From: Methanoculleus chikugoensis
GTDB lineage: Archaea > Halobacteriota > Methanomicrobia > Methanomicrobiales > Methanoculleaceae
DNA: 64,000 nucleotides
Assembly: GCF_019669965.1 (NCBI RefSeq)
Contig: NZ_AP019781.1
Span: 62,001-126,000 of the forward strand
Direction of reading: 5' to 3'
Shown: positions 1 through 64,000 of the stretch, in pieces
How the letters are laid out: every line of letters begins with the position of its first letter
How positions within the stretch are numbered: position 1 is the stretch's first letter
The notes under the pieces: model-generated
Told to the model about the DNA's origin: nothing
What the model saw: the letters and a program-made list of their open reading frames with translations, nothing else
Databases searched by the model: none
Made by a program: the position numbers and the translations under genes

Positions 1-154
1 TCGCGGTGCATTCACTCAGGTAGACATGTCGTATGTTTTTAACCGTTTTCGCGGCTTCTTTCACTGCATTGGCCGCCGCATCCTCCCATCCGGTCGGGGA
101 GCTGCCGATCAACTCGATGACTTTGGCCACGGAAGGCCCACCCGTTGTTGCCAT
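1..154 (-). CDS. Dodecin family flavin-binding protein (3' part missing at window edge)
   Basis: The reverse strand reads MATTGGPSVAKVIELIGSSP and then a helix with Trp, Glu and Asp (SPTGWEDAAANAV) followed by KEAAKTVKNIRHVYL. This is the dodecin pattern (VxKVIExIGSSxxSWxDA...A...A..T..NI). Dodecins are about 70-residue proteins that form dodecameric shells storing or buffering flavins. About 51 residues are present and the C-terminus lies beyond the left edge. Two in-frame ATGs exist. The one at 154 has GGAGGA six bases upstream, whereas the ATG at 160 abuts that SD, so 154 is preferred. It is a cytosolic single gene with its own TATA box. Confidence 0.85.
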   Translation of the reverse strand, partial: MATTGGPSVAKVIELIGSSPTGWEDAAANAVKEAAKTVKNIRHVYLSECTA

Positions 155-160
155 GTTCAT

Positions 161-204
161 TCCTCCACGGTCACCCTGAGGCATACCACCCAGATAAAGA
201 TTTG
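161..204 (-). promoter_or_regulatory. Promoter and ribosome binding site of the dodecin gene
   Basis: On the minus strand a TATA-like CTTTATCT (193-200) lies about 22-30 nt before the SD GGAGGA (161-166). A transcript would start near 171, giving a short leader. The rest of the 155-453 intergenic interval shows no other gene or repeat that I can support. Confidence 0.5.
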
Positions 205-453
205 CAGCGTAATACCCGGATGGTCGGGAGCGGCGTGCCGGCTACAGGGAGAGGTTCAGCCGGAGCAAGGCAGGAGGGAGACGGCGATAGTAGTAGCGGG
301 ATCAGGAAATAGTCCGGACGAAGCCCGCACCTTCGGTCCTTTAACTCCCGCTGTTCCGGGGGCGGGCAGTTCGGGGCGATAAGTCGTCCCGGGATCCGGT
401 GGAGGTGGGCATACGCAGGCCCGGACAACCTGCACGCCATCCCGGCCCCGCCT

Positions 454-1857
454 CTACATCGCCGGAGGGACGGAGAGGGGTTTCTCCTCGTCCTTGACGA
501 GCGGGTAGTTCGCCGCCTTCCACCCGATCGTGCCGCCGAGCAGGTTCGTGACGTTTCTAAACCCGTGCTTCTCCAGGATGCTCGCCGCAAGGCTCCCCTT
601 GAACCCGGCGTCGCAGTGGACGACGATCCGCTTATCCTCCGGGATCTCGTCGATATGCTCCTCGAGATGCCCGACGTAGATGTGGTGCGATCCCTGGATG
701 TAGCCGTCCTCCTCCCGGTGATTAACGTTCCTGACGTCGAGCACCCAGATCGACGGGTCGTCCAGATTCTCGGCGAGGTCGGGGGGGGACCAGGTGCCGG
801 AGCGCTCGACGGTCTCGCCCTGCTTGAACCAGGCTGCAAACCCGCCCGCGAGGTATCCCGCGATGTTGTCGTAGCCGAGCCGGACAAAGTGGCGCACCAC
901 GTGATCCAGGTCCAGGTTGAAGTCGTCCACGAGGACGATCGGGTTCTCGTAGTTCAGGTAGTAACCCATGTAGAGGGGAAGACCCTGCCGCCAGATACTG
1001 ATGGTTCCGGGGATGTGCCCGCCGGCGAAACTCGTCGGGGACCGGATATCGACGATCTGTACGCCCCGATCCATGAGCGAGCGGATCTCCCGGGCCGAAT
1101 ACGCCCGCAGGTGCGGCAGGTTGTAGATCAGGGGCGGCCCTTCCCGGTTGAGCTTGCGCATCATCCTGAAATACTGCGGCTCGTAGAGCCGTTCGTTCAC
1201 TTTGCGCTCGACGAACGTCTCCTCCGGGAGGGAGAGCAGCCTGTTCGTCGCCTTCTCAAACCCGATGGTCGTGTACTCCCGGTCGCTGATCTTCCCGCCG
1301 CAGACGGAACCCGCGCCGTGGGCGGGGCAGACGATCGTGCCGTCGGGGAGCGGGAGGATCTTCTGGTGCAGGCTCTCATACAGCAACTCTGAGGCCTCCC
1401 GCCGCTTATCCTCGCCCGCGAGATCGGTCCTCCCCACATCCCCGGCGAAGAGCGCGTCGCCGGTAAAGACCATCAGGGGATCGTCGGAGACCGATCGATC
1501 GCGGAGCAGGAGCGATATGCTCTCTACGGTATGGCCGGGCGTCTCCAGGATCTCGAGTTCGAGCGGACCGAACGAGAACGTCTCCCCCTCCCGGACAGCG
1601 GTGCCGAACCCGAACTCCTCCCGGGCACCGTGCAGGATCTCCGCCCCGGTCGGACGGGCGAGGTCCCGGGAGCCGGTGACGTAATCCTCGTTTCTATGCG
1701 TCTCAAAAATCTTCGTGATCTTCATACCCTCGCGCCCGGCGACGGCCGCGTAGACCAGGCAGTCGCGCCTCGGATCGATGACCGCCGCCTCCCCGTCCGC
1801 CCCGACGATGTATGAGTTGTGAGCAAGGATATCGGACTTAATCTTCTCAAACAGCAT
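454..1857 (-). CDS. Metallo-beta-lactamase fold hydrolase with two rhodanese domains (persulfide dioxygenase-like)
   Basis: A 467-residue protein with an N-terminal MBL domain (about 1-205) and two rhodanese domains (about 255-345 and 365-455), the architecture of persulfide dioxygenase/sulfurtransferase fusions. Visible ligands are His54 (THRNEDY), His109 (GHT), Asp134 (GDALF) and His180 (PAHG). The second His of the usual HxHxD motif is Asn56. The three residues that hold mononuclear iron in ETHE1-type enzymes (first His, GHT His, GD Asp) are all kept. Rhodanese 1 lacks its loop cysteine (VLVDDF), while rhodanese 2 has Cys415 in HCDAGFKGS. A role in sulfane-sulfur metabolism is likely by family, but the exact substrate is inferred. 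It is a single gene with a TATA box and SD. Confidence 0.85.
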   Translation of the reverse strand: MLFEKIKSDILAHNSYIVGADGEAAVIDPRRDCLVYAAVAGREGMKITKIFETHRNEDYVTGSRDLARPTGAEILHGAREEFGFGTAVREGETFSFGPLELEILETPGHTVESISLLLRDRSVSDDPLMVFTGDALFAGDVGRTDLAGEDKRREASELLYESLHQKILPLPDGTIVCPAHGAGSVCGGKISDREYTTIGFEKATNRLLSLPEETFVERKVNERLYEPQYFRMMRKLNREGPPLIYNLPHLRAYSAREIRSLMDRGVQIVDIRSPTSFAGGHIPGTISIWRQGLPLYMGYYLNYENPIVLVDDFNLDLDHVVRHFVRLGYDNIAGYLAGGFAAWFKQGETVERSGTWSPPDLAENLDDPSIWVLDVRNVNHREEDGYIQGSHHIYVGHLEEHIDEIPEDKRIVVHCDAGFKGSLAASILEKHGFRNVTNLLGGTIGWKAANYPLVKDEEKPLSVPPAM

Positions 1858-1863
1858 CCGAAT

Positions 1864-1926
1864 TCATCTCCCGGGTGGTGGAACCCGTTCCGATGAGCCG
1901 GGATACGGGACGGATATATAAAAGGG
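1864..1926 (-). promoter_or_regulatory. Promoter and SD of the MBL/rhodanese gene
   Basis: The minus strand carries a strong TATA element (CTTTTATATATCC, within 1912-1926). An SD-like GGGAGATGA (1864-1872) lies just before the ATG at 1857. The predicted leader is about 35-40 nt. Confidence 0.6.
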
Positions 1927-1987
1927 TTCCGGGGGATACGGGGAGAGAGCAGGCGCTTCCTGCCGGCGTCCGGGGAGCAGAATCCTT

Positions 1988-4036
1988 TCACTCCTGCCGG
2001 ACGGCCCTGACCTCAAGGATGCTGCCCACCGCCTTGAACGCATCCTCGAGCTCCTCGAAGTTCGGGATCCGGGAGCCCCGCAGAATGCGCAGCCCGCTCC
2101 TGATGCTGTCGCCGCCGAGCATGCAGCCCACCACCATCTTCTCCGTGTTGCGAGAGAACCGGACGATCTCGTTTGCGACGTGCGCCGGATCGACGAGCGT
2201 GGTCGGCACGGCGATCACGAACGCGATGTCCCAGAACTCCTGGTGGCGGATCAGCACGTCGAAGAGGGCGGCGAACCGGGTGGCGTCGGCGTCCCCGAGG
2301 ATGTCCATGGGGTTTGCGTGGTTCCAGAACGGCGGGAGGAAGGCATTGAGCTCGCGAAGCACGTCGTCGGGGAGGTCGACCATATCGACCCCGTAGGCCT
2401 CGGCGTAGTCGGAGGCGAGGACGGCGAACCCCCCCGCACTGGTGACGGCGATCGCCCGCTTGCCGCGAGGGTAACCCTCGGAGGCCAGGAGTTCCGCGAG
2501 GTTGAAGGCGTCCCGCAGGCTCCTGGCCGGGATCACCCCCGCCTGCCGGAACGCCGCGATGTAGACCTCGTAACTCCCGGCGAGCGACCCGGTGTGGGAC
2601 GACGCCGCGGCCTTCCCCTTCCGGGACGACCCGGACTTCACCGCCACCACCGGCTTTCTTCCGGCGACCTCGCCGACGATCTGCATGAACCCGCGTCCGT
2701 CCTGGATCTCCTCGATGTACAGGGTGACCGACCGGGTCATGGTGTCCTGCTCGGCGAACCGAAGAAAATGCTCGAACCCGAGATCCGCCTGGTTGCCGAC
2801 GCTGATGACGGTCGAGAACCCGAACTCCTCGGGGAGGCTCCAGTCGATGACGGTGGTGATGATCGCGCCGCTCTGGGAGATGAAGGCAACGTCTCCCGCT
2901 CTCGGCGAGACGGGGTCGAACGTGGCGTTGATCCTCATGTGAGGCATCATGATCCCGAGACAGTTCGGGCCGATGATCCGGATGGAGTGCCGCCTTGCAA
3001 TCGCCGTGACCTTCTCTTCGAGAGCCGTGCCTTCACCGCCGATCTCGCGGAACCCGGCGGTGACGATGACCGCGAGACGGACGCCTTTCTTCCCGCACTC
3101 CTCCATCACCTCCGGGACGATCCGGGCGGGCACGGCGATGACCGCCCAGTCGACCGGGCCCGGGATGTCCAGAACGGAGGGGTAGGTTGTTCGCCCGAAG
3201 AGCTCGCTCCTCGAGGGGTTGACCGGGTAGAGGTTGCCGGAAAACGAGAGCAGGTTCCGCAGAACCGAGTAGCCCACCTTGTTCGGGCTTGCGGAGGCGC
3301 CGATCACGGCGATGGATTCCGGGTAGAAGATATCCGGGGGCGCCCGGACGCTGAGCCGGGAAGCCGCCCCCCCGGCGGTCTCCCCGACGATGATCCTTGC
3401 ATCGACGACGCTGACACCTTTCTCATACACGATGACGGGGTTCAGGTCGAACTCCCTGATACGCGGATCTTCGATGAAGGTCTGTGCCATGGCGGCGATG
3501 ACGCGGACGAGCGCCTCCTCGTCCTTCGGGGCCTCGCCCCGGTATCCCCGGACGAGCCGGTAGCCCTCGATCTCGCGGATCATGGCGCGGATCTCGCCTT
3601 CGGTTGCGGGCAGCACCCGGATGGAGGCGTCTGCGAGAAGTTCCACCAGTTTCCCCCCGAGACCGAACGTGATCACCTTCCCGAACGAAGGATCGGTCTT
3701 TCCGCCGATCAGCACCTCGAGCCCCGCGGGCATCTGTTTCTCGACGATGATGCCGGTGACCGTCGCCTCCGGGGCACGGACGGCGGCGTTCTGCATGATT
3801 GTCCGGAACGCCTCTTCTGCCCCTTCAGGGCTCTCGATCCCGGTTACGACCCCGCCGACATCGCTTTTGTGGACGATCTCCGGCGAGATGACCTTCATGA
3901 CGACGGGGTAGCCTATCCGCCCGGCGGCCGCCCGCGCATCGGAGGCGCTGGTGGCGAGGTGATGGGGGGGCACCGGTATCCCGCACGATTCGAGCAAGCG
4001 GTAGCCCTCAGATTCGGTTAACATCCTCTCCGGCAT
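1988..4036 (-). CDS. NDP-forming acyl-CoA synthetase (fused beta-alpha, acetate-CoA ligase type)
   Basis: A 682-residue fusion of an ATP-grasp beta unit (about 1-225; GYPVVMKV, HKSDVGGV, EFDLNPV) and an alpha unit starting near 235 with a CoA-binding Rossmann fold (SIAVIGASASPNKVG), then succinyl-CoA-synthetase-like domains (GPNCLG, SQSGAI). The phospho-histidine of this family appears as His481 in SHTGSLAG. These enzymes convert acyl-CoA + ADP + Pi to acid + CoA + ATP, and run in the acid-activating direction in some archaea. The alpha/beta order is reversed relative to separately encoded ACDs. The substrate (acetate or aryl/branched acids) cannot be read from sequence. It starts at ATG 4036 with GAGGAA upstream. 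Confidence 0.9.
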   Translation of the reverse strand: MPERMLTESEGYRLLESCGIPVPPHHLATSASDARAAAGRIGYPVVMKVISPEIVHKSDVGGVVTGIESPEGAEEAFRTIMQNAAVRAPEATVTGIIVEKQMPAGLEVLIGGKTDPSFGKVITFGLGGKLVELLADASIRVLPATEGEIRAMIREIEGYRLVRGYRGEAPKDEEALVRVIAAMAQTFIEDPRIREFDLNPVIVYEKGVSVVDARIIVGETAGGAASRLSVRAPPDIFYPESIAVIGASASPNKVGYSVLRNLLSFSGNLYPVNPSRSELFGRTTYPSVLDIPGPVDWAVIAVPARIVPEVMEECGKKGVRLAVIVTAGFREIGGEGTALEEKVTAIARRHSIRIIGPNCLGIMMPHMRINATFDPVSPRAGDVAFISQSGAIITTVIDWSLPEEFGFSTVISVGNQADLGFEHFLRFAEQDTMTRSVTLYIEEIQDGRGFMQIVGEVAGRKPVVAVKSGSSRKGKAAASSHTGSLAGSYEVYIAAFRQAGVIPARSLRDAFNLAELLASEGYPRGKRAIAVTSAGGFAVLASDYAEAYGVDMVDLPDDVLRELNAFLPPFWNHANPMDILGDADATRFAALFDVLIRHQEFWDIAFVIAVPTTLVDPAHVANEIVRFSRNTEKMVVGCMLGGDSIRSGLRILRGSRIPNFEELEDAFKAVGSILEVRAVRQE

Positions 4037-4111
4037 CTGGATTCCTCACGATATGCCGATCCTGCCGGGATGCATGACCGGCGTCCTGGTGCATCGGTTG
4101 GTCGGGTCTTC

Positions 4112-4124
4112 CATAATAAATATC
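4112..4124 (-). promoter_or_regulatory. TATA box of the acyl-CoA synthetase gene
   Basis: The minus strand reads GATATTTATTATGG. This is about 75 nt before ATG 4036, implying a leader of roughly 55 nt containing the SD GAGGAA. Confidence 0.5.
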
Positions 4125-4294
4125 CGCCCCGGGGGAACGGGGCAGATTTCCGCCAGAGAAAACAGTAAAAAGGAGTTTAACCGGCCAAATGCCGTGGAAG
4201 AGCGCCGGACATTCGGATCCGACGTCCAAAACCCGGGGACGCCATGTCGATTCGGCTGATCACCACAGTGGGTATTACGAATTGGAATTGAATC

Positions 4295-4312
4295 ATACTC
4301 GATAGAGAGTAT
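4295..4312. promoter_or_regulatory. Palindromic operator candidate upstream of the FecBCD-type importer
   Basis: A perfect inverted repeat, ATACTC-GATAGA-GAGTAT, ends 8 nt before the TATA box and 44 nt before the first importer gene. Its position suits binding by a metal-sensing repressor or activator. The identity of the regulator is not shown by the sequence. Confidence 0.45.
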
Positions 4313-4319
4313 TTCGATA

Positions 4320-4330
4320 ACTATAATAAA
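4320..4330 (+). promoter_or_regulatory. TATA box of the importer operon
   Basis: ACTATAATAAA lies about 31 nt before ATG 4356. There is no SD before that ATG, so the mRNA is probably leaderless or nearly so. The remaining part of the 4037-4355 intergenic region contains no further gene. Confidence 0.5.
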
Positions 4331-4355
4331 CAGTGTTACTACTACAGATATTAGT

Positions 4356-5510
4356 ATGCCACCGTTCCGATATAGAGGGGGCCTCACAGCCGCAGTGCTT
4401 GCGGCCCTCGTTCTTGTCATGCTTGCCGCCGGGTGCACCGGCACCGGGACCGTCCAGGGCGGCACCGGCGAAACCGTCACGATCACCGACGGGTTCGGCC
4501 GGACGGTCACCGTTCCTTCGCCGCCGGAGAGCGTCGTCAGTTCGGGTTCCGGGTGTCTCCGTTACCTCGTCTACCTGCAGAGCCAGGACCTCACCGTCGG
4601 CGTCGACGACATCGAAAAGAAAGATCAGACGATAGAAGGCCGGCCCTACGCCCTCGCCTACGGGTCACAGTTCAAGAACCTCCCCCTGATCGGTGAGTTC
4701 CGGGGCAAGGACGACCCGGAGAAGATCCTCGGGATCGGTCCCGCGGTCGTCTTCAAGACAGGGTCCACCGGAACGGCATACGGTACCAGTGCAGCCGAAG
4801 CCGACAAACTCCAGGAGAAGACCGGGATCCCGGTCGTGGCGTTCCCCTACGGCTCGCTGCGGAACGACGCCGAAAAGGCCGAGATGTACACCGGGCTCCG
4901 CACGATGGGCGAGGTTCTCGGGAAACAGGGCCGCGCCGAAGAGGTGATTGCCTACATCGAGGCGACGATCGCCGACCTTGAAGCCCGGACCGCCGATATC
5001 CCCGAAGCCGACCAGAAGACGGTCTACATCGGCGGTGTCTCCTCGGCAGGCGCCCACGGCATCATCTCCACCGAACCGGCCTACCCGCCGTTTTCTTGGG
5101 TGAATACAAAGAACGTCGCGGCCGGACTCGGCACGGCTCACGCGGACGTCGCGAAAGAGGCGCTCGTCGATTGGGATCCCGACTATCTCTTCATTGACGT
5201 CGGCACGATCCAGATGGAGAGCGACGGGGCGATCGGGGAACTGAAGACCGATCCCGCGCTCAAGGGACTTACTGCCACAAAGGAAGGCCGGGTCTACGGT
5301 GTTCTCCCATATAACTTCTACAGCACGAACTACGAGACCGTGCTTGCCAACGCCTACTTCATCGGCAAGACCCTCTACCCCGACCGGTTCGAGGATGTTG
5401 ACCCCGAGGAAAAAGCGGACGAGATCTACACCTTCTTCATCGGGAAACCAGTCTTTGATGAACACAAAAATCAGTATCGGAACCTCGGGTTCGCGGAGAT
5501 CACGCTGTAG
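4356..5510 (+). CDS. ABC transporter substrate-binding lipoprotein (FecB/BtuF type)
   Basis: A 384-residue protein that starts with a hydrophobic export signal ending in the lipobox LAAGC, so it is probably anchored outside the membrane by a modified cysteine. After a Gly/Thr-rich linker it shows the periplasmic-binding fold of the siderophore/cobalamin family (VTITDGFGRTVTVP at its start, paired lobes, a long central helix near EEVIAYIEAT). It delivers ligand to the permease encoded 30 nt downstream. Such clusters in methanogens are annotated for iron chelates or corrinoids, and the sequence does not decide between them. It is the first gene of a three-gene importer operon, with a palindrome upstream that suggests metal control. 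Confidence 0.88.
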   Translation: MPPFRYRGGLTAAVLAALVLVMLAAGCTGTGTVQGGTGETVTITDGFGRTVTVPSPPESVVSSGSGCLRYLVYLQSQDLTVGVDDIEKKDQTIEGRPYALAYGSQFKNLPLIGEFRGKDDPEKILGIGPAVVFKTGSTGTAYGTSAAEADKLQEKTGIPVVAFPYGSLRNDAEKAEMYTGLRTMGEVLGKQGRAEEVIAYIEATIADLEARTADIPEADQKTVYIGGVSSAGAHGIISTEPAYPPFSWVNTKNVAAGLGTAHADVAKEALVDWDPDYLFIDVGTIQMESDGAIGELKTDPALKGLTATKEGRVYGVLPYNFYSTNYETVLANAYFIGKTLYPDRFEDVDPEEKADEIYTFFIGKPVFDEHKNQYRNLGFAEITL

Positions 5511-5540
5511 ACCCGGGTCTAAACAGGAGGATATGACGAG

Positions 5541-6653
5541 ATGCACTTTGCAGACGGGGCCATCCCCACGGACTACGTGGGCTACGTCCGCCGAAAGCAC
5601 CTCTGGATACTCGGGGGGGTGGTCCTCCTCTTTATCCTCCTGATCGTATCCATATCGGTCGGTGCGGTCAGCATCCCCCCGTACGAGGTCTTCCTCTCCA
5701 TCGTGAACGGTATCGTCGACCGGATACACCTGCTCCTCAACCCCGGCACCGTTCTCAACCCCACCAGCACCGACCGGATCGTCTGGAACATCCGCCTCCC
5801 GCAGGCGCTTGCCGCGATCGTCGCCGGGGTGGGGCTCTCGGTGGCGGGGGTCGCCATGCAGTCGATCCTCCGTAACCCGCTCGGCTCGCCGTTCACGCTC
5901 GGCATCTCGAACGCCGGGGCATTCGGGGCTGCCGTCTCGGTCATCGTCCTCGGCACCGGACAGATGCATTCCACGGTCGCCGACGCCGTCACCCTGAACA
6001 ACCCCTACGTGACGACGCTGGTTGCGTTCATCTTCTGTCTCCTTGCGACGGCCGTGATCCTGCTCATATCCCGGATACGCGGGGCGTCTCCTGAGGTGAT
6101 GGTCCTCGCCGGCGTCGCCCTCTCCTCGCTCTTCACGGCGGGGACGATGTTTCTGCAGTACTTCGCCGACGACACCCAGCTCGCCGCCGTCGTCTTCTGG
6201 ACGTTCGGCGACGTCGGCCGGGCCAGCTGGCAGGAACTCGGGATCATGGCCTTTGTCACGACAGCGGCCTCGCTCTACTTCATCGCGAACCGCTGGAACT
6301 ACAACGCGATCGACGCGGGCGATGAGACCGCGAAAGGCCTCGGTGTCAGCGTTGAGCGGGTTCGCGACGTCGGGATGGTCGTCGCGGCGCTCGTATCCGC
6401 CGTGATCGTCTCGTTCCTCGGGGTCATCGGATTTGTGGGGCTCGTCTGCCCGCATATGATGAGGAGGCTCATCGGCGACGACCAGCGCTACCTGATCCCG
6501 GGCTCCTGCGTGATGGGCGGGCTCCTCCTCCTCGCTTCGGACACGGTCGCCCGGATCATCGTGGCTCCCTACATCCTCCCGGTAGCCGTGCTCACGGCGT
6601 TTTTGGGCGCACCGGTCTTCATCTACCTGCTCCTGCGGGGGTACCGGCGATGA
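5541..6653 (+). CDS. FecCD/BtuC-family ABC transporter permease
   Basis: A 370-residue integral membrane protein with about ten hydrophobic segments and the FecCD hallmarks RLPQALAAIVAGVGLSVAGV and NPLGSPFTLGISNAGAFGA near residues 85-130, plus GFVGLVCPHMMR near 295. It forms the dimeric channel of the importer. An AGGAGG lies about 10 nt before the ATG. The N-terminus begins Met-His-Phe-Ala-Asp-Gly, about 25 residues before the first membrane helix, and resembles the metal-binding start of CbiM/NikM proteins. The gene stop overlaps the ATPase start by 4 nt (ATGA), so expression is coupled. Confidence 0.92.
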   Translation: MHFADGAIPTDYVGYVRRKHLWILGGVVLLFILLIVSISVGAVSIPPYEVFLSIVNGIVDRIHLLLNPGTVLNPTSTDRIVWNIRLPQALAAIVAGVGLSVAGVAMQSILRNPLGSPFTLGISNAGAFGAAVSVIVLGTGQMHSTVADAVTLNNPYVTTLVAFIFCLLATAVILLISRIRGASPEVMVLAGVALSSLFTAGTMFLQYFADDTQLAAVVFWTFGDVGRASWQELGIMAFVTTAASLYFIANRWNYNAIDAGDETAKGLGVSVERVRDVGMVVAALVSAVIVSFLGVIGFVGLVCPHMMRRLIGDDQRYLIPGSCVMGGLLLLASDTVARIIVAPYILPVAVLTAFLGAPVFIYLLLRGYRR

Positions 6654-7417
6654 TCCTCGACGTCGACGGCGTGGCGTTCAACTACCGGAGCGCCCCGGTC
6701 ATCCGGGATATCACGTTCGAACTCTCGCCCCACCAGATCCTCGCGATCCTGGGGCCGAACGGTGTCGGGAAGACGACGCTCCTGAAGTGCATGAACACCA
6801 TCCTGCGGCCGAAGGCCGGATCCGTCCTCATCGAGGGGGCGGATCTCCTCGCCGCGGACAGGATGGAGATCGCCCGGAAGGTCGGCTATGTCCCGCAACG
6901 GTGCGAGGCCGGCCGGATGACCGTCTTTGACGCCGTCCTCCTCGGCCGGCGGCCGCATATCGGGTGGGACGTGACGGATAAGGATATCCGGATCGTCGAG
7001 GCGGCGATCCGGATGCTTCACCTCGAAACTCTTTCACTCCGCTACATCGACGAGATGAGCGGCGGAGAACTCCAGAAGGTGAGCATCGCGAGAGCCCTCG
7101 TGCAGGAGCCCCGGGTGCTGCTCCTCGACGAACCGACGAGCAGCCTCGATCTCAAGAACCAGATCGAGATCCTCGGGATCGTCCGGCATGTGACGGCGGA
7201 GCACGACGTCGCCGCGGTGATGACGATGCACGACCTGAACATGGCGCTCCGCTACGCCGACCGGTTCATTCTCTTAAAGGACGGGGTCATCCATGCCGCA
7301 GGGGGCCCCGACGTGGTGACGCCAGGGACCATCGAGGCGGTCTACGGCGTCTCCGTGACGGTCGAACGCTACAACGGGTTCCGCTTCGTCGTGCCCCTGG
7401 AACCGGGGAGCGCCTGA
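6650..7417 (+). CDS. ABC transporter ATP-binding protein (FecE/BtuD type)
   Basis: A 255-residue cytosolic ATPase that powers the FecCD-type permease. It shows Walker A GPNGVGKTT (about residues 36-44), the Q-loop PQR, the signature MSGGELQKV, Walker B VLLLDEPTS with D-loop SSLD, and the switch histidine MTMHDLN. The start overlaps the permease stop by 4 nt, completing the lipoprotein-permease-ATPase operon. Length and motif spacing are normal for the family. Substrate specificity follows the binding protein and stays open between iron chelates and corrinoids. Confidence 0.93.
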   Translation: MILDVDGVAFNYRSAPVIRDITFELSPHQILAILGPNGVGKTTLLKCMNTILRPKAGSVLIEGADLLAADRMEIARKVGYVPQRCEAGRMTVFDAVLLGRRPHIGWDVTDKDIRIVEAAIRMLHLETLSLRYIDEMSGGELQKVSIARALVQEPRVLLLDEPTSSLDLKNQIEILGIVRHVTAEHDVAAVMTMHDLNMALRYADRFILLKDGVIHAAGGPDVVTPGTIEAVYGVSVTVERYNGFRFVVPLEPGSA

Positions 7418-7487
7418 GAGCCCGGAGGCGCCCTCCGGGATAACGTATAAGCCCATCGTCACCGATATGCCCGGCGGGGGGCATATA

Positions 7488-7817
7488 GTGCTTGAGACGT
7501 TCATCGGAATCACCGGGACGGTCCTCGGGACGTTCGGGGCGCTCTTCATCGCCTACGGGGCAGCGATCGCGATGGTCGAACTCCTGGCGCGGGAGACACG
7601 CATCCGGAAACAGAGTTACCGCGACATCCGGTGGACGTTCACCACGCGCATCCTGATCGGCCTTGAGTTCTTCGTTGCCGCGGACGTCATCAAGACAATC
7701 CTCGAACCGACGTTCCAGGATCTGATCATCCTCGGGTCGCTCGTCACGATCAGGACCATCGTGGGTTACTTCCTCGGGAAGGAAGTGAAGGAACTCCCCG
7801 AGGAACGAAAAATGTAA
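7488..7817 (+). CDS. DUF1622 family small membrane protein
   Basis: The protein is about 109 residues with three hydrophobic stretches (ITGTVLGTFGALFIAYGA, ILIGLEFFVAADVIKTIL, IILGSLVTIRTIVGYFL) and a short charged tail. The middle pattern LGLEFxxAADVIxTxxxP is typical of DUF1622, a family of unknown function. I chose GTG 7488 over the in-frame ATG at 7467. The TATA box CGTATAA (7444-7450) would start transcription near 7473, downstream of 7467, and the hydrophobic segment then begins right after the start as in homologues. It is monocistronic and unrelated to the importer upstream. Confidence 0.75.
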   Translation: MLETFIGITGTVLGTFGALFIAYGAAIAMVELLARETRIRKQSYRDIRWTFTTRILIGLEFFVAADVIKTILEPTFQDLIILGSLVTIRTIVGYFLGKEVKELPEERKM

Positions 7818-7842
7818 CGACAGGCGGGGCGGGATCTTCCGG

Positions 7843-8286
7843 TCACGCGTTCTTCGGGTTCCGCGTGGCCTTCAAGTGCGCGTGCGCCCCCTCGACGACT
7901 CTCCTCGAGTTCGCGAAGGTGATCGTCTGTTGCGCCTCGCCGTAGGGGAGCCACCGGTAGTCGATATGTTCGTCCGAGAGCGTCACCTCCTCCTCCGGCG
8001 TCTTGATCAGATAGTAGACGACCTCCTTGTAGACCGTATGCGCCCGGCGCTGGAAGAAGTAGTGAACCTCCTCGCGGAACCCGGGGACGAACTCCGCGCG
8101 GGTGATCCCGGTCTCCTCCTCGAGTTCGCGAAGCACCGTCTCTTCCTCGCTCTCGCCGCGCTCACCGTGCCCTTTCACCAGATCCCAGTGCCCGGCCCCG
8201 TACTGGAGGATGAGGTACTGGAGATCCGTATCCTGTCGGACGACGACTGCCCCGCATGAACGCTCTTTTGCCATGATCTTCTTCAA
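7843..8286 (-). CDS. Nudix hydrolase (diadenosine tetraphosphatase-like)
   Basis: A 147-residue protein with a complete Nudix box (GHGERGESEEETVLRELEEE, then TG; consensus Gx5Ex7REUxEExGU) near residues 40-62. The N-terminus SCGAVVV and the motif LIKTPEEEVTLSDEH match the bis(5'-nucleosyl)-tetraphosphatase branch, which clears Ap4A-type or oxidised nucleotides in the cytosol. It overlaps the stop of the uracil-DNA glycosylase gene by 4 nt (ATGA), so the two form an operon with a plausible shared role in nucleotide/DNA sanitation. An internal ATG at 8274 is an alternative start. The exact substrate is unknown. Confidence 0.9.
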   Translation of the reverse strand: MKKIMAKERSCGAVVVRQDTDLQYLILQYGAGHWDLVKGHGERGESEEETVLRELEEETGITRAEFVPGFREEVHYFFQRRAHTVYKEVVYYLIKTPEEEVTLSDEHIDYRWLPYGEAQQTITFANSRRVVEGAHAHLKATRNPKNA

Positions 8287-8900
8287 TCCTGTCTCGTGAA
8301 CTCTCCGGCCGCCGCGAGTTCGCGCCCGATGATCCGGAAGTCCTCTTCCAGGGACTCCCGGTATCCCGGGTTGTAGAGCGCGGCGGCAGGGTGGAGGGTG
8401 GGGATGAGTCGGACCGGGTGGCCGAAGAGAAGGCCGGGGTAGACCGTCCCCCGGATCTCCGTGATCCGGTCGAACTCGACGGAGAGGAAGGAGAGGATAT
8501 ACCTGCTCGAGTGCCGGCCGAGCATCACGATCACCTTCGGCCCGACGATCCGGATCTGCTCCTCAAGATACGGGGTGCAGGCCCGGATCTCCTCTTCACC
8601 GGGGTCGCGGTTCCCGGGCGGCCGGTGCTTGACGATGTTCGCGATGAAGACATCGTCACGCGATAAACCGATACCCGAGAGGAGGCCGTCGAGGAGCTTC
8701 CCCGCCCGGCCGACAAACGGCCTCCCGGTGAGATCCTCCTGTCTTCCCGGCGCTTCGCCGATGAGCATGAGTTCGGCCCGGGGATTCCCCTCCCCCGGAA
8801 CTGCATGGTGGGTATCCTCCCAGAGGGGGCATTTCCGGCATTCTCCGATGACGGCGGCAAGCCGCTCTATCGCTACGTCGCTCCCCGTCTCCTCTGCCAT
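8283..8900 (-). CDS. udg: Uracil-DNA glycosylase, family 4 (iron-sulfur type)
   Basis: A 205-residue enzyme that removes uracil from deaminated DNA. The family-4 motif GEAPGRQED is near residue 48 and the C-terminal motif TLHPAAAL near 170. The cysteines of ECRKC near the N-terminus and CTPYL in the middle supply iron-sulfur ligands; I see three clear ones. Start ATG 8900 is favoured because a TATA box sits 24-32 nt upstream, while the longer reading extends through the promoter. The downstream Nudix gene overlaps its stop. Confidence 0.9.
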   Translation of the reverse strand: MAEETGSDVAIERLAAVIGECRKCPLWEDTHHAVPGEGNPRAELMLIGEAPGRQEDLTGRPFVGRAGKLLDGLLSGIGLSRDDVFIANIVKHRPPGNRDPGEEEIRACTPYLEEQIRIVGPKVIVMLGRHSSRYILSFLSVEFDRITEIRGTVYPGLLFGHPVRLIPTLHPAAALYNPGYRESLEEDFRIIGRELAAAGEFTRQD

Positions 8901-8923
8901 GCCCACACTATTGACAATAACTC

Positions 8924-8932
8924 GTATAACCT
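8924..8932 (-). promoter_or_regulatory. TATA box of the udg-nudix operon
   Basis: The minus strand reads GGTTATACG. The predicted transcription start is at about 8902, next to ATG 8900, so the transcript is probably leaderless. Confidence 0.55.
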
Positions 8933-8997
8933 TCTTATGCATTGTGATTTGGGGCCGACCCCATCTCAACCACCCGGGAACAACCTCTGAAGAGAGA

Positions 8998-9311
8998 GGA
9001 GGTTTCACACCTCCGGCCACGGATCTCGCCGTTCGGCGCGGTGCCGGTTTCATGCCTATGGAGGCCGGTTTTTCGAGGGGGTAATCCAGCACAGGCCCAA
9101 CGTGTAGATGCGTGTCACAGAAAAGGTATATAGAGAAACGTTGAGCTCTCCAGCGTGGATACCTGTACTGGTATCCCGAGATGCGCGGGACCCCCCCATC
9201 CCCGGTTGACGCCCCGGATGAAGAGCCCCGCATGCCCGGAGGCAACAGGATCTACGCGCTCTGCGTACTTGAAGGTGTTGCTTTATCCGCCTCCGGGTAA
9301 AAAAACGGAGG
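8998..9311 (+). promoter_or_regulatory. Intergenic region with promoter and SD-pairing hairpin before the secreted protein gene
   Basis: A 6-bp hairpin GGAGGT/ACCTCC lies at 8998-9014. A good TATA box (GGTATATAG, 9125-9133) would give a leader of about 165 nt. A second, weaker TATA (CTTTATCC, 9281-9288) would give almost none. Just before the gene, CCTCCG (9290-9295) is complementary to CGGAGG (9306-9311), which contains the SD. The hairpin forms only in the long transcript. Confidence 0.4.
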
Positions 9312-9319
9312 AAAACGAG

Positions 9320-10471
9320 ATGAACAAAAAAATAGGCATGCAGGCATTCCCCTTGCTCCTGGCGGCAATGCTGGTAAGCACGGGTTTTGTGCCAATTGCA
9401 AGCGCAATCGCGGGCGAAGGCGCCGGAATCGATTTTGATCGGTACTCGCCTCCTCAACTGAACGTCGACCCATCGATTGAGACGATAGCCATCTCCGAGG
9501 CATTAAGCCCCCAATCGGAGCGACGAATCACAGACAGTAGGACGGAAGGGGGGATCCCGCTCGGTTCGATCGTCGTCCACGCAGCCGATGGAATCACCCA
9601 GGTGTTCGACAAAAATGGGAACCAGTTGCTCTCGATCAGTGACGAAAAATCCGGAAAACTACCCACACCTGCTGGTGTCGAAAAATCCTGTACCCGACTG
9701 CATCAACTCCCGAACGACTCAAGAGTGTATCACCGCGGAGATCAGACCTTCGTCCTTGATGCTGCCGGAGAACTGATCCTGACCGTCATTGATAAGACTC
9801 CGTCCTCCGGTCGGAATGTGGCGGAGCCAAAGATGTGGACCGGTAATAGTTGGGTAGAATCAGCAGAGGATAGACCAAATTCCGAGATTACCGAGTATAC
9901 AGCATACTGGACGGTCCCATCCAGCCCGCCTTCAGGTCTTGCGATTAATGAGAGGATCTATCTCTTCAACGGCATAGAGAGGACTGTCGGGTCAACGACG
10001 TACCTGCTGCAGCCGGTGCTGGCCTACAACGGATCCACCCATCAATGGGAAGGGCAGGCCTGGGCGGCATACAGTCCCAACTACCAGGATAGTTATTATG
10101 GGCCCCTGTTCGGCACCGCCACCGGACATACGATGAGAGGGCGTATCTACTGGAGCAGCAGTCTCAATCTCTGGTCTATCACCATCTACGACCATACAAC
10201 GGGCCAATACAGTTCGCTGTCAACGCAATGCATGCAGCCGGGGGCCGGATGCCGTGTCGGCTGCGTCCTTGAAGGCTGGAATATTGACGACAACACTGAT
10301 GTGCCGGGCGACACGCTCTTCTACGACATGGTGTACAAGAGTTATGGGGCGCCCATGAGCATCGACCTGGAGCCATGGTACTCAACCGAGGTTCCTTATG
10401 AGATCATGCGATACTGCCAGGTGCAGATCATTCAGAATCCTTCGCGTGTGTGCCTCCATACCTACAACTGA
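9320..10471 (+). CDS. Secreted beta-sandwich protein of unknown function (possible glutamic-peptidase-like fold)
   Basis: A 383-residue protein with a Sec signal peptide (positive start, hydrophobic core, cut near IASA-IAG). Its C-terminal half, from about 185, starts EYTAYWTVPSSPPS and continues with LLQPVLAYNG, a Trp-rich stretch, GHTMRGRIYWSS and a VLEGW motif. The pattern of an early Gln and a late Glu within a concanavalin-like sandwich recalls eqolisins, but I cannot confirm catalytic residues. The SD GGAGGA is 7 nt before ATG 9320. Two lipoprotein genes follow within 3 nt of its stop, so the products may act together at the cell surface. Its GC content looks lower than that of flanking genes. 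Confidence 0.75.
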   Translation: MNKKIGMQAFPLLLAAMLVSTGFVPIASAIAGEGAGIDFDRYSPPQLNVDPSIETIAISEALSPQSERRITDSRTEGGIPLGSIVVHAADGITQVFDKNGNQLLSISDEKSGKLPTPAGVEKSCTRLHQLPNDSRVYHRGDQTFVLDAAGELILTVIDKTPSSGRNVAEPKMWTGNSWVESAEDRPNSEITEYTAYWTVPSSPPSGLAINERIYLFNGIERTVGSTTYLLQPVLAYNGSTHQWEGQAWAAYSPNYQDSYYGPLFGTATGHTMRGRIYWSSSLNLWSITIYDHTTGQYSSLSTQCMQPGAGCRVGCVLEGWNIDDNTDVPGDTLFYDMVYKSYGAPMSIDLEPWYSTEVPYEIMRYCQVQIIQNPSRVCLHTYN

Positions 10472-10474
10472 TGA

Positions 10475-11077
10475 ATGATGAGACAAATTTCCTTTCTCCT
10501 TTTTATGCTGCTGCTTCTGGCATTCGGGGCCGGGTGTATCGACCCCCCGGAGACAAATGCAACGGAAAACGTCACCCCCGCCCCGGTCCTCCACTACGAG
10601 CGGGGGGACGTCTTGATCCCGATCAACACATCCAAGATTCCAGTGCGGGGATTCGACGCCAATGTCACGGAGGTGATCGAGACCCTCCTCGCCGACCAGC
10701 GGGCCGGGGCCCTGCTTGAGGGCGGGTGGAAGATAGCCTCGGTCCAGACAAGTTATGATTACGACTTGAGGACGCATGTCGACGTAGAGTTCCGGAGCGA
10801 TGAACCGTCACCGTCGTTCTTCATCGAAGTGGACGAACAGAAGGGGCACACCGGCTGGGGGCGCTGCAACGTCCCGCGCTGGCTTGGAGGACCGTTTGCA
10901 GGCCCCTACCCTGAGGACTATCACCAGAACTGGACGAACAGAAGGGGCGTTGACTGGATATATGTCTTCGATCACCACAACGATCGGGTAGTGATGGTCT
11001 ACAACGAAACGACGATCTTCTACCTCTACCCCTCGTACGGGAGAGAGTGGTATGAAAGCGTGGAGGCGTCAGGATGA
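10475..11077 (+). CDS. Lipoprotein of unknown function, first of two tandem paralogues
   Basis: A 200-residue protein with a lipoprotein signal peptide ending LLAFGAGC (cleavage before Cys21 or so). The mature part begins with a short Asn/Thr linker, then PVLHYERGDV, a predicted strand-rich domain, LLADQRAGALLEGGW, and a C-terminal YNETTIFYLYPSYG. It is clearly homologous to the next gene. It begins 3 nt after the secreted-protein stop and its own stop overlaps the next start (ATGA), so all three are likely co-translated. I do not recognise the family. Confidence 0.75.
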   Translation: MMRQISFLLFMLLLLAFGAGCIDPPETNATENVTPAPVLHYERGDVLIPINTSKIPVRGFDANVTEVIETLLADQRAGALLEGGWKIASVQTSYDYDLRTHVDVEFRSDEPSPSFFIEVDEQKGHTGWGRCNVPRWLGGPFAGPYPEDYHQNWTNRRGVDWIYVFDHHNDRVVMVYNETTIFYLYPSYGREWYESVEASG

Positions 11078-11667
11078 AGCGGATCTTCATTCTCTCCCTT
11101 ACGCTGCTGCTCCTGGCGCTCGGGGCCGGGTGCATCGACTTCCCGGGGGCGAACGCCACGGAAACCGTCACACCCGCCCCGGTCCTCCACTACGAGCGAG
11201 GGGATGTCTCGATCCCCATCAACGTCTCCGAGATCCCGGTGAGAACGTTCGATGTCAACGCAACAGAGGTGATCGAGATCGTCCTCGCCGACCAGCGGGC
11301 CGGGATTCTGCTTGAGGGCGGATGGCAGATCACCTCGATCCGGACGGGCTTTGAGGGGGAGGACCCGAACCGGGAGCACATCGACGTGGAGTTCAGGAAC
11401 GATGAACTGTCGCTGTCGTTCTTCATCGAAGTGGACGAATGGGAGAGGCAGACCGGCAGAGGACGTTGCAGCGCCACGATCTGGAGGGGGCACCCGTGGA
11501 CGTCAGAACCCTTCCCCGAGGAGGAAGACTATCACCAGGCGGTAAACCCGTATATGGGCCTGTTTGTGGTCGTCGATCATCACAACGAGAGGGTGATTAT
11601 GGCCTATGACGATACGACGATCTTCTACCTCTACCCCTCATATGGGGAAGTGACTGAATGGGAATGA
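11074..11667 (+). CDS. Lipoprotein of unknown function, second tandem paralogue
   Basis: A 197-residue protein with signal peptide and lipobox LLALGAGC. It matches the previous protein throughout, with the same ERGDVSIPIN, VIEIVLADQRAGILLEGGW, FFIEVDEW and TTIFYLYPSYG blocks; the two differ mainly in the insert around residues 125-160. This is a tandem duplication. It overlaps the preceding gene by 4 nt. A vestige of a third copy follows 190 nt downstream. The function is unknown; a cell-surface location is inferred from the lipobox. Confidence 0.75.
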   Translation: MKRIFILSLTLLLLALGAGCIDFPGANATETVTPAPVLHYERGDVSIPINVSEIPVRTFDVNATEVIEIVLADQRAGILLEGGWQITSIRTGFEGEDPNREHIDVEFRNDELSLSFFIEVDEWERQTGRGRCSATIWRGHPWTSEPFPEEEDYHQAVNPYMGLFVVVDHHNERVIMAYDDTTIFYLYPSYGEVTEWE

Positions 11668-11855
11668 CCGAAGCGGAACCGACGCCCCTCTCCCCTCTCT
11701 CATGGAACAGGGTGATGTGAAAGCGTAGGGGAGGGCGATGCGGGAAAATGCAGGTTGCCGGAACGAGCATGGAACCACCATAGAAGGGAAACAAAATGAA
11801 CAGAAAAGCGGGAATGCGGGCGCAAATCGTACCTGCAACCGGCGAGAGCAGTTAA

Positions 11856-11898
11856 GTGAAGCAGATCTTCATTCTCTCCTTTGCACTGCTACTCCGGG
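11856..11898 (+). pseudogene. Vestige of a third lipoprotein copy (signal-peptide start only)
   Basis: GTG 11856 begins a reading VKQIFILSFALLL that copies the start of the second lipoprotein. Sixteen bases, GATCTTCATTCTCTCC, are identical to 11083-11098. After about 14 codons the similarity stops abruptly, where a hairpin-rich repeat begins. The open frame runs to 12062 but the rest does not resemble any lipoprotein. I read it as a truncated duplicate. Confidence 0.6.
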
Positions 11899-11906
11899 GC
11901 GCGCTG

Positions 11907-12040
11907 TCTCTCCTGCACGGATCTGGCCCTGCGGCCAGTCGCACTATGCTCCCACCCGTCGCCACTCGAAGACCTTCGGTCTTCTCCAACTCCTGTCCTA
12001 CGGACAGTCGTTCCTCACGGCCCGTCGCCAATTTAATACC
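11907..12040. repeat. Cluster of short hairpins (dispersed palindromic element, copy 1)
   Basis: Three short hairpins with different stems but similar flanks are packed together: CTGGCC/GGCCAG (11923-11938), GAAGACC/GGTCTTC (11969-11985) and CTGTCC/GGACAG (11993-12007). Two of them end in CAGTCG, and CTCC precedes several. The 12-mer GGCCAGTCGCAC (11933-11944) recurs inverted at 38026-38037 in the second cluster of this window. No protein reading is convincing. Confidence 0.55.
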
Positions 12041-12162
12041 CCCGAAGGTGAACACTATATAGAATTTCCCGGCGTGCGTGCGGCCCGGTCTCGCCGGAGC
12101 GGCGCCGACTCCGGATTTCCGGCCGGGTTCCGGGCTGCAGGACGAATGGAGCGATTTGTACA

Positions 12163-13689
12163 ATGAGCGATATGGATCATACCTGTTTTGACACGGCAAA
12201 GATCGACAAGATACAGGAACTGCGCGAACGCGGGGTGACGGTCTATCCCTACACCTTCGACCGCAGGGATACCGTCGAGGAGATCAAGGAGCGGTTCTCC
12301 ACGATCGAGCACGACAAGAGCGAAGAGGAGGTCAGCACCGCCGGCCGCGTCTACGTCGTCCGCCAGCACGGCAAGACGATATTCGCCGACATCGGGGACT
12401 CGACCGGCAGGATCCAGATCTACCTGCGGAAGAACGACCTCGGCGAGGAGCAGTTCGACCTCTTCCGCCAGTACGTCGATGCCGGGGACATCGTCGGCGT
12501 CGTCGGCCACGTCTTCCGGACGAAGATGGGCGAGATCACCGTCTGGGTCGACCGGTTCGAACTCCTCACGAAGTCGGTCTGCCCGCTTCCCGAGAAGTTC
12601 CACGGGCTCAAGAACGTCGAGACCCGCTACCGGCAGCGCTACCTCGACCTGATCATGAACGAGGAGAGCCGCGAGACCTTCCGGACGCGGAGCAGGATCC
12701 TATCGCTCATGCGGCAGTTCCTCTTCGAGCGGGACTACCTAGAGTTCGAGACGCCCACCCTGCAGCCGATCTACGGCGGCGCGAACGCCCGGCCGTTCAC
12801 GACCCACCACAACGCCCTCGACCAGAAACTCTACCTCCGGATCGCGCCGGAACTCTACCTCAAGCGCCTGGTCGTCGGCGGGTTCGAGAAGGTCTTCGAG
12901 CTCGCAAAGAACTTCAGGAACGAAGACATCGACACCAACCACAACCCGGAGTTCTCGATGGTGGAGATCTACGAGGCCTACCGGGACTACAACGACATGA
13001 TGGACCTCACCGAGGAGATCTTCTCGTTCCTTGCGGAGAAGGTGCTCGGGACGACCACCTGCACGTTTGCCGGGCACGACCTGGACTTCTCCCGGCCCTG
13101 GCGCCGCCTCACGATGGAGGAGGCTGTGCGGGAGTACGCCGGGATCGATTTCGGGGCCATGAGCCTCGAAGAACTCCGCGCGTTCGGCTTCGAGCACTGC
13201 GTCGAGGGCTGCGAGAGCGCCACGACCCGGGGCGAGTACCTGGTCCTCTTCTTCGAGCACTTCGGCGAGAAGCACCTCATCCAGCCGACGTTCGTCTACG
13301 ACTTCCCGATCGAGAACTCGCCGCTTGCAAAGAAGCACCGCTCGAAGGAAGGGATGACGGAGCGGTTCGAACTCTTCATCGCCGGGATGGAGATGGCGAA
13401 CGGCTTCTCGGAGTTGAACGATCCCCTCGACCAGAAAGCCCGGCTCGAACTGCAGGACGCAAAGCGCCGGAAGGGCGATCTCGAAGCGCAGATGATCGAC
13501 TACGACTTCATCAACGCGCTCGGCTACGGGATGCCCCCGACGGGCGGCGTCGGCATCGGGATCGACCGGCTGGTGATGCTCCTCACCGGCAAGGACTCGA
13601 TCAAGGAAGTGCTCCTCTTCCCGCAGATGAAGACCATCGTCCCGGGGCAGAACGGGGACGGAGCGGAAGAGAGCGGCGGGGAAGAGTGA
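12163..13689 (+). CDS. lysS: Lysyl-tRNA synthetase, class II
   Basis: A 508-residue cytosolic enzyme that charges tRNA-Lys. It has an N-terminal OB-fold anticodon domain (about 60-145) and a class II catalytic core with motif 2 FRNED near residue 250 and motif 3 GGVGIGIDRL near 462. Many methanogens use the unrelated class I enzyme, so the class II form is notable. An alternative start three codons downstream (ATG 12172) exists. A TATA box (CACTATATAG, about 12052-12061) predicts a leader of some 75 nt. The downstream YwbE-family gene lies only 19 nt away and is probably co-transcribed. Confidence 0.96.
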   Translation: MSDMDHTCFDTAKIDKIQELRERGVTVYPYTFDRRDTVEEIKERFSTIEHDKSEEEVSTAGRVYVVRQHGKTIFADIGDSTGRIQIYLRKNDLGEEQFDLFRQYVDAGDIVGVVGHVFRTKMGEITVWVDRFELLTKSVCPLPEKFHGLKNVETRYRQRYLDLIMNEESRETFRTRSRILSLMRQFLFERDYLEFETPTLQPIYGGANARPFTTHHNALDQKLYLRIAPELYLKRLVVGGFEKVFELAKNFRNEDIDTNHNPEFSMVEIYEAYRDYNDMMDLTEEIFSFLAEKVLGTTTCTFAGHDLDFSRPWRRLTMEEAVREYAGIDFGAMSLEELRAFGFEHCVEGCESATTRGEYLVLFFEHFGEKHLIQPTFVYDFPIENSPLAKKHRSKEGMTERFELFIAGMEMANGFSELNDPLDQKARLELQDAKRRKGDLEAQMIDYDFINALGYGMPPTGGVGIGIDRLVMLLTGKDSIKEVLLFPQMKTIVPGQNGDGAEESGGEE

Positions 13690-13708
13690 CCCCCCACAAC
13701 TTTTTGTC

Positions 13709-13903
13709 ATGAACGGACAGAACAGGGCCGCCATCAAACCCGGGATGACGGTGGATATCGTGCTCAAGCGCGACCAGAAGACCGGCAAGCGCACCCGGGG
13801 CGTCGTCGCCGAGATCCTGACGAACTCGTCGTTTCACCCGCACGGGATCAAGGTCCGGCTCCGCGACGGCCAGGTCGGGCGGGTGCAGGAGATCGTCGGG
13901 TAG
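13709..13903 (+). CDS. YwbE family small protein
   Basis: A 64-residue basic protein with the conserved pattern PGMTVDIVLKRDQKTGKRTRG, then TNSSFHPHGIKVRL and GQVGRVQEI, which defines the YwbE family (DUF2196). It is a small beta-barrel-like protein of unknown function, possibly RNA- or nucleic acid-associated given its charge. It follows lysS by 19 nt on the same strand. Its stop lies 2 nt from the convergent end of a histidine kinase gene, leaving no room for a separate terminator. Confidence 0.85.
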   Translation: MNGQNRAAIKPGMTVDIVLKRDQKTGKRTRGVVAEILTNSSFHPHGIKVRLRDGQVGRVQEIVG

Positions 13904-13905
13904 GA

Positions 13906-15783
13906 TCAGGCAGCCTTCCGGAGGGTGAACCGGATGGCTGCGCCCTCCTCCGGGCGGCCCTCGACCCGGTCGTCCGCCCAGATCTTCCCGCCGTAGCGCT
14001 CAATAAGCATCCGGCAGATGTAGAGACCGAGACCACGGCCGCTCTTCTCGCCGTCTCCGCCGCTGAAACGGGTAAAGAGATATGGCTTCCTCTCATCGGG
14101 GATCCCCGGCCCGCCGTCCTCGACCGAGACCTCAATCTCCTCCCCGCGCTCCTCGACCCGGAGGACGATCTGCCCTCCCGGGCCGGCAAACTTCTCCGCG
14201 TTGCCGATGAGATTCGTAAACACCTCTGGTACGAGGTCGTCGGCGAGGACGGTAGCCGTGGTGCCGGCATAGGTGATCGAGACGTCCGGGTAATGCTCGA
14301 TCTCCGCCCGGATGACGGGGTCGAGAGCGACCGGCCGGAGGACGACGGCCTCCTCCTGGATCTGCCGGATGGTGTTGACGTTCCGGATGATCTCGATGTT
14401 CTTTCTGAGACTCTTCTGCAGTTTCCCGGTGTAACCCCGCTGCTCCCCCTCGAGTTCATCCATGAGGAGATCCGCATACAGGCTCGCGGTATTCGTGGCG
14501 TTCCTGATATCGTGCGTCATGATATCCAGGTAGAGGTTTGCCTTCTCCGTCGACCTCTTCAACTCCGCCGTGCGCGCCTCGACCTGCTCCTCCAGGTGCT
14601 CGCTGTACTCCCGTATCGTCTCTTCCGACTTCCGGAGATTCTGTATGCCCGATTTAAGGTTCGCGACCATCGTGTTGATGCTCCGCTCGAGCCGCACGAC
14701 CTCCCGGGTCGCCGAGACCCGGACGGTGTGGTCGAGATCCCCCTGCGCGATGATATCGACGTCGTCGATGATCTCCTCGATAGGCCGCGTGAGGCGGCGA
14801 GCCACGAGGAAGATGATCCCGCTCGAGAGTATGATCGCGAGGAAGGCAACGGCCGCGCGAGAGTAGAGCATCCGGTCGAGCTGGCTCCGGATACGTGCCG
14901 TGTTGTACGTCAACTCGACGACGACGCTCGGGTCGGACGGGTAGTCGGGATCTTTCAGGTCGACGAAGAGGTAACGGACCTGCCTCCCGTGCTCGTCCCG
15001 CACCTCGTAGTCCATTCTGCCGGGAACGATCGTCCCGGCGACGAGTTCACGGACTCCGGGGCCGGGGGACCCGCCGGCATCCCCAACGGGGTTCCCAAAG
15101 ACATCGAAGACGCGGACCGAGTCGAGGTAAGGGTTTAAGGCAACGAACTCCCGTGTGCTCTCCAGCGAGCGCACCCGGTTCCGCTCCTCGACGGATGCAC
15201 CCGGCACGAGCCCGATCTCGAACAGGTAGCGGTGATCCGGGGTGGGCATATAGGCGAACTTCCGGACCTGCCCGGTTGAGTGCTCGTAGACAACGCGGTC
15301 GGGGGAGAACTCGTGCCCGAGGCGCATCCGCGTGACCTCTTCGTAGAAGTCCGGGAACTTTCTGAAGTCAAGGCCCCGGTCGGGAGGATGGGTGGTATAC
15401 TCGATGACGCCGTTTGCGTTGATGACGTAAAAATCCATATCCTCGCCGAGCTCCTCTTTGAGCCCGGCGAGATCCATCCCGGACGGATCGCGTCCCGCCC
15501 GCTCGTACTCCTCAAGGAAGAGCGAGAACCCTCTCTGCAACCGCAGATTGAGCGAATCGTCGAAGAGCTTGAGCCCGGTATCCACATCCGTGATCGATTC
15601 GCGGATGCTCTTTTCGGTGACGCCCTGGAGGGTGGCGAGGTCCGAGGTCATCCTCTCCTCAGCCTGCAGGTAGTCGTAGACCGCTAGAAGGCTGATTGCA
15701 GGGATGACGATGAGAAGGATGGCGGCAATAAGTGTGTATGCAAACGGCCAGTCCTCTGGAACAGGCATGCTATCGCTCTTCAT
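13906..15783 (-). CDS. Membrane sensor histidine kinase, paralogue 1 of 3
   Basis: A 625-residue protein with a membrane helix near 15-37, an extracytoplasmic sensor domain (about 40-305, double-Cache-like, with the DFYVINANGVIEYTTHPP block), a second helix near 308-332, HAMP, a coiled coil, a phospho-acceptor helix MTHDIRNATNT (His about 432) and a HATPase domain. The ATP-binding N-box is NLIGNAEKF, with G1 DGGPGIPDE and G2 GRGLGLYI. It should autophosphorylate in response to an external ligand. No response regulator is nearby. It is separated by 214 nt from paralogue 2, and I see no clear TATA in that gap. Confidence 0.92.
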   Translation of the reverse strand: MKSDSMPVPEDWPFAYTLIAAILLIVIPAISLLAVYDYLQAEERMTSDLATLQGVTEKSIRESITDVDTGLKLFDDSLNLRLQRGFSLFLEEYERAGRDPSGMDLAGLKEELGEDMDFYVINANGVIEYTTHPPDRGLDFRKFPDFYEEVTRMRLGHEFSPDRVVYEHSTGQVRKFAYMPTPDHRYLFEIGLVPGASVEERNRVRSLESTREFVALNPYLDSVRVFDVFGNPVGDAGGSPGPGVRELVAGTIVPGRMDYEVRDEHGRQVRYLFVDLKDPDYPSDPSVVVELTYNTARIRSQLDRMLYSRAAVAFLAIILSSGIIFLVARRLTRPIEEIIDDVDIIAQGDLDHTVRVSATREVVRLERSINTMVANLKSGIQNLRKSEETIREYSEHLEEQVEARTAELKRSTEKANLYLDIMTHDIRNATNTASLYADLLMDELEGEQRGYTGKLQKSLRKNIEIIRNVNTIRQIQEEAVVLRPVALDPVIRAEIEHYPDVSITYAGTTATVLADDLVPEVFTNLIGNAEKFAGPGGQIVLRVEERGEEIEVSVEDGGPGIPDERKPYLFTRFSGGDGEKSGRGLGLYICRMLIERYGGKIWADDRVEGRPEEGAAIRFTLRKAA

Positions 15784-15997
15784 CGGTCGCGGTGGCGCAC
15801 GAGAGGGGGCGTGGTCGACGAGGGGACGTGTGTCGGCCGGCCGAACCAGCTGCGCCGGATCGTCTTCACCTCCGACTACAGGATATTCGTCTCAGTACTG
15901 TACCAGTGGATGCACCCCCATCTAAACCTTCGCAGGCGGGGAGATCCCGTCTCGATTGAAGGGAACGACAGGGAGACGGAATGAAGTCAGGCGATCG

Positions 15998-17884
15998 CTA
16001 CTCTTCCGGCGCCTTTCTGAGTGAAAAGCAGACGGTTGTTCCCTCCTCCGGCCGCCCCTCCACCCGGTCGGCCGCCCGGATCTTCCCGCCGTAGTGTTCG
16101 ATGAGCATCCGGCAGATGTAGAGGCCGAGACCCAGGCCGCTCATTGCGCTGTCCCCGCCGCCGAAACGGGTGAAGAGACGTTGCTTCTTCTCGTCGGGGA
16201 TGCCCGGCCCGGTGTCCTCGATCGAGACCAGCACCACCTCCCCGCGGTCTTCGACCATGACGGTGATCCCGACCGACGGATCGCCGAACTTCACCGCGTT
16301 GCCGATGAGGTTCGCGAAGACCTCGGAGAGGAGGTCGTCGGCGAGGACCGCAATCGGGCGCCCCTCATACCGGATCCGGGCCGCAGGGTGGTTCGCTATC
16401 TCCGTGCGGATCACCCGGTCGAGATCCACCCGCTTCAGCGCGCTCCCGCTCTCCAGGGCCTCCCGGTGGGTGGCGACGGACCCGATGATCGCGGAACTCC
16501 GTTCGAGCCGGGAGAGCATCTTCTCGGCCATCTCCCGCCGTTCTCCCTCGAGCACGTCGGCGAGGAACCGGGTATACCCGATGGCGATGGTGTTCGCGTT
16601 GTTGATATCGTGGATCATGATATCCAGGAAGAGGGTTGCCGCACGGTTCGACGCATCGAGGGCGGCCGTCCGCTCCCGGACCCGCTCCTCAAGCCGGGTG
16701 CTGTAATCCCGTGCCGTCTCCTCCGAAGCGCGGAGGCGCCGGATGTTCTCTTTGAGCGAATCGACCATGGCACCGATGCTCTCTTCAAGGCGGGTGAACT
16801 CCGTTCCCGCGGATACCCGGATCCGATGATCGAGATCCTCCCGGGCAATGGTGTTGATGTCGTCGACGAGCTCCCGTACCGGGCGGGTTACCTGCCGCGA
16901 GACCGGGACCGCGATGCAGCAGGCGGCGAGACCTGCGAAGAGCCCGAGGAAAACGTGGGTGAGGCGGATCCCCGCGAGCCGGGCATCGAGAGGGGCGGTG
17001 GTGTAGGTCAACTCGACGACCCGGCTCGTGTCCGAGGGGGATCCGGCGGCGGAGAGGTCGACGAAGAGATACCGGACGATCCGCCCTGCTCCGGGATCCG
17101 CTATTGTCCGGTCCCGTTTCTCCTCATAGACCTCCCGGGCAACGATATCGACGGCGGCGGGATCGACCGGGATCTCCGAATCGGTCGCGTTGACGAGCCT
17201 GCCGTAACAGTCGAAGATCCGGATCTCTTCGAGCGCGGGGTTCAACCGCATCAGGTCGTCCTGGAGCGCCTGGTATTTCGGTTCAAACCGGTTCATCCCG
17301 GCGGGACTGCAGACGAGTCCGAGCTCGAAGAGGTAACGGTGATCCGGAGAGGGCATGTAGGCGTACTTCCGCAACCGCCCGCTCGCCGGCTCCGCCACGA
17401 CCCGGTCGGCCGTGAACGTGTCGCCGAGCCGGATCTCGGTTATCCGGTCGTAGAAGTAAGGAATGGACTTGAAATCAAGACCGGCATCGGGCGGATAGGT
17501 CGTATACTCGATGACGCCGGATCCGTTGATGATATAGACGTCCACCTCATCCCCGAGCTGCGCTTTAACACGGGCAAGATCCATCTCTCCCGGATCCCCT
17601 CCCGCCCGCCTGTATTCAGCCAGAACCGGGACGAATGCCTCCTCCATCTGCCCATCAAGCGTGCAGTCGAAGAGGTTCAGACCCGCGTCCACCAGGCATA
17701 CCGACTGGATGACGCCCCGCTCCGTCTGCTCCCGGAGCCGATCCTCCTCGGCGATCAGGCTCTCCGCGACCTGCCGGTAGTCCAAGGCCGAGATCAGCCC
17801 GATCACCGGGAGCGTGATCAGGATCATGACGAGCATCAGGTGCGTGCCGAACCGGCGCGGGCTCCTCCCCCCGGCCGCCGTCAT
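15998..17884 (-). CDS. Membrane sensor histidine kinase, paralogue 2 of 3
   Basis: A 628-residue kinase with the same plan as its neighbours: helix near 15-35, sensor domain with VYIINGSGVIEYTTYPP near 125, second helix near 310-330, HAMP, acceptor helix MIHDINNANTI, then N-box NLIGNAVKF, DTGPGIPDE and GLGLGLYI. The start overlaps the stop of paralogue 3 by 4 nt (ATGA), so the two are co-translated. The sensor region diverges more between paralogues than the catalytic end does, which suggests duplicated kinases tuned to different cues. The ligand and partner regulator are unknown. Confidence 0.92.
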   Translation of the reverse strand: MTAAGGRSPRRFGTHLMLVMILITLPVIGLISALDYRQVAESLIAEEDRLREQTERGVIQSVCLVDAGLNLFDCTLDGQMEEAFVPVLAEYRRAGGDPGEMDLARVKAQLGDEVDVYIINGSGVIEYTTYPPDAGLDFKSIPYFYDRITEIRLGDTFTADRVVAEPASGRLRKYAYMPSPDHRYLFELGLVCSPAGMNRFEPKYQALQDDLMRLNPALEEIRIFDCYGRLVNATDSEIPVDPAAVDIVAREVYEEKRDRTIADPGAGRIVRYLFVDLSAAGSPSDTSRVVELTYTTAPLDARLAGIRLTHVFLGLFAGLAACCIAVPVSRQVTRPVRELVDDINTIAREDLDHRIRVSAGTEFTRLEESIGAMVDSLKENIRRLRASEETARDYSTRLEERVRERTAALDASNRAATLFLDIMIHDINNANTIAIGYTRFLADVLEGERREMAEKMLSRLERSSAIIGSVATHREALESGSALKRVDLDRVIRTEIANHPAARIRYEGRPIAVLADDLLSEVFANLIGNAVKFGDPSVGITVMVEDRGEVVLVSIEDTGPGIPDEKKQRLFTRFGGGDSAMSGLGLGLYICRMLIEHYGGKIRAADRVEGRPEEGTTVCFSLRKAPEE

Positions 17885-19770
17885 GAACTGCCCTCCTCTC
17901 CGGTCTTCCGGAGGGTAAACCGGATGGCCGCCCCCTCTTCCGGGCGGCCCTCCACCCGGTCGGCCGCCCGGATCTTCCCGCCGTAGCGTTCGGTGAGCAT
18001 CCGGCAGATGTAAAGCCCGAGCCCCGTCCCCGCCGTGCTGTGGGTTCCCCGGACCAGCCGTTCGAAGAGCCGCGCCTTTACCGCGTCCGGGATGCCCGGT
18101 CCGGTATCCTCGACCGAGACCAGAACCTCCTCCCCGCGCTCCTCGACCCGGACGGCGATCTCGACCGACGGCCCGCCGTGCTTCACCGCGTTGCCGATGA
18201 GGTTCGCGAAGATCTCGGAGAGGAGGTCGTCGGCGAGGACGGCGGCCGTGGTACCGGCATAGGTTATCGGGGCGGGAGAGTGCTCGATCTCGACTCTGAT
18301 AACGGCATCGAGATCGATCGGGCGAAGAGACGGCACGCCTCCCTGGACCTTCTGGATGGTGTTGACGTTGTGGACGATCTCGATGCTCTTCGTAAGCCCC
18401 TTCCTCGCCTTCCCGAGCAGCTCGGCCTCGGGCTCTCCCTCGAGTTCGGCCTGGAGCAGGTCGGCATAGAGGTTTGCGACGTTGTTCGCGTTGTTGATGT
18501 CGTGCCCCATGATGTCCAGATAGAGGGTCGCCGCACGGTTCGACGCCTCAAGGGCGGCCGTCCGTTCCCGAACCTGCTCTTCGAGGAGACGGCTGTGCCG
18601 GACGACCTCCTCCTCCGATTCCCGGATCATCTGGATGGTCCCCTTCAGGGATCCGACCACACGCCGTACGCTCTCTGCGAGATGCATGAACTCCTCGTCC
18701 CCGCTCACCCGTATGGGACGCTCCAGATCGCCGCGGGCGACGGCATCGACATCCTCGACGAGGCTGCGTATCGGCCGCGTCAGGTGGTGCGCGGCGAGGG
18801 CTGAGAGAGAGCCGATACAGAAGAGCGCAATGAGCAGGACGTCAGCATGCCGGTTGAAGATTCCGGCGAGTTCGGCCTCCCCCCTCTGCGTGGTATAGGT
18901 CAGTTCGACGACCAGGCTCATGTTCGATGCGTAATCGGTGTCCGCCATATCGACGAAGACGTAGCGTGTCAGTTCGCCTGCAGTGGCGTTCTCCGCCTCG
19001 ATCACGGCCTTCTCCCGGTAAGCCCTGCGGACCATCTCCAGCCGCCGGTCGTCGTCGGGATGCGCCTCGCCGACGACCACCTTCCCCAGGCAGTCGAAGA
19101 TCCGGATCTCGACAACGTCCGGGTTTTTGTCCACAAGGTCCCAGACGGCCTCCCGATACTTCAGCGCCGTGTGGTACTGCTGAAACTCGGATCCCGTAAG
19201 ACCGAGTTCGAAGAGGTAGCGGTGATCCGGAGAAGGCATGTAGGCGTACTTCCGGAGTTCCCCTGACGCGATCCCGTAGACGGCCCTGTCGGCAGCAAAC
19301 GGATCCCCGAGACGGATCTCCGTTACCCGGTCGTAGAAGTCGGGGATTTGCCTGAAATCAAGTCCAAGATCCGGGGGATAGGACGTGTACTCGATGACGC
19401 CGGATTCGTTGATGATATAGACGTCCATCCCGTCCCCGAGTACTTCCCTGAGCCGGTCGAGATCCATCTCTCCCGGATCCCTTCCCGCCCGCTCGTACTC
19501 GGCCAGAACCGGGACAAATGCCTCCTCCATCTCGTGGTCCAGCGTCTTATCAAAGAGTTTCAGCCCGGCATTCACCAGGTTCACCGCGAGGACGGTGGCG
19601 GACTCGGTCTGGTTCCGGGACGCTTCGGCATTCGCCTCCAGTTCCTGCCGGATCGCCACCGAGTCGACGACGGAGAGCAGGCAGACGACAGGAACCGTCG
19701 CGAGGAGAATAGCAAGCAGAAGGTAGGCCATGAGCGGAAGTGACGGCCGGACGGGACTCTTCGACTTCAT
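17881..19770 (-). CDS. Membrane sensor histidine kinase, paralogue 3 of 3
   Basis: A 629-residue kinase, the first gene of the tandem set in transcription order. It has an N-terminal helix near 15-32, a Cache-like sensor (VYIINESGVIEYTSYPP, YAYMPSPDHRYLFELGL), a second helix near 305-325, HAMP, acceptor helix MGHDINNANNV, N-box NLIGNAVKH, DTGPGIPDA and GTGLGLYI. Its upstream region contains AT-rich, TATA-like sequences around 19834-19855. The set of three is probably one regulatory module built by local duplication, with the output regulator encoded elsewhere. Confidence 0.92.
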   Translation of the reverse strand: MKSKSPVRPSLPLMAYLLLAILLATVPVVCLLSVVDSVAIRQELEANAEASRNQTESATVLAVNLVNAGLKLFDKTLDHEMEEAFVPVLAEYERAGRDPGEMDLDRLREVLGDGMDVYIINESGVIEYTSYPPDLGLDFRQIPDFYDRVTEIRLGDPFAADRAVYGIASGELRKYAYMPSPDHRYLFELGLTGSEFQQYHTALKYREAVWDLVDKNPDVVEIRIFDCLGKVVVGEAHPDDDRRLEMVRRAYREKAVIEAENATAGELTRYVFVDMADTDYASNMSLVVELTYTTQRGEAELAGIFNRHADVLLIALFCIGSLSALAAHHLTRPIRSLVEDVDAVARGDLERPIRVSGDEEFMHLAESVRRVVGSLKGTIQMIRESEEEVVRHSRLLEEQVRERTAALEASNRAATLYLDIMGHDINNANNVANLYADLLQAELEGEPEAELLGKARKGLTKSIEIVHNVNTIQKVQGGVPSLRPIDLDAVIRVEIEHSPAPITYAGTTAAVLADDLLSEIFANLIGNAVKHGGPSVEIAVRVEERGEEVLVSVEDTGPGIPDAVKARLFERLVRGTHSTAGTGLGLYICRMLTERYGGKIRAADRVEGRPEEGAAIRFTLRKTGEEGSS

Positions 19771-20080
19771 TACATACGCACTCCGCTCCTCATGCGATAC
19801 CTGCGGGGCAGGATCACTCTCTTACGGAGGGGTATATCTGTAACTATATATCATGAACGATTTTGACACAGAACGAGAAATTTAAACAGATCATTTCGTC
19901 ATGCGGCACCGGAGGGGAACTATAGTATGTTCTTCCTGCAAGCCTTTGCCGGGAGATACCGCGTGACGGTCGGCCGAACGACCGCGAGTACAACTCCCGA
20001 CGGTGGGAACCCGATGCGAAAAAAGAGAATACGGAGCCGGATTGCGGCCCCGGATCGTATCGTGAGACGGTACGGTGATC
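19771..20080. other. Intergenic region between kinase 3 and the thermosome gene
   Basis: This 310-nt gap holds two TATA-like runs for the kinase operon on the minus strand (GGTATATC complement and ACTATATATC complement, 19833-19855). A plus-strand AAATTTAAAC near 19878 is followed by GGAGGGG and an ATG at 19927. The open frame from that ATG runs antisense into the thermosome gene and looks non-coding. I see no RNA gene or repeat here. Confidence 0.35.
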
Positions 20081-21736
20081 TTACATCGGGGGCATGCCCA
20101 TGCCGCCACCCATGCCGCCGCCCATGGCAGCCATCTCCTCAGGAGAGGGGCCGGCGGACTTGGATGAGGCGATGACGTCGTCGATCCGGAGGATCATGAC
20201 GGCGGCTTCGGCAGCGCTTGCGATGGCCTGGGTCTTCACCCGGAGGGGCTCAACGACACCGCCCTTGAGCATATCGCCGGAGGCGGCGTTGAAGACGTCA
20301 AGTCCCATGTACTTCCCGCTCGCACCACCCTTCTCGTGGGATGCGCGGAGGGCGACGAGCATGTCGATCGGGTCGAGACCCGCGTTCTCGGCAAGGGTCC
20401 TCGGGATGATCTCGAGGGCGTTTGCAAACGCTTCGATAGCGAGCTGGGCGCGTCCGCCGACGGTTGCGGCGTATTCGCGGAGCCGGAGCGAGAGCTCGAT
20501 CTCGGGCGCACCGCCGCCGGCGACGAACTTCCTGTCCTCAACGGCAACGCTGACGACCCGGAGAGCGTCCTCGATGGCGCGGTCGAGTTCAGCGACGACG
20601 TGTTCGGTGCCGCCGCGGATGATGATCGAGACGGCCTTCGGGTTCTCGCACCCGGTGACGAAGATCATCTCTTCGCCGGAGACCTTCTTCTCCTCGACGC
20701 TGCCCGCCTTGCCGAGTTCTTCGGGGGCGATGGCGTCGATGGAGCTGACGATAGCCGCACCGGTAGCGCGGGCGAGCTTCTCCATGTCGCTCTTCTTGAC
20801 ACGGCGGACGGCGAAGATGCCGGCTTTTGCGAGGTAGTGCTGGGCGATGTCGTCGATGCCCTTCTGGCAGAAGAGGACGTTTGCGCCGCTCGCAACGACC
20901 TTGTCGACGATGCCCTTGATCATCCGCTCCTCTTCATCGAGGAACATCTGGAGCTGGTCGGGGCTCGTGATGCTGATCTCGGCGTCGACCTCGGTCTTCT
21001 TGAACTCGACGGCGGCGTTCAGGAGCAGGATCTTCGCGTCCTTGACAGCGCGGGGCATGGCGGGGTGCACACGCTCCTTGTCGATGATCATGCCCTCGAC
21101 GATCTCGGAGTCCTCAATGGACCCGCCGACCTTCTTCTCGACCTTCACAAACTCGGTGTCGACGGTGCCGTCGGCATCGGCGACCATCGTGATTGCCTTG
21201 ACGACGAGCTCGGTGAGTTTCTCCTTTGCGGCCTCGGCGCCCTTGCCGGTCATGGCGGTGTCGGCAATCTTTTTGAGCATCGGCATGTCGTCGGGCTTGA
21301 CGTCGATTGCAATCTCGTCGAGGATGCCCTGCGCCTTATCGGCAGCCATCCGGTATCCGTGAGCGATGACCGTGGGATGCACGTCCTGGTCGAGGAGGTC
21401 CTCGGCACGCTTCAGGAGCTCGCCTGCGATCACCACGGCGGTCGTGGTGCCGTCGCCGACCTCGTCGTCCTGGGTCTTGGCGATCTCGACCATCATCTTC
21501 GCGGCGGGGTGCTCGATATCCATCTCTTTTAAGATGGTCACACCGTCGTTCGTGATGACGACGTCGCCGATGGTATCGACGAGCATCTTGTCCATGCCCT
21601 TGGGTCCGAGCGTTGTCCGTACGGCGCTTGCCACGGCCTTTGCGGCTGCGATGTTGCCCGACTGTGCGTCACGACCGCGGGTGCGCTGGCTACCCTCTTT
21701 CAGAATCAGGATTGGTTGTCCTCCAAGACTTGACAT
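20081..21736 (-). CDS. Thermosome subunit (group II chaperonin)
   Basis: A 551-residue subunit of the archaeal cytosolic double-ring chaperonin that folds proteins with ATP. Visible hallmarks are GGQPILIL and the RTRGRDAQ start, [28 protein letters not shown], the apical domain, GGGAPEIE and a C-terminal Gly-Met tail ([13 protein letters not shown]) that lines the cavity floor. ATG 21736 has GGTGAT four bases upstream; a GTG at 21745 overlaps that SD and is unlikely. A TATA box lies at 21780-21791. The upstream gene encodes an HTH protein that is a plausible but unproven regulator. Confidence 0.97.
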
Positions 21737-21740
21737 AGGT

Positions 21741-21791
21741 ATCACCGTTGTTAAGCGATAGAAAGGTAGGTTTGTGGTTCTATATAAACTT
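21741..21791 (-). promoter_or_regulatory. Promoter and SD of the thermosome gene
   Basis: The minus strand has TATA AAGTTTATATAG (21780-21791) and SD GGTGAT (21741-21746). It lies between two same-strand genes, so the chaperonin has its own promoter, as expected for heat control. Confidence 0.65.
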
Positions 21792-21793
21792 AT

Positions 21794-22708
21794 TCACTCG
21801 TTTATCATATCTATGAGTTCCGAGCCGTCTTCGAGGGTGTGGAGATGCTCTTCTCCGATAAGAAGCGTTTTGCCGATCTTTTTCTGCTTTTTGTAATCCG
21901 TGACGACGCACATTGCAAACGTCTTCGTGATCTGCGAGATGTTGCCGATCAGGGAAGCGCGCTTCACGACCTTCTGGGACGTGCCGTACGCCGTCAGGAT
22001 CGTGTGCCGGTCAAAGAGCGCCAGCGCCTGGAACGGGGCCTGCCGCATCGCGTGGATCTCCATTCCCATGCGTTCGAGGTCGGCCAGAACGTCGCCGGGC
22101 GTGGACCCGGCAGGCTTCTCAGGCTCGGGGGTGCGGTAACCAAGGAGCTCGATCGTCTCGACGAGCGGGGCGTTGAAGAGTTCCTCGAGCCTGATGGCGA
22201 CGTCGAGCGTGGTGCCCATTCCGCTCTCGTACTTGCTGATCGTCCGGCGGGAGACCCCGAGATGCGACGCGAGGTCCCCGAGCGACATCCGGGAGCGCTC
22301 CCGCACCTCACGGAGAAGGTCGCCTTTGATCTTCACGTAGAGGCCGCCGGGGGAGGCGTAGACCATCGGCGAGAGGCCTTCCACGAAGTAGTCGTAGAGC
22401 GTCTCGGGGCTGAGGGCGAAGAGCCCGTAGCGGATGTAGACGACGCCGCGTTCGAGATCCGTATCGCGTGCCCGCTCCCCGACGATGAGAGGGGTGGCCT
22501 CCAGGTGCCGGGCGATCAGGTTGAGATCCCAGGCGATGTCGGCGCTCACGCTGTCGATGTGCGAGGCGACTTTGATGATGACGAGGTTGTCGCCTCTCTT
22601 CGCGATAAGGTCGAAACTCCGCGGACGGATGTTGCACCGCTCCGAGACATCGAAGTTTGCAAGGAGCATGATGCTGATGACCATCTGGGGGAGGCGATCC
22701 TGCGACAT
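21794..22708 (-). CDS. Archaeal HTH (XRE-type) transcriptional regulator next to thermosome
   Basis: A 304-residue protein of the conserved archaeal family of putative HTH-type regulators. The N-terminal half (about 1-125) has a nuclease-like or sensor fold (SFDLIAKRGDNLVIIKV, resembling a PD-(D/E)XK core). A helix-turn-helix follows near 130-185 (MSLGDLASHLGVSRRTISKYES), and then a C-terminal domain. It probably binds DNA and senses an unknown cue. It is divergent from tiaS with a 47-nt shared promoter, and the thermosome gene follows on the same strand after 57 nt. Confidence 0.85.
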   Translation of the reverse strand: MSQDRLPQMVISIMLLANFDVSERCNIRPRSFDLIAKRGDNLVIIKVASHIDSVSADIAWDLNLIARHLEATPLIVGERARDTDLERGVVYIRYGLFALSPETLYDYFVEGLSPMVYASPGGLYVKIKGDLLREVRERSRMSLGDLASHLGVSRRTISKYESGMGTTLDVAIRLEELFNAPLVETIELLGYRTPEPEKPAGSTPGDVLADLERMGMEIHAMRQAPFQALALFDRHTILTAYGTSQKVVKRASLIGNISQITKTFAMCVVTDYKKQKKIGKTLLIGEEHLHTLEDGSELIDMINE

Positions 22709-22723
22709 AACCCGTGAGAATCG

Positions 22724-22746
22724 ATATAGTCGGAGAAGATATAAAC
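22724..22746. promoter_or_regulatory. Divergent overlapping promoters for the HTH regulator and tiaS
   Basis: The 47-nt gap holds two TATA boxes. ATATAGT (22724-22730) is correctly spaced for a leaderless tiaS at 22756. GTTTATATC on the minus strand (22738-22746) is correctly spaced for the regulator at 22708. The two promoters interlock, so they probably exclude each other. Confidence 0.55.
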
Positions 22747-22755
22747 TAGAGGGTT

Positions 22756-24039
22756 ATGTGGATCGGGATCGACGATACGGACTCGCCTGCCGGGATGTGT
22801 ACCACCTACCTCGGCGCGGTGCTGGTGCAACGGCTCGCGCGGAAGGGGCTGCGCATCGTCGGCACCCGCCTGGTCAGGCTGAACCCGAACGTCATCCACA
22901 AGACCCGGGGGAATGCGGCAATCGCCATCGAGGCGGGCGGCGATCCGGAGACGGCCTTCGCACTCGCCACCGCGTGCGTCGAAGAACTCGCGGAGTTCGA
23001 CGACGAAAAGACCAACCCCGGCGTGGTGGTGGCGAGCATCCGCCCGCCGCCGGAGTTCTACTACGCGGCGCTCCGGGACTACTGCACCGTGGACGAGGCG
23101 GTCGCGGTGCTCGAAGCGGCAGGGGCGCTATACCGGGGCTACAAGAACCGGCGCGGGCTCATCGGCGCAACGGCAGCAATAGCAAGCGATTTTCTCGACC
23201 TGACCTACGAACTCCTCGCCTACCGGAAGCGTCCGGCATGGGGAACGCCCCGGCAGGTGGATGCGGCGAGCCTCTTTCGCGCCGAGGAGGAGACCTACCC
23301 CCATACCTGGGACACGGTCGACCGGGAGAACGGCGTGGTGGTCGGGGTGCCCCATACCCCCGACCCCGTCCTCTTCGGCATCCGGGGGGAGAGCCCGGCA
23401 TGGGTGAGGGAGGCGCGTGCATATGTGCGCTCGGAAGAGCCCGCCTGTGAGCAGGTCTACGCCACCAACCAGGGAACCGACGCTCACCTGATCCCGGGCT
23501 CGATCGCAACGCTCCGGGAGGGGCGGTCATATCTGGTGCGGGGCACGGTCGCAGAGGCCGCGGCCACCGGGCCCGGCGGCCACGTCTCGTTTCTCCTCGA
23601 GGACTGCGGCGTCGACCTCCGCTGTATGGCCTACGAGCCGACCAAGGGGTTCCGGGACGTCGTGAGAGCGCTCGTCCCGGGCGACGTAGTGGCCGCGGCC
23701 GGGAGTTACAAAGGCGGGAGCCTCAACCTCGAGAAACTCGGGATCGCCCGCCTCGCCGACGCGGCCCGGATCCGCCCGCCGATCTGCCCGGCCTGCGGGA
23801 AGCGGATGACGAGCGCCGGAACCGGCAAGGGCTACAAGTGCAGGGTCTGCGGCGAGCGCAGCCGCAAGCCCGAGACCGAGCGAATCGAGCGGCAGATCGA
23901 GCCCGGGTGGTACGAGGTGCCCCCCACTGCCCGCCGGCACCTCGCGCGGCCGCTGGTTCGCGGCGTCCCGGTGTGGGAAGAGAACGTGCTTCAATCCGGC
24001 CGGGAGTGCGATCCATCGTCCATCGCGTCAATCGAATGA
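22756..24039 (+). CDS. tiaS: tRNA(Ile2) 2-agmatinylcytidine synthetase TiaS
   Basis: A 427-residue enzyme that attaches agmatine to C34 of the tRNA-Ile with CAU anticodon, so that it reads AUA. It begins MWIGIDDTDSPAGMCTTYLG (the DDTDS motif) and has KTRGNAA and the FLDLTYELLAYR block. An OB-fold domain follows (about 250-335), and the protein ends with a zinc ribbon with paired cysteines (CPACGKRM and CRVCGERS). The order and length match known TiaS. It is transcribed divergently from the HTH regulator. The enzyme is essential in archaea that decode AUA this way. Confidence 0.95.
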   Translation: MWIGIDDTDSPAGMCTTYLGAVLVQRLARKGLRIVGTRLVRLNPNVIHKTRGNAAIAIEAGGDPETAFALATACVEELAEFDDEKTNPGVVVASIRPPPEFYYAALRDYCTVDEAVAVLEAAGALYRGYKNRRGLIGATAAIASDFLDLTYELLAYRKRPAWGTPRQVDAASLFRAEEETYPHTWDTVDRENGVVVGVPHTPDPVLFGIRGESPAWVREARAYVRSEEPACEQVYATNQGTDAHLIPGSIATLREGRSYLVRGTVAEAAATGPGGHVSFLLEDCGVDLRCMAYEPTKGFRDVVRALVPGDVVAAAGSYKGGSLNLEKLGIARLADAARIRPPICPACGKRMTSAGTGKGYKCRVCGERSRKPETERIERQIEPGWYEVPPTARRHLARPLVRGVPVWEENVLQSGRECDPSSIASIE

Positions 24040-24052
24040 AGTTTACAAAAAA

Positions 24053-24416
24053 ATATTTATAACCTTTGTGAGTTAACTTGATCTCTGGTGATCCCGTGCC
24101 GACTATCTGCGGCGAAAGTATGCCTGCCCGGACCGGTCCGCCCGCATCGGTGCCACCCCTGACGGGCGGGGTTCTGCGGCAGGCCATACGAGTTCGCGGC
24201 CGAGTATGCACGGAACGAAAACGAAGGCGACCCTCTGGACACCTTTCCGTTTCCGGCCCGAAAGTCCGCTCTCTCGAGAGATGGTCCGGGCATACCGGAC
24301 CCCGACACGGTGGGACGAGTGGGATCATCCCGTGTCGAATAACCAGTCATCCCCTGTCTGGCAGCGGGGACCCGGCCACCGGGCCCCCGCAACATTGCTA
24401 TTTTTAGCAGAACTTA
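24053..24416 (+). ncRNA. Candidate structured RNA or long structured leader upstream of dys
   Basis: A TATA box (ATATTTATAACC, about 24053-24064) is followed by a series of strong hairpins. The first is a nested stem: TATG-CCTGCC near 24119-24128 with GGCAGG-C-CATA at 24178-24188, enclosing CCGCCCG/CGGGCGG (24138-24144 with 24163-24169). Next are GGTCCGG/CCGGACC (24283-24301) and CGACACGG/CCGTGTCG (24303-24337). Last is a 12-bp hairpin with one mismatch and a CCA loop (24364-24390), followed by T5 at 24411-24415. It resembles neither RNase P nor SRP RNA. Open frames here are Arg/Pro/Gly-rich and unconvincing. It could be a free RNA or an attenuating leader for dys-pyrF. Confidence 0.4.
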
Positions 24417-24517
24417 CGTTTCAGCCGACGGGCACTTCCCGGCGGCCCCGGGAAAAGACGATCCATTATCATGCATGAATGCCAATAACCTCGTACAGAA
24501 GCTGGTGTAACAGTATC

Positions 24518-25453
24518 ATGACCTTCAAGTACGGGGAAGCGGTTCAGCAGGCACGGGTGCACCCCGGGATGACGGTCGGCGAACTCGTCGACGAACTCGG
24601 GAAAGCCGGAGCCTACAACGGGGGATCGCTGTGGCAGGCGGTCAACATCTACGAACGGATGCTCCGCGACGAGAAAGCACTGAAGTTCTTCGGCCTCTCG
24701 GGCGCCATGGTGCCCGGCGGCATGGGAGGCATCGTCGCCGACCTTATCGAGAGAGGACACATCGACGTGCTCGTCTCGACGGGGGCGAACCTCACCCACG
24801 ACGTCATCGAGGCGATCGGGTGCCACCACTACCACGGGACTTGCCAGGTCTCCGATACCGAACTCTGTGAGGAGGGTGTCAACCGGATCTACGACATCTT
24901 CCTCCCGAACGAGGCGTTCATCCGGTTCGAGGAGTTCCTGCAGGACGTCTACTCCTCCATCCCGGAAGGCTCGACGGTCTCGATCTCCGATCTCCTTGGC
25001 CGGATCGGGGAGAAGCTCGATACCGGGATCCTCTCCGAGGCGGCAAAGGCCGGGGTGCCGATCTACTGCCCGGCCATCCAGGACTCGATGATCGGGCTGC
25101 AGTACTGGCTCTTTTCCCAGACACACAAGGTCACGGTCAGCGCGTTTGCCGATATGCCCGGGCTGCTCGACCGGTGCTTCGAGGCCGAGCGGGCCGGCAC
25201 CATCCTCGTCGGCGGCGGCGTCCCGAAGAACTACATCCTGCAGAGCAAACTGATGACCGAGAGCGGGTTCGACTACGCGGTGCAGCTCACCGGCGACCGG
25301 CCGGACCTCGGCGGCCTCTCGGGGGCGACGCTCGACGAGGCCCGGTCGTGGGGCAAACTCACCGGGGAGGCCACCGCCGCGACGGTCTACGGTGATGCGA
25401 CGATCAACCTGCCGCTCCTCGTCGCGGCAACCCTGGAAAGGCTGGAACGATGA
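24518..25453 (+). CDS. dys: Deoxyhypusine synthase
   Basis: A 311-residue enzyme that uses spermidine and NAD to make deoxyhypusine on initiation factor aIF-5A. Hallmarks are GMTVGELVDELGKAGAYNGG at the start, GAMVPGGMGG, STGANLTHD, HYHGTCQVSD, VGGGVPKN, the catalytic-lysine motif SWGKL near residue 283 and GDATINLPLL. ATG 24518 fits the family start and has GGTG ten bases upstream; an in-frame ATG at 24479 would add 13 unlike residues. The stop overlaps pyrF by 4 nt. A long, hairpin-rich stretch lies upstream. Confidence 0.95.
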   Translation: MTFKYGEAVQQARVHPGMTVGELVDELGKAGAYNGGSLWQAVNIYERMLRDEKALKFFGLSGAMVPGGMGGIVADLIERGHIDVLVSTGANLTHDVIEAIGCHHYHGTCQVSDTELCEEGVNRIYDIFLPNEAFIRFEEFLQDVYSSIPEGSTVSISDLLGRIGEKLDTGILSEAAKAGVPIYCPAIQDSMIGLQYWLFSQTHKVTVSAFADMPGLLDRCFEAERAGTILVGGGVPKNYILQSKLMTESGFDYAVQLTGDRPDLGGLSGATLDEARSWGKLTGEATAATVYGDATINLPLLVAATLERLER

Positions 25454-26085
25454 CCGAACTCATCCTCTCCCTCGACGTCCTCGACCGGAAACGGGCGGTG
25501 AGCATCGCGGAGTCGTGTGCGCCCTATATCGACGCGATCAAGGTCGGCTACCCGCTCGTCCTCTCGGCCGGCCTCTCCATCGTCGAAGATCTCGCCGACC
25601 TCGCCCTCCCGCTCATCGCCGACTTCAAGGTCGCGGACATCCCGAACACCAACCGTCTCATCTGCGAAGCGGTCTTTGCCGCCGGCTTCGACGCCGTGAT
25701 CGCCCACGGGTTCGTGGGAGCCGATGCCGCAAGAACCTGCGTCGAGGTGGCGCACCGGCACAGCGGGGCGGCCTACATCGTCGCCGAGATGAGCCATCCC
25801 GGGGCGACCGAGTTCTTCCACGGCGGCGTGGCCGAACACCTCGCGGAACTCGCCGTCTCCTGCCGGGCCGACGGCATCATTGCTCCGGCAACCCGCCCGG
25901 ACCGGATATCCCGGCTCCGGGAGATCGTCGGCAGCAAGGCGATCTACTCGCCGGGCGTGGGGGCGCAGGGCGGCGACCTCGACACGGTGGCCCGGCTGGT
26001 CGACGGGGTCATCGTGGGAAGGAGCATCTACGAGGCGGAGAACCCGGGCGCCGAAGCCGAACGCTTCTCCCGCATCCGCCGGTGA
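25450..26085 (+). CDS. pyrF: Orotidine 5'-phosphate decarboxylase
   Basis: A 211-residue TIM-barrel enzyme making UMP from OMP, the last step of pyrimidine synthesis. The catalytic signature DFKVADIPNT (Lys and Asp network) is near residues 57-66. The phosphate-binding end SPGVGAQGGD and VDGVIVGRSIY are near 165-195. Length is normal for archaeal enzymes. The start overlaps the dys stop (ATGA), so it is translated with deoxyhypusine synthase. That pairing has no obvious biochemical logic and probably reflects shared growth control. Confidence 0.96.
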   Translation: MTELILSLDVLDRKRAVSIAESCAPYIDAIKVGYPLVLSAGLSIVEDLADLALPLIADFKVADIPNTNRLICEAVFAAGFDAVIAHGFVGADAARTCVEVAHRHSGAAYIVAEMSHPGATEFFHGGVAEHLAELAVSCRADGIIAPATRPDRISRLREIVGSKAIYSPGVGAQGGDLDTVARLVDGVIVGRSIYEAENPGAEAERFSRIRR

Positions 26086-26171
26086 TGAGTTCTCCGTTCT
26101 GATCCCCGTCAGGGGAGATGACGAACCCTATGAGTGATCTGAGGCGGATGCGGCCTATCCCGCATCTAAAG

Positions 26172-26182
26172 GGATATATATT
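26172..26182 (+). promoter_or_regulatory. TATA box of the NrdD-like/cbiZ operon
   Basis: GGATATATATTC lies 21-31 nt before ATG 26203 and no SD is present, so the transcript is leaderless by prediction. A small hairpin CCCC-GTCA-GGGG (26103-26114) after pyrF may help end the previous transcript. Confidence 0.6.
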
Positions 26183-26202
26183 CTCCCGCAGATACTGGTA
26201 TC

Positions 26203-26565
26203 ATGAACTGGAGTCCCGAACAACGTAAACTGGCAGAGAAATACCAGAGCCTCGATGAAATCCCCGCGGGAGAGCGGCGGTACAAGTGCCACACCTGCCA
26301 CTTCGTCGTGGACGAGAACCCCTGCCCTCACTGCGGCGAGACGTCGCTTGAGATCATGTGTCCGCTCGACCACTGCGACTGCCACCACTCCATCGTCGAG
26401 AGCATCGAGTACTGCCCGCTCTGCGGCAAGGCAATCTGTCCCGAGTGCGGGAGCCACGACGTCGTCCAGATCAGCAGGGTCACCGGTTACCTCCAGGACG
26501 TTGCGGGATGGAACGCGGGCAAGCAGCAGGAACTGAAAGACCGGGTCCATTACTCCGTCGTATGA
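26203..26565 (+). CDS. Free-standing zinc-binding protein resembling the C-terminus of anaerobic ribonucleotide reductase
   Basis: A 120-residue Cys-rich protein. The first half has CHTCH and CPHCG pairs. The second half has CPLCGKAICPECGSHDVVQI followed by RVTGYLQDVAGWNAGKQQE, which is the end of class III ribonucleotide reductase NrdD (zinc site plus the radical-site tail SRVTGYL..GWN.GK..E). No catalytic barrel is present here, so it is either a detached NrdD tail or a paralogue with another role. The glycyl-radical motif RVCGY is here RVTGY, so no radical site is expected. Its stop overlaps the cbiZ start. Confidence 0.75.
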   Translation: MNWSPEQRKLAEKYQSLDEIPAGERRYKCHTCHFVVDENPCPHCGETSLEIMCPLDHCDCHHSIVESIEYCPLCGKAICPECGSHDVVQISRVTGYLQDVAGWNAGKQQELKDRVHYSVV

Positions 26566-27446
26566 GATATTTCGTCAGGGAAGACACTCTTTTTCTTCGC
26601 GGCCGATTCAGAGCAGTGAGCACCGGGGTTCGCGGTGGTATCGCCGACGTCACGACGGTCCTGAACCACACGGTGCCGCACGACTTCGAGGACGAACCGG
26701 GGCGTCACCTCGACCTTCTCACCGCCCGGCACGGCGTCTTCCGGGACTACTTCGGGCTCCTGACCGCTGTAGAGATGCATCACCTCTGCGTGCTCCAGTA
26801 CGACTTCGTCACGGTCTTCATCACCGCCGGGGTGACCAACCCGACGGCGCCCCCCACCGCCCCGCACACCATCAACATCATTGTCTACAGCAGGGAGGGG
26901 ATGGTTGATTCGGCGCTCCTCGAGACGATCGTCACCGCGACGGGAGCGAAGGCCCAGGCGCTCCACGATCTCGGCTACGACTTCCCCGGAACCACGACGG
27001 ATGCGGTCGTCGTCGCCTGCGAGCGCGACGCTCCCCAGGCAAACACCTACGCCGGAACCCTGACCGAGGTCGGCAGCAGGGTTCACGCGGCGGTTCTCCG
27101 CGGACTCCCGGAGGCCCTCGCGCGGCAGCAGGGCAGGGTCCGGCGGAGCGAACCGTCGTTCTTCATCTACAGCCGTTACGGCGGGGATCACTGGGTGGAG
27201 TGGCAGAAGGAGAACTGCCCCTACTACCCCTGCCACTTTCCGGGACAGCGGTGCGACTACTGTTACTGCCCCTGCTACCCCTGTGCGGACGAGGAACTCG
27301 GCGAATGGGTCGATAGTTCGAACGGCGGCAGGGTCTGGGGGTGTGCCGGCTGTACGCTCCTGCACGTCCCCGTGATTGCGGATTACCTGAAAAGAAATCC
27401 GGAGGCCGCTCTCGCCGAACTCAAGCGTCTCCGGGAAAAATTATAG
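26562..27446 (+). CDS. cbiZ: Adenosylcobinamide amidohydrolase CbiZ with C-terminal Cys-rich domain
   Basis: A 294-residue protein. The first about 215 residues form the CbiZ domain, which removes the aminopropanol tail of (adenosyl)cobinamide so that scavenged corrinoids can be rebuilt (GVTNPTAPPTAPHTINIIVY and the TTTDAVVVAC block). The C-terminal 70 residues are a Cys-rich small domain (CPYYPCHFPGQRCDYCYCPC, then CAGCTLLH) known as a fusion partner in methanogens, probably metal-binding. ATG 26562 overlaps the preceding stop. It fits a methanogen's high need for corrinoid cofactors and may work with the importer near 5 kb. Confidence 0.9.
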   Translation: MRYFVREDTLFLRGRFRAVSTGVRGGIADVTTVLNHTVPHDFEDEPGRHLDLLTARHGVFRDYFGLLTAVEMHHLCVLQYDFVTVFITAGVTNPTAPPTAPHTINIIVYSREGMVDSALLETIVTATGAKAQALHDLGYDFPGTTTDAVVVACERDAPQANTYAGTLTEVGSRVHAAVLRGLPEALARQQGRVRRSEPSFFIYSRYGGDHWVEWQKENCPYYPCHFPGQRCDYCYCPCYPCADEELGEWVDSSNGGRVWGCAGCTLLHVPVIADYLKRNPEAALAELKRLREKL

Positions 27447-27448
27447 GT

Positions 27449-27643
27449 TTACGCCTCGGCGACGCCGAGAGCGGAGAGCATCTCTTCGAGGGGGATGCCG
27501 TGCGCCTGGGCGGCTTCCCGGATCGTCTCGTTGTTTGCGATGGCGCAGCCAAGGCAACCCATGCCGAACCGGAAGAGTACCTGTGCCGATTCGGGCTTCT
27601 CCCGAAGGAGTTCCGCGATTGTACTGTTCGCAGTCAATGCCAT
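27449..27643 (-). CDS. DUF1858 domain protein
   Basis: A 64-residue protein covering the whole DUF1858 domain: TIAELLREKPESAQVLFRFGMGCLGCAIA, then a short helix ETIREAAQAHGI. The CLGC pair may bind a metal or cluster. Family members are often fused to hybrid-cluster or redox proteins, and the free form is common in anaerobes. Its start is supported by a TATA box (CGTATAAATAGG complement, 27664-27675) about 25 nt upstream, so it is leaderless. The stop converges on cbiZ with 2 nt between. The exact function is unknown. Confidence 0.85.
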   Translation of the reverse strand: MALTANSTIAELLREKPESAQVLFRFGMGCLGCAIANNETIREAAQAHGIPLEEMLSALGVAEA

Positions 27644-27666
27644 GCAGCTGATGTTGTCCTTGCCCC

Positions 27667-27675
27667 TATTTATAC
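27667..27675 (-). promoter_or_regulatory. TATA box of the DUF1858 gene
   Basis: The minus strand reads CGTATAAATAGG, and the start codon at 27643 coincides with the predicted transcription start. The gap between this gene and the RPA gene (27676-27882) holds no gene I can support. Confidence 0.6.
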
Positions 27676-27928
27676 GTTCAAGTGTCCGGCTCGGTCTCCT
27701 GCGACCTGCCCACAGGTGCCGACAACCCCACAGCGCCCGCAAACCCCGTCTTCCCGAACGGCAAGGGGGAAGGACGGTATCCGGATACGAGGGGTATTGC
27801 TGTGAACGCCCCCTTTCCCGGAACGGCTGCACCAGGAGACGTCCTGGTGCGTGTTTCCCGGTTACTTTCACATCGCGGGCCGAGTCTTAATACCCTCAAG
27901 AGGTGAAGTACAGACCGGAGATGTAAGT

Positions 27929-29155
27929 ATGAACCTATCAGAGGTAACAGAGAGAATCTCCCGGAAACTTGAAGCAAAAGGCGCACAGCCCGATCGGCAG
28001 AAGATCGAATCACGCCTCCGCCGTCTCGTCGAGGAGTTCGGCGTCAACGTCGACGAGGCCGAACGAACGGTGACGGGCGATCTCGCCCGCGAGTACAACG
28101 TCACCGGTATCGGAAGCTCCTCCACCGAGCTCCGCCCGATACACGAGATCGTCCCCGGCGAGTGGGTCACGATCGAGGGGAAGATCGTTGCCCTGACCCC
28201 GCCCGTCTCACCCTCGATCGCACAGACCGGGATCATCGCCGACTCGAGCGGCGCCATCCGTTTTGTGACCTGGGCCCGGGCGAACGCCCCCGCGATGGAG
28301 TATGGCCACTGGTACCGGCTCGAGTCCGCGGTCGTCGACGAGTACAAGGGTGCGCCGAACCTGAAGATCCACTCGGGCACCACGATCTCCCGGGTGGAGG
28401 AAGATACCCCGCTCCTCCCCTCGATCACGCCGATCGCCGAGCTGAAGCCCGGTGTCGGGAGCGTGCGGGCCAAGGTCGTCCAGGACTGGGACACCTCGCA
28501 CGACCGGATGCTCCAGACGGGGCTCCTCGGCGACGAGACCGGCACCATCAAGTTCGTCATCTGGAAGGGAGACGACAAGGATAAACTCGATCTCGATGCC
28601 GTCTACAACGTCTTTTACGCCACCGTCGACGAGTACAACGGCAGGCTCTCCCTCGCCCTGAACACCGCGATGTACATCGCCGACGAGGGCGATATCGAGG
28701 TCGGGCGAACCGAGACCGAGATCCGGGGAGCTCTCGTCCACATCGCCCCGGGCTCGGGCCTGATCAAGCGCTGCCCGGTCGAGGGCTGCAACCGGACGCT
28801 CTCCCGGCAGAACTACTGCCCGGTGCACGAGATCCAGCCCGAGTTCCGCTACGACCTCCGCTTAAAAGCGGTCCTGGACGACGGTATCCGCGCTAAAAAT
28901 GTCCTGATGCAGCGCGAGGTCGTCGAGGCCCTCACCGGAATCACCCTTGAAGAGGCCGTTTCTATCGCCGAGACGAACCCGCTCGGCATGGACGAGATCT
29001 TCTACCGGATCAGGAACACGGTGCTCGGGCGCTACTATACCTGCAGCGGGAGCGAGTTCGGCGGCAGGCTGCTCGTCAACTCCTGCACCCCGATCGTGTT
29101 TGAGCCCGCGGAACTGGCTGCACTCCTGAACCGCGCCGGGGGTGAGCCTGCATGA
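27929..29155 (+). CDS. rpa: Replication protein A (archaeal single-stranded DNA-binding protein, RPA41 type)
   Basis: A 408-residue protein with at least two OB folds that bind ssDNA: one from VPGEWVTIEGKIVAL near residue 70 and one from KPGVGSVRAKVVQDW near 180. A zinc-finger-like segment CPVEGCNRTLSRQNYCPVH lies near 285-305, followed by a C-terminal OB-like domain. It protects ssDNA in replication and repair. Start ATG 27929 has GGAGATG five bases upstream and TATA TCTTAATACCC at about 27884-27894. The next gene, its usual partner, overlaps by 4 nt. The zinc finger near the C-terminus is typical of euryarchaeal RPA. Confidence 0.93.
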   Translation: MNLSEVTERISRKLEAKGAQPDRQKIESRLRRLVEEFGVNVDEAERTVTGDLAREYNVTGIGSSSTELRPIHEIVPGEWVTIEGKIVALTPPVSPSIAQTGIIADSSGAIRFVTWARANAPAMEYGHWYRLESAVVDEYKGAPNLKIHSGTTISRVEEDTPLLPSITPIAELKPGVGSVRAKVVQDWDTSHDRMLQTGLLGDETGTIKFVIWKGDDKDKLDLDAVYNVFYATVDEYNGRLSLALNTAMYIADEGDIEVGRTETEIRGALVHIAPGSGLIKRCPVEGCNRTLSRQNYCPVHEIQPEFRYDLRLKAVLDDGIRAKNVLMQREVVEALTGITLEEAVSIAETNPLGMDEIFYRIRNTVLGRYYTCSGSEFGGRLLVNSCTPIVFEPAELAALLNRAGGEPA

Positions 29156-29718
29156 AGCCCCAGAGCACGTTCGAGCGCGAACCTGCACGGAGGGTCTTCG
29201 CATCCGAACTCCGCGAGACCCGCTACCAGTTCAAGGACGGCGACGACGAGAAGAGCCCGACCTACGTCATCCTCCCGAGCGGGATCCGGAGCAACCGGAT
29301 CTTCATCGTCGGGACGCTCACGGAGAAGCAGCGGCAGGGCGACCAGAACATCTTCTACCGGGGAAGAGTGGTCGACCCGACGGGCACCTTCTTCATCATG
29401 GCGGGCTCCTACCAGCCCGAGGCGATGCAACAGCTTGCCCGGATCGAGCCGCCCGCGTTCGTTGCCGTCGTCGGGAAACCGAACCTCTACACGACTCCGG
29501 AAGGGAACTGCCTGGTCTCGGTCCGCGTGGAGTCGATTGCGGTCGTGGACCGCGAGACCCGCGACCTCTGGGTGCTCGATACCGCCCGCGAGACCCTGGA
29601 CCGGCTCGACGCGTTCGGGACCACCGACGACTCGAAGAAGGCCCAGGAGGAGTACGGGACGCAGCCCGACCTCTACCGTAAGATCGTCTACGACGCTCTC
29701 TCCCAGGTGCAGTTGTAG
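29152..29718 (+). CDS. RPA-associated protein (COG3390 type)
   Basis: A 188-residue OB-fold protein (TYVILPSGIRSNRIFIVGTL, GRVVDPTGTFFIMAGSY) encoded directly after RPA and overlapping it by 4 nt. This is the conserved rpa-rpap pair of euryarchaea, in which the associated protein binds RPA specifically and is needed for full function in haloarchaea. It ends in a charged helical tail. Co-translation suggests a defined stoichiometry with RPA. Confidence 0.9.
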   Translation: MKPQSTFEREPARRVFASELRETRYQFKDGDDEKSPTYVILPSGIRSNRIFIVGTLTEKQRQGDQNIFYRGRVVDPTGTFFIMAGSYQPEAMQQLARIEPPAFVAVVGKPNLYTTPEGNCLVSVRVESIAVVDRETRDLWVLDTARETLDRLDAFGTTDDSKKAQEEYGTQPDLYRKIVYDALSQVQL

Positions 29719-29911
29719 AGACTCTACCTCCGAAAACTCTTTTTTTGCGGAACCGCCGCATTTCTCCCGGTAGCAACCTTCACGGTGCGATACCGGTGCA
29801 ATATCGTCCCCGGTTGTATTACCGCAGGGATCCACCCGGGCTTAAGGAAGATGCCTGGCGGGAGACCGGGAGGAGAGTCCCGACATACAAAAAATGGTGG
29901 GTATCGGCCTC

Positions 29912-31894
29912 TTACAGTCTGAAGACGAAGAGGTTCCAGAAGTTGACCCACCACGCCAGCATGAACAGTCCGATAACGACGATGCTGTAGTGCACCCGGT
30001 GCCATACGGACCAGTAGCGTCGCTTCCAGACCGGGATGGCAAAGGCGGCGGCCACAGCCGATAAGAGCACGGCAATGACCGGGACGGTCATGACTGCGCT
30101 CAGGGCAAGAGGAACCGTCAGATCTCGCACGTACGACTCGATGAGTGCCGTATCGCCCGTCACCGCCGGGAGGAGAACGAGCACGAAGACGACGAAGAGC
30201 AGGGAGGCCGCTCCGGCCACCAGGCGGGCATACACGGAGAGTGCCGTATCGCGTTCATCCCCGGTAGCACCGTAGACCCGCCGGAATACGGCCATGATCG
30301 GCCATACGAGAACTGTCAGGAGAATCGCGAGGCCGGTATTCTTCACGCCGTCGGTAAACGGTTCGATTGCATACCACGGTACCCGCTCGTACGCAAAGAA
30401 AGGCAGGTTTTCGTAACAGAGGAAGTCTACGGTGCCCTGCCCGTCCTCGCGAAAGACCAGATTCCCGTAAGATGTCGGCTGACCGCTCGATTGCGCAAAG
30501 ACACCGGGAGCAACCTCGCCATATTCGGAAGGAGGGCTTCCGCCCTGTGTAACCAACAGCGCCTTCTCTCCCTGTTCGATACTTATCTCGGGCCGCGAGA
30601 GATAGAACTCGAACGTTCTGTAGTTGTGACGTGTCGACTGGTAGGTCCCGGTGTATTTGCCGGCGGGCGTTCCGGGATCGTTTGCGGGCGCGGTGGATGC
30701 GGAGGCGGGGTAGAACCGATCGACAAACTCCGCCTGGAGATCGTATCTCGCTTTACTCCCTCCGACACTGTTGTAGGAGACGAAGAATCCTGTCCCCCTC
30801 TCCGGGATGATTGCAAGAAGAGAATGGAACGTATCCGTGTCGCCGCCATGCCCAATTATTCTCTCGTTGTTCAGGCGTGTCTCGTAAAACCCGAGGCACA
30901 TGCTGCTCACACGCGGGTCGTTGGAGAATGCCGGTGCATGCATGAGGGCGGCGGTCTCTTCCGAGAGGATCTCCGCACCATGCCAGGAACCGTTCTTCAT
31001 ATGGACGGCAAGGAATGCCGCCATGTCGTTTGCGGTGGAACTGATGGATCCGGCAGGACCGACGACACAGACAAAATCCGGTACGGCCTCGTTCGTCATT
31101 CCCATATAGTGGTAGCCGGAGGAGAGGTTCCGGGCCATCTCCGGGGGAAGCGTGTACGAGATGCTTGTTCTCGTCATGGAGAGCGGGGAGAGGATATGCT
31201 CGTTGAGGTACTGCTCAAAAGGTACGCCGGTAACGTCTTCGACGATGACCGCAGCGAGTGTTGCACCGTAATTTGAATACGAGGTGACCGTCCCGGGAGG
31301 GTATACCCTGGCGGGGATATTCTCTTCGCAGTATGTCCTGAACGGATAGAGTTCCTCTACGTCTGCAACGGTCATACGGATCTCCTGCTCTTCGAAACCC
31401 GCCGAATGCGTCATCAGGTGTCGCATGGTCACCGGATGTCCAGGGTACGTCTCCGGGATTGAGAAATCTGTCAGATACGTATTAATATCCGCATCCAGGT
31501 CGATCTTCCCTTCTTCTACCAGCTGCATGACACATGTCCAGGTGAAGAGCTTGGTGATCGACCCGATGTGAAAGAGCGTCGTTTCGGGATCGACGGGCGT
31601 TCTATTTGCAATATCGGAGTACCCGTATCCTCTGGAAAAGATCAACTCCCCGTCCTGTACGAAAGAAACCGTGGCACCCGGGATGTTGTACTTCGCCAGT
31701 CCCGCCGGCACGGCCTCATCAAAAAATGCTTCCACTTCCGCGCGATCTTCAGTCCCGCTCTCGAGAGAAGGTCCGGCATCGCTGGCGCTTGCCGGCGACC
31801 ATGCGATCAGGAATAGTGCAAGAACCAGGATCATACATCTATGGAAGATCCGGGGTCTCCCGGATCTGTGAACCTTTTGGCTCTCAGGATACAT
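29912..31894 (-). CDS. Serine hydrolase of the beta-lactamase/class C family with membrane C-terminus
   Basis: A 660-residue protein with an N-terminal signal peptide or anchor (MILVLALFLIAWSPASAS), then a penicillin-binding/esterase domain with the SxxK motif SITK near residue 98, YSNYG near 208 and a HGGDTDTFHS motif near 350. A domain of about 110 residues follows, and then four or so hydrophobic segments (from about 515) ending near the C-terminus. Related archaeal proteins are thought to be peptidases or esterases at the cell surface. Archaea lack murein, so it is unlikely to be a cell-wall enzyme. GC content seems lower than that of neighbours. Confidence 0.85.
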   Translation of the reverse strand: MYPESQKVHRSGRPRIFHRCMILVLALFLIAWSPASASDAGPSLESGTEDRAEVEAFFDEAVPAGLAKYNIPGATVSFVQDGELIFSRGYGYSDIANRTPVDPETTLFHIGSITKLFTWTCVMQLVEEGKIDLDADINTYLTDFSIPETYPGHPVTMRHLMTHSAGFEEQEIRMTVADVEELYPFRTYCEENIPARVYPPGTVTSYSNYGATLAAVIVEDVTGVPFEQYLNEHILSPLSMTRTSISYTLPPEMARNLSSGYHYMGMTNEAVPDFVCVVGPAGSISSTANDMAAFLAVHMKNGSWHGAEILSEETAALMHAPAFSNDPRVSSMCLGFYETRLNNERIIGHGGDTDTFHSLLAIIPERGTGFFVSYNSVGGSKARYDLQAEFVDRFYPASASTAPANDPGTPAGKYTGTYQSTRHNYRTFEFYLSRPEISIEQGEKALLVTQGGSPPSEYGEVAPGVFAQSSGQPTSYGNLVFREDGQGTVDFLCYENLPFFAYERVPWYAIEPFTDGVKNTGLAILLTVLVWPIMAVFRRVYGATGDERDTALSVYARLVAGAASLLFVVFVLVLLPAVTGDTALIESYVRDLTVPLALSAVMTVPVIAVLLSAVAAAFAIPVWKRRYWSVWHRVHYSIVVIGLFMLAWWVNFWNLFVFRL

Positions 31895-32249
31895 ATTATT
31901 CAGGTATAACCTTTTTGCACAATTTAGATTTGTTGAAACGATCTGAATGGGGGAAAACGCATCTTTTGCTTTTCGGGCCCTAAAAACTCCAATCGTGGAA
32001 AAAGTGTTCCATCCGTAAGCGGTTCTCTCAACACGGTATCGGCTCCGGAACGGCTTTTTGGGTGTCAGCTGCCCCGCGCTCCCGTGTGGTGGGATTCAGG
32101 ACTCTCTGATCGCGGTGAGAGCATCCAGCTCTGGACGGCGAGTTCAACGATACTCCTGAAGGCGCGGGGGTTCACGGCAGTCACCAGCCATCTCTGGCCG
32201 GAGAGATGGTTCGGCGTCCTCTCTGCCGACCGGGTGCCCTTCGACTACG
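31895..32249. other. AT-richer intergenic region between hydrolase and recombinase genes
   Basis: Near 31911-31919 the minus strand has TATA GGTTATACC, correctly placed for a leaderless start at 31894. The remaining 300 nt contain no recognisable gene, RNA or repeat. Short open frames on both strands here lack SD sites and family features. The lower GC of the first 150 nt differs from the surroundings. Confidence 0.4.
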
Positions 32250-32888
32250 TCACTCCTCCGGCTCCTTCCGGGCTCCCTTCCACTCCCCCTTCAGTTCGGG
32301 GTAGTCCGCGAGGATCTTGCTGACCGTGCTCCTGCTGACGTCGAACATCCGACAGATCTGGCTGATGCTCGTCCCGGCCTGCCGCACCGTGAGGAGAGCC
32401 TCGACCTGCCCCTCGTTGAGCGCCCTCGGCCTCCCGATGGGGCGCCCATTATCCTTCTTCGTCTTCTTCGAGACGGCCGGGGCGGCTTTCCGGGCACTCT
32501 CGCGGTACTGCTCCATGTACTCGATGAAGTTGCCGATCGCCGCCCTTCTCTGCTCCGGATCGTCCCGGGACCCGAAGAAATCGTTGTTCACGCAGTAGAC
32601 GGTGTACTGTTCGTTTAAGGTCTTAAGCGCGGCAAGCCCGGCGTCCAGGTCCCTCGCGAGGCCCGCAAGGTCGTAGATGATGATGTCAGGACAATTATTG
32701 GCGCTGCAATACTCCAGCATCGCCGCAAAGCCCTTCCGTTTCTCCGGGGGCGTTGCGTTTGCCCGGTGGTCGTGGAAGATTTCAACAATCTGAAACCGGT
32801 ATTTGCAAAAATCCTCTACTTCCTCCTTTTGTGCTGCGAAATCCCCCTTCTTTCTCGTATTCAAATATGCCACAGCATCTCTTTTCAT
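32250..32888 (-). CDS. Serine-recombinase-like DNA-binding protein, probably catalytically inactive
   Basis: A 212-residue protein with a resolvase-like N-terminal domain (about 1-115) and a C-terminal Hin-type helix-turn-helix (GRPRALNEGQVEALLTVRQA, then SISQICRMFDVSRSTVSKIL). The active-site segment reads VAYLNTRKKG where active enzymes have (I/V)xYxRxST, so the nucleophilic serine and first arginine are absent. The later arginine motif LDRLxR is LAGLAR. It may act as a regulator. ATG 32888 is chosen because the TATA TAATATATAC (32911-32920, minus) places transcription start next to it; the longer open frame lies in the promoter. Confidence 0.8.
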   Translation of the reverse strand: MKRDAVAYLNTRKKGDFAAQKEEVEDFCKYRFQIVEIFHDHRANATPPEKRKGFAAMLEYCSANNCPDIIIYDLAGLARDLDAGLAALKTLNEQYTVYCVNNDFFGSRDDPEQRRAAIGNFIEYMEQYRESARKAAPAVSKKTKKDNGRPIGRPRALNEGQVEALLTVRQAGTSISQICRMFDVSRSTVSKILADYPELKGEWKGARKEPEE

Positions 32889-33055
32889 CCGATTATGATG
32901 CCGTACAATCGTATATATTATTTTTGAAAACACACGCGCCATGCCGATCTGCGGCACAGCCGGAGAACCCGGGCACGTTAGGGGCAATGTGCTAAAATGT
33001 CCCGGGGAATACTTTTCAGGCGGTAGATGCTGCAGGCTCGAAAAAAAGGTGAATA
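32889..33055 (-). promoter_or_regulatory. Promoter of the recombinase-like gene and intergenic spacer
   Basis: TATA TAATATATAC lies at 32911-32920 on the minus strand, predicting a leaderless mRNA. The rest of the spacer up to ribB shows nothing else. Confidence 0.55.
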
Positions 33056-33733
33056 TTACTCCTGCTGCTTCAGGGACTCCCACCGGTCGAGAACCTGTTT
33101 CCCCTCGACAAAGACGAGCCCGTGCTTCCTCGCATACTCCATCGCACCCTCCTTCGAGAGAGCGAACCCCGTCTCGTCGTCCAGCATCTCGCAGATCGTG
33201 ACCGCCGGGGTGATATCGGCCATGCCGGCAAGCGCGATCGAGAGCTCGGTCTGCCCCCGCCGCTCGTCGAGGAGCCGGTCGGCGGCCCGGAGAAGCGCCA
33301 TGTGCCCCGGCGTCCGGAAGTGCGCCGCAAAGTCGTGCCCGCCGCCGTTGAGCGACTTCTTCACCTCGTCCGCGATGGCGGTGACCGTCAGCGCCCGGTC
33401 GCGGTCCGTCACCCCGGTATAGGTCTCGCGGTGGTTCACCCAGAGGGAGAACGAAGAGTGGTTCTTCGGGTCGTACGGAACCTCCCCGTCCCGCTCAACG
33501 AGGCTGCAGGCCCGCAGGACTTCGTGCGCAAACGGGAGGCCGAGCCTCTTTGCAGCCACGGGGTGGACCGCCGTGCAGATCAGCCCGCCGCCGTCTTTGC
33601 GCATCTGCCGGATGTGGGCGGGCGTGACGGCGTCCGACCGGATCGCGAAATCCGTCTCCCGCTCGCGGTCGTCAAAGTCGTATAACAGGACAAATTCGCC
33701 CCTCGCGAGGGCCTGTATGGCTGCATCAATCAT
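33056..33733 (-). CDS. ribB: 3,4-dihydroxy-2-butanone 4-phosphate synthase
   Basis: A 225-residue enzyme that turns ribulose 5-phosphate into the four-carbon riboflavin precursor. Signatures are DFDDRERETDF near residue 25, a GGGLICTAV block, TVTAIADEV and FRTPGHMALLRA with RRGQTELSIALA. ATG 33733 overlaps the ribK stop by 8 nt and is preferred over the longer reading from 33751. It shares an operon with ribK on the minus strand, joining two flavin-biosynthesis steps. The metal and substrate residues (Glu27, Asp28 region, and the His in PGH) are present. Confidence 0.93.
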   Translation of the reverse strand: MIDAAIQALARGEFVLLYDFDDRERETDFAIRSDAVTPAHIRQMRKDGGGLICTAVHPVAAKRLGLPFAHEVLRACSLVERDGEVPYDPKNHSSFSLWVNHRETYTGVTDRDRALTVTAIADEVKKSLNGGGHDFAAHFRTPGHMALLRAADRLLDERRGQTELSIALAGMADITPAVTICEMLDDETGFALSKEGAMEYARKHGLVFVEGKQVLDRWESLKQQE

Positions 33734-34394
33734 GGGTAATCTCCACCTCAATCGTATCGTTATCGTTCAGGTTCAGGGATTTGCGGAGTTCGCACCCGGC
33801 GATGACCTCGATGGTATCTTCCGGGTAGTGGGTGCGGGAGGGCTCGACGATCGCGCATCTCTGCCCCCTGATCCGGCAGGGGATCACCTTGGCACCGCCG
33901 AACGTCCGCTCATCGGCAGTAAACCCGGGGATCTCGATCCATCCGGCGTGATCGAGCTGGTTACGAACCACGATGCTCGCCGCATCGAGCCGGATGTTCA
34001 GGGTTCCGGGGAAGGGTTCGAACCCGAGACAACTGCCGAACTGCTCCTTGTAATGTGGAATGCTCATGTAGTAGCGGCCCTCCCCGAGCCCGCTGATCAC
34101 GGTTCCGGTCAGGGTGTACCGCCTCTGATCCGGGTTGAAGATCCGGACGTAATCCGCATACTCCCGCTTCAGCGCCTGCTCGCCCTCGCGGGTGACGGCG
34201 ACGTACTGGCCGTCGGGCTTCATCGTTCGGGCGACGAACTGCTGCCGCTCAAGCGCGATCAGCCGCCGTGAGGCGGTCTGAGGGCTGATACCCAGTTCGT
34301 TTCCGAGCGACTGCGACGAGAGCCATATCGGGCCCCGGCACCCGCCGAGCAGGGCAATTGTCTTCAAGGACTGCAGATCTTCCGCTTCAACCAT
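33726..34394 (-). CDS. ribK: CTP-dependent riboflavin kinase with N-terminal winged helix
   Basis: A 222-residue protein with an HTH domain (about 1-90; SSQSLGNELGISPQTASRRL) and the archaeal DUF120 kinase domain from about 92 (TGTVISGLGEGRYYMSI, PFPGTLNIRLD). It makes FMN using CTP. The HTH suggests self-regulation, as proposed for this archaeal fusion. ATG 34394 is preferred over 34415 because the TATA GTATATAG (34416-34424, minus) places transcription start at about 34395, giving a leaderless mRNA. It overlaps ribB downstream. Confidence 0.93.
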   Translation of the reverse strand: MVEAEDLQSLKTIALLGGCRGPIWLSSQSLGNELGISPQTASRRLIALERQQFVARTMKPDGQYVAVTREGEQALKREYADYVRIFNPDQRRYTLTGTVISGLGEGRYYMSIPHYKEQFGSCLGFEPFPGTLNIRLDAASIVVRNQLDHAGWIEIPGFTADERTFGGAKVIPCRIRGQRCAIVEPSRTHYPEDTIEVIAGCELRKSLNLNDNDTIEVEITHD

Positions 34395-34411
34395 TGTATC
34401 AGAATTGAGAT

Positions 34412-34426
34412 GCATACTATATACGG
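34412..34426 (-). promoter_or_regulatory. TATA box of the ribK-ribB operon
   Basis: The minus strand has CCGTATATAGT upstream of ATG 34394. No SD is seen, so the transcript is predicted to be leaderless. Confidence 0.6.
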
Positions 34427-34447
34427 GTTGCGCAACGATCCCGCACC

Positions 34448-34499
34448 CCCCGACTTCGACATTTCACGAAGTGGGATACGCTAATTATTTAAGTCGGGG
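34448..34499. promoter_or_regulatory. Inverted repeat around the promoter of the mevalonate-block regulator
   Basis: CCCCGACTT (34448-34456) pairs perfectly with AAGTCGGGG (34491-34499). They bracket a second repeat ACTTCG/CGAAGT (34453-34472) and the TATA TAATTATTTAAG (34482-34493). The arrangement suggests an operator, possibly for the HTH gene that follows at 34517. The TATA predicts a start near 34512 and so a nearly leaderless mRNA. Confidence 0.4.
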
Positions 34500-34516
34500 A
34501 TGCTGACATTAGCTCT

Positions 34517-35227
34517 ATGAAATCCGGGGTGCGGCATCAACTTGCCGAGAAGATGGCAGGAGAGATCACACTCTCGGACTCACCGGGTCAGGCCTTGAAG
34601 AAGTGGCGGCAGAGCTTCAACATCCCCCAGGGATTGCTCGCCGAGCGTCTTGAGGTCTCTCCCTCAGTTATCAGTGACTACGAAAGCGGACGGCGAAAGA
34701 GTCCGGGAACCGCCATCGTCGGCAAGATCGTCGACACGATCCTCTCGATCGACGAGGACAACGGCGGTCGGTTCATCAACAAATTTGCAAAAATTCTGTA
34801 CAGTGAGTTCGACGAAGACGTCATCTACGACATCCACGAGTACGCGTCCCCCATGGCCCTCTCCGACTTCGCCGAAGTCATCGGCGCCACGACGCTCTGC
34901 GGTTCGATGGACCAGACGGTCTACGGCTACACGGTGGTGAACAGCCTCAATGCAATCCTTCAACTCTCTTCGAGCGAGTTCAACCGCATCTACGGCTGGA
35001 GCACGGAGCGTGCCCTCATCTTCACCGAGGTCTCGACCGGGAAGTCACCCATGGTGGCGATCCGGGTCACGCCCTTTAAACCGCGCTGTGTGGTGCTGCA
35101 GGGGATCAGCCCGGACGAGGTGCATCCGTTGATCCCGGGTCTCGCGGAGCGCGACCGGATCACGGTACTCTGCACCGAGGTGGATATCGAGACGATCATC
35201 AGTTCACTGCGAGGAAAGTTATGGTAG
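34517..35227 (+). CDS. HTH (XRE-type) transcriptional regulator upstream of HMG-CoA synthase
   Basis: A 236-residue protein with an HTH near residues 25-85 ([37 protein letters not shown]) and a larger C-terminal domain (about 110-236) with [20 protein letters not shown] and an ACT- or ligand-binding-like appearance. It belongs to a conserved archaeal family. Its last codons overlap the start of HMG-CoA synthase by 7 nt, so it is co-expressed with mevalonate genes. A role in sensing isoprenoid or acetyl-CoA status is an inference from context only. Confidence 0.85.
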
Positions 35228-36273
35228 GCATTTATTCGTACGGCGTCTACATCCCGCGATACCGGATCAAAGTCCCGGAGATCGCGCGGGTCTGGGGCGG
35301 CAATGCAAACGACGTCATGAGAGGGCTCGGGGTCTTTGAGAAATCCGTCCCCGATCTCGATGAAGACACAGCAACGATCGCCGTTGAGGCGGCACGCGCC
35401 GCCCTCCGGCGGAGAACCGTCGACACCGACGCCGTCGGCGCCATCTACGTGGGGAGCGAGTCGCACCCCTACGCGGTCAAGCCCACGGCCTGTACGGTCG
35501 GCGAGGCGATCGGGGCGACCCCGAACATGACCGCCGCCGACTACGAGTTCGCGTGCAAGGCGGGAACGGCAGGCATCCAGACCTGCATGGGCATGGTCAA
35601 GAGCGGGATGATCCCGCTCGGGATCGCCATCGGTGCGGACGTGGCGCAGGGCGCTCCCGGTGATGCGCTCGAGTACACGGCGGCGGCCGGCGGGGCTGCG
35701 TTCGTCATCGGCAATGAGGACGTCATCGCCGAGATCAACCACACCTGTTCGTTCACCACCGACACGCCCGACTTCTGGCGGCGCGAAGGGCAGAACTACC
35801 CCCGTCACGGCGGGCGGTTCACCGGCGATCCCGGCTACTTCAAGCACGTTCAGGGTGCGGCGCGGCTGATGCTCGATGCGATGAAGACAGGCCCGAAAGA
35901 CTACGATTACGCCGTCTTCCACCAGCCCAACGCGAAGTTCCCGCAGCGGGTGGCGAAGATGCTCGGGTTCACGGATGAGCAGATTCGGCCCGGCCTCGTC
36001 GTCCCGCGGCTCGGCAACACCTACTCGGGTGCGTCGATGATCGGGCTTGCGGCTACGCTCGACGTGGCAAAGCCGGGTGACCGGATCTTCGTCACCTCGT
36101 TCGGGTCCGGGGCCGGGAGCGACGCCTTCGACATCACGGTGACCGACGCCATCGAGTCCGCAGGGTTCGACCGGGCGGCGGCGCCGAGCGTGGAGAAACT
36201 CCTCGCAAATCCGACCTACCTCGACTATGCACTGTATGCCAAACACAAGGGAAAGATCGTGATGCAGAAATGA
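35221..36273 (+). CDS. hmgcs: Hydroxymethylglutaryl-CoA synthase (archaeal type)
   Basis: A 350-residue thiolase-fold enzyme condensing acetyl-CoA with acetoacetyl-CoA, the committed step toward archaeal lipids. Visible features are [14 protein letters not shown] at the start, [14 protein letters not shown], the nucleophilic cysteine in FACKAGTAG near residue 112, the histidine in FHQPNAKFP near 234 and GSGAGSDAF near the end. It begins inside the regulator gene and its stop overlaps the thiolase start (ATGA). In methanogens it works in one complex with that thiolase and the DUF35 protein, channelling the intermediate. Confidence 0.96.
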
Positions 36274-37430
36274 GAGACGTAGCAGTAATCGGAGTCGGGT
36301 GCACGGAGTTCGGGGAACACTGGGGAACCTCGTTCCGCGACCTCTTCGTGAAGGCCGGGGCGCTGGCGCTCGAGGATGCCGGCGTCACCGGCGAGAAGAT
36401 CGACGCGCTCTACGTCGGGAACATGAGTGCCGGCCGGTTCGTCGAGCAGGAGCACATCGGAGCCCTGATCGCGGATTACGCCGGGTTGGCGACCAACCAC
36501 GTCCCCTCGACCCGCGTGGAGGCGGCCTGCGCCTCCGGCGGGCTTGCCTTCCGGCAGGCGGTCATCGCGGTCGCGAGCGGCATGGAGGATATCGTCGTCG
36601 CGGCGGGCGTCGAGAAGATGACCGACGTCGGGACCGGGGCGAGCGTGGACATGCTCGCGAGCGCCGCGGACCGCGAGTGGGAAGGGTTCGCCGGGGCGAC
36701 CTTCCCCGGGCTCTACGCGATGATCGCAAACGACTACATGCACCGCTACCCCCTCACCCGGGAGCAGCTTGCACAGGTCGCGGTCAAAAACCACGAGAAC
36801 GGCGCAAGAAACCCGATTGCACAGTTCCAGAACCGTATCACGGTCGACACGGTGCTGAACTCCTCGCTCGTGGCCGACCCGCTGCGGCTCTTCGACTGCT
36901 CGCCGATCACCGACGGTGCGGCGGCGGTCGTGGTGGTGCCGCTCGACCGCGCCCGTGAGTTCACCGATTCGCCGGTGCGGGTGCTTGCAAGCGCCCAGGC
37001 AAGCGACACCATCGCGCTCCACGACCGGCGGGACATCTCCACCATGGACGCCACGGTCGCCGCAGGCAAACGGGCGTTTGCCCAGTCAGGCCTTGCCCAC
37101 AAGGACATCGACATGGTGGAGGTCCACGACTGCTTCACGATCGCGGAGATCTGCGCAATCGAGGACCTCGGATTCTGCAAGAAGGGCGAAGCAGGGAAGC
37201 TCACCGCGGACGGGGTCACGGCCCTCAACGGGGATATCCCGGTGAACACGAGCGGCGGCCTGAAGGCCTGCGGCCACCCGGTCGGTGCGACCGGGATCAA
37301 GCAGATCTACGAGATCGTCAGCCAGCTCCGCGGCGAGGCCGGTGCGAGACAGGTAGACGCGGAGATCGGTATGGCGCATAACGTCGGCGGCACCGGCGCG
37401 ACGGTCGTCGTGCACATTCTGGGGGCCTAA
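36270..37430 (+). CDS. Acetoacetyl-CoA thiolase (archaeal, HMG-CoA synthase partner)
   Basis: A 386-residue thiolase that makes acetoacetyl-CoA, passed directly to HMG-CoA synthase. The active cysteine sits in [11 protein letters not shown] near residue 88. The second half shows [12 protein letters not shown] and [17 protein letters not shown] near 320-345. It overlaps HMG-CoA synthase by 4 nt upstream, and the DUF35 gene starts 2 nt after its stop, forming the known three-protein thiolase/HMGCS/DUF35 unit of archaea. Confidence 0.95.
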
Positions 37431-37432
37431 CA

Positions 37433-37825
37433 ATGTCGGTCTCACGGTTCTGGAGAAAGATCCCGCAGCGCTACAACCTCGTCGGGACGCAGTGCACGAC
37501 CTGCGGACGGTACTTCTTCCCGCCCCGGTCGCTCTGCCCCGACTGCCGGCGGAGCGGCAAGATCGTCGACCACAAGTTCACCGGTGAGGGAACGGTCGTC
37601 ACCTACACGGTGATCCGGTCGGCAAGCGACCAGTTCGAGCATACCACCCCCTACGTCCTCGCGGTCGTCGAGCTCGACGAGGGGCCGAGGCTCACCACCC
37701 AGGTCGCCTGCACGCCAGAGGAGGCGAAGATCGGGATGCGGGTCAAAAGTGTCTTCCGCCGGGTGGCGGCGGACGGCGAGAGCGGCACCATCCACTACGG
37801 CACGAAGTTCGTGCCGGTGGAGTAA
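37433..37825 (+). CDS. DUF35 OB-fold zinc-ribbon protein (scaffold of the thiolase-HMGCS complex)
   Basis: A 130-residue protein with an N-terminal zinc ribbon (CTTCGRYFFPPRSLCPDC, near residues 20-40) and a C-terminal OB fold that binds CoA. In archaea this protein bridges thiolase and HMG-CoA synthase. Its position 2 nt after the thiolase matches. All four cysteines are present. Confidence 0.93.
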   Translation: MSVSRFWRKIPQRYNLVGTQCTTCGRYFFPPRSLCPDCRRSGKIVDHKFTGEGTVVTYTVIRSASDQFEHTTPYVLAVVELDEGPRLTTQVACTPEEAKIGMRVKSVFRRVAADGESGTIHYGTKFVPVE

Positions 37826-37859
37826 TCACTTTTTGGGCTGCCCGGAGAGCGGCCCCGGA

Positions 37860-38137
37860 TGGCGGCCCTTCTTGCGCCTTTGCGCGAGACGCCGTCACTA
37901 TACCTCCACTTCGCGGCTTCGCGCTTTCACACCTTGCGGTGCTCATGCTCCTGCCCGTAGGGCAGTCACACTTCGCGTGAGACCGTATTGTTATCTGCAC
38001 CTGTTATCTCACGCGAAACCGCAAAGTGCGACTGGCCGAAGGTGCGACGTTCCAGAGGAACGGAGCTGGAGCACCGTTAGGTGCGTGGGCCGGAATTCGA
38101 GCACCCTCAGGTGCGAAGACGGGTGAAGGGGCTGACA
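37860..38137. repeat. Cluster of short hairpins with inverted halves (dispersed palindromic element, copy 2)
   Basis: This gene-free stretch between the DUF35 gene and trm5 is packed with small hairpins: GCGC/GCGC (37875-37886), CACC/GGTG (37929-37940), CTGCCC/GGGCAG (37951-37965), GTTCC/GGAAC (38049-38061), GCACC-GTTA-GGTGC (38071-38084) and GCACC-CTCA-GGTGC (38101-38114). TTCGCGTGAGA (37972-37982) is perfectly inverted at 38007-38017, so the two halves face each other. The 12-mer GTGCGACTGGCC (38026-38037) is the reverse complement of one at 11933. Confidence 0.55.
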
Positions 38138-38194
38138 ACCCCTCATTGCACTTTATGTGAGGGGAGAGGACTGCCAATCCTGGACCTAGATCCC

Positions 38195-39127
38195 TCACCT
38201 ACCCTCTTTCTCCACGGTGATGTCATACACCGCGTGCCACTTCCCCGGCGAATACGTTCTGACCTGCCGCTCGGCGACCTCTCCCCGGGTAACCTCGCGG
38301 ATCCGGGGGAGGTATTCGCCCTCCTCCTCCTCGAGCGCATAGAGGTGGATCGTCCCGCCGTCCCGGCAGAGGGCGGCCGCCGCCGGGAGGAACTCCGGCG
38401 CGGCGAGGGGGAGGTTCATGACGATCCGGTCGAAGGGAGGAAACCCAAGCCGGGGGAGGTGGGCGGCGTCGGCGAGCACCGGGATGACGTTTCCGGTGCG
38501 GTTGAGCGCGATGTTCTCGATCAGGAGGTGGACCGCGGCGGGGTTGAGGTCGGCGGCGACGACGATCCCCGCCTTCCCGGCGAGGGTGATCGCGAACGGC
38601 CCGACCCCGGCGAACATGTCGAGGACCCGCTCCCCCTCCTCCATCGCCCCGAGAACGCGTTGCCGCTCGGTTGAGAGCCGGGCGGAGAAGTAAGCGAGGG
38701 AGAGATCGACGTCGAAGGAGTGGCCGTACTCCGTCACCCGGGTGCGGGTGGCGGGCACTCCTGCAAGGACGGAGAACCGGCGGGTGCGGTACTCCCCCTC
38801 GACCGCAGTCTCGGGAAAGAGCACCGTCGCAAGCGACGGCCGGGAGGCGAGCAGCCGCTCGGCGCCCTCCGGGTCGTTCTCCTGCATGATGGCGATCCCT
38901 CCCACGAGCTCGTGACGGGGGAGGTCGAGGCGTTCCGACACCGCCTCGAACTCGCACCGGACGGTGCCCGGGACTTCCTCCGTCACCGGGAAGAGGATCG
39001 CGTCGCCCTCCGGGCGCGGGCGGAACCGTCGGTCGAGGAGCCCTTCCTCAAGCAGCCGGCGCCGTCTCTCCTCAGCCTCTCGTCTCGGCACCGCAAGGCA
39101 CCACTGTTCTTCTCCCACATCGACCAC
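38195..39127 (-). CDS. trm5: tRNA (guanine37-N1)-methyltransferase, Trm5 type
   Basis: A 310-residue class I SAM methyltransferase that methylates G37 next to the anticodon, preventing frameshifts. The N-terminal domain (about 1-125) is the Trm5 D2-like region. The Rossmann core has RVLDMFAGVGPFAI near residue 168 (SAM site), the acidic AADLNP motif and MNLPLAAPEF near 238, the NPP/NLP catalytic segment. The start is GTG 39127. It is divergent from HMG-CoA reductase with a 35-nt gap. It precedes the hairpin-rich repeat at its 3' side. Confidence 0.88.
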   Translation of the reverse strand: MVDVGEEQWCLAVPRREAEERRRRLLEEGLLDRRFRPRPEGDAILFPVTEEVPGTVRCEFEAVSERLDLPRHELVGGIAIMQENDPEGAERLLASRPSLATVLFPETAVEGEYRTRRFSVLAGVPATRTRVTEYGHSFDVDLSLAYFSARLSTERQRVLGAMEEGERVLDMFAGVGPFAITLAGKAGIVVAADLNPAAVHLLIENIALNRTGNVIPVLADAAHLPRLGFPPFDRIVMNLPLAAPEFLPAAAALCRDGGTIHLYALEEEEGEYLPRIREVTRGEVAERQVRTYSPGKWHAVYDITVEKEGR

Positions 39128-39162
39128 CAGCCATCTTTAGATATGAACTCTCATACTTATTC

Positions 39163-40371
39163 ATGGATGAGTATATCGAGAGGCTGAAAGACGGGTCTCT
39201 CAAACTCTACGCCCTCGAGAAGGAGCTCCCCCCCGAGGAGGCCGTCCGGGTGCGCCGGGCGTTCATCGAGGGCGAGACCGGCACCGCCCTCCCGAAGGTC
39301 GGGTCGTTCACGATCGATATCGACCGGGTCGTGAAGCGCAACATCGAAAACATGATCGGCGCCGTCCAGGTGCCGCTCGGTGTCGCGGGACCGATCCGGG
39401 TGAAAGGCGAGTACGCCGACGGGTCCTACTACCTCCCGCTCGCGACGACCGAAGGGGCGCTCGTCGCGTCGGTGAACCGCGGCTGTTCCCTCGTCACGCG
39501 GGCGGGAGGCGCGGACGTGCGGGTCATGCGGGACGGGATGACCCGGGCGCCGGTCTTCGCCGCCCGCGACGTCGGTCACGCCCGCGATGTGGCGGCCTGG
39601 GTCGAGAGCCATGTCGCGGAGATCCGCGAGGTTGCAGAGAGCACCACGAAGCACGGCGAGTTCCGTGAAGCCGTCACCTACGTCGCGGGGACGAGCGTCT
39701 TCGTCCGACTCGAGTTCGACACAAAAGACGCCATGGGCATGAACATGGTGACGATCGCGGGCCAGAAAGTCGGCGAGCTCATCGAGCGGGAGACCGGGGC
39801 CCGCCTCGTCGCCACGTCCGGGAACATGTGCACCGACAAGAAGCCGGCGGCAATCAACCTGGTCCGGGGCCGGGGGAAGACCGTGGTCGCGGGCGTACGA
39901 CTCACCGATGCGATGGTCGCCGACCTCCTGAAGACCGACGCAGAGACGCTCGTTGAGGTCAACTACCGCAAGAACCTGGTGGGTTCGGCGCGGGCGGCCT
40001 CGTTCGGGTTCAACGCCCACGCGGCAAACGTCGTCGCCGCCACGTTCATCGCCTGCGGCCAGGACCCCGCCCATGTCGTCGAGGGAAGCACCGCGATCAC
40101 CACCGTCGACCGGGTGGACGGCGGAGTCTACGTCTCGGTCACCCTCCCGTCCCTCCCCGTCGGAACGGTCGGCGGCGGGACGGGGATCGATACCCAGCAC
40201 GAGTGTCTCGCGATGCTCGGCGTCGCCGGGGGCGGCGACCCGCCGGGAACCCACGCAAAAGCGTTTGCGGAGATCGTCGCCGCCGGGGTGCTCGCCGGCG
40301 AACTCTCCCTCCTCGGCGCCCTCGCGGCCCAGCACCTCGCCCGGGCCCACCGGGAGCACGGGCGGGGGTGA
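39163..40371 (+). CDS. hmgA: Hydroxymethylglutaryl-CoA reductase (class I)
   Basis: A 402-residue NADPH-dependent enzyme that makes mevalonate for archaeal ether lipids. Catalytic signatures are the glutamate in ATTEGALVAS near residue 96, lysine in TDKKPAAINL near 226, aspartate in CGQDPAHVV near 301 and the histidine of ARAHREHGR near 396. The NADP loop DAMGMNMV lies near 188. A TATA-like TCTTTAGATATG (about 39131-39142) gives a nearly leaderless start. It belongs to the isoprenoid block begun at 34.5 kb, separated from it by trm5 on the other strand. Confidence 0.96.
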   Translation: MDEYIERLKDGSLKLYALEKELPPEEAVRVRRAFIEGETGTALPKVGSFTIDIDRVVKRNIENMIGAVQVPLGVAGPIRVKGEYADGSYYLPLATTEGALVASVNRGCSLVTRAGGADVRVMRDGMTRAPVFAARDVGHARDVAAWVESHVAEIREVAESTTKHGEFREAVTYVAGTSVFVRLEFDTKDAMGMNMVTIAGQKVGELIERETGARLVATSGNMCTDKKPAAINLVRGRGKTVVAGVRLTDAMVADLLKTDAETLVEVNYRKNLVGSARAASFGFNAHAANVVAATFIACGQDPAHVVEGSTAITTVDRVDGGVYVSVTLPSLPVGTVGGGTGIDTQHECLAMLGVAGGGDPPGTHAKAFAEIVAAGVLAGELSLLGALAAQHLARAHREHGRG

Positions 40372-40390
40372 GGCGGGGATTACCCCCGGT

Positions 40391-40420
40391 ACTTCCCGGC
40401 ACCGCTGTGGTGCCGGAAGT
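40391..40420 (+). terminator. Strong hairpin after HMG-CoA reductase
   Basis: ACTTCCCGGCACC pairs with GGTGCCGGAAGT, 12 bp with one bulged C and a 5-nt loop, 19 nt after the stop codon. No T-run follows, so termination is plausible but unproven. Confidence 0.4.
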
Positions 40421-40473
40421 AAAGGCACATGAGAACATTTAAGATACGCGATCATCGTAAGTACTTTCTGGGC

Positions 40474-40776
40474 ATGAATCCGGGAGCCGATATCTCTACC
40501 CTTCTCATCCAGAAGCGGGATGAGATCCTATCTCTCGCGCACCGGAGGGGAGCCAGAAACGTGCGGGTGTTCGGATCCGTGGCACGAAACGAAGCCCGGG
40601 AAGACAGTGATATCGACCTCCTGATCGACCTCGATCCCGACCGGAGTCTCCTTGACGTGGGCGGTCTTGCGATGGATCTCTCGCTCCTGCTCGGTCGTTC
40701 GGTTGATGTTGTGACCGAAGCGGGACTTCGGGAGCGTATTCGATCAAGGATCTTACAGGAAGCCCGGCCTTTATGA
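40474..40776 (+). CDS. mntA: MntA-type minimal nucleotidyltransferase antitoxin
   Basis: A 100-residue protein with the catalytic motif [19 protein letters not shown], an exact GSx10DxD, near residues 30-48. MntA proteins AMPylate the tyrosine of the HepT RNase toxin and so neutralise it. The start ATG 40474 is chosen because the TATA CATTTAAGATA (40436-40446) precedes it by about 30 nt; an upstream ATG at 40429 lies in the promoter. The stop overlaps the hepT start by 4 nt, the usual pairing. The HepT partner is interrupted, so this antitoxin may be an orphan. Confidence 0.88.
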
Positions 40777-41102
40777 GAGACGATCGTGAACGGCTGCTGG
40801 ATGTTATCGAGGCCATCGAACGAATTGAAAGAGTATCAGTCTAGGGCCGTGAGTACTTCTACAATGATGAGATGGCACAGGTCTGGATAATCCACCACCT
40901 TCAGATCATCGGGGAAGCCGTACGGGGGATTTCATCAGAATTCAAGGCTGAAAAACCGGGAATCCCCTGGACGGACATCATCGGAATGAGGAATGTCCTT
41001 ATACACCACTATTTTGGAATCGACCGCGATGCAGTCTGGAATGTGGTCGAACGCGATCTGTTGGAACTGAAAAACCAGATCCTGCCCTGGGTCAGGGAGT
41101 AG
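40773..41102 (+). pseudogene. hepT: HepT-type HEPN toxin gene interrupted by an in-frame TAG
   Basis: From ATG 40773 the frame gives [20 protein letters not shown], then VSV and TAG at 40842-40844, and continues in the same frame without shift as GREYFYNDEMAQVWI and on to 41102. The whole reading matches HepT. The motif RNVLIHHY is the RX4HXY signature (RNase Arg/His and the Tyr that MntA modifies). Codon 24 therefore seems mutated to amber. A shorter product could start at ATG 40872 (76 residues, motif intact). Nothing in the window indicates pyrrolysine use. Confidence 0.8.
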
Positions 41103-41204
41103 GGGCCACTTGGAACGATAGTGAGCTGCTCCGGTTCTACGATCCGTCGCGAGTCGAAAACGCTTGGTGTTTTCTCCCGTTCCCGCCGTTTCGGCCCGTC
41201 ACAT

Positions 41205-41669
41205 TTAAAACCGAAACCACTTCATCATAACCAGAGCGTCCTCCTCGTTCGCGTAGTATGCGGCGACCTGGAAGACCTCCCGGTAACCGAGACGGCGGTA
41301 GAACTCCTGCGCCCCGGTGTTCGTCACCCGGACCTCGAGCTGAACGGCGCTCGCGCCTAAAACAACATACTCCTGCTCCAGGCGGCGGATGAGGTGCTGG
41401 CCGATCCCCTGGCGCCGGTATCCGGGGGCGACGGCGAGGTTCATGATATGTCCGTACACCTCTTCCCCGGTGTCTTCAACGCCCCCGGCGACGAAGCCGG
41501 CCACGTCACCGTTGTTTTTTGCCACGAAGAACGTCTCCGGGTAGTAGGCCAGGGATTCCTGGAGCGTCCTCTCGTCCCAGGGGTCGGTGAAGGCTGCCTT
41601 CTCGACGGCGACTATCTGCGGAATGTCTGCGGGCTGTGCCCGGCGAATAATGAGTTGGAGCGGCATCAT
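41205..41669 (-). CDS. rimI: Ribosomal-protein-type N-acetyltransferase RimI
   Basis: A 154-residue GNAT protein that acetylates protein N-termini. Key segments are FTDPWDERTL near residue 30, NLAVAPGYRRQGIGQHLIRR (acetyl-CoA loop Q/RxxGxG/A) and NTGAQEFYRRLGY. ATG 41669 (or 41666) is preferred over the longer frame. The minus-strand TATA CTATATTAG (41702-41710) starts transcription near 41680, and GGAGGG lies between. Archaeal members serve as general N-terminal acetyltransferases. It is divergent from the DUF1015 gene. Confidence 0.9.
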   Translation of the reverse strand: MMPLQLIIRRAQPADIPQIVAVEKAAFTDPWDERTLQESLAYYPETFFVAKNNGDVAGFVAGGVEDTGEEVYGHIMNLAVAPGYRRQGIGQHLIRRLEQEYVVLGASAVQLEVRVTNTGAQEFYRRLGYREVFQVAAYYANEEDALVMMKWFRF

Positions 41670-41700
41670 AGTTTCGGCCTCTCCCTCCTGGAGTGCCCTA

Positions 41701-41731
41701 TCTAATATAGTCTCAGGAAACAAAATAGTAG
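41701..41731. promoter_or_regulatory. Divergent promoters for rimI and the DUF1015 gene
   Basis: The minus strand has CTATATTAGA (41701-41710) for rimI. The plus strand has CAAAATAGTAG (41721-41731) for the DUF1015 gene, about 25 nt before ATG 41754, so the latter is leaderless by prediction. Confidence 0.45.
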
Positions 41732-41753
41732 GCACATACGAGTGGCGGTATTT

Positions 41754-43016
41754 ATGGTTCAGATCTATCGTTTCGCGGCGGTCCGTCCGGGGCGGCGGTA
41801 CTCCGAAAAGATCCCTTCCGTGCCCTACGACGTGGTGACGGCAGAAGAGGCCCGGGAATGCATCGAGAAGAATCCCTTAAGCTTCCTGCGGGTCAGCCGG
41901 CCGGATGCCGAGCTCCCCGACATACCCCCGAACGACGACCGGGTTTACCAGAGGTCGCGGGAGGTCTTCGACGGGATGCTCACAGACGGCCTGATGCAGC
42001 GTGACCGGGAGGCGGGGATGTACGTCTACCGGGCGGTCCAGGACGGCGAGGAGTTCGTCGGGCTGGTCTGTTGCGTGGGGACGGAGGACTACGAGAACCG
42101 GACGATCCGGCGGCACGAACTCACCCGGTACGACAAGGAGGAAGACCGGACCCGGCACATCGATGTGGTCGGCGCAAACACCGGGCTCGTCTTCCTGCTC
42201 TATCGCGACCCGGGGGAGATCTTCTCCCACGTCCGCTCTCTCATCGACGGCGTGCAGCCCGACGGGAGCACCACGACCGCATCGGGCGTGCTCCACGAGG
42301 TCTACCGGATCGCCGACGAGGCCGCTCTCGCCCGCCTTGAGAGCCTGTTTGCGGGGGTGCCGGAGACCTACATCGCGGACGGGCACCACCGCGCCAAATC
42401 GGCGGTGAACGTTGCAGAGCGCCGTCGGAGCGAGGGGCGGTTCACCGAAGAGGCCGGGAAGTTCATGGTGGTCTTCTTTGCCCACGACCGCGTCCGCATC
42501 CACGGCTACAGCAGGCTCGTCACCGACCTCGGGGACTACACGCCCGGGCGGTTCCTCGAAGCACTCCCGAAAGCGGGCTGGACTGTCCGCCCCTACGGGA
42601 TGATCGACGCTACGGGCTACCAGATCCAGCCGCTCGCTGCCCGGGATGCGCCGGTGCACGTCATGCACTTCTACCTCGAGGGAACCTGGTACGAGGTCTC
42701 TCGGCCGGTCGCGGACCCCGGCGACCTGATCGGGTCGCTCGACGTCTCGGTCCTCCAGAAAGACGTCCTCGAAGGGATGCTCGGGATCTCCGACCCCCGG
42801 GGCGATCCCCGGCTCCACTACATGGGCGGAGCAAAACCCCTCCGTGAACTCGAACGGCTCGTGGACACCAAAAAATACGCCTTCGCGGTAGCGATGCAGC
42901 CGGTGCCGGTCGAGACGGTGCTCGCGATCGCCGACGCGGACGGTGTCATGCCCCCGAAGTCCACCTGGTTCGAGCCGAAACTCCTCTCGGGGCTTGTCAT
43001 CCACACCATCGACTGA
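41754..43016 (+). CDS. DUF1015 family protein (ParB/SbnI-like kinase superfamily)
   Basis: A 420-residue cytosolic protein. Family signatures are VPYDVVTAEEAR near residue 22, NPLSFLRVSRPDAE, RRHELTRYDKEEDR near 120 and ADGHHRAKSA near 215, where the HH pair may be catalytic. DUF1015 is related to ParB-fold serine kinases (SbnI, SerK) that use ADP or ATP, but its reaction in methanogens is not established to my knowledge. It starts at ATG 41754, with GTG 41742 as an alternative. hisG lies 48 nt downstream. Confidence 0.88.
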   Translation: MVQIYRFAAVRPGRRYSEKIPSVPYDVVTAEEARECIEKNPLSFLRVSRPDAELPDIPPNDDRVYQRSREVFDGMLTDGLMQRDREAGMYVYRAVQDGEEFVGLVCCVGTEDYENRTIRRHELTRYDKEEDRTRHIDVVGANTGLVFLLYRDPGEIFSHVRSLIDGVQPDGSTTTASGVLHEVYRIADEAALARLESLFAGVPETYIADGHHRAKSAVNVAERRRSEGRFTEEAGKFMVVFFAHDRVRIHGYSRLVTDLGDYTPGRFLEALPKAGWTVRPYGMIDATGYQIQPLAARDAPVHVMHFYLEGTWYEVSRPVADPGDLIGSLDVSVLQKDVLEGMLGISDPRGDPRLHYMGGAKPLRELERLVDTKKYAFAVAMQPVPVETVLAIADADGVMPPKSTWFEPKLLSGLVIHTID

Positions 43017-43064
43017 GAAAACCATATCACCACCTTTAACTCTTTTTTGCCCCGATCATCTCTT

Positions 43065-43937
43065 ATGATCACGATTGCGCTCCCGAAGGGGAGCCTTGAG
43101 GCGCAGACGCTCCAGCTCTTCAAGGAGGCGGACCTCGAGGTCAGGCGGACCGACCGCGACTACAATCCCCGGATCAACGATCCCCGGATCGGGAAGGTGA
43201 AGATCCTTCGCCCGCAGGAGATCCCGCTCTACGTCCAGATGGGCTACTTCGATCTCGGGATATCGGGGCTCGACTGGGTGCAGGAGAGCGGTGCCGACGT
43301 CGTCGAGGTTGCAAACCTCTCCTACAGCAAGACGGGCGACGGGAACGTCAAGATCGTGGTCGCGGTCCACCGCGACGAACCGATAGAGGACGTCACCGCC
43401 ATCCGCCCGGGCAGCCGGGTGACGACCGAATACCCGCGGATCACGGAACAGTTCTTCGCGGAACTCGGGGTGCCGGTCAGCCTCTTTCCCTCCTACGGGG
43501 CATCCGAGGCAAAGGTCCCCGACCTGATGGACGTCGTCGTCGACCTCACCGAGACCGGGAGCACGCTCAAGAAGAACGGGCTCAAGATCGTCGGGCAGAT
43601 CATGGAGTCGCACACCGCGCTCCTCGCGAACCGCGACTCACTCCGCGACCCGGAGAAGCGCCGGGAGATCGACGAGATCACGACCCTCCTCCTCGGGGTG
43701 ATCGAGGCGCGCCACCAGGTGCTCCTGACGATGAACGTGCCGGCGGCCGCGCTCGACCGCGTCATCGAAGTCCTCCCCGCGATGAAGAAGCCCACCGTCG
43801 GCAGGCTGCACGGCATCGACTACTTCAGCATCCAGACGGTGGTACAGAAAGGGCTCGTCAACGGCCTCATCCCGCCGCTCAAGGCCGCGGGCGCCGAAGA
43901 TATCCTCGAGATCCCGATAACAAAAATAGTGCGGTGA
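43065..43937 (+). CDS. hisG: ATP phosphoribosyltransferase, long form
   Basis: A 290-residue enzyme for the first step of histidine synthesis, joining ATP and PRPP. It begins MITIALPKGSLEAQTLQLFK and has GISGLDWVQESG, the PRPP loop DVVVDLTETGSTLKKNGL near 155-170, and a C-terminal ACT-like regulatory domain of about 75 residues (VMLTMNVPAA-like segment), where histidine feedback acts. ATG 43065 is supported by TATA CCTTTAAC about 28 nt upstream, with no SD. Length matches the HisG-L class, so no HisZ is needed. Confidence 0.96.
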   Translation: MITIALPKGSLEAQTLQLFKEADLEVRRTDRDYNPRINDPRIGKVKILRPQEIPLYVQMGYFDLGISGLDWVQESGADVVEVANLSYSKTGDGNVKIVVAVHRDEPIEDVTAIRPGSRVTTEYPRITEQFFAELGVPVSLFPSYGASEAKVPDLMDVVVDLTETGSTLKKNGLKIVGQIMESHTALLANRDSLRDPEKRREIDEITTLLLGVIEARHQVLLTMNVPAAALDRVIEVLPAMKKPTVGRLHGIDYFSIQTVVQKGLVNGLIPPLKAAGAEDILEIPITKIVR

Positions 43938-43941
43938 GCCC

Positions 43942-44583
43942 TCACCCACGCCGGGAATACTCCCGCGAGCAGGCGTAGCAGACGAACTTCCCGTCTTCGA
44001 CCCTGACGCGGGACTCGGCGGTCATCTCACCGCATTTTGCGCACGCTACCGACCGAAAGATCCGGGCCCGTTCGGGGATCTCGACATCGACCTCGTGGAT
44101 GATGAAGAGGTGCTCGGCGGGCGCCTCAAGGATGGCGTCAACGATCTTCTCCGTCCGCTCGTGAAACTCGGCGTGCTCCGCATCGGTCGCCAGCCCCTGC
44201 ATCACCCGCGCCCTGAGCGGCGCAAGGTCGGGGTCGAGCGAGTCGACGTTGAACGACGGGTTCGAGACCACGCGGATCGCGGCCCCGGTTTTACGGTTGA
44301 TGAACGTAAATGCATGCTTCCCGTGATCCTTGAAGAGGAGGTTTCCTTTTCCGGCGGTGCAGCCGGTGAGAACCTGGATGGCATCGACGCCGCAGGCATC
44401 GGTCTCGGCGATGGTGACGAGTTCCTCGTCCTCCGACCGCCCGGAACGGAGCCGTGCGAGGGCGACTTCCGCCGCCCGGTAGCCCGTCGCGAGACCGGGG
44501 CAGATGTGGCCGTGGAAGGCGGCCGCTTCGGCGAACCGGTCATGTGCTTCTCCCGGCGTGCCGGGGGGAATGGTGCTACACAT
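43942..44583 (-). CDS. FmdE family protein with C-terminal zinc finger
   Basis: A 213-residue protein of the family named after the FmdE subunit of formylmethanofuran dehydrogenase. It begins with HGHICPGLATGYRAA (near 24-38) and has DACGVDAIQVLTGCTAGKGN near 65-85. The C-terminus has a CAKC...CYAC zinc finger (near 178-205). FmdE proteins have been found with molybdenum formylmethanofuran dehydrogenase, but many relatives lie outside those operons, as here. A TATA ACATATATCC (44616-44626, minus) sits about 35 nt upstream of ATG 44583. Its exact role is unknown. Confidence 0.88.
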   Translation of the reverse strand: MCSTIPPGTPGEAHDRFAEAAAFHGHICPGLATGYRAAEVALARLRSGRSEDEELVTIAETDACGVDAIQVLTGCTAGKGNLLFKDHGKHAFTFINRKTGAAIRVVSNPSFNVDSLDPDLAPLRARVMQGLATDAEHAEFHERTEKIVDAILEAPAEHLFIIHEVDVEIPERARIFRSVACAKCGEMTAESRVRVEDGKFVCYACSREYSRRG

Positions 44584-44831
44584 ATGCTTACCCTGCCTGA
44601 GATGTTGTTACGAACTTCCGGATATATGTTACGATGGCGCGCCGGAGCCCGTGGCCCGGATCGCCGCTGATATACGGGTTGAACCACCCCGTCGGACGGA
44701 TCGATGTGAAGGATGAAATAATTTTGCATTAGCCCGTCTGTACGTTTCCAATATCCCATTTCAGGGGCAAATCATTGAAAGTATAAGAGTGGTGGTTATT
44801 TATATGCCCTCGGGTATAATGACTGCTTTAC
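44584..44831. promoter_or_regulatory. Divergent promoter region for the FmdE-type gene and the lipoprotein/pilin cluster
   Basis: For the plus strand, TATA GTTATTTATATGC (44795-44807) lies about 30 nt before ATG 44832 and there is no SD, so it is nearly leaderless. For the minus strand, see TATA 44616-44626. TGTTACGA occurs twice (44602-44609 and 44628-44635 approximately). No gene is seen in the middle. Confidence 0.5.
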
Positions 44832-45395
44832 ATGAGAGTTCCCGGGGGAGTTCTAGCCCTGCTTGCCGCAGCCTGTATCCTCTGCACCGCGTGTGGCTGT
44901 CTCGACACATCCTCGCCGCCGCAGTCGAGCGGCGGCATCACACCCATCGATCTGCCGGAGCCGGAGGGCTACACCCTCACCGAGGCTCTCGCGGAACTCG
45001 ATATCCTCAGCGTCGAAGGTGGCCTGAACATCACCGGCACCTCGATGCACCAGGTGCTCGGGAACCGCGTAACCCTCGACGGCCGGGCAGCCGCCTGGGC
45101 CATCGGCCTTAAGGACGGCAAAGAGGTGCGCTGGCTGACCTCCGGCATCACGGGCTGGAGAGAGACCTCGCTTCCTGCTCCCCTGCCCGATGACGAGGTG
45201 AATATGACCGGGATCCTCTCCCCGGAGGACCTCCTCGCGGCGCAGGGAGACGTGATCCGGCCGGCGATGGAGCGCCTCGACGCGAGCACGGTCGATATCG
45301 TGCTCGCGGAGGGGGTCTACACCATCAACATCCGTTCGGACGCGAGGATGGAGAGCCTCGCGTTCCGGGCGGATACCGGGGAGGTGATCGTATAA
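44832..45395 (+). CDS. Lipoprotein of unknown function heading the pilin-like cluster
   Basis: A 187-residue protein with a signal peptide whose lipobox-like region is LCTACGCL, so the mature protein is probably anchored by Cys21 or Cys23. The mature part starts with a Ser/Pro/Gly linker and holds one domain with DILSVEGGLNITGTS, ALGNRVTLDGRAAAW-like segments and a strand-rich end. I do not recognise the family. It lies 17 nt upstream of the first pilin-like gene and shares its promoter, which suggests a partner role at the cell envelope. Confidence 0.75.
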   Translation: MRVPGGVLALLAAACILCTACGCLDTSSPPQSSGGITPIDLPEPEGYTLTEALAELDILSVEGGLNITGTSMHQVLGNRVTLDGRAAAWAIGLKDGKEVRWLTSGITGWRETSLPAPLPDDEVNMTGILSPEDLLAAQGDVIRPAMERLDASTVDIVLAEGVYTINIRSDARMESLAFRADTGEVIV

Positions 45396-45412
45396 GGACG
45401 ACCGACGACGGC

Positions 45413-46435
45413 GTGATGTCGCTTGACTTCCTCGCGGGGTTCACGATCTTCATGCTCGCGCTGATCATGGTGGTGAGCATGGTTCCGGGGCTGCTTGCGG
45501 GTCTCCAGAGCAGCGGCATCGACTACGACGCGGTTGCCTACCGCACCGGGGTGATCCTCGCCGAGGATCCGGGGTGGCCGGTCTACCCGCCGTGGGAGAT
45601 GAAGACCGAGGCGTATAAGGACGAGATCGAGCGGATGGGGCTCGCGGCTTCGAAGGATACGCCGAACATCCTCCTCTCGACGAAGGTCGATGCCTTCTTC
45701 AACTACACCTTCTTCACCGAGGACGACTACCGCAGCAAGGCGATCTTCGGCGATGTCCCCTACTCGTACAACTTCTCGCTCCAGAGCGATACCGGGATCA
45801 AACAGGTCGGCGACACTCCCCCTTCCGGCTACGGCTACATCCGCCGGGCGGTGAAGATCAAGGAGCCGGGGGTGGCGAATATCGGTTACAACAGCAGTTT
45901 CAACGAGACCACGCTCGACGCTTCGAAACCACGGGTCTTCACCGTCCGGCTCAACTTCAGCCAGCTGCTGGACCCATCCGTCGGTCCGGCCTACCGGATC
46001 GACCCGAGAACCGAGCCGGTGAACATCACCATCACCGAATTCGGCGCGTACCTGAACAGGACGGATAACCCGGGCGAGAACGCAACGCTCAAGGACGTGA
46101 CGTTCTGGAAGATGGATCCGACGATGCCGATGCCGCGGTTCACCAAGATTCCATTCTCCTATAACACAATGGATCCTGACCTCTACACCCTCTTCCTCGA
46201 CGGGACTCCAAACGATCTCGTGCCGGGGACCAACGTCTCCGACAACATCTCCCTGGTGCTGAAACCGGCAGCCACCTCAATCTTCACCCTGGACCAGAAC
46301 AGCATCCTGGATATCCGGTTCACCTTCGACGACGATCCACAGAGAACCTTCATGAACGGCACGTACCTGTATGACTACGATAACGTCACCTGCCCCCCCC
46401 TGAAGCCCGCTGTCCTGGAGGTGGCGATATGGTGA
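45413..46435 (+). CDS. Pilin-like membrane protein 1 (DUF7287-like)
   Basis: A 340-residue protein with a short N-terminus (GVMSLDF; in frame upstream TTDDG) then one hydrophobic helix LAGFTIFMLALIMVVSMVPG and a long extracellular domain rich in Asn, Thr and aromatic residues. It starts at GTG 45413 or ATG 45416. The layout, a short positive or polar head plus a single helix plus an ectodomain, is that of type IV pilin-like proteins. Related haloarchaeal proteins are grouped as DUF7287; that name is from memory. The stop overlaps the next start. Confidence 0.7.
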   Translation: MMSLDFLAGFTIFMLALIMVVSMVPGLLAGLQSSGIDYDAVAYRTGVILAEDPGWPVYPPWEMKTEAYKDEIERMGLAASKDTPNILLSTKVDAFFNYTFFTEDDYRSKAIFGDVPYSYNFSLQSDTGIKQVGDTPPSGYGYIRRAVKIKEPGVANIGYNSSFNETTLDASKPRVFTVRLNFSQLLDPSVGPAYRIDPRTEPVNITITEFGAYLNRTDNPGENATLKDVTFWKMDPTMPMPRFTKIPFSYNTMDPDLYTLFLDGTPNDLVPGTNVSDNISLVLKPAATSIFTLDQNSILDIRFTFDDDPQRTFMNGTYLYDYDNVTCPPLKPAVLEVAIW

Positions 46436-46938
46436 ACGATGGAGGTCAGCTCTACACGATGGAAGGTGTCGCGGCCGGGCTCATCATGCTCCTCACCGCG
46501 TACATCGTCATCAGCACGACGAGCATCTACACTCCCGGCGATACGCACATCCCGGACATGCAACTCGAACAACTCGGGAGCGACGTGCTGGCGATGATGG
46601 ATACGCCGGATGCAACTGGAGCCACAAGAAGCGATCTCGCAACATACGTCTATACTACCAACCAGTCCGATTTTAGAGCGGCATTCTGCGACTACTGCAA
46701 TATGCGGGCAGGTTCAGACGATGATCTCAAGATGAACGCTTATGTGTATTATCGGGATCAGGACAGCGATACCGTCAGATCGTACGCTCTCGATGAGGAG
46801 GACATGACGACGGGGCGCGAAAACGCTGTCCGGGTTACCCGATGGGTTCAGGTTCCAGGAAAGCCATTGGGTTCGCCAGGAGGCGTTGATCCCCGACCGC
46901 AGGCCGTCCTCGTGGAGGTGCTGTTATGGCGTGCATGA
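46429..46938 (+). CDS. Pilin-like membrane protein 2 (DUF7288-like)
   Basis: A 169-residue protein starting MVNDGGQLYTMEGVAAGLIM and continuing as a hydrophobic helix to about residue 32, then an extracellular part with paired cysteines (FCDYC near 81-85). The DGGQLYTMEG head with a glutamate at the start of the helix looks like a class III signal peptide. It overlaps the first pilin-like gene by 7 nt and the next by 13 nt. GC is somewhat lower than around it. No function beyond pilin-type assembly can be stated. Confidence 0.7.
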   Translation: MVNDGGQLYTMEGVAAGLIMLLTAYIVISTTSIYTPGDTHIPDMQLEQLGSDVLAMMDTPDATGATRSDLATYVYTTNQSDFRAAFCDYCNMRAGSDDDLKMNAYVYYRDQDSDTVRSYALDEEDMTTGRENAVRVTRWVQVPGKPLGSPGGVDPRPQAVLVEVLLWRA

Positions 46939-47300
46939 ACGAAGACGGCCAGTGGATCGTCCTGATGGGGCTTCTCGTCGCCGTGGGGCTCTTCTTCCTC
47001 GCGCTGATCATCAACCAGTCGGTGCTCGTCGGGCAGACGACCGCGGAAGGGGTGCTCGAGTTCCCGAAGAACGACATCCGGGACCTGCGGGAGGCGGTGT
47101 TCGACTATGTGGATAAGTTTGGCGATGCTGGAGATGCCGGAGTAAAAGAGGATATCGTCGCGATATCGCTCGAACGAAAGAACGCCGTGGTCGACTTCTC
47201 GGTTGAGCCGCAGGTGGAGGTCTCCGGTCACTACCTGCACCCGGTAACCATCCACTACTACAACGGGGTGACGGAGTACAATGAGAACGTGTATTACTGA
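46926..47300 (+). CDS. Pilin-like membrane protein 3 (DUF7261-like)
   Basis: A 124-residue protein with head MACMNEDGQWIVLMG, one hydrophobic helix of about 25 residues (LLVAVGLFFLALIINQ) and a small ectodomain. The NEDGQ motif before the helix matches the heads of its neighbours. It overlaps gene 2 by 13 nt and gene 4 by 20 nt, so translation is tightly coupled. The second ATG (46935) is an alternative start. Its likely role is a minor pilin or pseudopilin. Confidence 0.7.
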   Translation: MACMNEDGQWIVLMGLLVAVGLFFLALIINQSVLVGQTTAEGVLEFPKNDIRDLREAVFDYVDKFGDAGDAGVKEDIVAISLERKNAVVDFSVEPQVEVSGHYLHPVTIHYYNGVTEYNENVYY

Positions 47301-47742
47301 GCCGCCGAACGAAGAGGGCGTCACGAGGCTGATGGAGTACGTCATCGTCAGCGGCGTGCTCCTCCTCCTGATGGTCATCATGATCTTCACCGTCAATGCC
47401 GTCTTCATGGAGGGGCCGGCGAACAATCTCCGCTACCACGCCTTCGTGGATATCGGGAACGGGGTCAGCACCCGGATCGTCGACCTCTACGTGATTGCAC
47501 CCGGCAACGGGACTATAGCGACGAAGTTCGACATCCCCGACGAAGTGGCCGGGGCGGGCTATTTCGTGAGTGCAGATGTGACGGACACGGGCACGACGGG
47601 CGCAAGCCAGGTGATCCAGGTGCAGGGCGGCGGCATCCAGAGCAAGATCGCTATCGCCGGCATCGGAGCGACGAGAGGTGTGACCGGCAACACCACCGGC
47701 GCGGGATGGAACATGATCCACTATGACTCAAGCGGGGTTTAG
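47281..47742 (+). CDS. Pilin-like membrane protein 4 (DUF7266-like)
   Basis: A 153-residue protein starting MRTCITEPPNEEGVTRLMEY, with a hydrophobic helix (VIVSGVLLLLMVIMIFTVNA) near 20-42 and an ectodomain of strands. The NEEGVTRLMEY head again has the (N/D)(D/E)xG signature and a glutamate at the helix start. It overlaps gene 3 by 20 nt. There is a Gly-rich region near its C-terminus (QGGGIQSKIAIAGIG). Function unknown; envelope-associated by inference. Confidence 0.7.
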   Translation: MRTCITEPPNEEGVTRLMEYVIVSGVLLLLMVIMIFTVNAVFMEGPANNLRYHAFVDIGNGVSTRIVDLYVIAPGNGTIATKFDIPDEVAGAGYFVSADVTDTGTTGASQVIQVQGGGIQSKIAIAGIGATRGVTGNTTGAGWNMIHYDSSGV

Positions 47743-47754
47743 GAGAAGATAACC

Positions 47755-48516
47755 GTGAAGATGAATGAGAAGGCGGTATCGGAGGCGGTCGGGTTCGTCC
47801 TGATCCTCGGGATCGTCATCAGCGGCATCGGGCTCGTCACGCTCTACGGCTACCCGGTGCTCGTCAAGGAGCAGAGCAACACCGACGTGAAGAACATGGA
47901 GCGGGCGATGATCGTCATCCAGAACGACATGAAGAGCCTCTGCTTCAAGAACGTGCCCTACAAGGAGACGTCGCTCCAGGTAAGCGGCGGGACGTTCGAG
48001 GTGATCAACGCCACCCAGTACGGCGGCTTCATCAACGTCACGAACGGCACTCCTGCGTTCCAGAAGAACTACACCATAGGCGCACTGACCTACCGGTCCG
48101 ACCGGGGCACCGGGGTGACCACCCTGGAGAACGGTGCGGTGATGATACGCCAGGAGGGGGCGACGGGGTCGGCGATGCTTGCCGAGCCGCGGTGGTTCTA
48201 TGACGACTCCACGGATACGTTCGTCATTTACATCATGAACATCACCACCGAGGCGCCGATGGCGAAGTCCGGGATGACGACGGTGAGGATGAGCCTGGAG
48301 GGTTCGGATACGCAATCGATACCGGTTGCACCCGGAGATAATGTGACGGTGGAGTATACGAGCGGTTCGTCGGGTGACTACTCAGTCGCGTGGGAGAACT
48401 ACCTGACCGGCAGTTCGGTCGGGATGCAGAAGACCGCGCCCAGCAACTACTACGAACGGAGCGGTGTCGCTAACCTCGTCATCAAAGAGTACAGGATCAG
48501 GATCCACGACATCTAA
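47755..48516 (+). CDS. Pilin-like membrane protein 5 (DUF7289-like)
   Basis: A 253-residue protein with head MKMNEKAVSEAVGFVLILGI, the classic archaeal pilin start (KAVSEAVG, cleavage before Ala or Val), one helix and a beta-rich ectodomain with YGYPVLVKEQSN and ERAMIVIQNDM. The likely start is GTG 47755, with AGGAGA 8 nt upstream; ATG 47761 is the alternative. It closes the cluster and a T-rich run follows the stop (48518-48524). Similar proteins in haloarchaea are called DUF7289. No motor ATPase or platform gene lies in the window. Confidence 0.75.
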   Translation: MKMNEKAVSEAVGFVLILGIVISGIGLVTLYGYPVLVKEQSNTDVKNMERAMIVIQNDMKSLCFKNVPYKETSLQVSGGTFEVINATQYGGFINVTNGTPAFQKNYTIGALTYRSDRGTGVTTLENGAVMIRQEGATGSAMLAEPRWFYDDSTDTFVIYIMNITTEAPMAKSGMTTVRMSLEGSDTQSIPVAPGDNVTVEYTSGSSGDYSVAWENYLTGSSVGMQKTAPSNYYERSGVANLVIKEYRIRIHDI

Positions 48517-48594
48517 ACTTTTTTGAGCCCGATACCGCCGATCTTCGGCCGCTGCCCGGCTGCTCGCCGGGCAGGGAGGCAGGATGTAAAAATA

Positions 48595-48975
48595 TCAGAG
48601 GTACCGGTTCTTCCTGAGCCATTCCACCTGGGGTCTCGTGTAGCGGTAGATGATATCGCACTTCTCGTCCTGGAAACTCCAGGGGACGACCACCAGAACG
48701 TCTCCTTCCCGGATCCAGACCTTCTTCTTGATCTTGCCCTTGATCCGCCCGGTGCGCGTCACCCCGTCGAAGCAGCGGATCTTGATATGATTTGCGCCCA
48801 GCATCAGTTCGGCGCTCCCGAACATCTCCCGGTTCCTCTTGTTCGGCAGGCGCACGCGGATGACCTCATCTCCCGACTCTCCTCCATCGGATCCGGGTTT
48901 GCGCTTCGTAGGATCTGTCAGTTCATCAACCCCATCTTCCTGAGTGTCCGGTCTTTGTGTGTCCAATTTATACAA
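48595..48975 (-). CDS. eif1A: Translation initiation factor aIF-1A
   Basis: A 126-residue reading, or shorter depending on the start, of the OB-fold factor that helps bind initiator tRNA to the small ribosomal subunit. Hallmarks are VIRVRLPNKRNREMFG, LGANHIKIRCFDGVTR, RIKGKIKKKVWIREGDVLVV and CDIIYRYTRPQVEWL. No ATG is in frame upstream of the core. The furthest start is TTG 48975, which itself forms part of a TATA-like TTGTATAAATTGG (48963-48975). The true start may be TTG 48966 or a downstream GTG or CTG. It is well conserved, so the gene is functional. Confidence 0.9.
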   Translation of the reverse strand: MYKLDTQRPDTQEDGVDELTDPTKRKPGSDGGESGDEVIRVRLPNKRNREMFGSAELMLGANHIKIRCFDGVTRTGRIKGKIKKKVWIREGDVLVVVPWSFQDEKCDIIYRYTRPQVEWLRKNRYL

Positions 48976-49119
48976 CTGCTAGGTAATCAAATATTCTCCC
49001 GCACGCGCAACGGGCGGCGGCCCCGCTCCGGCTGGCTGCGGCGGCGCCCGGGCGGAACCCCAGGAGATTGCCGCCGGGACGGTTATGTATATCTGCCCGG
49101 AGTTCCATCCAGCGTCCGC

Positions 49120-49785
49120 ATGGCATGCCCGAACCCCCCGCGCGGGATCTACCTCGCCTATACCATCCAGGGACTCATCCTCCTCGCCGCAGCCTCGAGC
49201 ATCCTGGCGGGAGAGTACTTCCTCGGGCTCTCGGCAACCGTCGCGTTTCTCCTGACGCTGGCACCCTACCTCGCGACGCGAAACCTGGGCCTCTGCCTTC
49301 CCTGGGAGATCAACCTCCTCGTCGCCGTCTCCTTGTATATCCATGTCATGGGGCACGTCGGGGAATACTACGTCACCTTCGCGCCCTACTACGACAAATT
49401 GGCTCACCTCGTCGCCTCGGTCACCGTCGGGCTTATTGTCTTCTTTCTCGCGCTCCTCGCCGAACGCCGGGAGGAGATCCGGTTGACGGGTCCGGCGATC
49501 GCCATCTTCATCCTGACATCGACGCTCGCGGCAGGGACCGTCTGGGAGATCTACGAGTTTGCGGTCGACCAGGTCTTCGGCACGAACCTCCAGTTCGACA
49601 ACACCGATACCATGTGGGATCTCGTCGTTGATCTGGTCGGGGGAGCGATCGTCGCCGTCTTCGCCGCTATCGTCCTCGCAAGGGGCGAAGAAGATCGATT
49701 TGACCGGTTCTTCGCCGAACCGCCCTCCGGTGCGGAGCCCACCGAGGTCATGGGCGATCCGATCGATCCGGCCCGCACCCGCTGA
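49120..49785 (+). CDS. DUF2238-type integral membrane protein
   Basis: A 221-residue protein with about five to six hydrophobic segments from residue 10 to 185. The motif TVWEIYEFAVDQVFGTNLQF near 140-160, then DTMWDLVVDLVGG, is typical of the YjdF/DUF2238 family (predicted membrane proteins with an acidic conserved site). Substrate and role are unknown. ATG 49120 is supported by the TATA TTATGTATATC (49083-49093), 27 nt upstream, and there is no SD. It lies just before a phosphoesterase gene, separated by 58 nt with its own promoter. Confidence 0.82.
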   Translation: MACPNPPRGIYLAYTIQGLILLAAASSILAGEYFLGLSATVAFLLTLAPYLATRNLGLCLPWEINLLVAVSLYIHVMGHVGEYYVTFAPYYDKLAHLVASVTVGLIVFFLALLAERREEIRLTGPAIAIFILTSTLAAGTVWEIYEFAVDQVFGTNLQFDNTDTMWDLVVDLVGGAIVAVFAAIVLARGEEDRFDRFFAEPPSGAEPTEVMGDPIDPARTR

Positions 49786-49843
49786 CCCGTCCGGATCCAA
49801 TCCTGCGGATCGTATTTATATTTGTAAAATCGAATAAAATGCA

Positions 49844-50758
49844 GTGAATTTGAAGACACCCAGCGCACGGCATATGGCGATATTCATGCTCATTCTGCTC
49901 CCTTCCATGACAGGCTACATGGCCTGGGAAGCACGGGCCGTCGAGGTGACCGTTCTTGAGATCGACGGCGCACCCGAAGGCATTGTCTATATCACCGATC
50001 CTCACGTCAGGGTGTCCAACATCGACCACGTCCGGGAGGTGATCGATGAGGTCAACCGCCTGAACCCCTCGCTCGTCCTGATCGGCGGCGACTTCGCCAC
50101 CGGCGAGGAGGAAGACTTCACAGCCCAGGAGGTATGGAGGTCGCTCGACGCCCCGGCCTACGCCGTGCTCGGGAACCACGACTACCGGGTGGGGATCGAC
50201 GGCCCGACAGGCATCGAGAGGCTGCTCGCCACCTCGACGTCGGCCGTGGTCGCCGCCGACGCCTACGACGTCTCGGCCCTGAACGACGGTTCCGCCGACA
50301 CCGCGTTTGCCGACGAACTTGCCGCGACGCTTGAAGAGAACGGGGTGCACGTCCTCAGAAACGACTATGTCCGCGTCGCCGTCGGGGGCGAGGAGATCGT
50401 CATCGTCGGGATCGACGACGGGTGGGCAGGGATGGCGGACCCGCCCGGGGTGCCGGCGACGGACGCGTTCACCCTCTACCTCGTCCACGAACCCTCGTGC
50501 CGGGCGGACTGGGACGCCGACCTCATCCTCTCCGGCCACACCCACGGCGGCCAGTTCCTCTTCCCGGTTGTCAAACAGCTCAACGATCTCGGTGTTGTCG
50601 AACTCGCCGGTCTTTTCGGCGGCGACGGGAGGACGCCCACCTACGTCTCCCGCGGGGTCTGCACCTCGACTCTTGCGGGAGTGGAACTCCGGTTCAACTG
50701 CCAGCCCGAGATCGTCCTCATAAACCCGACCGAGGAGCAACTCCGGGCGATAGCCTGA
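49844..50758 (+). CDS. Membrane-anchored calcineurin-type metallophosphoesterase
   Basis: A 304-residue protein with an N-terminal hydrophobic helix (MAIFMLILLPSMTGYMAW) and the two-metal phosphoesterase motifs DPHV near residue 50, GGDF near 83, GNHDYR near 110 and GHTHGGQF near 230. It probably works outside or at the membrane on phosphodiesters or phospholipid precursors, as its YkuE/YaeI relatives do. The start is GTG 49844. The TATA GTATTTATATTTG (49812-49824) predicts transcription start at about 49843, so the mRNA is leaderless with a GTG start. Confidence 0.88.
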   Translation: MNLKTPSARHMAIFMLILLPSMTGYMAWEARAVEVTVLEIDGAPEGIVYITDPHVRVSNIDHVREVIDEVNRLNPSLVLIGGDFATGEEEDFTAQEVWRSLDAPAYAVLGNHDYRVGIDGPTGIERLLATSTSAVVAADAYDVSALNDGSADTAFADELAATLEENGVHVLRNDYVRVAVGGEEIVIVGIDDGWAGMADPPGVPATDAFTLYLVHEPSCRADWDADLILSGHTHGGQFLFPVVKQLNDLGVVELAGLFGGDGRTPTYVSRGVCTSTLAGVELRFNCQPEIVLINPTEEQLRAIA

Positions 50759-50759
50759 T

Positions 50760-51590
50760 TCACGCCTCAAGGATGGCACGAGCCCGCCCGGCGATCAGCA
50801 GCACCTCCTTGAGAGGGATATCCGCGTCGTGGGCGATGGTCGTAGCGTCGCCGTAGGCGATCTGCTTTGCCGTGACGACCCCGGCGGCGGCCAGCCTGGT
50901 GGAGACCGACCGGCTCACCCCGGCGACGATCGTGATCGGGTAGGACTGCGTCTCCTCGATCATCGTCCGGAGGTTCCGCTCCTCCGGGTAGTCCCACCCG
51001 ATATGCCCGATCCCCCGGCAGGTGGCGTAACGCTTCGCGTGCTCCGAGAGTTTGGTGTTGCAGACGATCAGGGCGCCGTCGATCGCAACGACGCACCGTC
51101 CCGACCGGAACCCCTCCTGGAGGTCCTCGATGATAGCCCGGGCGATCCGGCCTTCGTCGAGGCCGGTCACCCGGTGGTGGCTCACGTGGTGCTTCACCTC
51201 GACGAAGACGGTCGTGCCGTCCTTCTCTGCGACGGCGTCCACCTCGTGCTCTCCGCACCGGCCGGCGAGCACACATCCGGTCTCCACCTGGTAGCCGTGC
51301 TCACGGAGGAGAACCCGCACGAACTCCTCGAAGTCCGGTTTCGAGCGCAGAAGGCCGAGCGCTCTCCGGAGGTTCGTCCGGTGGCTGACGGCGGGGTGGA
51401 CGGCCTTTGCCCGGGCGCGGATCATCCGGAGAACCGCGGCGGTCCTCACCCCGTCCGGCACCGACTCCGCTATCTCGCCGGCGATCCGTTCGGCGTCCTC
51501 CGCGCCGACGCCCATCTTCCGGAGCGTCCGCTGCACCTTCTCTGGGTCGAACGGCTGCCGGCCGCCGTCGGCCTTCGTGACGTGCTTCAT
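50760..51590 (-). CDS. ATP-cone / PD-(D/E)XK nuclease / helix-hairpin-helix fusion
   Basis: A 276-residue protein in three parts. Residues 1-80 form an ATP-cone (TKADGGRQPFDPEKVQRTL, as in ribonucleotide reductase and NrdR). About 85-190 is a restriction-endonuclease-like core with Asp118 (HEVDAV) and Glu131-x-Lys133 (VEVKHH), the PD-(D/E)XK site. The C-terminal 55 residues read as helix-hairpin-helix (GVSRSVSTRLAAAGVV). It should be a nucleotide-sensing DNA nuclease, for repair or defence. No methyltransferase is adjacent. ATP or dATP control is inferred from the cone domain. The stop lies 1 nt from the phosphoesterase stop. Confidence 0.85.
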   Translation of the reverse strand: MKHVTKADGGRQPFDPEKVQRTLRKMGVGAEDAERIAGEIAESVPDGVRTAAVLRMIRARAKAVHPAVSHRTNLRRALGLLRSKPDFEEFVRVLLREHGYQVETGCVLAGRCGEHEVDAVAEKDGTTVFVEVKHHVSHHRVTGLDEGRIARAIIEDLQEGFRSGRCVVAIDGALIVCNTKLSEHAKRYATCRGIGHIGWDYPEERNLRTMIEETQSYPITIVAGVSRSVSTRLAAAGVVTAKQIAYGDATTIAHDADIPLKEVLLIAGRARAILEA

Positions 51591-51698
51591 CCGGTACGGT
51601 AGCTCGGCGCCCGGGATGAAAAGCGTTCGCTATCCGGTTCCCCGGGCTGCAACGTACACCGTTATCGTCTTTTAGATCCAACAGCAGCTACGAGAACG

Positions 51699-52643
51699 AT
51701 GGAGTCACTGCAACGCCCGGTTATCCTGATCCTCGGCGCGGGGGCGGTCGGCCTCTCGCTCGCCGGAAGACTTGCCGCGGTCGCAACGGTCTACGCGGCC
51801 TGCCGGCCGGTGCACGCCGACGCGATCCGGGAGCGGGGCCTCACGATGGAGGGGGTCTGGGGAGACGGTACCGTCAGGGGAGTTATACCGGTCACGGGGC
51901 CGGCCGATCTCCCGCCGGCAGTCGACTTCGTCATCGTCACCGCGAAGGGCACCGGCACCCGGACGATCTCCCGGGAGTACGCCGGGGTGATCCGGGGCAG
52001 GCCGACGGCAAGCCTCCAGAACGGGATCGGGAACGAGGAGATCATCGCGGAGTACACCGATACCGTCATCGGCGGAACCGTGACGACGAACTTCTCGATC
52101 CTCGGACCCGGCCACGTCCGGGTCTTGAGCGAGAGCGCCCCGATGCGGCTCGGGATCTGGTCCGGCGGCGACGGCGGGGCTCTTGAGGGGCTGATCGGGA
52201 TCGTTCGGGCCGCCGGGATCGCGGTCGAACCCGAACCCGACATCCGCGCCGGCAAGTGGGCGAAAGCCCTCCTCAACATCGCGGTGAACCCGATCTGCGC
52301 CCTCCTCCGCGCCCCGGTCGGGGTGGCCGCCGACGAAGAGATCCGCGGGATCGTCGACGGCCTCGTCCGCGAGACCTTCGCCGTCGCCGGTGCCGAAGGG
52401 GTGCGGCTCCCCTGGATGACCGCCGACGACTATCTCGCGTACCTCTTCCGTGTGCAGGTGCCCGACTTCGCCGCCGTCTACCCCTCGATGTACCACGACC
52501 TCCGGCAGGGCCGGCGGACGGAGATCGATCTCCTCAACGGTTACGTGGCACGCCTCGGGGAACGCCACGGCATCCCGACGCCCCACAACCGGTGCATCGC
52601 CGGCCTCGTCCGCTACGCCGAGGCGCACCCGGACGGCCGGTGA
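51699..52643 (+). CDS. Ketopantoate reductase family protein (PanE/ApbA)
   Basis: A 314-residue NADP-binding protein with a Rossmann loop ILGAGAVGLSLAGRL near residue 10, the ASLQNGIGNEE segment near 105 and the C-terminal domain with KWAKALLNIAVNPICALL near 185, where the Lys is catalytic in PanE. It likely reduces 2-dehydropantoate to pantoate for CoA, or a related ketoacid. It is monocistronic; the TATA-like GTCTTTTAGATCC (51667-51679) is about 25 nt before ATG 51699. The stop is 3 nt from the convergent small gene. Confidence 0.9.
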   Translation: MESLQRPVILILGAGAVGLSLAGRLAAVATVYAACRPVHADAIRERGLTMEGVWGDGTVRGVIPVTGPADLPPAVDFVIVTAKGTGTRTISREYAGVIRGRPTASLQNGIGNEEIIAEYTDTVIGGTVTTNFSILGPGHVRVLSESAPMRLGIWSGGDGGALEGLIGIVRAAGIAVEPEPDIRAGKWAKALLNIAVNPICALLRAPVGVAADEEIRGIVDGLVRETFAVAGAEGVRLPWMTADDYLAYLFRVQVPDFAAVYPSMYHDLRQGRRTEIDLLNGYVARLGERHGIPTPHNRCIAGLVRYAEAHPDGR

Positions 52644-52646
52644 CCC

Positions 52647-52826
52647 TCACTTTCCGCCGAGGTTCGTGGCGAGCCTCCGGGCCGCCTCTTTTGCTTTCGC
52701 TTCCGTCACCCAGAGCCCGGTCTTCCCGACAGGGTTCCCTTCCCGGTCGTAGAGTTCTACGTAGTAGCCGCCGTCCCGGCGAGAAAACCGGACTTCGCCG
52801 ACGATGCCGAGGCCGTATTCCTGCAT
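52647..52826 (-). CDS. Small hypothetical protein (59 residues)
   Basis: From ATG 52826 the frame reads MQEYGLGIVGEVRFSRRDGG, then YYVELYDREGNPVGKT, GLWVTEAKAKEAARRLATNL and GGK, ending at TGA 52647. Codon use is like its neighbours (GC-rich third positions) and the strand-strand-helix pattern looks genuine. A weak TATA-like sequence lies about 28 nt upstream (CATAACC complement, 52850-52856). I do not recognise a family; a small dimer or DUF-type protein is likely. It is convergent with the pantoate-reductase-type gene. Confidence 0.6.
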   Translation of the reverse strand: MQEYGLGIVGEVRFSRRDGGYYVELYDREGNPVGKTGLWVTEAKAKEAARRLATNLGGK

Positions 52827-52916
52827 GCCCAGATCTTACTGCCGGAGGGTTATGATGGTTCCGCGTCCTGCTGCTCTATATGCGATGAGCGCACTATCCC
52901 CCCAAGAGGGATGGTG

Positions 52917-53402
52917 ATGATCCTCATCGTGTACTACTCCGGCGAGGGGCATACGGAGAAGGTGGCGACGGCGCTTGCAGAAAAGGTCGGGGGCCGGCTT
53001 GCGAGGATAGAGCCGGTTACGGAAGCGGGGATGTTTCGGAAAGGCATGATGGCGATGTTCGGGATGCGGGCGGAGGTCCGCCCGGTGAAGACGGATCTTG
53101 CCGACGTCGATTTCCTGGTCGTCGCAACCCCGGTCTGGTCGCGGAAGGTTCCGCCCTACGTCAACGAGTATCTCTCGAAGGTCACGGGCGCCGCGGGAAA
53201 ACCCTTCTCGGTGCTCGTGGAGATGGGCGGTTCCGGGGCGGAGAGCGCCGTCGAGATCGTGAGAAGAAGCCTTGAGGCGAAGGGGATGCGGTTCGTCTCC
53301 TCGGCCGTGACAATTGAGAGCGAGGTCGATGCCGGGCGGTTCGGCCCGACGATCGAGGAGTTCGCCCGGACGATCGCACCGATTGCCCTCCCGGCCGTAT
53401 AG
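52917..53402 (+). CDS. Flavodoxin family protein
   Basis: A protein of 161 residues (163 from ATG 52911) with the FMN phosphate loop YYSGEGHTEKVA near residue 8, a second loop VATPVWSRKVPPYVNEYL near 70 and SVLVEMGGSGAES. It fits flavodoxin/WrbA-like small electron carriers acting in the cytosol. ATG 52917 has GAGGG six bases upstream; ATG 52911 abuts it, so 52917 is preferred. The redox partner is unknown. No other redox gene is adjacent. Confidence 0.85.
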   Translation: MILIVYYSGEGHTEKVATALAEKVGGRLARIEPVTEAGMFRKGMMAMFGMRAEVRPVKTDLADVDFLVVATPVWSRKVPPYVNEYLSKVTGAAGKPFSVLVEMGGSGAESAVEIVRRSLEAKGMRFVSSAVTIESEVDAGRFGPTIEEFARTIAPIALPAV

Positions 53403-53409
53403 GTGCTTC

Positions 53410-53685
53410 TTACAGCGTCAGCGGTATCCCGAGGAGGTGCAGCACCACCGTGATGAGGACGCCGAATACCCCGCCGATTGCGCAGATCAGGACGGTGATG
53501 ATGTTGATCGGGATATCCGGCCGGCCGACGAGGTTCATCAGGCCTAGGAGGTTGATGAGCCAGAGCAGGATCACGCCCACGACGGCGTTGATGATGAGGG
53601 TGGTGACGCTTTTCACGACCTTGTAGAGGACGAACGCAAGGATGATCACCAGGATCAGAGCCAGGAGTCCCGTGAGTAAGCTCAT
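53410..53685 (-). CDS. BofA family small membrane protein
   Basis: A 91-residue protein with two to three hydrophobic segments (LLALILVIILAFVLYKVV; IINAVVGVILLWLINLLGL; INIITVLICAIGGVFGVLITVV). The sequence IPINxxTVLICAIGGVxGV is typical of archaeal and bacterial BofA-family proteins. In bacteria BofA inhibits a sporulation protease; the archaeal role is unknown. ATG 53685 (or 53694) is chosen, and the longer frame to 53733 would overlap the upstream gene. It lies 34 nt downstream of the transglutaminase-like gene on the same strand. Confidence 0.8.
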   Translation of the reverse strand: MSLLTGLLALILVIILAFVLYKVVKSVTTLIINAVVGVILLWLINLLGLMNLVGRPDIPINIITVLICAIGGVFGVLITVVLHLLGIPLTL

Positions 53686-53719
53686 ACCGTGCATATGACG
53701 CGCCCGGTATTGAACGTTC

Positions 53720-54268
53720 CTAGAGGTAACCAAGCGACTCGAAGACGGGCTGGAAACAGACGCCCTCGCCGATCTTTACGCACCGCACCGCAGGATCCCC
53801 TTCGTAAGCGCCCATCGTCCGGCCGTCCCCGAGTTCGACCCAGTCGTGGACGGCGATGCCCTTCCCGAGGATCTCGACGTGGAGGGCGTTTGTCCGGAAC
53901 GCCTCCGCATCCCAGATCATGATGCCGTGAACCGGACGGGCGGAGACGCCGTTTCGCCGGAGGACTTCCACCCGGAGGAGCGCGAGATCGGTGCAGTCGC
54001 CCACCCCGTGGGCAAGGGTCGCGTTGAGACCCGCCGGGAAGAGGCGAGGGGCACCGTCGACGCAGGCGAACGTCGTTCGGCTCACCTGGTCGATGAGCAC
54101 GTCCCCGGTATCTCCCGGAGGGGGTTCGGAGAGGAGGGCGATCCCATTCGCCCCCGCTCCTCCGACTGTGCCAAACCCGCTATCCCCTCCTCCGCCGTCA
54201 TAGATCAGGTGTCCCTGAGGGATGAGGAGGGAGAGAAGGAAAATCGCGTTAAGAATACCCCAAACCAC
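53720..54268 (-). CDS. Transglutaminase-like superfamily protein
   Basis: A 182-residue protein with an N-terminal hydrophobic segment (ILNAIFLLSLLIPQG), so probably exported or anchored, then a papain-like core: cysteine in GVGDCTDLALL near 92, histidine in VHDWVELGDG near 141 and aspartate in AYEGDPA. This is the Cys-His-Asp triad of transglutaminase/protease folds. Archaeal members are predicted peptidases or amidases. The start GTG 54268 follows a TATA TTAAAATATATTG (54277-54289, minus), suggesting a leaderless message. It may be co-transcribed with the BofA gene. Confidence 0.75.
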   Translation of the reverse strand: MVWGILNAIFLLSLLIPQGHLIYDGGGGDSGFGTVGGAGANGIALLSEPPPGDTGDVLIDQVSRTTFACVDGAPRLFPAGLNATLAHGVGDCTDLALLRVEVLRRNGVSARPVHGIMIWDAEAFRTNALHVEILGKGIAVHDWVELGDGRTMGAYEGDPAVRCVKIGEGVCFQPVFESLGYL

Positions 54269-54449
54269 GTTATTTTCCCAATATATTTTAATAGAGTCTC
54301 CGATATATCAGAACTTCTATTTTTCTTGCGGGCATATATATGGTGGATATACGATTTGCCGGGTTACGGCCAGGAGAAGGGGTCCGGGCGCGCACCACGC
54401 GAGAGATGGATCTCAGGGTGCAGGATCGGGAGAACCAGGGTCGTTGCGG
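54269..54449. other. AT-rich intergenic region
   Basis: This 181-nt stretch contains several TATA-like runs on both strands (54277-54289 for the transglutaminase-like gene; 54335-54355 unassigned). The remainder is GC-rich and shows no gene. Confidence 0.35.
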
Positions 54450-55682
54450 TCACCGGGAGGCGTTACCGCCGGCAATGTGCCGTGCGGCGAGGGCTGCAGT
54501 GGAGAACGCGGCCTGGAGGTTGTAGCCGCCGGTGTCGCCGTCGATATCGAGCACCTCGCCGATGCAGTAGAGGTCCGGGACGATCTTTGATGCCATCGTT
54601 TTTGGGTTGATTCCCTCGAGAGCGACCCCGCCCCGCGTCGCCATCGCTTCGTTGAACCCGCCGAGCCTCGCCACCCGGAACGGGAACTCCGCGAGCGATG
54701 CAGCGAGCGCGTTCCGGGCCTTCTTTCCGAGGTGGGCGCAGGTCTCATCCGCCGGAACCCCGGCGAGGTCGAGGAGCCGCCGGACGAACCGTTCCGGGAG
54801 GGCAAGACCGGAGAGGACGGTCTTCACCTGCCGGGCCCCGCCCGCCGCGACCGCATCGGTGAGGCGCTTTCGCACCTCCTCCGCGCCCGCCCCGGTGAGG
54901 AACGTGACCCGGAGCACGTCGCCGGGGAGGACGGCGCGGGAGAGATCGAGGATGCCCGGGCCCGAGAGCCCGGCGTGCGTGAAGAGGAGGTCGCCGGTAC
55001 GCTGGCGGGCGCGCTTTCCGTCGCGGTAGACGGAGAGGGTGAGGTTCTGAAAGGAGATCCCGGCGAGGTCGGCGAACGGGTAGTCCTCGACGTAGACCGG
55101 GGCAAGCGCCGGGGCAACCTCGGTTACCGGCTGCCCGAGGGCCCGGGCGAAGGCGTAGCCGTCACCGGTCGAGCCGGTGGCGGGGTAGGAGGCTCCGCCG
55201 GTGGCGATGACGAGGGTGGCGGCCCGGACGGTACCCGTCTTCGTCGTGACCAGGAATCCGCCGTTACCACGCTCGACCGCAAGGACGGGGTCGCTAGACC
55301 GGATCTCCACCCCACGGGCGGCGCACTCCGCGAGGAGGACGGCGAGGACGTCGGCGGACTTCCGGGTCTCCGGGAAGACCTTCCCCCCGGGCTCGGTCTC
55401 CATGCGAAGGCCCCGGTCAGCGAAGAACGCGACGAGGTCCCGGTTCGTGAAGTTCATGAGCGCGGGCCGGAGGAACGCCCCGTGGTTGCCGTAACGGGAG
55501 AGGAAGTCGGCGATCCCGCCGTCGTGGGTGATGTTGCACTGCCCCGACCCGGCAATGAGGAGCTTTTTGCCCGGCGCGGGCTTCTTCTCGAAGACGACGA
55601 CGTCCCTCCCGCTGCCTGCCACCTGCAGGGCGCAGAAGAGCCCGGCGGGCCCTCCCCCGATGATCGCGACGGTCTCGTTCAC
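54450..55682 (-). CDS. HI0933-type NAD(P)/FAD-dependent oxidoreductase
   Basis: A 410-residue flavoprotein. Motifs are AIIGGGPAGLFCALQVAGSG near residue 6 (FAD-binding), KKLLIAGSGQCNITHDG near 40, GKVFPETRKSADVLAVL, LVIATGGASYPATGSTGDGY near 158 and the C-terminal IGEVLDIDGDTGGYNLQAA near 375. This is the HI0933/YhiN family of unknown substrate, thought to reduce a cofactor or tRNA precursor. Length and motif order are standard. It lies downstream of, and on the same strand as, no obvious partner; an upstream convergence places it alone. Confidence 0.9.
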   Translation of the reverse strand: MNETVAIIGGGPAGLFCALQVAGSGRDVVVFEKKPAPGKKLLIAGSGQCNITHDGGIADFLSRYGNHGAFLRPALMNFTNRDLVAFFADRGLRMETEPGGKVFPETRKSADVLAVLLAECAARGVEIRSSDPVLAVERGNGGFLVTTKTGTVRAATLVIATGGASYPATGSTGDGYAFARALGQPVTEVAPALAPVYVEDYPFADLAGISFQNLTLSVYRDGKRARQRTGDLLFTHAGLSGPGILDLSRAVLPGDVLRVTFLTGAGAEEVRKRLTDAVAAGGARQVKTVLSGLALPERFVRRLLDLAGVPADETCAHLGKKARNALAASLAEFPFRVARLGGFNEAMATRGGVALEGINPKTMASKIVPDLYCIGEVLDIDGDTGGYNLQAAFSTAALAARHIAGGNASR

Positions 55683-55736
55683 GGTACTGATCGGTCGCCT
55701 CCACGAAGCATCAGTATTGGGGTGCGGCGGCCGCTA

Positions 55737-55747
55737 GATGGATATAG
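55737..55747 (+). promoter_or_regulatory. TATA box of the DUF2341 gene
   Basis: ATGGATATAGG lies about 30-39 nt before ATG 55776, predicting a very short leader. The 55683-55775 gap is otherwise featureless. Confidence 0.45.
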
Positions 55748-55775
55748 GAGGGGGTTCCCACGGGGGCGGATCACC

Positions 55776-56795
55776 ATGCATGCTGCCTGGATCGTTCTCG
55801 GAGGGATTGTCGCACTGCTCATCACCGGGGCGGCTGCGGAGAGCCCGCACGCCGACGTGACCCCACACTACTGGTTGGGCGGCGATACCGCCGGGGTCTT
55901 CACCCACCGCCAGACGGTCTCGGTCGAGAACCCCTCCACCATCGACGGGCTTGCGGTCTCGTTCAACGCCACATACCTCCCCGGGATGCGGCCGGACTTC
56001 GCCGACATCCGCTTTATCGCCGCGAACGGAACAGCCCTCCCCTACTGGATCGAGAACGTGACCGCCGGCTCCCACGCCCGCGTCCGGCTCGCCCTCCCGG
56101 CGAACGCGACGGCGGTCACGATGCTCTACGGCAATCCGGAGGCCCGGGACGCCGGCGACCCCGACGCGGTCTTCCTCTTCTTCGAGGACTACGAGCGCGG
56201 CGACCTCTCGCGGTGGTCGTCCTGCGGTTCGAGCGCCCTCGTTCAGTCCGACGACGTCCGCAGCGGCGCATATGCCGGGGATATCAACGTCACCAGACCG
56301 GATCTCCCGGAGTTCAACGACAGAAGGGTCTGTACCGCGAATATCTCCGCGGGCCCGATCGTCATCGAGGGGGACTTCCGGGTCAGCGAGTTCGGGAGAT
56401 GGTGCGGCTCGGGCTACATCCAGGCCTGGAACGGGACCAACCGGCTCTACGCCCTCCACCTCAGGAACGGGTCGGTGCAGCACTACGACGGTGACCACCG
56501 GAACTTCTCCGCCGACAAGCGGGTGGAGAACAATATCTGGTACCGCATCAGGGTCGTCCTGGATACGCCGAACGCCACCGAGCACGCATGGATGGACGGC
56601 GAGTACCTGGGGAGCGCGCCCCTGCGGTTTGCCGACGGGTCGCCGGTGCCGGAGGATGCGATCTTTGACGAGTTCGCCCTGATCGGGTCTTCCGCGTGGT
56701 ACTCCGGCAACCCGCACCACTTCTATGTCGACAACGTCGTCGTCAGGAAGTACGTTCCCGTCGAGCCGGTGCTCTCCTACGGGGACGGTTCATAG
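55776..56795 (+). CDS. Secreted DUF2341 / concanavalin-like protein
   Basis: A 339-residue protein with a signal peptide (WIVLGGIVALLITGAAAES), then a DUF2341 domain (about 30-140; TVSVENPSTIDGLAVSF, MRPDFADIRF, WIENVTAG, AVTMLYGNPEA) followed by a beta-sandwich lectin-like domain (about 140-335; FFEDYERGDLSRW, VENNIWYRIRVVLDTPNATEH). Such proteins sit on archaeal surfaces and may bind glycans. ATG 55776 is the true start, as the open frame upstream runs antisense to the HI0933 gene. LEA-type lipoprotein follows 12 nt downstream. Confidence 0.82.
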   Translation: MHAAWIVLGGIVALLITGAAAESPHADVTPHYWLGGDTAGVFTHRQTVSVENPSTIDGLAVSFNATYLPGMRPDFADIRFIAANGTALPYWIENVTAGSHARVRLALPANATAVTMLYGNPEARDAGDPDAVFLFFEDYERGDLSRWSSCGSSALVQSDDVRSGAYAGDINVTRPDLPEFNDRRVCTANISAGPIVIEGDFRVSEFGRWCGSGYIQAWNGTNRLYALHLRNGSVQHYDGDHRNFSADKRVENNIWYRIRVVLDTPNATEHAWMDGEYLGSAPLRFADGSPVPEDAIFDEFALIGSSAWYSGNPHHFYVDNVVVRKYVPVEPVLSYGDGS

Positions 56796-56807
56796 AGGGG
56801 GAACGGG

Positions 56808-57326
56808 ATGTCGCGGCAGACCTCTATCCCGGTAGGGGGGATACGGCGCACCGCCGTCACCCTCCTCATCGCCGTCCTGCTCTGCAGCGCCGGCTGTATG
56901 GCTCCCGCGCTCCAGGAGCCGACCATCACCCTCAGCGGGGTCGGGATAGAGAACATCACCCCGGGGAGCACCGATCTCTTGCTCCACTTCATCATCGACA
57001 ACCCCAACCCCATCGGTGCCACCCTAACCCGGGTCTCGTTCGATGTCTACTTTATCGACGGCGGACAATGGGTCTTCCTCGCACACGGGGAGCGGGGAGG
57101 GTTTGCGATCCAGCCCAACGCCGAGACGGCAGTCTCCATCCCGGTGACCGTCGATAACCTGCGGCTGGTGCAGGGGCTCCTCCGCGGTCTCGCGGATGGG
57201 GAGGTCACGCTCCGGGTGACGGGGTCGGGGGTCCTCGACTTCGGCATTACAACCTTCGAGGTCCCCTTCGACCGGACGGTGGAGGTTCGGCCGGGTCAGG
57301 CCCGAGGGGCCGCGAGGATGAAGTAG
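56808..57326 (+). CDS. LEA type 2 family lipoprotein
   Basis: A 172-residue protein with a signal peptide ending in lipobox LLCSAGC (mature Cys about 30) and a single LEA2/WHy domain: EPTITLSGVGIENITPGSTD, then IIDNPNPIGATLTRVSFDVY and IPVTVDNLRL. LEA14-like domains bind hydrophobic or membrane partners. It follows the DUF2341 gene by 12 nt, with a G-rich SD, and probably belongs to the same operon of surface proteins. The last 31 bases overlap the convergent prenyltransferase gene. Confidence 0.85.
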   Translation: MSRQTSIPVGGIRRTAVTLLIAVLLCSAGCMAPALQEPTITLSGVGIENITPGSTDLLLHFIIDNPNPIGATLTRVSFDVYFIDGGQWVFLAHGERGGFAIQPNAETAVSIPVTVDNLRLVQGLLRGLADGEVTLRVTGSGVLDFGITTFEVPFDRTVEVRPGQARGAARMK

Positions 57327-58219
57327 AGGACAACAAGCCCCTGGAAGAGAAAGTAGCCCACGATATTCGCGGTGGCATACCGGAGGGCGGGTGCTCGTTC
57401 CGCGCACCGGTTCGAGAACCCCCAGAGAGCAATCCCGAGCGGGATAAGAGAGAAGAACACCACCGGCCGGAAATCCACGGGCGCGAAGAAGCCGGCGAGG
57501 GCGAGGAAGGTGAGCGCCGCGGTCGCGAGGGACGCCGCGAGGGCGATGAGCGAAAAACCGAAGATCCGGCCTCTTCGGACGATAAGCGTCCGCTTCCCCC
57601 CGGCGATGTCGCCTTCCCGGTCCGGGATCTCGACGCTCGTGATGAAGATGAGCCCGTAGAGGGAGAGCGGGACGGCGAACGCGAAGAAGGAGGCATCCAG
57701 CGTTCCCATCGCGACGAAGTAGCCCGCCCCCGGCATCAGGAGGCCGAAGGTGATCATGTTCGTGACCTCGCCGAGGTTACGGTAGGCAAGCGCAATCGGC
57801 GGCGCCGTGTAGAACCAGCCGAGCAGGTTCCCCGCTACACCGAAGACGAGGAAGACGACCGGGTAGTCATAGACGGTCACGAAGAGATACCCGATCAGGA
57901 TCGAGACCGCCATCAGGGCGACCGCTGCCCGGAACGCCGCGGGCTTCAGGCCGGGATTGGCGGCGAGGACGCCGCTCCCCCCGGATATCGGCGTCGTCTC
58001 GACGAACCGGTCGGCGTCGGCATCGAAGTAGTCGTTGCTGTAGTGGACGGAGAGGTGCGCCGCGGCCATCGCCGCGTAGCCGACCAGAAACTGGGCCGGG
58101 GTGAACCGCGCCCCGAGGAGAGACGCGAGGAGCGCCCCGGCGGCGAACGGGACAAAGCCCGAGAGGAGGAGGGGGAACCGGCCAAGCCGGATGAAATCTC
58201 GGAAGGCGCGGATATCCAT
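57296..58219 (-). CDS. UbiA family prenyltransferase, copy 1
   Basis: A 307-residue membrane enzyme with about eight or nine helices. The Asp-rich motifs that bind prenyl diphosphate are NDYFDADADR near residue 64 and VEIPDREGD near 190. A MenA-like arrangement (SGFVPFAAGALLASLLGARF near 18, GNLLGWFYTAPP near 138) suggests transfer of an isoprenoid onto an aromatic or polar head group; the acceptor is unknown. ATG 58219 is chosen because the longer open frame extends into the divergent region. It overlaps the LEA2 gene convergently. Confidence 0.9.
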   Translation of the reverse strand: MDIRAFRDFIRLGRFPLLLSGFVPFAAGALLASLLGARFTPAQFLVGYAAMAAAHLSVHYSNDYFDADADRFVETTPISGGSGVLAANPGLKPAAFRAAVALMAVSILIGYLFVTVYDYPVVFLVFGVAGNLLGWFYTAPPIALAYRNLGEVTNMITFGLLMPGAGYFVAMGTLDASFFAFAVPLSLYGLIFITSVEIPDREGDIAGGKRTLIVRRGRIFGFSLIALAASLATAALTFLALAGFFAPVDFRPVVFFSLIPLGIALWGFSNRCAERAPALRYATANIVGYFLFQGLVVLYFILAAPRA

Positions 58220-58274
58220 GGAAGAGTCTCCCGCCCCGGGATGGGGAAGCCGGGTATATAGCCTTTGTCCGATC

Positions 58275-58928
58275 CTATCCGACCCGATCGTGGGCGAGGA
58301 GCGGCACCACCGCCCGCAACGCATCGGTACCCCCTTCGACATAGATGAGGCCGAGAACCGCCCGGGCAAGGGTCTCCTTCTCCTGCTCGAGGTTCTCGCC
58401 GTCCGGAGGGCAACGGAGCCCGGAACCGATCCGGCTCTCGTGAAGATCCCATCGGTCGGAGAGAGCCGCGAGGCCTGCCACGCCTTCGCCGGAGAGAACC
58501 TTCAGCCGCAGGGTGACGTCGCCGATGAGTGCAAGGGCGTGGGCGTCGTCGGCGAAGTTTCCGAGCATTGAGAGGTCGTTTGCACGGATCGGGAGCGCGT
58601 CTTCGGGGAATCCGGCGAGTATCTCCGAAAAAAGCCGTTTTGTGGAGGGGGCCATCAGAACCCGGGCAAGCCCGTCCGGGCTCCGGAAGGCGTGCCCGGT
58701 CTCCCGCTCGATGCGGGGAAGGGTGCGCTCCGTCACACGAGCGGCCTGCTCCGCCAGGCGGCCGGTCGCCCTGCACCATCCCCGTATCCGCCGGAGCCGC
58801 CGCGATCGCCGGGCCGAACGCCGGTGCGTAGGCAGGTACTCCAGGCGGTACTCGCGCATGAGCCCTTCCTGCAACGCCGCAAGAGTCTCCTTGAGCGGGC
58901 GGGAGAGCGGCCCGTACTCGTATGCCAT
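58275..58928 (-). CDS. RNase III-like domain protein with altered active site
   Basis: A 217-residue protein. The N-terminal half is basic and helical ([20 protein letters not shown]). The C-terminal half resembles a minimal RNase III domain: ALALIGDVTLRL near 131-142 corresponds to LEFLGDAVL, and ETLARAVLGLIYVEGG near 185-200 to DALEALIGAIYLDGG. The first glutamate and the second catalytic acid are not visible, so activity is doubtful. No dsRNA-binding domain follows. It could be an RNA-binding factor. The assignment rests on motif similarity only. Confidence 0.6.
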   Translation of the reverse strand: MAYEYGPLSRPLKETLAALQEGLMREYRLEYLPTHRRSARRSRRLRRIRGWCRATGRLAEQAARVTERTLPRIERETGHAFRSPDGLARVLMAPSTKRLFSEILAGFPEDALPIRANDLSMLGNFADDAHALALIGDVTLRLKVLSGEGVAGLAALSDRWDLHESRIGSGLRCPPDGENLEQEKETLARAVLGLIYVEGGTDALRAVVPLLAHDRVG

Positions 58929-58997
58929 ACGATATGGTGAGACAATGGATTGATTATACCTTTGTCATCAGGTAAATCCTCATCCATTGACAGGGGG

Positions 58998-59270
58998 TCA
59001 CACGAGACCCGTGATGAGCACGGCGGCGAGCACGAGATGCAGGCAGAGGAAGAAGGGCACGAGCCGGAAGAGCGGCTTCTGCGTCTTGTGCCGGAAGGCA
59101 CGCATCGCGGCAAAGGCGCCGAACGGCCCGAAGAGCGCGATGACAAGGAGCGCCTTCTCCGGCGTCCTCCACGCCGAGCGTTTCGCCGACCGTTTGTCGC
59201 GGTAGTATGCAAAGAATGCAACGGCGTTTACAAGGAGGTAGACCGCGATTGCGGCGAGAGCAGGAGTCAC
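58998..59270 (-). CDS. DUF1294 family membrane protein
   Basis: A 90-residue protein with two or three hydrophobic stretches and the DUF1294 signature AFFAYYRDKRSAK near 17-29, then RTPEKALLVIALFGPFGAFA and RHKTQKPLF near 60-68. Function is unknown; homologues are small integral membrane proteins with positively charged loops. It overlaps the stop of the DtxR-type regulator gene by 4 nt (ATGA), so the two are co-expressed and metal control of the membrane protein is plausible. Confidence 0.85.
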   Translation of the reverse strand: MTPALAAIAVYLLVNAVAFFAYYRDKRSAKRSAWRTPEKALLVIALFGPFGAFAAMRAFRHKTQKPLFRLVPFFLCLHLVLAAVLITGLV

Positions 59271-59719
59271 GCGGACTGTTCCTCCTGTCTGGGCGTGTTC
59301 CGCCGTATACGTTCAGAGATCCCGGGATTCGATTGAAGTGCTTCCAGCAACAACCGGATCTGCTGGATCGTCGAGGGGTGGAGTTCGTGCTCCATATAAC
59401 AGGCATCGGAGTTGGCAATCTTCTCCGGGACGTTGATGGCCATCAGGAACTCCTTCAAGGTATCGTGACGGAATTTGACGGCCTCGGCAACCTCGCGCCC
59501 CGAAGGCGAGAGCACCACTCCTTCGTAGCGCCGGTACTCGACAAGGCCCATACCGTCAAGTTTCTGGAACATCTCCACGACTGTCGACGGGCTGATCTCC
59601 AGCTCGCACGCCACGTCCTTGGTGCGGGCGTACCCTTTCTCCAGCGTGACGTTGAGGATGGCTTCAAGATAATCCTCGGCCCTCCTGCTGAGGTTTCCTG
59701 CACATCCACGACGTCTCAT
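59267..59719 (-). CDS. DtxR/MntR-type metal-dependent transcriptional regulator
   Basis: A 150-residue protein with an N-terminal winged helix (AEDYLEAILNVTLEKGYART, VACELEISPSTVVEMFQKL) and a metal-binding dimerisation domain with HDTLKEFLMAINVPE and a CYMEHELHP block (Cys, Glu, His ligands near 105-113). This is the IdeR/MntR family, which represses in the presence of Fe2+ or Mn2+. No SH3 domain is present. ATG 59719 fits the TATA at 59745-59755; the upstream ATG 59737 lies before the predicted start site. A 19-bp palindrome lies at 59782-59800. Confidence 0.9.
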   Translation of the reverse strand: MRRRGCAGNLSRRAEDYLEAILNVTLEKGYARTKDVACELEISPSTVVEMFQKLDGMGLVEYRRYEGVVLSPSGREVAEAVKFRHDTLKEFLMAINVPEKIANSDACYMEHELHPSTIQQIRLLLEALQSNPGISERIRRNTPRQEEQSA

Positions 59720-59744
59720 ACGGCACCTATGGTTCATACGGCAA

Positions 59745-59755
59745 GAGTATATGAT
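59745..59755 (-). promoter_or_regulatory. TATA box of the DtxR-type regulator operon
   Basis: The minus strand reads GATCATATACT. The predicted start is near 59725, five bases before ATG 59719, so the leader is very short. Confidence 0.55.
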
Positions 59756-59781
59756 CTCTTTGGGGTGAACCCATATCAGCA

Positions 59782-59800
59782 TTTCACCAATTTGGTGAAA
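59782..59800. promoter_or_regulatory. 19-bp palindrome, probable DtxR-type operator
   Basis: TTTCACCAA-T-TTGGTGAAA has perfect 9-bp arms with one central base. Length and symmetry equal those of DtxR/IdeR operators. It lies 27 nt upstream of the TATA box and may also influence the divergent prenyltransferase gene, whose promoter is 250 nt away. The rest of 59801-60049 contains no gene that I can support. Confidence 0.6.
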
Positions 59801-60049
59801 CCGCAACCTCTCCTCGGTGCATACCGCCGGAGCGTGAAAGGTATCTTCTCATCGCCACCTGCCTTCCGAACGGACGGGGCAGCCGGGAGATATGCCGTAC
59901 CGGCGCCGGACAGATGGGCGGCAAACAGCGGGACGAAACCCTCCTCTTGGCGCCCCATCGGACTTCCCGTTGAAGAGGAAGTAGCCAATCACCGGTGTAA
60001 ACGGCAGGTCGTCGTGAACGCGGGATGCACCGGCTGCAGGATCTGCAAC

Positions 60050-60061
60050 GCTTTTTAAACC
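60050..60061 (+). promoter_or_regulatory. TATA box of UbiA prenyltransferase copy 2
   Basis: CGCTTTTTAAAC lies 15-26 nt before ATG 60076, so the message is predicted to be leaderless. Confidence 0.5.
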
Positions 60062-60075
60062 AAAACGTGGAGTTC

Positions 60076-60981
60076 ATGACAGAGATCATGAGAGAGACCC
60101 TTGTGGCACTCGCGGACCTGACCCGGGCCCACTTCTTCTTCGTCTGGCCCCTGCTCTTCTGCTCGGGGCTGGCGCTCGCGTTTGTGAACTACGGGGGGTT
60201 CTCGTGGGAACTCGTCGGCCGGGCGGCGCTGATCGGGCTCTCCGGCTTTACGGCCGGGCTCGTCCTGAACGACTACATCGACCGGGAGTACGACAGAAGA
60301 GACGTCGACGGCTCGCTCACCCGTTACTGGCGGCCGTTCGGCGAGCGGCCGATCCCGACAGGAAAACTCTCCCCCCGCGCGGCGTTCGCCGTCTTTCTCC
60401 TCCTCGCCGGTTTCGCGGCCGCCCTCGCCGCAACACTCCCCGCGCCGCACAATCTCTACGTCCTCGGGATCATGGGCTACTCCTACGCGGTCGAGTACTT
60501 CTACCAGACAAAGAAGCGCAACCAGAAGATCCCGCTGGCCCAGGTCATCGGGCGGACGGACTTCGCCCTCTTCCCCGTCGCCGGCTACCTGGTGTACGGG
60601 AATCCGGACGCGACCGCTCTCCTCTTCTTCCTCTTCTTTTACCCCTGGACGCTCGCGCACCTCGGGGCAAACGACATCGCCGATATCGTAAACGACCGCG
60701 CCCGGGGGATGGCGACGATCCCCGCCCTCTACGGCATGAAGGGCGCGATCGCCTGGGTTCTCGGCTTCTCGGCCGTCCACGCGGGTATGGCGCTCGTCTT
60801 CGGCCTCGCGCTCGGGCCGGTAACGCTCGCCGGGTTCGCCGTGGGACTCGTCCTCCTCGGCGCTGCAAACCACCTCATCCTCCGGGGGAAGAGCCCGGAG
60901 GCGGCGATGCGGGCGCTCCCGCTCATGCACGCATCGCTGCTCGTCTACGCCACGGCGGTCATCGCAGGAGCCGCTCTTTAG
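60076..60981 (+). CDS. UbiA family prenyltransferase, copy 2
   Basis: A 301-residue membrane protein with eight or nine helices. Motif 1 is NDYIDREYDRRDVD near residue 71 and motif 2 is NDIADIVNDRARG near 198, both binding prenyl diphosphate through Mg2+. The long aspartate-rich loop after motif 1 and the KKRNQKIPLAQ loop near 142 distinguish it from copy 1, so the two likely have different acceptors. Start ATG 60076 is supported by the TATA box; a longer frame from 60025 runs through the promoter. Its stop overlaps the convergent acetyltransferase gene by 4 nt. Confidence 0.9.
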   Translation: MTEIMRETLVALADLTRAHFFFVWPLLFCSGLALAFVNYGGFSWELVGRAALIGLSGFTAGLVLNDYIDREYDRRDVDGSLTRYWRPFGERPIPTGKLSPRAAFAVFLLLAGFAAALAATLPAPHNLYVLGIMGYSYAVEYFYQTKKRNQKIPLAQVIGRTDFALFPVAGYLVYGNPDATALLFFLFFYPWTLAHLGANDIADIVNDRARGMATIPALYGMKGAIAWVLGFSAVHAGMALVFGLALGPVTLAGFAVGLVLLGAANHLILRGKSPEAAMRALPLMHASLLVYATAVIAGAAL

Positions 60982-61472
60982 AGGAACTTCTGCATCCAGA
61001 CGACGTCGAAGAGAACCCCGTGTTTGGACCCGACGTTGCGGAACCTTCCGCACTCGACGAACCCGTGCCGCCGGTGGAACCGGATGCTCCCCTCGTTTCG
61101 CGAGGAGATGCTCGCAAGGATGCAGGCGATCCCGCGCTTTTTCCCCCCGGTCTCCAGGTAGCCGAGCACCTCCGACCCGATCCCCCGCCCGGACAGGTCG
61201 GGCCGCAGGAAGCAGGTGATCTCGGCGGTCCGGGCGAACGCCGGCATCGGGTTGTGCGGGCGGAGCATCCCGAACCCGGCGACTTCGCCCGCGGCGTCCC
61301 GCACCGTGACGACCGGGTAGGTCCGGGCGATCCCGAGGATCATGTCGAAGAAAGCATAGGGCACCTTCTCCTCCGGATAGGCGGCGAAGGTGTGCTCGAC
61401 GTAGTGGTTGAAGATATCGACGATGCCCGTCCGGTCGGACTCGCCGACCGGGGATAAGGTGTATTCCGGCAT
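60978..61472 (-). CDS. GNAT family N-acetyltransferase (phosphinothricin-acetyltransferase-like)
   Basis: A 164-residue acetyltransferase. Motif A FLRPDLSGRGIGSEVLGYL near 88-106 binds acetyl-CoA, and FHRRHGFVECGRFRNVG with a following KHG.FDVVWMQK block is typical of the PAT/bar subfamily that acetylates small amines. ATG 61472 has GGAGGT 7 nt upstream. It is on the same strand as the MarR-type gene upstream, with a palindrome and TATA box between, which suggests MarR control. The substrate is unknown. Confidence 0.85.
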   Translation of the reverse strand: MPEYTLSPVGESDRTGIVDIFNHYVEHTFAAYPEEKVPYAFFDMILGIARTYPVVTVRDAAGEVAGFGMLRPHNPMPAFARTAEITCFLRPDLSGRGIGSEVLGYLETGGKKRGIACILASISSRNEGSIRFHRRHGFVECGRFRNVGSKHGVLFDVVWMQKFL

Positions 61473-61528
61473 GATAGACCTCCGACTGCGGTGCCCTCCT
61501 GGTCGGGAGGTGCCTCGCACAGGGGATT

Positions 61529-61552
61529 GTTTAGCACCTAAACTATATCAGT
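61529..61552 (-). promoter_or_regulatory. Promoter and MarR-type operator candidate before the acetyltransferase gene
   Basis: The minus strand has TATA GATATAGTTT (61543-61552), directly followed by the palindrome GTTTAG-GTG-CTAAAC (61529-61543). The palindrome touches the TATA element, so a bound regulator would block transcription. The SD GGAGGT precedes ATG 61472. Confidence 0.55.
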
Positions 61553-62039
61553 CCATCCGGAACCGCCGGATCGTCTCCGCCTGCACGGCGGGGCAGTCGT
61601 CCAGCATCTCCTCCATCCGGGCGAGGAGTGCCATGAGGCGATCGGCATCGTCGCGGCCTATCTCCCCCGCGATCCCGCGGTTCACCGCAGCGTGGTAGGC
61701 CCGGTGCCACGCGAAGGCCTCGCGTCCCCGTTCTGTCAGCCGGAGCAGGACGGCCTTGCCGTCCCCCTCACGCCGCACCCGCTCAAGGTAGCCCTTCCCC
61801 TCGAGCTTCTTCGCCGTCTGGGAGACGGCGCCCTTCGTGACGCCGAGCCGGGCTGCAAGGTCCGAGACACCCTCCTCCGGGTGGCGGCCGGCGGCGTCGA
61901 TAAGGTGCACCTCAGAGGGGTAGAGCAGGACCCCGTGCCCGATATCGACCGGCCGGCGCTCGATCGCCGCCGCTTTGTTCAGGATCCGGGTGAGGCGGTC
62001 GAGGATCTCTGTAGCAGGATCGGCTCTGTCGTCAGGCAT
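61548..62039 (-). CDS. MarR family transcriptional regulator
   Basis: A 163-residue winged-helix protein. The HTH lies near 60-100 (GVSDLAARLGVTKGAVSQTA, KKLEGKGYLERVRREGDGKA) and helices on both sides form the dimer. MarR proteins sense small phenolics, oxidants or drugs and usually repress neighbours. Downstream on the same strand, the acetyltransferase promoter holds a palindrome that it could bind. ATG 62039 is chosen over a longer frame that overlaps the cupredoxin gene. Effector unknown. Confidence 0.9.
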   Translation of the reverse strand: MPDDRADPATEILDRLTRILNKAAAIERRPVDIGHGVLLYPSEVHLIDAAGRHPEEGVSDLAARLGVTKGAVSQTAKKLEGKGYLERVRREGDGKAVLLRLTERGREAFAWHRAYHAAVNRGIAGEIGRDDADRLMALLARMEEMLDDCPAVQAETIRRFRMD

Positions 62040-62080
62040 GTATGGAAAAAGGTTGGGGCCCCGGCCACCTGAAGGTTTAC

Positions 62081-62398
62081 TTACGTCACGATGAACGCCC
62101 CGTGCATCGAGGGGTGGATGTCGCACCGGAAGAAGTAGTTCCCCGGGGTCTCGGGCGCCGTGAAGGTGTAGGTCGCCCGGCGCGGGCCGGCGATGATATC
62201 GCCGACGAAGATCGCCTCGCTTGCCGAACTGTCCGTGTAGACCGCGACGTTGTGCGGGACGCCGTCGTCCCGGTTATCGAACTCGATCGTCACCTCCGCA
62301 CCCGCCGGGACCGTGATCGTCTCCGTGCTGAAGGAGAAGCCCTCGGCCATGACCGCCACGGTCACCCTCTCCGCGGCGCGGGCCACCGCCGGGGTCAC
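62081..62398 (-). CDS. Cupredoxin (blue copper) domain protein
   Basis: A 105-residue plastocyanin-type protein with the type 1 copper ligands visible: His in GVPHNVAVY near residue 50, Cys and His in FFRCDIHPSMHG near 90-98, and Met. GTG 62398 has GGAGGTG five bases upstream and is preferred. This form lacks a signal peptide. A longer reading from 62497 would add 33 residues overlapping the DUF2298 stop and also has no signal. Its role in electron transfer or copper handling is inferred. The MarR-type gene lies 41 nt downstream. Confidence 0.85.
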   Translation of the reverse strand: MTPAVARAAERVTVAVMAEGFSFSTETITVPAGAEVTIEFDNRDDGVPHNVAVYTDSSASEAIFVGDIIAGPRRATYTFTAPETPGNYFFRCDIHPSMHGAFIVT

Positions 62399-62465
62399 GC
62401 CCGCACCTCCATGACTGTGTCTGCTCGCATCATGGGCCCACCCTGTCGGGCAGGAGGCATAAATG

Positions 62466-64000
62466 TTACCCGATCCGCTCGTAAACCCGGACCCCACCCT
62501 CAGCGTAGATGAGCCGGAGCCCCCGGTCGGGCAGCCGGACGTTGTAGCGCTCGTGTTCGGGCTCGCCGACGTAGAGGAGGGTCGCGTTGTACTTCTCCAT
62601 CAACGCAAGAGTCCGTTCGGGATCCTCGTAGATCGCCCGGATATCCGCCGGGCGCCCGGTATACCAGGGGCCGTTCCCCCGCCAGGTCAGTTCGTGGCCG
62701 ATCTGCCCGAGGATAGTCGGGATGCCGGTAAAGGACGAGACCCTCGAGTAGTAGCCGTAATCGCCGTTCTCCGCCTCGACGATCAGGTGATCGCCGTCGA
62801 GCGTCCGGAGGTAATCGATCGCCGCAGCCTCCCCCGGCCGCGTGGCCTCGAGGTAGGCAAAGCCGTCCAGGGTGTGGTAGCCCGCAGGGGGGTAGTCGAT
62901 CCCGAGGAGCCCCCGGCCGATATCGATGTTGAGGGCGACCGGGGCGGCGACGAGAGCGACGGCCGCGGCGACGGCAACGCCCTTCCGTGCCGTTTCCGGG
63001 AGGATCGATCGGCGCCCGGCAAGCCATCCTCCGGCGAGGAGGAGTGTGCCGGTCCCAAGCAGGATCCAGGCGTCGAAGTAGAACTTGAAGACGGTGTTGA
63101 ACCGGCTGTAGTCGCCCCCGAGCATCTCCTCGAAGTAGAAGATCTCGCAGAAGGCGAGGACCGCAAGGCCGGCGATGCAGAGGAGGTCGGCAAACGAGCG
63201 CTCCCGGCGGAGAAGGAGGTAGGCGAGCGGCACCAGGAGGACAGCGAGTACGGTGTAGCCGGCGGCGAGGGGAGGGACGGCTACGGCGAGCGCCACCGGA
63301 ACCCGCCGGATATCGGGGGCGACGGCGACGTAGACGAGCGCGAGGAACCCGCCCCAGACCGCGAGGAAGGCAAGCGGGTCGGTGGGAGGGAGGCCACACC
63401 CGATCCCGCCGATACCCGCGGGCTCGAGGTCGAGGTAGTAGGGGAGGTAGACGGAGAAGGCGACGATGGGGACCGCCACGGCGGCGACAAGCGTGGAGCG
63501 GTCGCGCCTGGAGAGGAAGAGCACGAAGAGGAAGAGCGCGACGGCGGGGGCGTAGACGAGAGCGTCCCAGGAGGAGAGGAGCGGCATCGAGCCGACGGAG
63601 AGGGCAAGGAGGAGGGTGAGGCCGAACCGCCCCTGCGCGTCGAGCCCCCGCCACCGGCACCAGATAAAACCGAGGAGGAAGATGAGGAAGACCTGGTTGA
63701 AGACGGCCATCTCGAAGGCGTGGACGTTCCCGAGGAAGAGGGAGAAGACCGGGAACTCGACCCGGGCCCCGGGGATGATCCAGTTGGTATCCTGGAATGC
63801 CTGATACAGGTCTCCGCCCGTGGCAAGGAACCAGGGGATCGACGGCGGGACGAGGAGGAGGACCGCGAGGGGGAGCCACCGCCACCGTGAGAGAAGAAGA
63901 CGGCCGAGGGCGTAGAGGATGACAAACGCCGTCCCGTAGACCGTGGCCGGGACGAGGTTGAAGGCCACCTCCGACGGTGTGCCGGTGACGATGGCGAGAG
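62466..64000 (-). CDS. DUF2298 membrane protein (N-terminus missing at window edge)
   Basis: At least 511 residues are present, and the frame is open to the right edge, so the start lies outside. There are about ten hydrophobic segments and the DUF2298 (Chlor_Arch_YYY) pattern FAYLEATRPGEAAAIDYL near the C-terminal third, then NATLLYVGEPEHERYNV. The family has glycosyltransferase-like topology (a GT-C-like fold, many helices, then a soluble tail). It may act in cell-surface glycosylation. An internal GTG 63968 is not the start. The stop lies 67 nt upstream of the cupredoxin GTG. Confidence 0.85.
   Translation of the reverse strand, partial: LAIVTGTPSEVAFNLVPATVYGTAFVILYALGRLLLSRWRWLPLAVLLLVPPSIPWFLATGGDLYQAFQDTNWIIPGARVEFPVFSLFLGNVHAFEMAVFNQVFLIFLLGFIWCRWRGLDAQGRFGLTLLLALSVGSMPLLSSWDALVYAPAVALFLFVLFLSRRDRSTLVAAVAVPIVAFSVYLPYYLDLEPAGIGGIGCGLPPTDPLAFLAVWGGFLALVYVAVAPDIRRVPVALAVAVPPLAAGYTVLAVLLVPLAYLLLRRERSFADLLCIAGLAVLAFCEIFYFEEMLGGDYSRFNTVFKFYFDAWILLGTGTLLLAGGWLAGRRSILPETARKGVAVAAAVALVAAPVALNIDIGRGLLGIDYPPAGYHTLDGFAYLEATRPGEAAAIDYLRTLDGDHLIVEAENGDYGYYSRVSSFTGIPTILGQIGHELTWRGNGPWYTGRPADIRAIYEDPERTLALMEKYNATLLYVGEPEHERYNVRLPDRGLRLIYAEGGVRVYERIG

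Follow-up and report, generated by a model that had tools for sequence, protein, structure and literature searches.

To our knowledge, few structured non-coding RNAs of archaea have been described besides the universal ones. For methanogens, the comparison systems are the regulatory sRNAs sRNA154 and sRNA162 of Methanosarcina, and in bacteria OLE and similar classes represent large structured non-coding RNAs of unknown function. Here we report on a locus of Methanoculleus, a major methanogen in biogas plants for which we came across no published RNA of this type. It lies in a stretch of 64,000 nucleotides of Methanoculleus chikugoensis DNA that was analysed as a whole (hereafter, the window), and the host genome is complete, with a size of 2.62 Mb. 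An earlier note on this DNA had pointed to an unassigned structured RNA or an attenuating leader upstream of dys-pyrF. Comparative sequence analysis indicates, with a probability that we put at about 0.85, that positions 24042-24405 are the gene, present once in the genome, of a free-standing structured non-coding RNA of approximately 320 nt, equipped with its own promoter and T-run.

The RNA represents a new family of a known broad kind, that of the free-standing structured non-coding RNAs. None of the 4227 Rfam families matches the window at or above its gathering cut-off. The sole loose match in the window, at 16.8 bits, is attributable to chance, and the same scan of the relatives returned nothing up to E=2. 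No description of the RNA was found in open-licence papers, including the structured-RNA survey PMC2864571. As for the archaeal RNase P RNA (RF00373), it is also a euryarchaeal, multi-helix RNA of about 300 nt, and the stretch GAAAGUCC is found in both. The genome has its own RNase P RNA copy elsewhere (211.8 bits), and the family gives no match at the locus. Kinship via GAAAGUCC was rejected because this stretch of the new RNA is not conserved in its distant copies, which sets it apart from RNase P RNA. The archaeal SRP (7S) RNA (RF01857), another GC-rich, stable RNA of about 300 nt, is likewise encoded elsewhere in the genome (177.7 bits) and does not match the locus.

A conserved unit between tiaS and dys

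The unit forms an island that is conserved separately from its surroundings, between a gene that we take to be tiaS-like and the gene that the earlier note named dys, for deoxyhypusine synthase (Table 1). We aligned 32 oriented full copies from Methanoculleus, and two further sequences come from a second genus. In the Methanoculleus copies, the unit reads as a BRE/TATA promoter, a multi-helix body of about 320 nt and a T-run. Conservation drops at both of its borders: the mean column identity over the 32 copies is 0.97 in the 5' GGUGAUCCCGUGCCGAC, 0.97 in P5 and 0.94 in P6, and it is 0.66 in the 3' end of tiaS and 0.54, the lowest value, in the spacer after the T-run. The promoter (17 of 22 columns invariant and a mean column identity of 0.95 in the 32 genomes) and the terminator (a run of at least four T in all 32) are conserved together with the RNA body. 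The 18-mer core of the promoter occurs once in the genome, even if two mismatches are allowed. Both the TATA-like box and the T5 run ten bases past the GC-rich hairpin had been noticed before and are indeed present. We infer that transcription of the RNA is driven by its own promoter, just past the tiaS stop codon, and finishes at its own T-run before dys, with ends close to those listed in Table 1. The GTTAAC palindrome, which is replaced by ATTAAC in two Methanoculleus copies and is not kept in the second genus, is a possible initiator or regulator site.

Table 1. Features of the RNA locus and its neighbours, in window coordinates
Feature	Position	Strand	Remarks
tiaS-like gene, upstream (presumed name)	22756-24039	+	Syntenic in both genera, same strand as the RNA
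Putative promoter of the RNA: A-rich BRE-like stretch and TATA box TATTTATAA (24054-24062)	24042-24063	+	Immediately 3' of the tiaS stop codon
GTTAAC element, between TATA box and inferred start	24072-24077	+	In nearly all Methanoculleus copies
Structured non-coding RNA, ~320 nt	24083-24405	+	5' end inferred from TATA position, 3' end from T-run
P1 5' strand GGUGAUCCCG (candidate)	24087-24096	+	Pairs with P5 loop 24320-24329
P2 domain, with closing helix CCGUGC/GCACGG (24094-24099 with 24208-24213) and variable nested stems within	24094-24213	+	
P3 helix GGAC/GUCC, weakly supported	24237-24267	+	83.6% of cells paired, two-sided changes at one pair
P4 hairpin GGUCCGG/CCGGACC, 7 bp	24283-24301	+	94% of cells paired
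P5 hairpin CGACACGG/CCGUGUCG, 8 bp, long conserved loop	24303-24337	+	100% of cells paired
P1 3' strand YGGGAUC(AU or GC)C, inside P5 loop (candidate)	24320-24329	+	With P5, candidate pseudoknot
P6 hairpin CCAGUC[AUCCCCU]GUCUGG, exposed C-rich loop 24349-24355	24343-24361	+	Same loop in all 32 Methanoculleus copies
P7 GC-rich hairpin near the 3' end	24364-24390	+	Two-sided changes at 6 of 11 pairs
T5 run, inferred archaeal terminator	24401-24405	+	T-run of at least 4 T in 32 of 32 genomes
dys upstream element GACGATCCATTATCATGCATGA	24457-24478	+	With small changes also in G012, which lost the RNA
dys (deoxyhypusine synthase, as named in the earlier note), downstream	24518-25453	+	

Blastn searches over the body recovered the RNA from 34 of 35 Methanoculleus species genomes, and a covariance model of the 3' core (R1) scored 93-139 bits in 33 of the 35. 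In one genome, G016, a contig end falls inside the RNA. In a collection of 84,980 genomes, the exact core pattern is present in 25 contigs, each of them named as Methanoculleus or as an unclassified Methanomicrobiales/Euryarchaeota bin; M. chikugoensis, M. sediminis and Ca. M. thermohydrogenotrophicum are among them. As for the 35th genome (G012, locus L104), the blastn match is confined to the dys end. It displays a clean loss of the RNA, with a tiaS-dys spacer of 184 nt and with tiaS, dys and the dys upstream element kept. This natural deletion can be used as a control.

Homologues were also identified in another genus of the same family. Model R1 matched one of its genomes (G096) at 28.1 bits, with an E value of 0.004 for one genome, which is weak over 232 genomes; the second-genus matches (28.1 and 21.4 bits) being weak alone, their assignment rests on synteny and motif match. 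The homologue is located directly downstream of tiaS in G096, and the sister genome G097 is arranged alike. Both keep the 5' GGUGAUCCC, the P5 hairpin and, right before a T-run of T6-T8, the loop AUC(C/U)CCU. In this genus, P7 is missing and P6 itself, with AUCCCCU or AUCUCCU as its loop, precedes the T-run. P5 reads CGGUGCGG/CCGUGCCG, in which one compensatory A-U to G-C exchange and two wobble changes leave all pairs intact. A second model, R2, was built including both sequences, and the strong scores that it gives them are not independent.

We found no copy of the RNA in the genera g2 and g3 of the family, and covariance model searches, at the sensitivity used, detected no homologues in the rest of the order, class or phylum sample. 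Weak matches outside the family (G215, G212, G198 and G247) were dismissed as chance, as on reading they were judged to be protein-coding sequence. One g3 locus (L107) has about 708 nt between tiaS and dys, with no match to the RNA model in them. In seven genomes of the order's other families (L109, L110, L111, L113, L114, L115 and L118), a spacer of 32-107 nt separates the adjacent tiaS and dys, and the RNA is absent. Given this linkage outside the family, it is probable that tiaS and dys were linked ancestrally and that the RNA came to lie between them later, either by arising there or by insertion.

Structure of the RNA body

The region 24053-24416 folds with an energy of -155.9 kcal/mol (z = -4.3), better than any of 100 dinucleotide shuffles. 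The mean z value of 15 homologues is -2.8, compared with +0.1 and -0.7 in flanking control stretches. The antisense sequences reach a mean z of -2.6, so that energy alone is uninformative on the strand. Wobble pairs are more telling: the alignment contains 218 G-U cells against 127 A-C cells, which argues that the RNA is read from the + strand, in agreement with the promoter and the T-run.

The body appears to consist of a large 5' hairpin domain, the three hairpins P4 to P6 and a GC hairpin on the 3' side. In the Methanoculleus alignment, 91.1% of the cells of a 77-pair structure are paired, and 56 cells show two-sided changes compared with 27.8 in shuffles, a control that leaves relatedness in; no shuffle reaches the pairing percentage, the two-sided count or the covariation score. 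When the structure is slid by 1-3 columns, only 30-46% is paired, although this control, which keeps relatedness too, is one that a sequence-derived structure tends to outscore. The stems are conserved among relatives, and their pairs covary beyond both the shuffled and the slid controls. Covariation best supports the closing helix of P2, parts of the P2 domain, P5 and P7. The P2 closing helix is paired in 100% of the 32 sequences, with one-sided (wobble) changes, and the inner P2 helices vary on both sides. The alignment of the P2 domain is poor in parts, and helices 5 and 6 of the counted structure have just 73-81% of their cells paired. A further pairing, between 24265-24271 and GAGUGGG of the P5 loop, scores well in Methanoculleus and is not clear in the second genus.

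The elements described in the earlier note all reappear in this structure. We place its nested stems at 24118-24189, and its two perfect hairpins, GGTCCGG/CCGGACC (7 bp) and CGACACGG/CCGTGTCG (8 bp), correspond to P4 and P5. Its 12-bp GC-rich hairpin is present as P7, but with 11 positions and one A.C mismatch. The conserved P6 hairpin with its AUCCCCU loop, as well as a possible long-range pairing between the 5' end and the P5 loop, had been overlooked.

This long-range pairing, P1, involves the 5' GGUGAUCCC, which is found in almost all Methanoculleus copies and in both second-genus copies, two Methanoculleus copies having GAUGAUCCC in its place. It is complementary to the end of the P5 loop, GGGAUCAUC in Methanoculleus and GGGAUCGCC in the second genus. 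The comparison is suggestive of a pseudoknot, in which the 5' GGUGAUCCC would pair with the P5 loop and close the RNA. The first seven pairs of P1 are kept in 32 of 32 sequences of the Methanoculleus alignment, and only one of its pairs varies within this genus. At its second pair, most Methanoculleus copies have G-U and two have A-U, where the second genus has G-C; at the third, U-A and U-G both occur, and every variant pairs. Single-sequence folding yields a pairing probability of 0.94-0.99 for P1 in five divergent homologues and prefers P5 over P1 in many other copies. Nested folding cannot display the two together, but a pseudoknot could accommodate both. Three bases are shared by P1 and the closing helix of P2, which hence would not both be fully formed at the same time. 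In two divergent species (L041 and L043), a 6-8 nt insertion lengthens the 5' domain, alongside the replacement of GGUGAUCCC by GAUGAUCCC.

A free-standing RNA rather than a leader or a gene for a small protein

Comparison between genomes establishes the unit, its boundaries, its helices, its strand preference, its non-coding status and its independence from dys, as far as sequences can tell. The free non-coding RNA put forward in the earlier note is thus well supported, since 34 of 35 Methanoculleus genomes and the second genus have promoter, body and T-run conserved together and show covariation. The same note had also envisaged a cis-acting leader of dys-pyrF, in which the RNA would sense a signal and the 3' hairpin and T-run would cause or relieve premature termination before dys. 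The dys gene does follow on the same strand in 33 of 34 Methanoculleus loci (in the remaining one the contig ends earlier), a T-run does come after a structured body, and both neighbours are linked, by name, to polyamine chemistry: TiaS uses agmatine and deoxyhypusine synthase uses spermidine. Nevertheless, we regard such a leader as very improbable. The RNA and dys are separated, in the second genus, by an opposite-strand GNAT-type ORF, with dys more than 1.2 kb away from tiaS, and G012 has retained dys 184 nt after tiaS, with the same upstream element, in spite of having lost the RNA; the RNA is therefore presumably free-standing and not a dys attenuator. Furthermore, its distance to dys, counted from the 3' end of P5, ranges from 153 to 374 nt, the spacer past the T-run is the least conserved part of the region, and no conserved terminator/antiterminator pair with P7 was seen. 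As for alternative foldings, P1 and P5 compete in nested folding only, and the strands of P7 are not involved in the counted alternatives.

A gene for a small protein starting at the GUG after GGUGAUCCC is the least probable of all readings that we considered. The arrangement GGUG-AUCCC-GUG has an SD-like spacing, and the frame is open for about 100 codons in the window. However, 95 of the 110 indel runs between the relatives and the window copy are not multiples of three, and the region is accordingly non-coding. No frame is open across species, and open lengths vary from one species to another. The earlier note had seen no credible protein there either. The tiaS-dys spacer is neither empty nor a dys leader, and its annotation should be corrected accordingly.

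Possible function

The free-standing RNA most likely acts in trans, either through conserved hairpin loops that it exposes or as a scaffold for protein. The C-rich loop of P6 and the G-rich loop of P5 would be offered for contact with a partner, RNA or protein. A trans regulator or a protein scaffold fits an RNA that is lineage-restricted, dispensable (having been lost once) and single-copy, and whose exposed loops are near-invariant. We consider a base-pairing regulator, at slightly less than even odds, somewhat likelier than a ribonucleoprotein scaffold. Each genome contains 18-21 occurrences of the complement of the P6 loop region (CAGGGGATGA), apparently more than of the reversed control. 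The 30 loci that we read are mostly inside coding sequence, often at Q-G-M codons, and this search yielded no convincing mRNA target. The scaffold reading, tentative but to be taken seriously, would make the molecule a structural or housekeeping RNA of a ribonucleoprotein, 6S-like or otherwise protein-bound, that does not base-pair with mRNAs. Its large size, its many helices, its single copy, the candidate pseudoknot closing the molecule and the near-invariance of P5 all speak for such a role, whereas its presence in two genera only, at the sensitivity used, and its absence from G012 are unlike a housekeeping RNA.

We deem it unlikely that this RNA of only two genera, Methanoculleus and the second one of the family, forms the pseudoknotted core of an archaeal ribonucleoprotein yet to be described, or that it is catalytic or directed at ribosomes. 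Quite improbable, in our view, is a mimic of SD and anti-SD sequences on ribosomes, with the 5' GGUGAUCC pairing with the 3' end of 16S rRNA and the P5 loop GGGAUCAUC resembling that end. GGUGAUCC does fit the archaeal SD core, and GGAUCA fits the 16S tail, which we take to be GGAUCACCUCC. However, two species have GAUGAUCC, which pairs less well with 16S rRNA but keeps the pairing with the RNA's own loop, and the internal helix therefore explains the conservation of the 5' end better than 16S pairing would. Whichever role is considered, the RNA has defined boundaries, a promoter, 32+2 sequences and one natural loss in G012, which makes expression, deletion and partner experiments direct.

Among the known systems, the Methanosarcina sRNA154 and sRNA162 share with the new RNA an intergenic location, an own promoter, stem-loops with exposed loops and a lineage-restricted distribution. 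Unlike them, it is larger, has a candidate pseudoknot, occurs in another group of organisms and has no Rfam match to described families. The OLE-type RNAs differ from it in that they are bacterial, and it is shorter and limited to two genera. Like those RNAs when they were first discovered, it is a long, complex and conserved molecule that came to light ahead of any partner.
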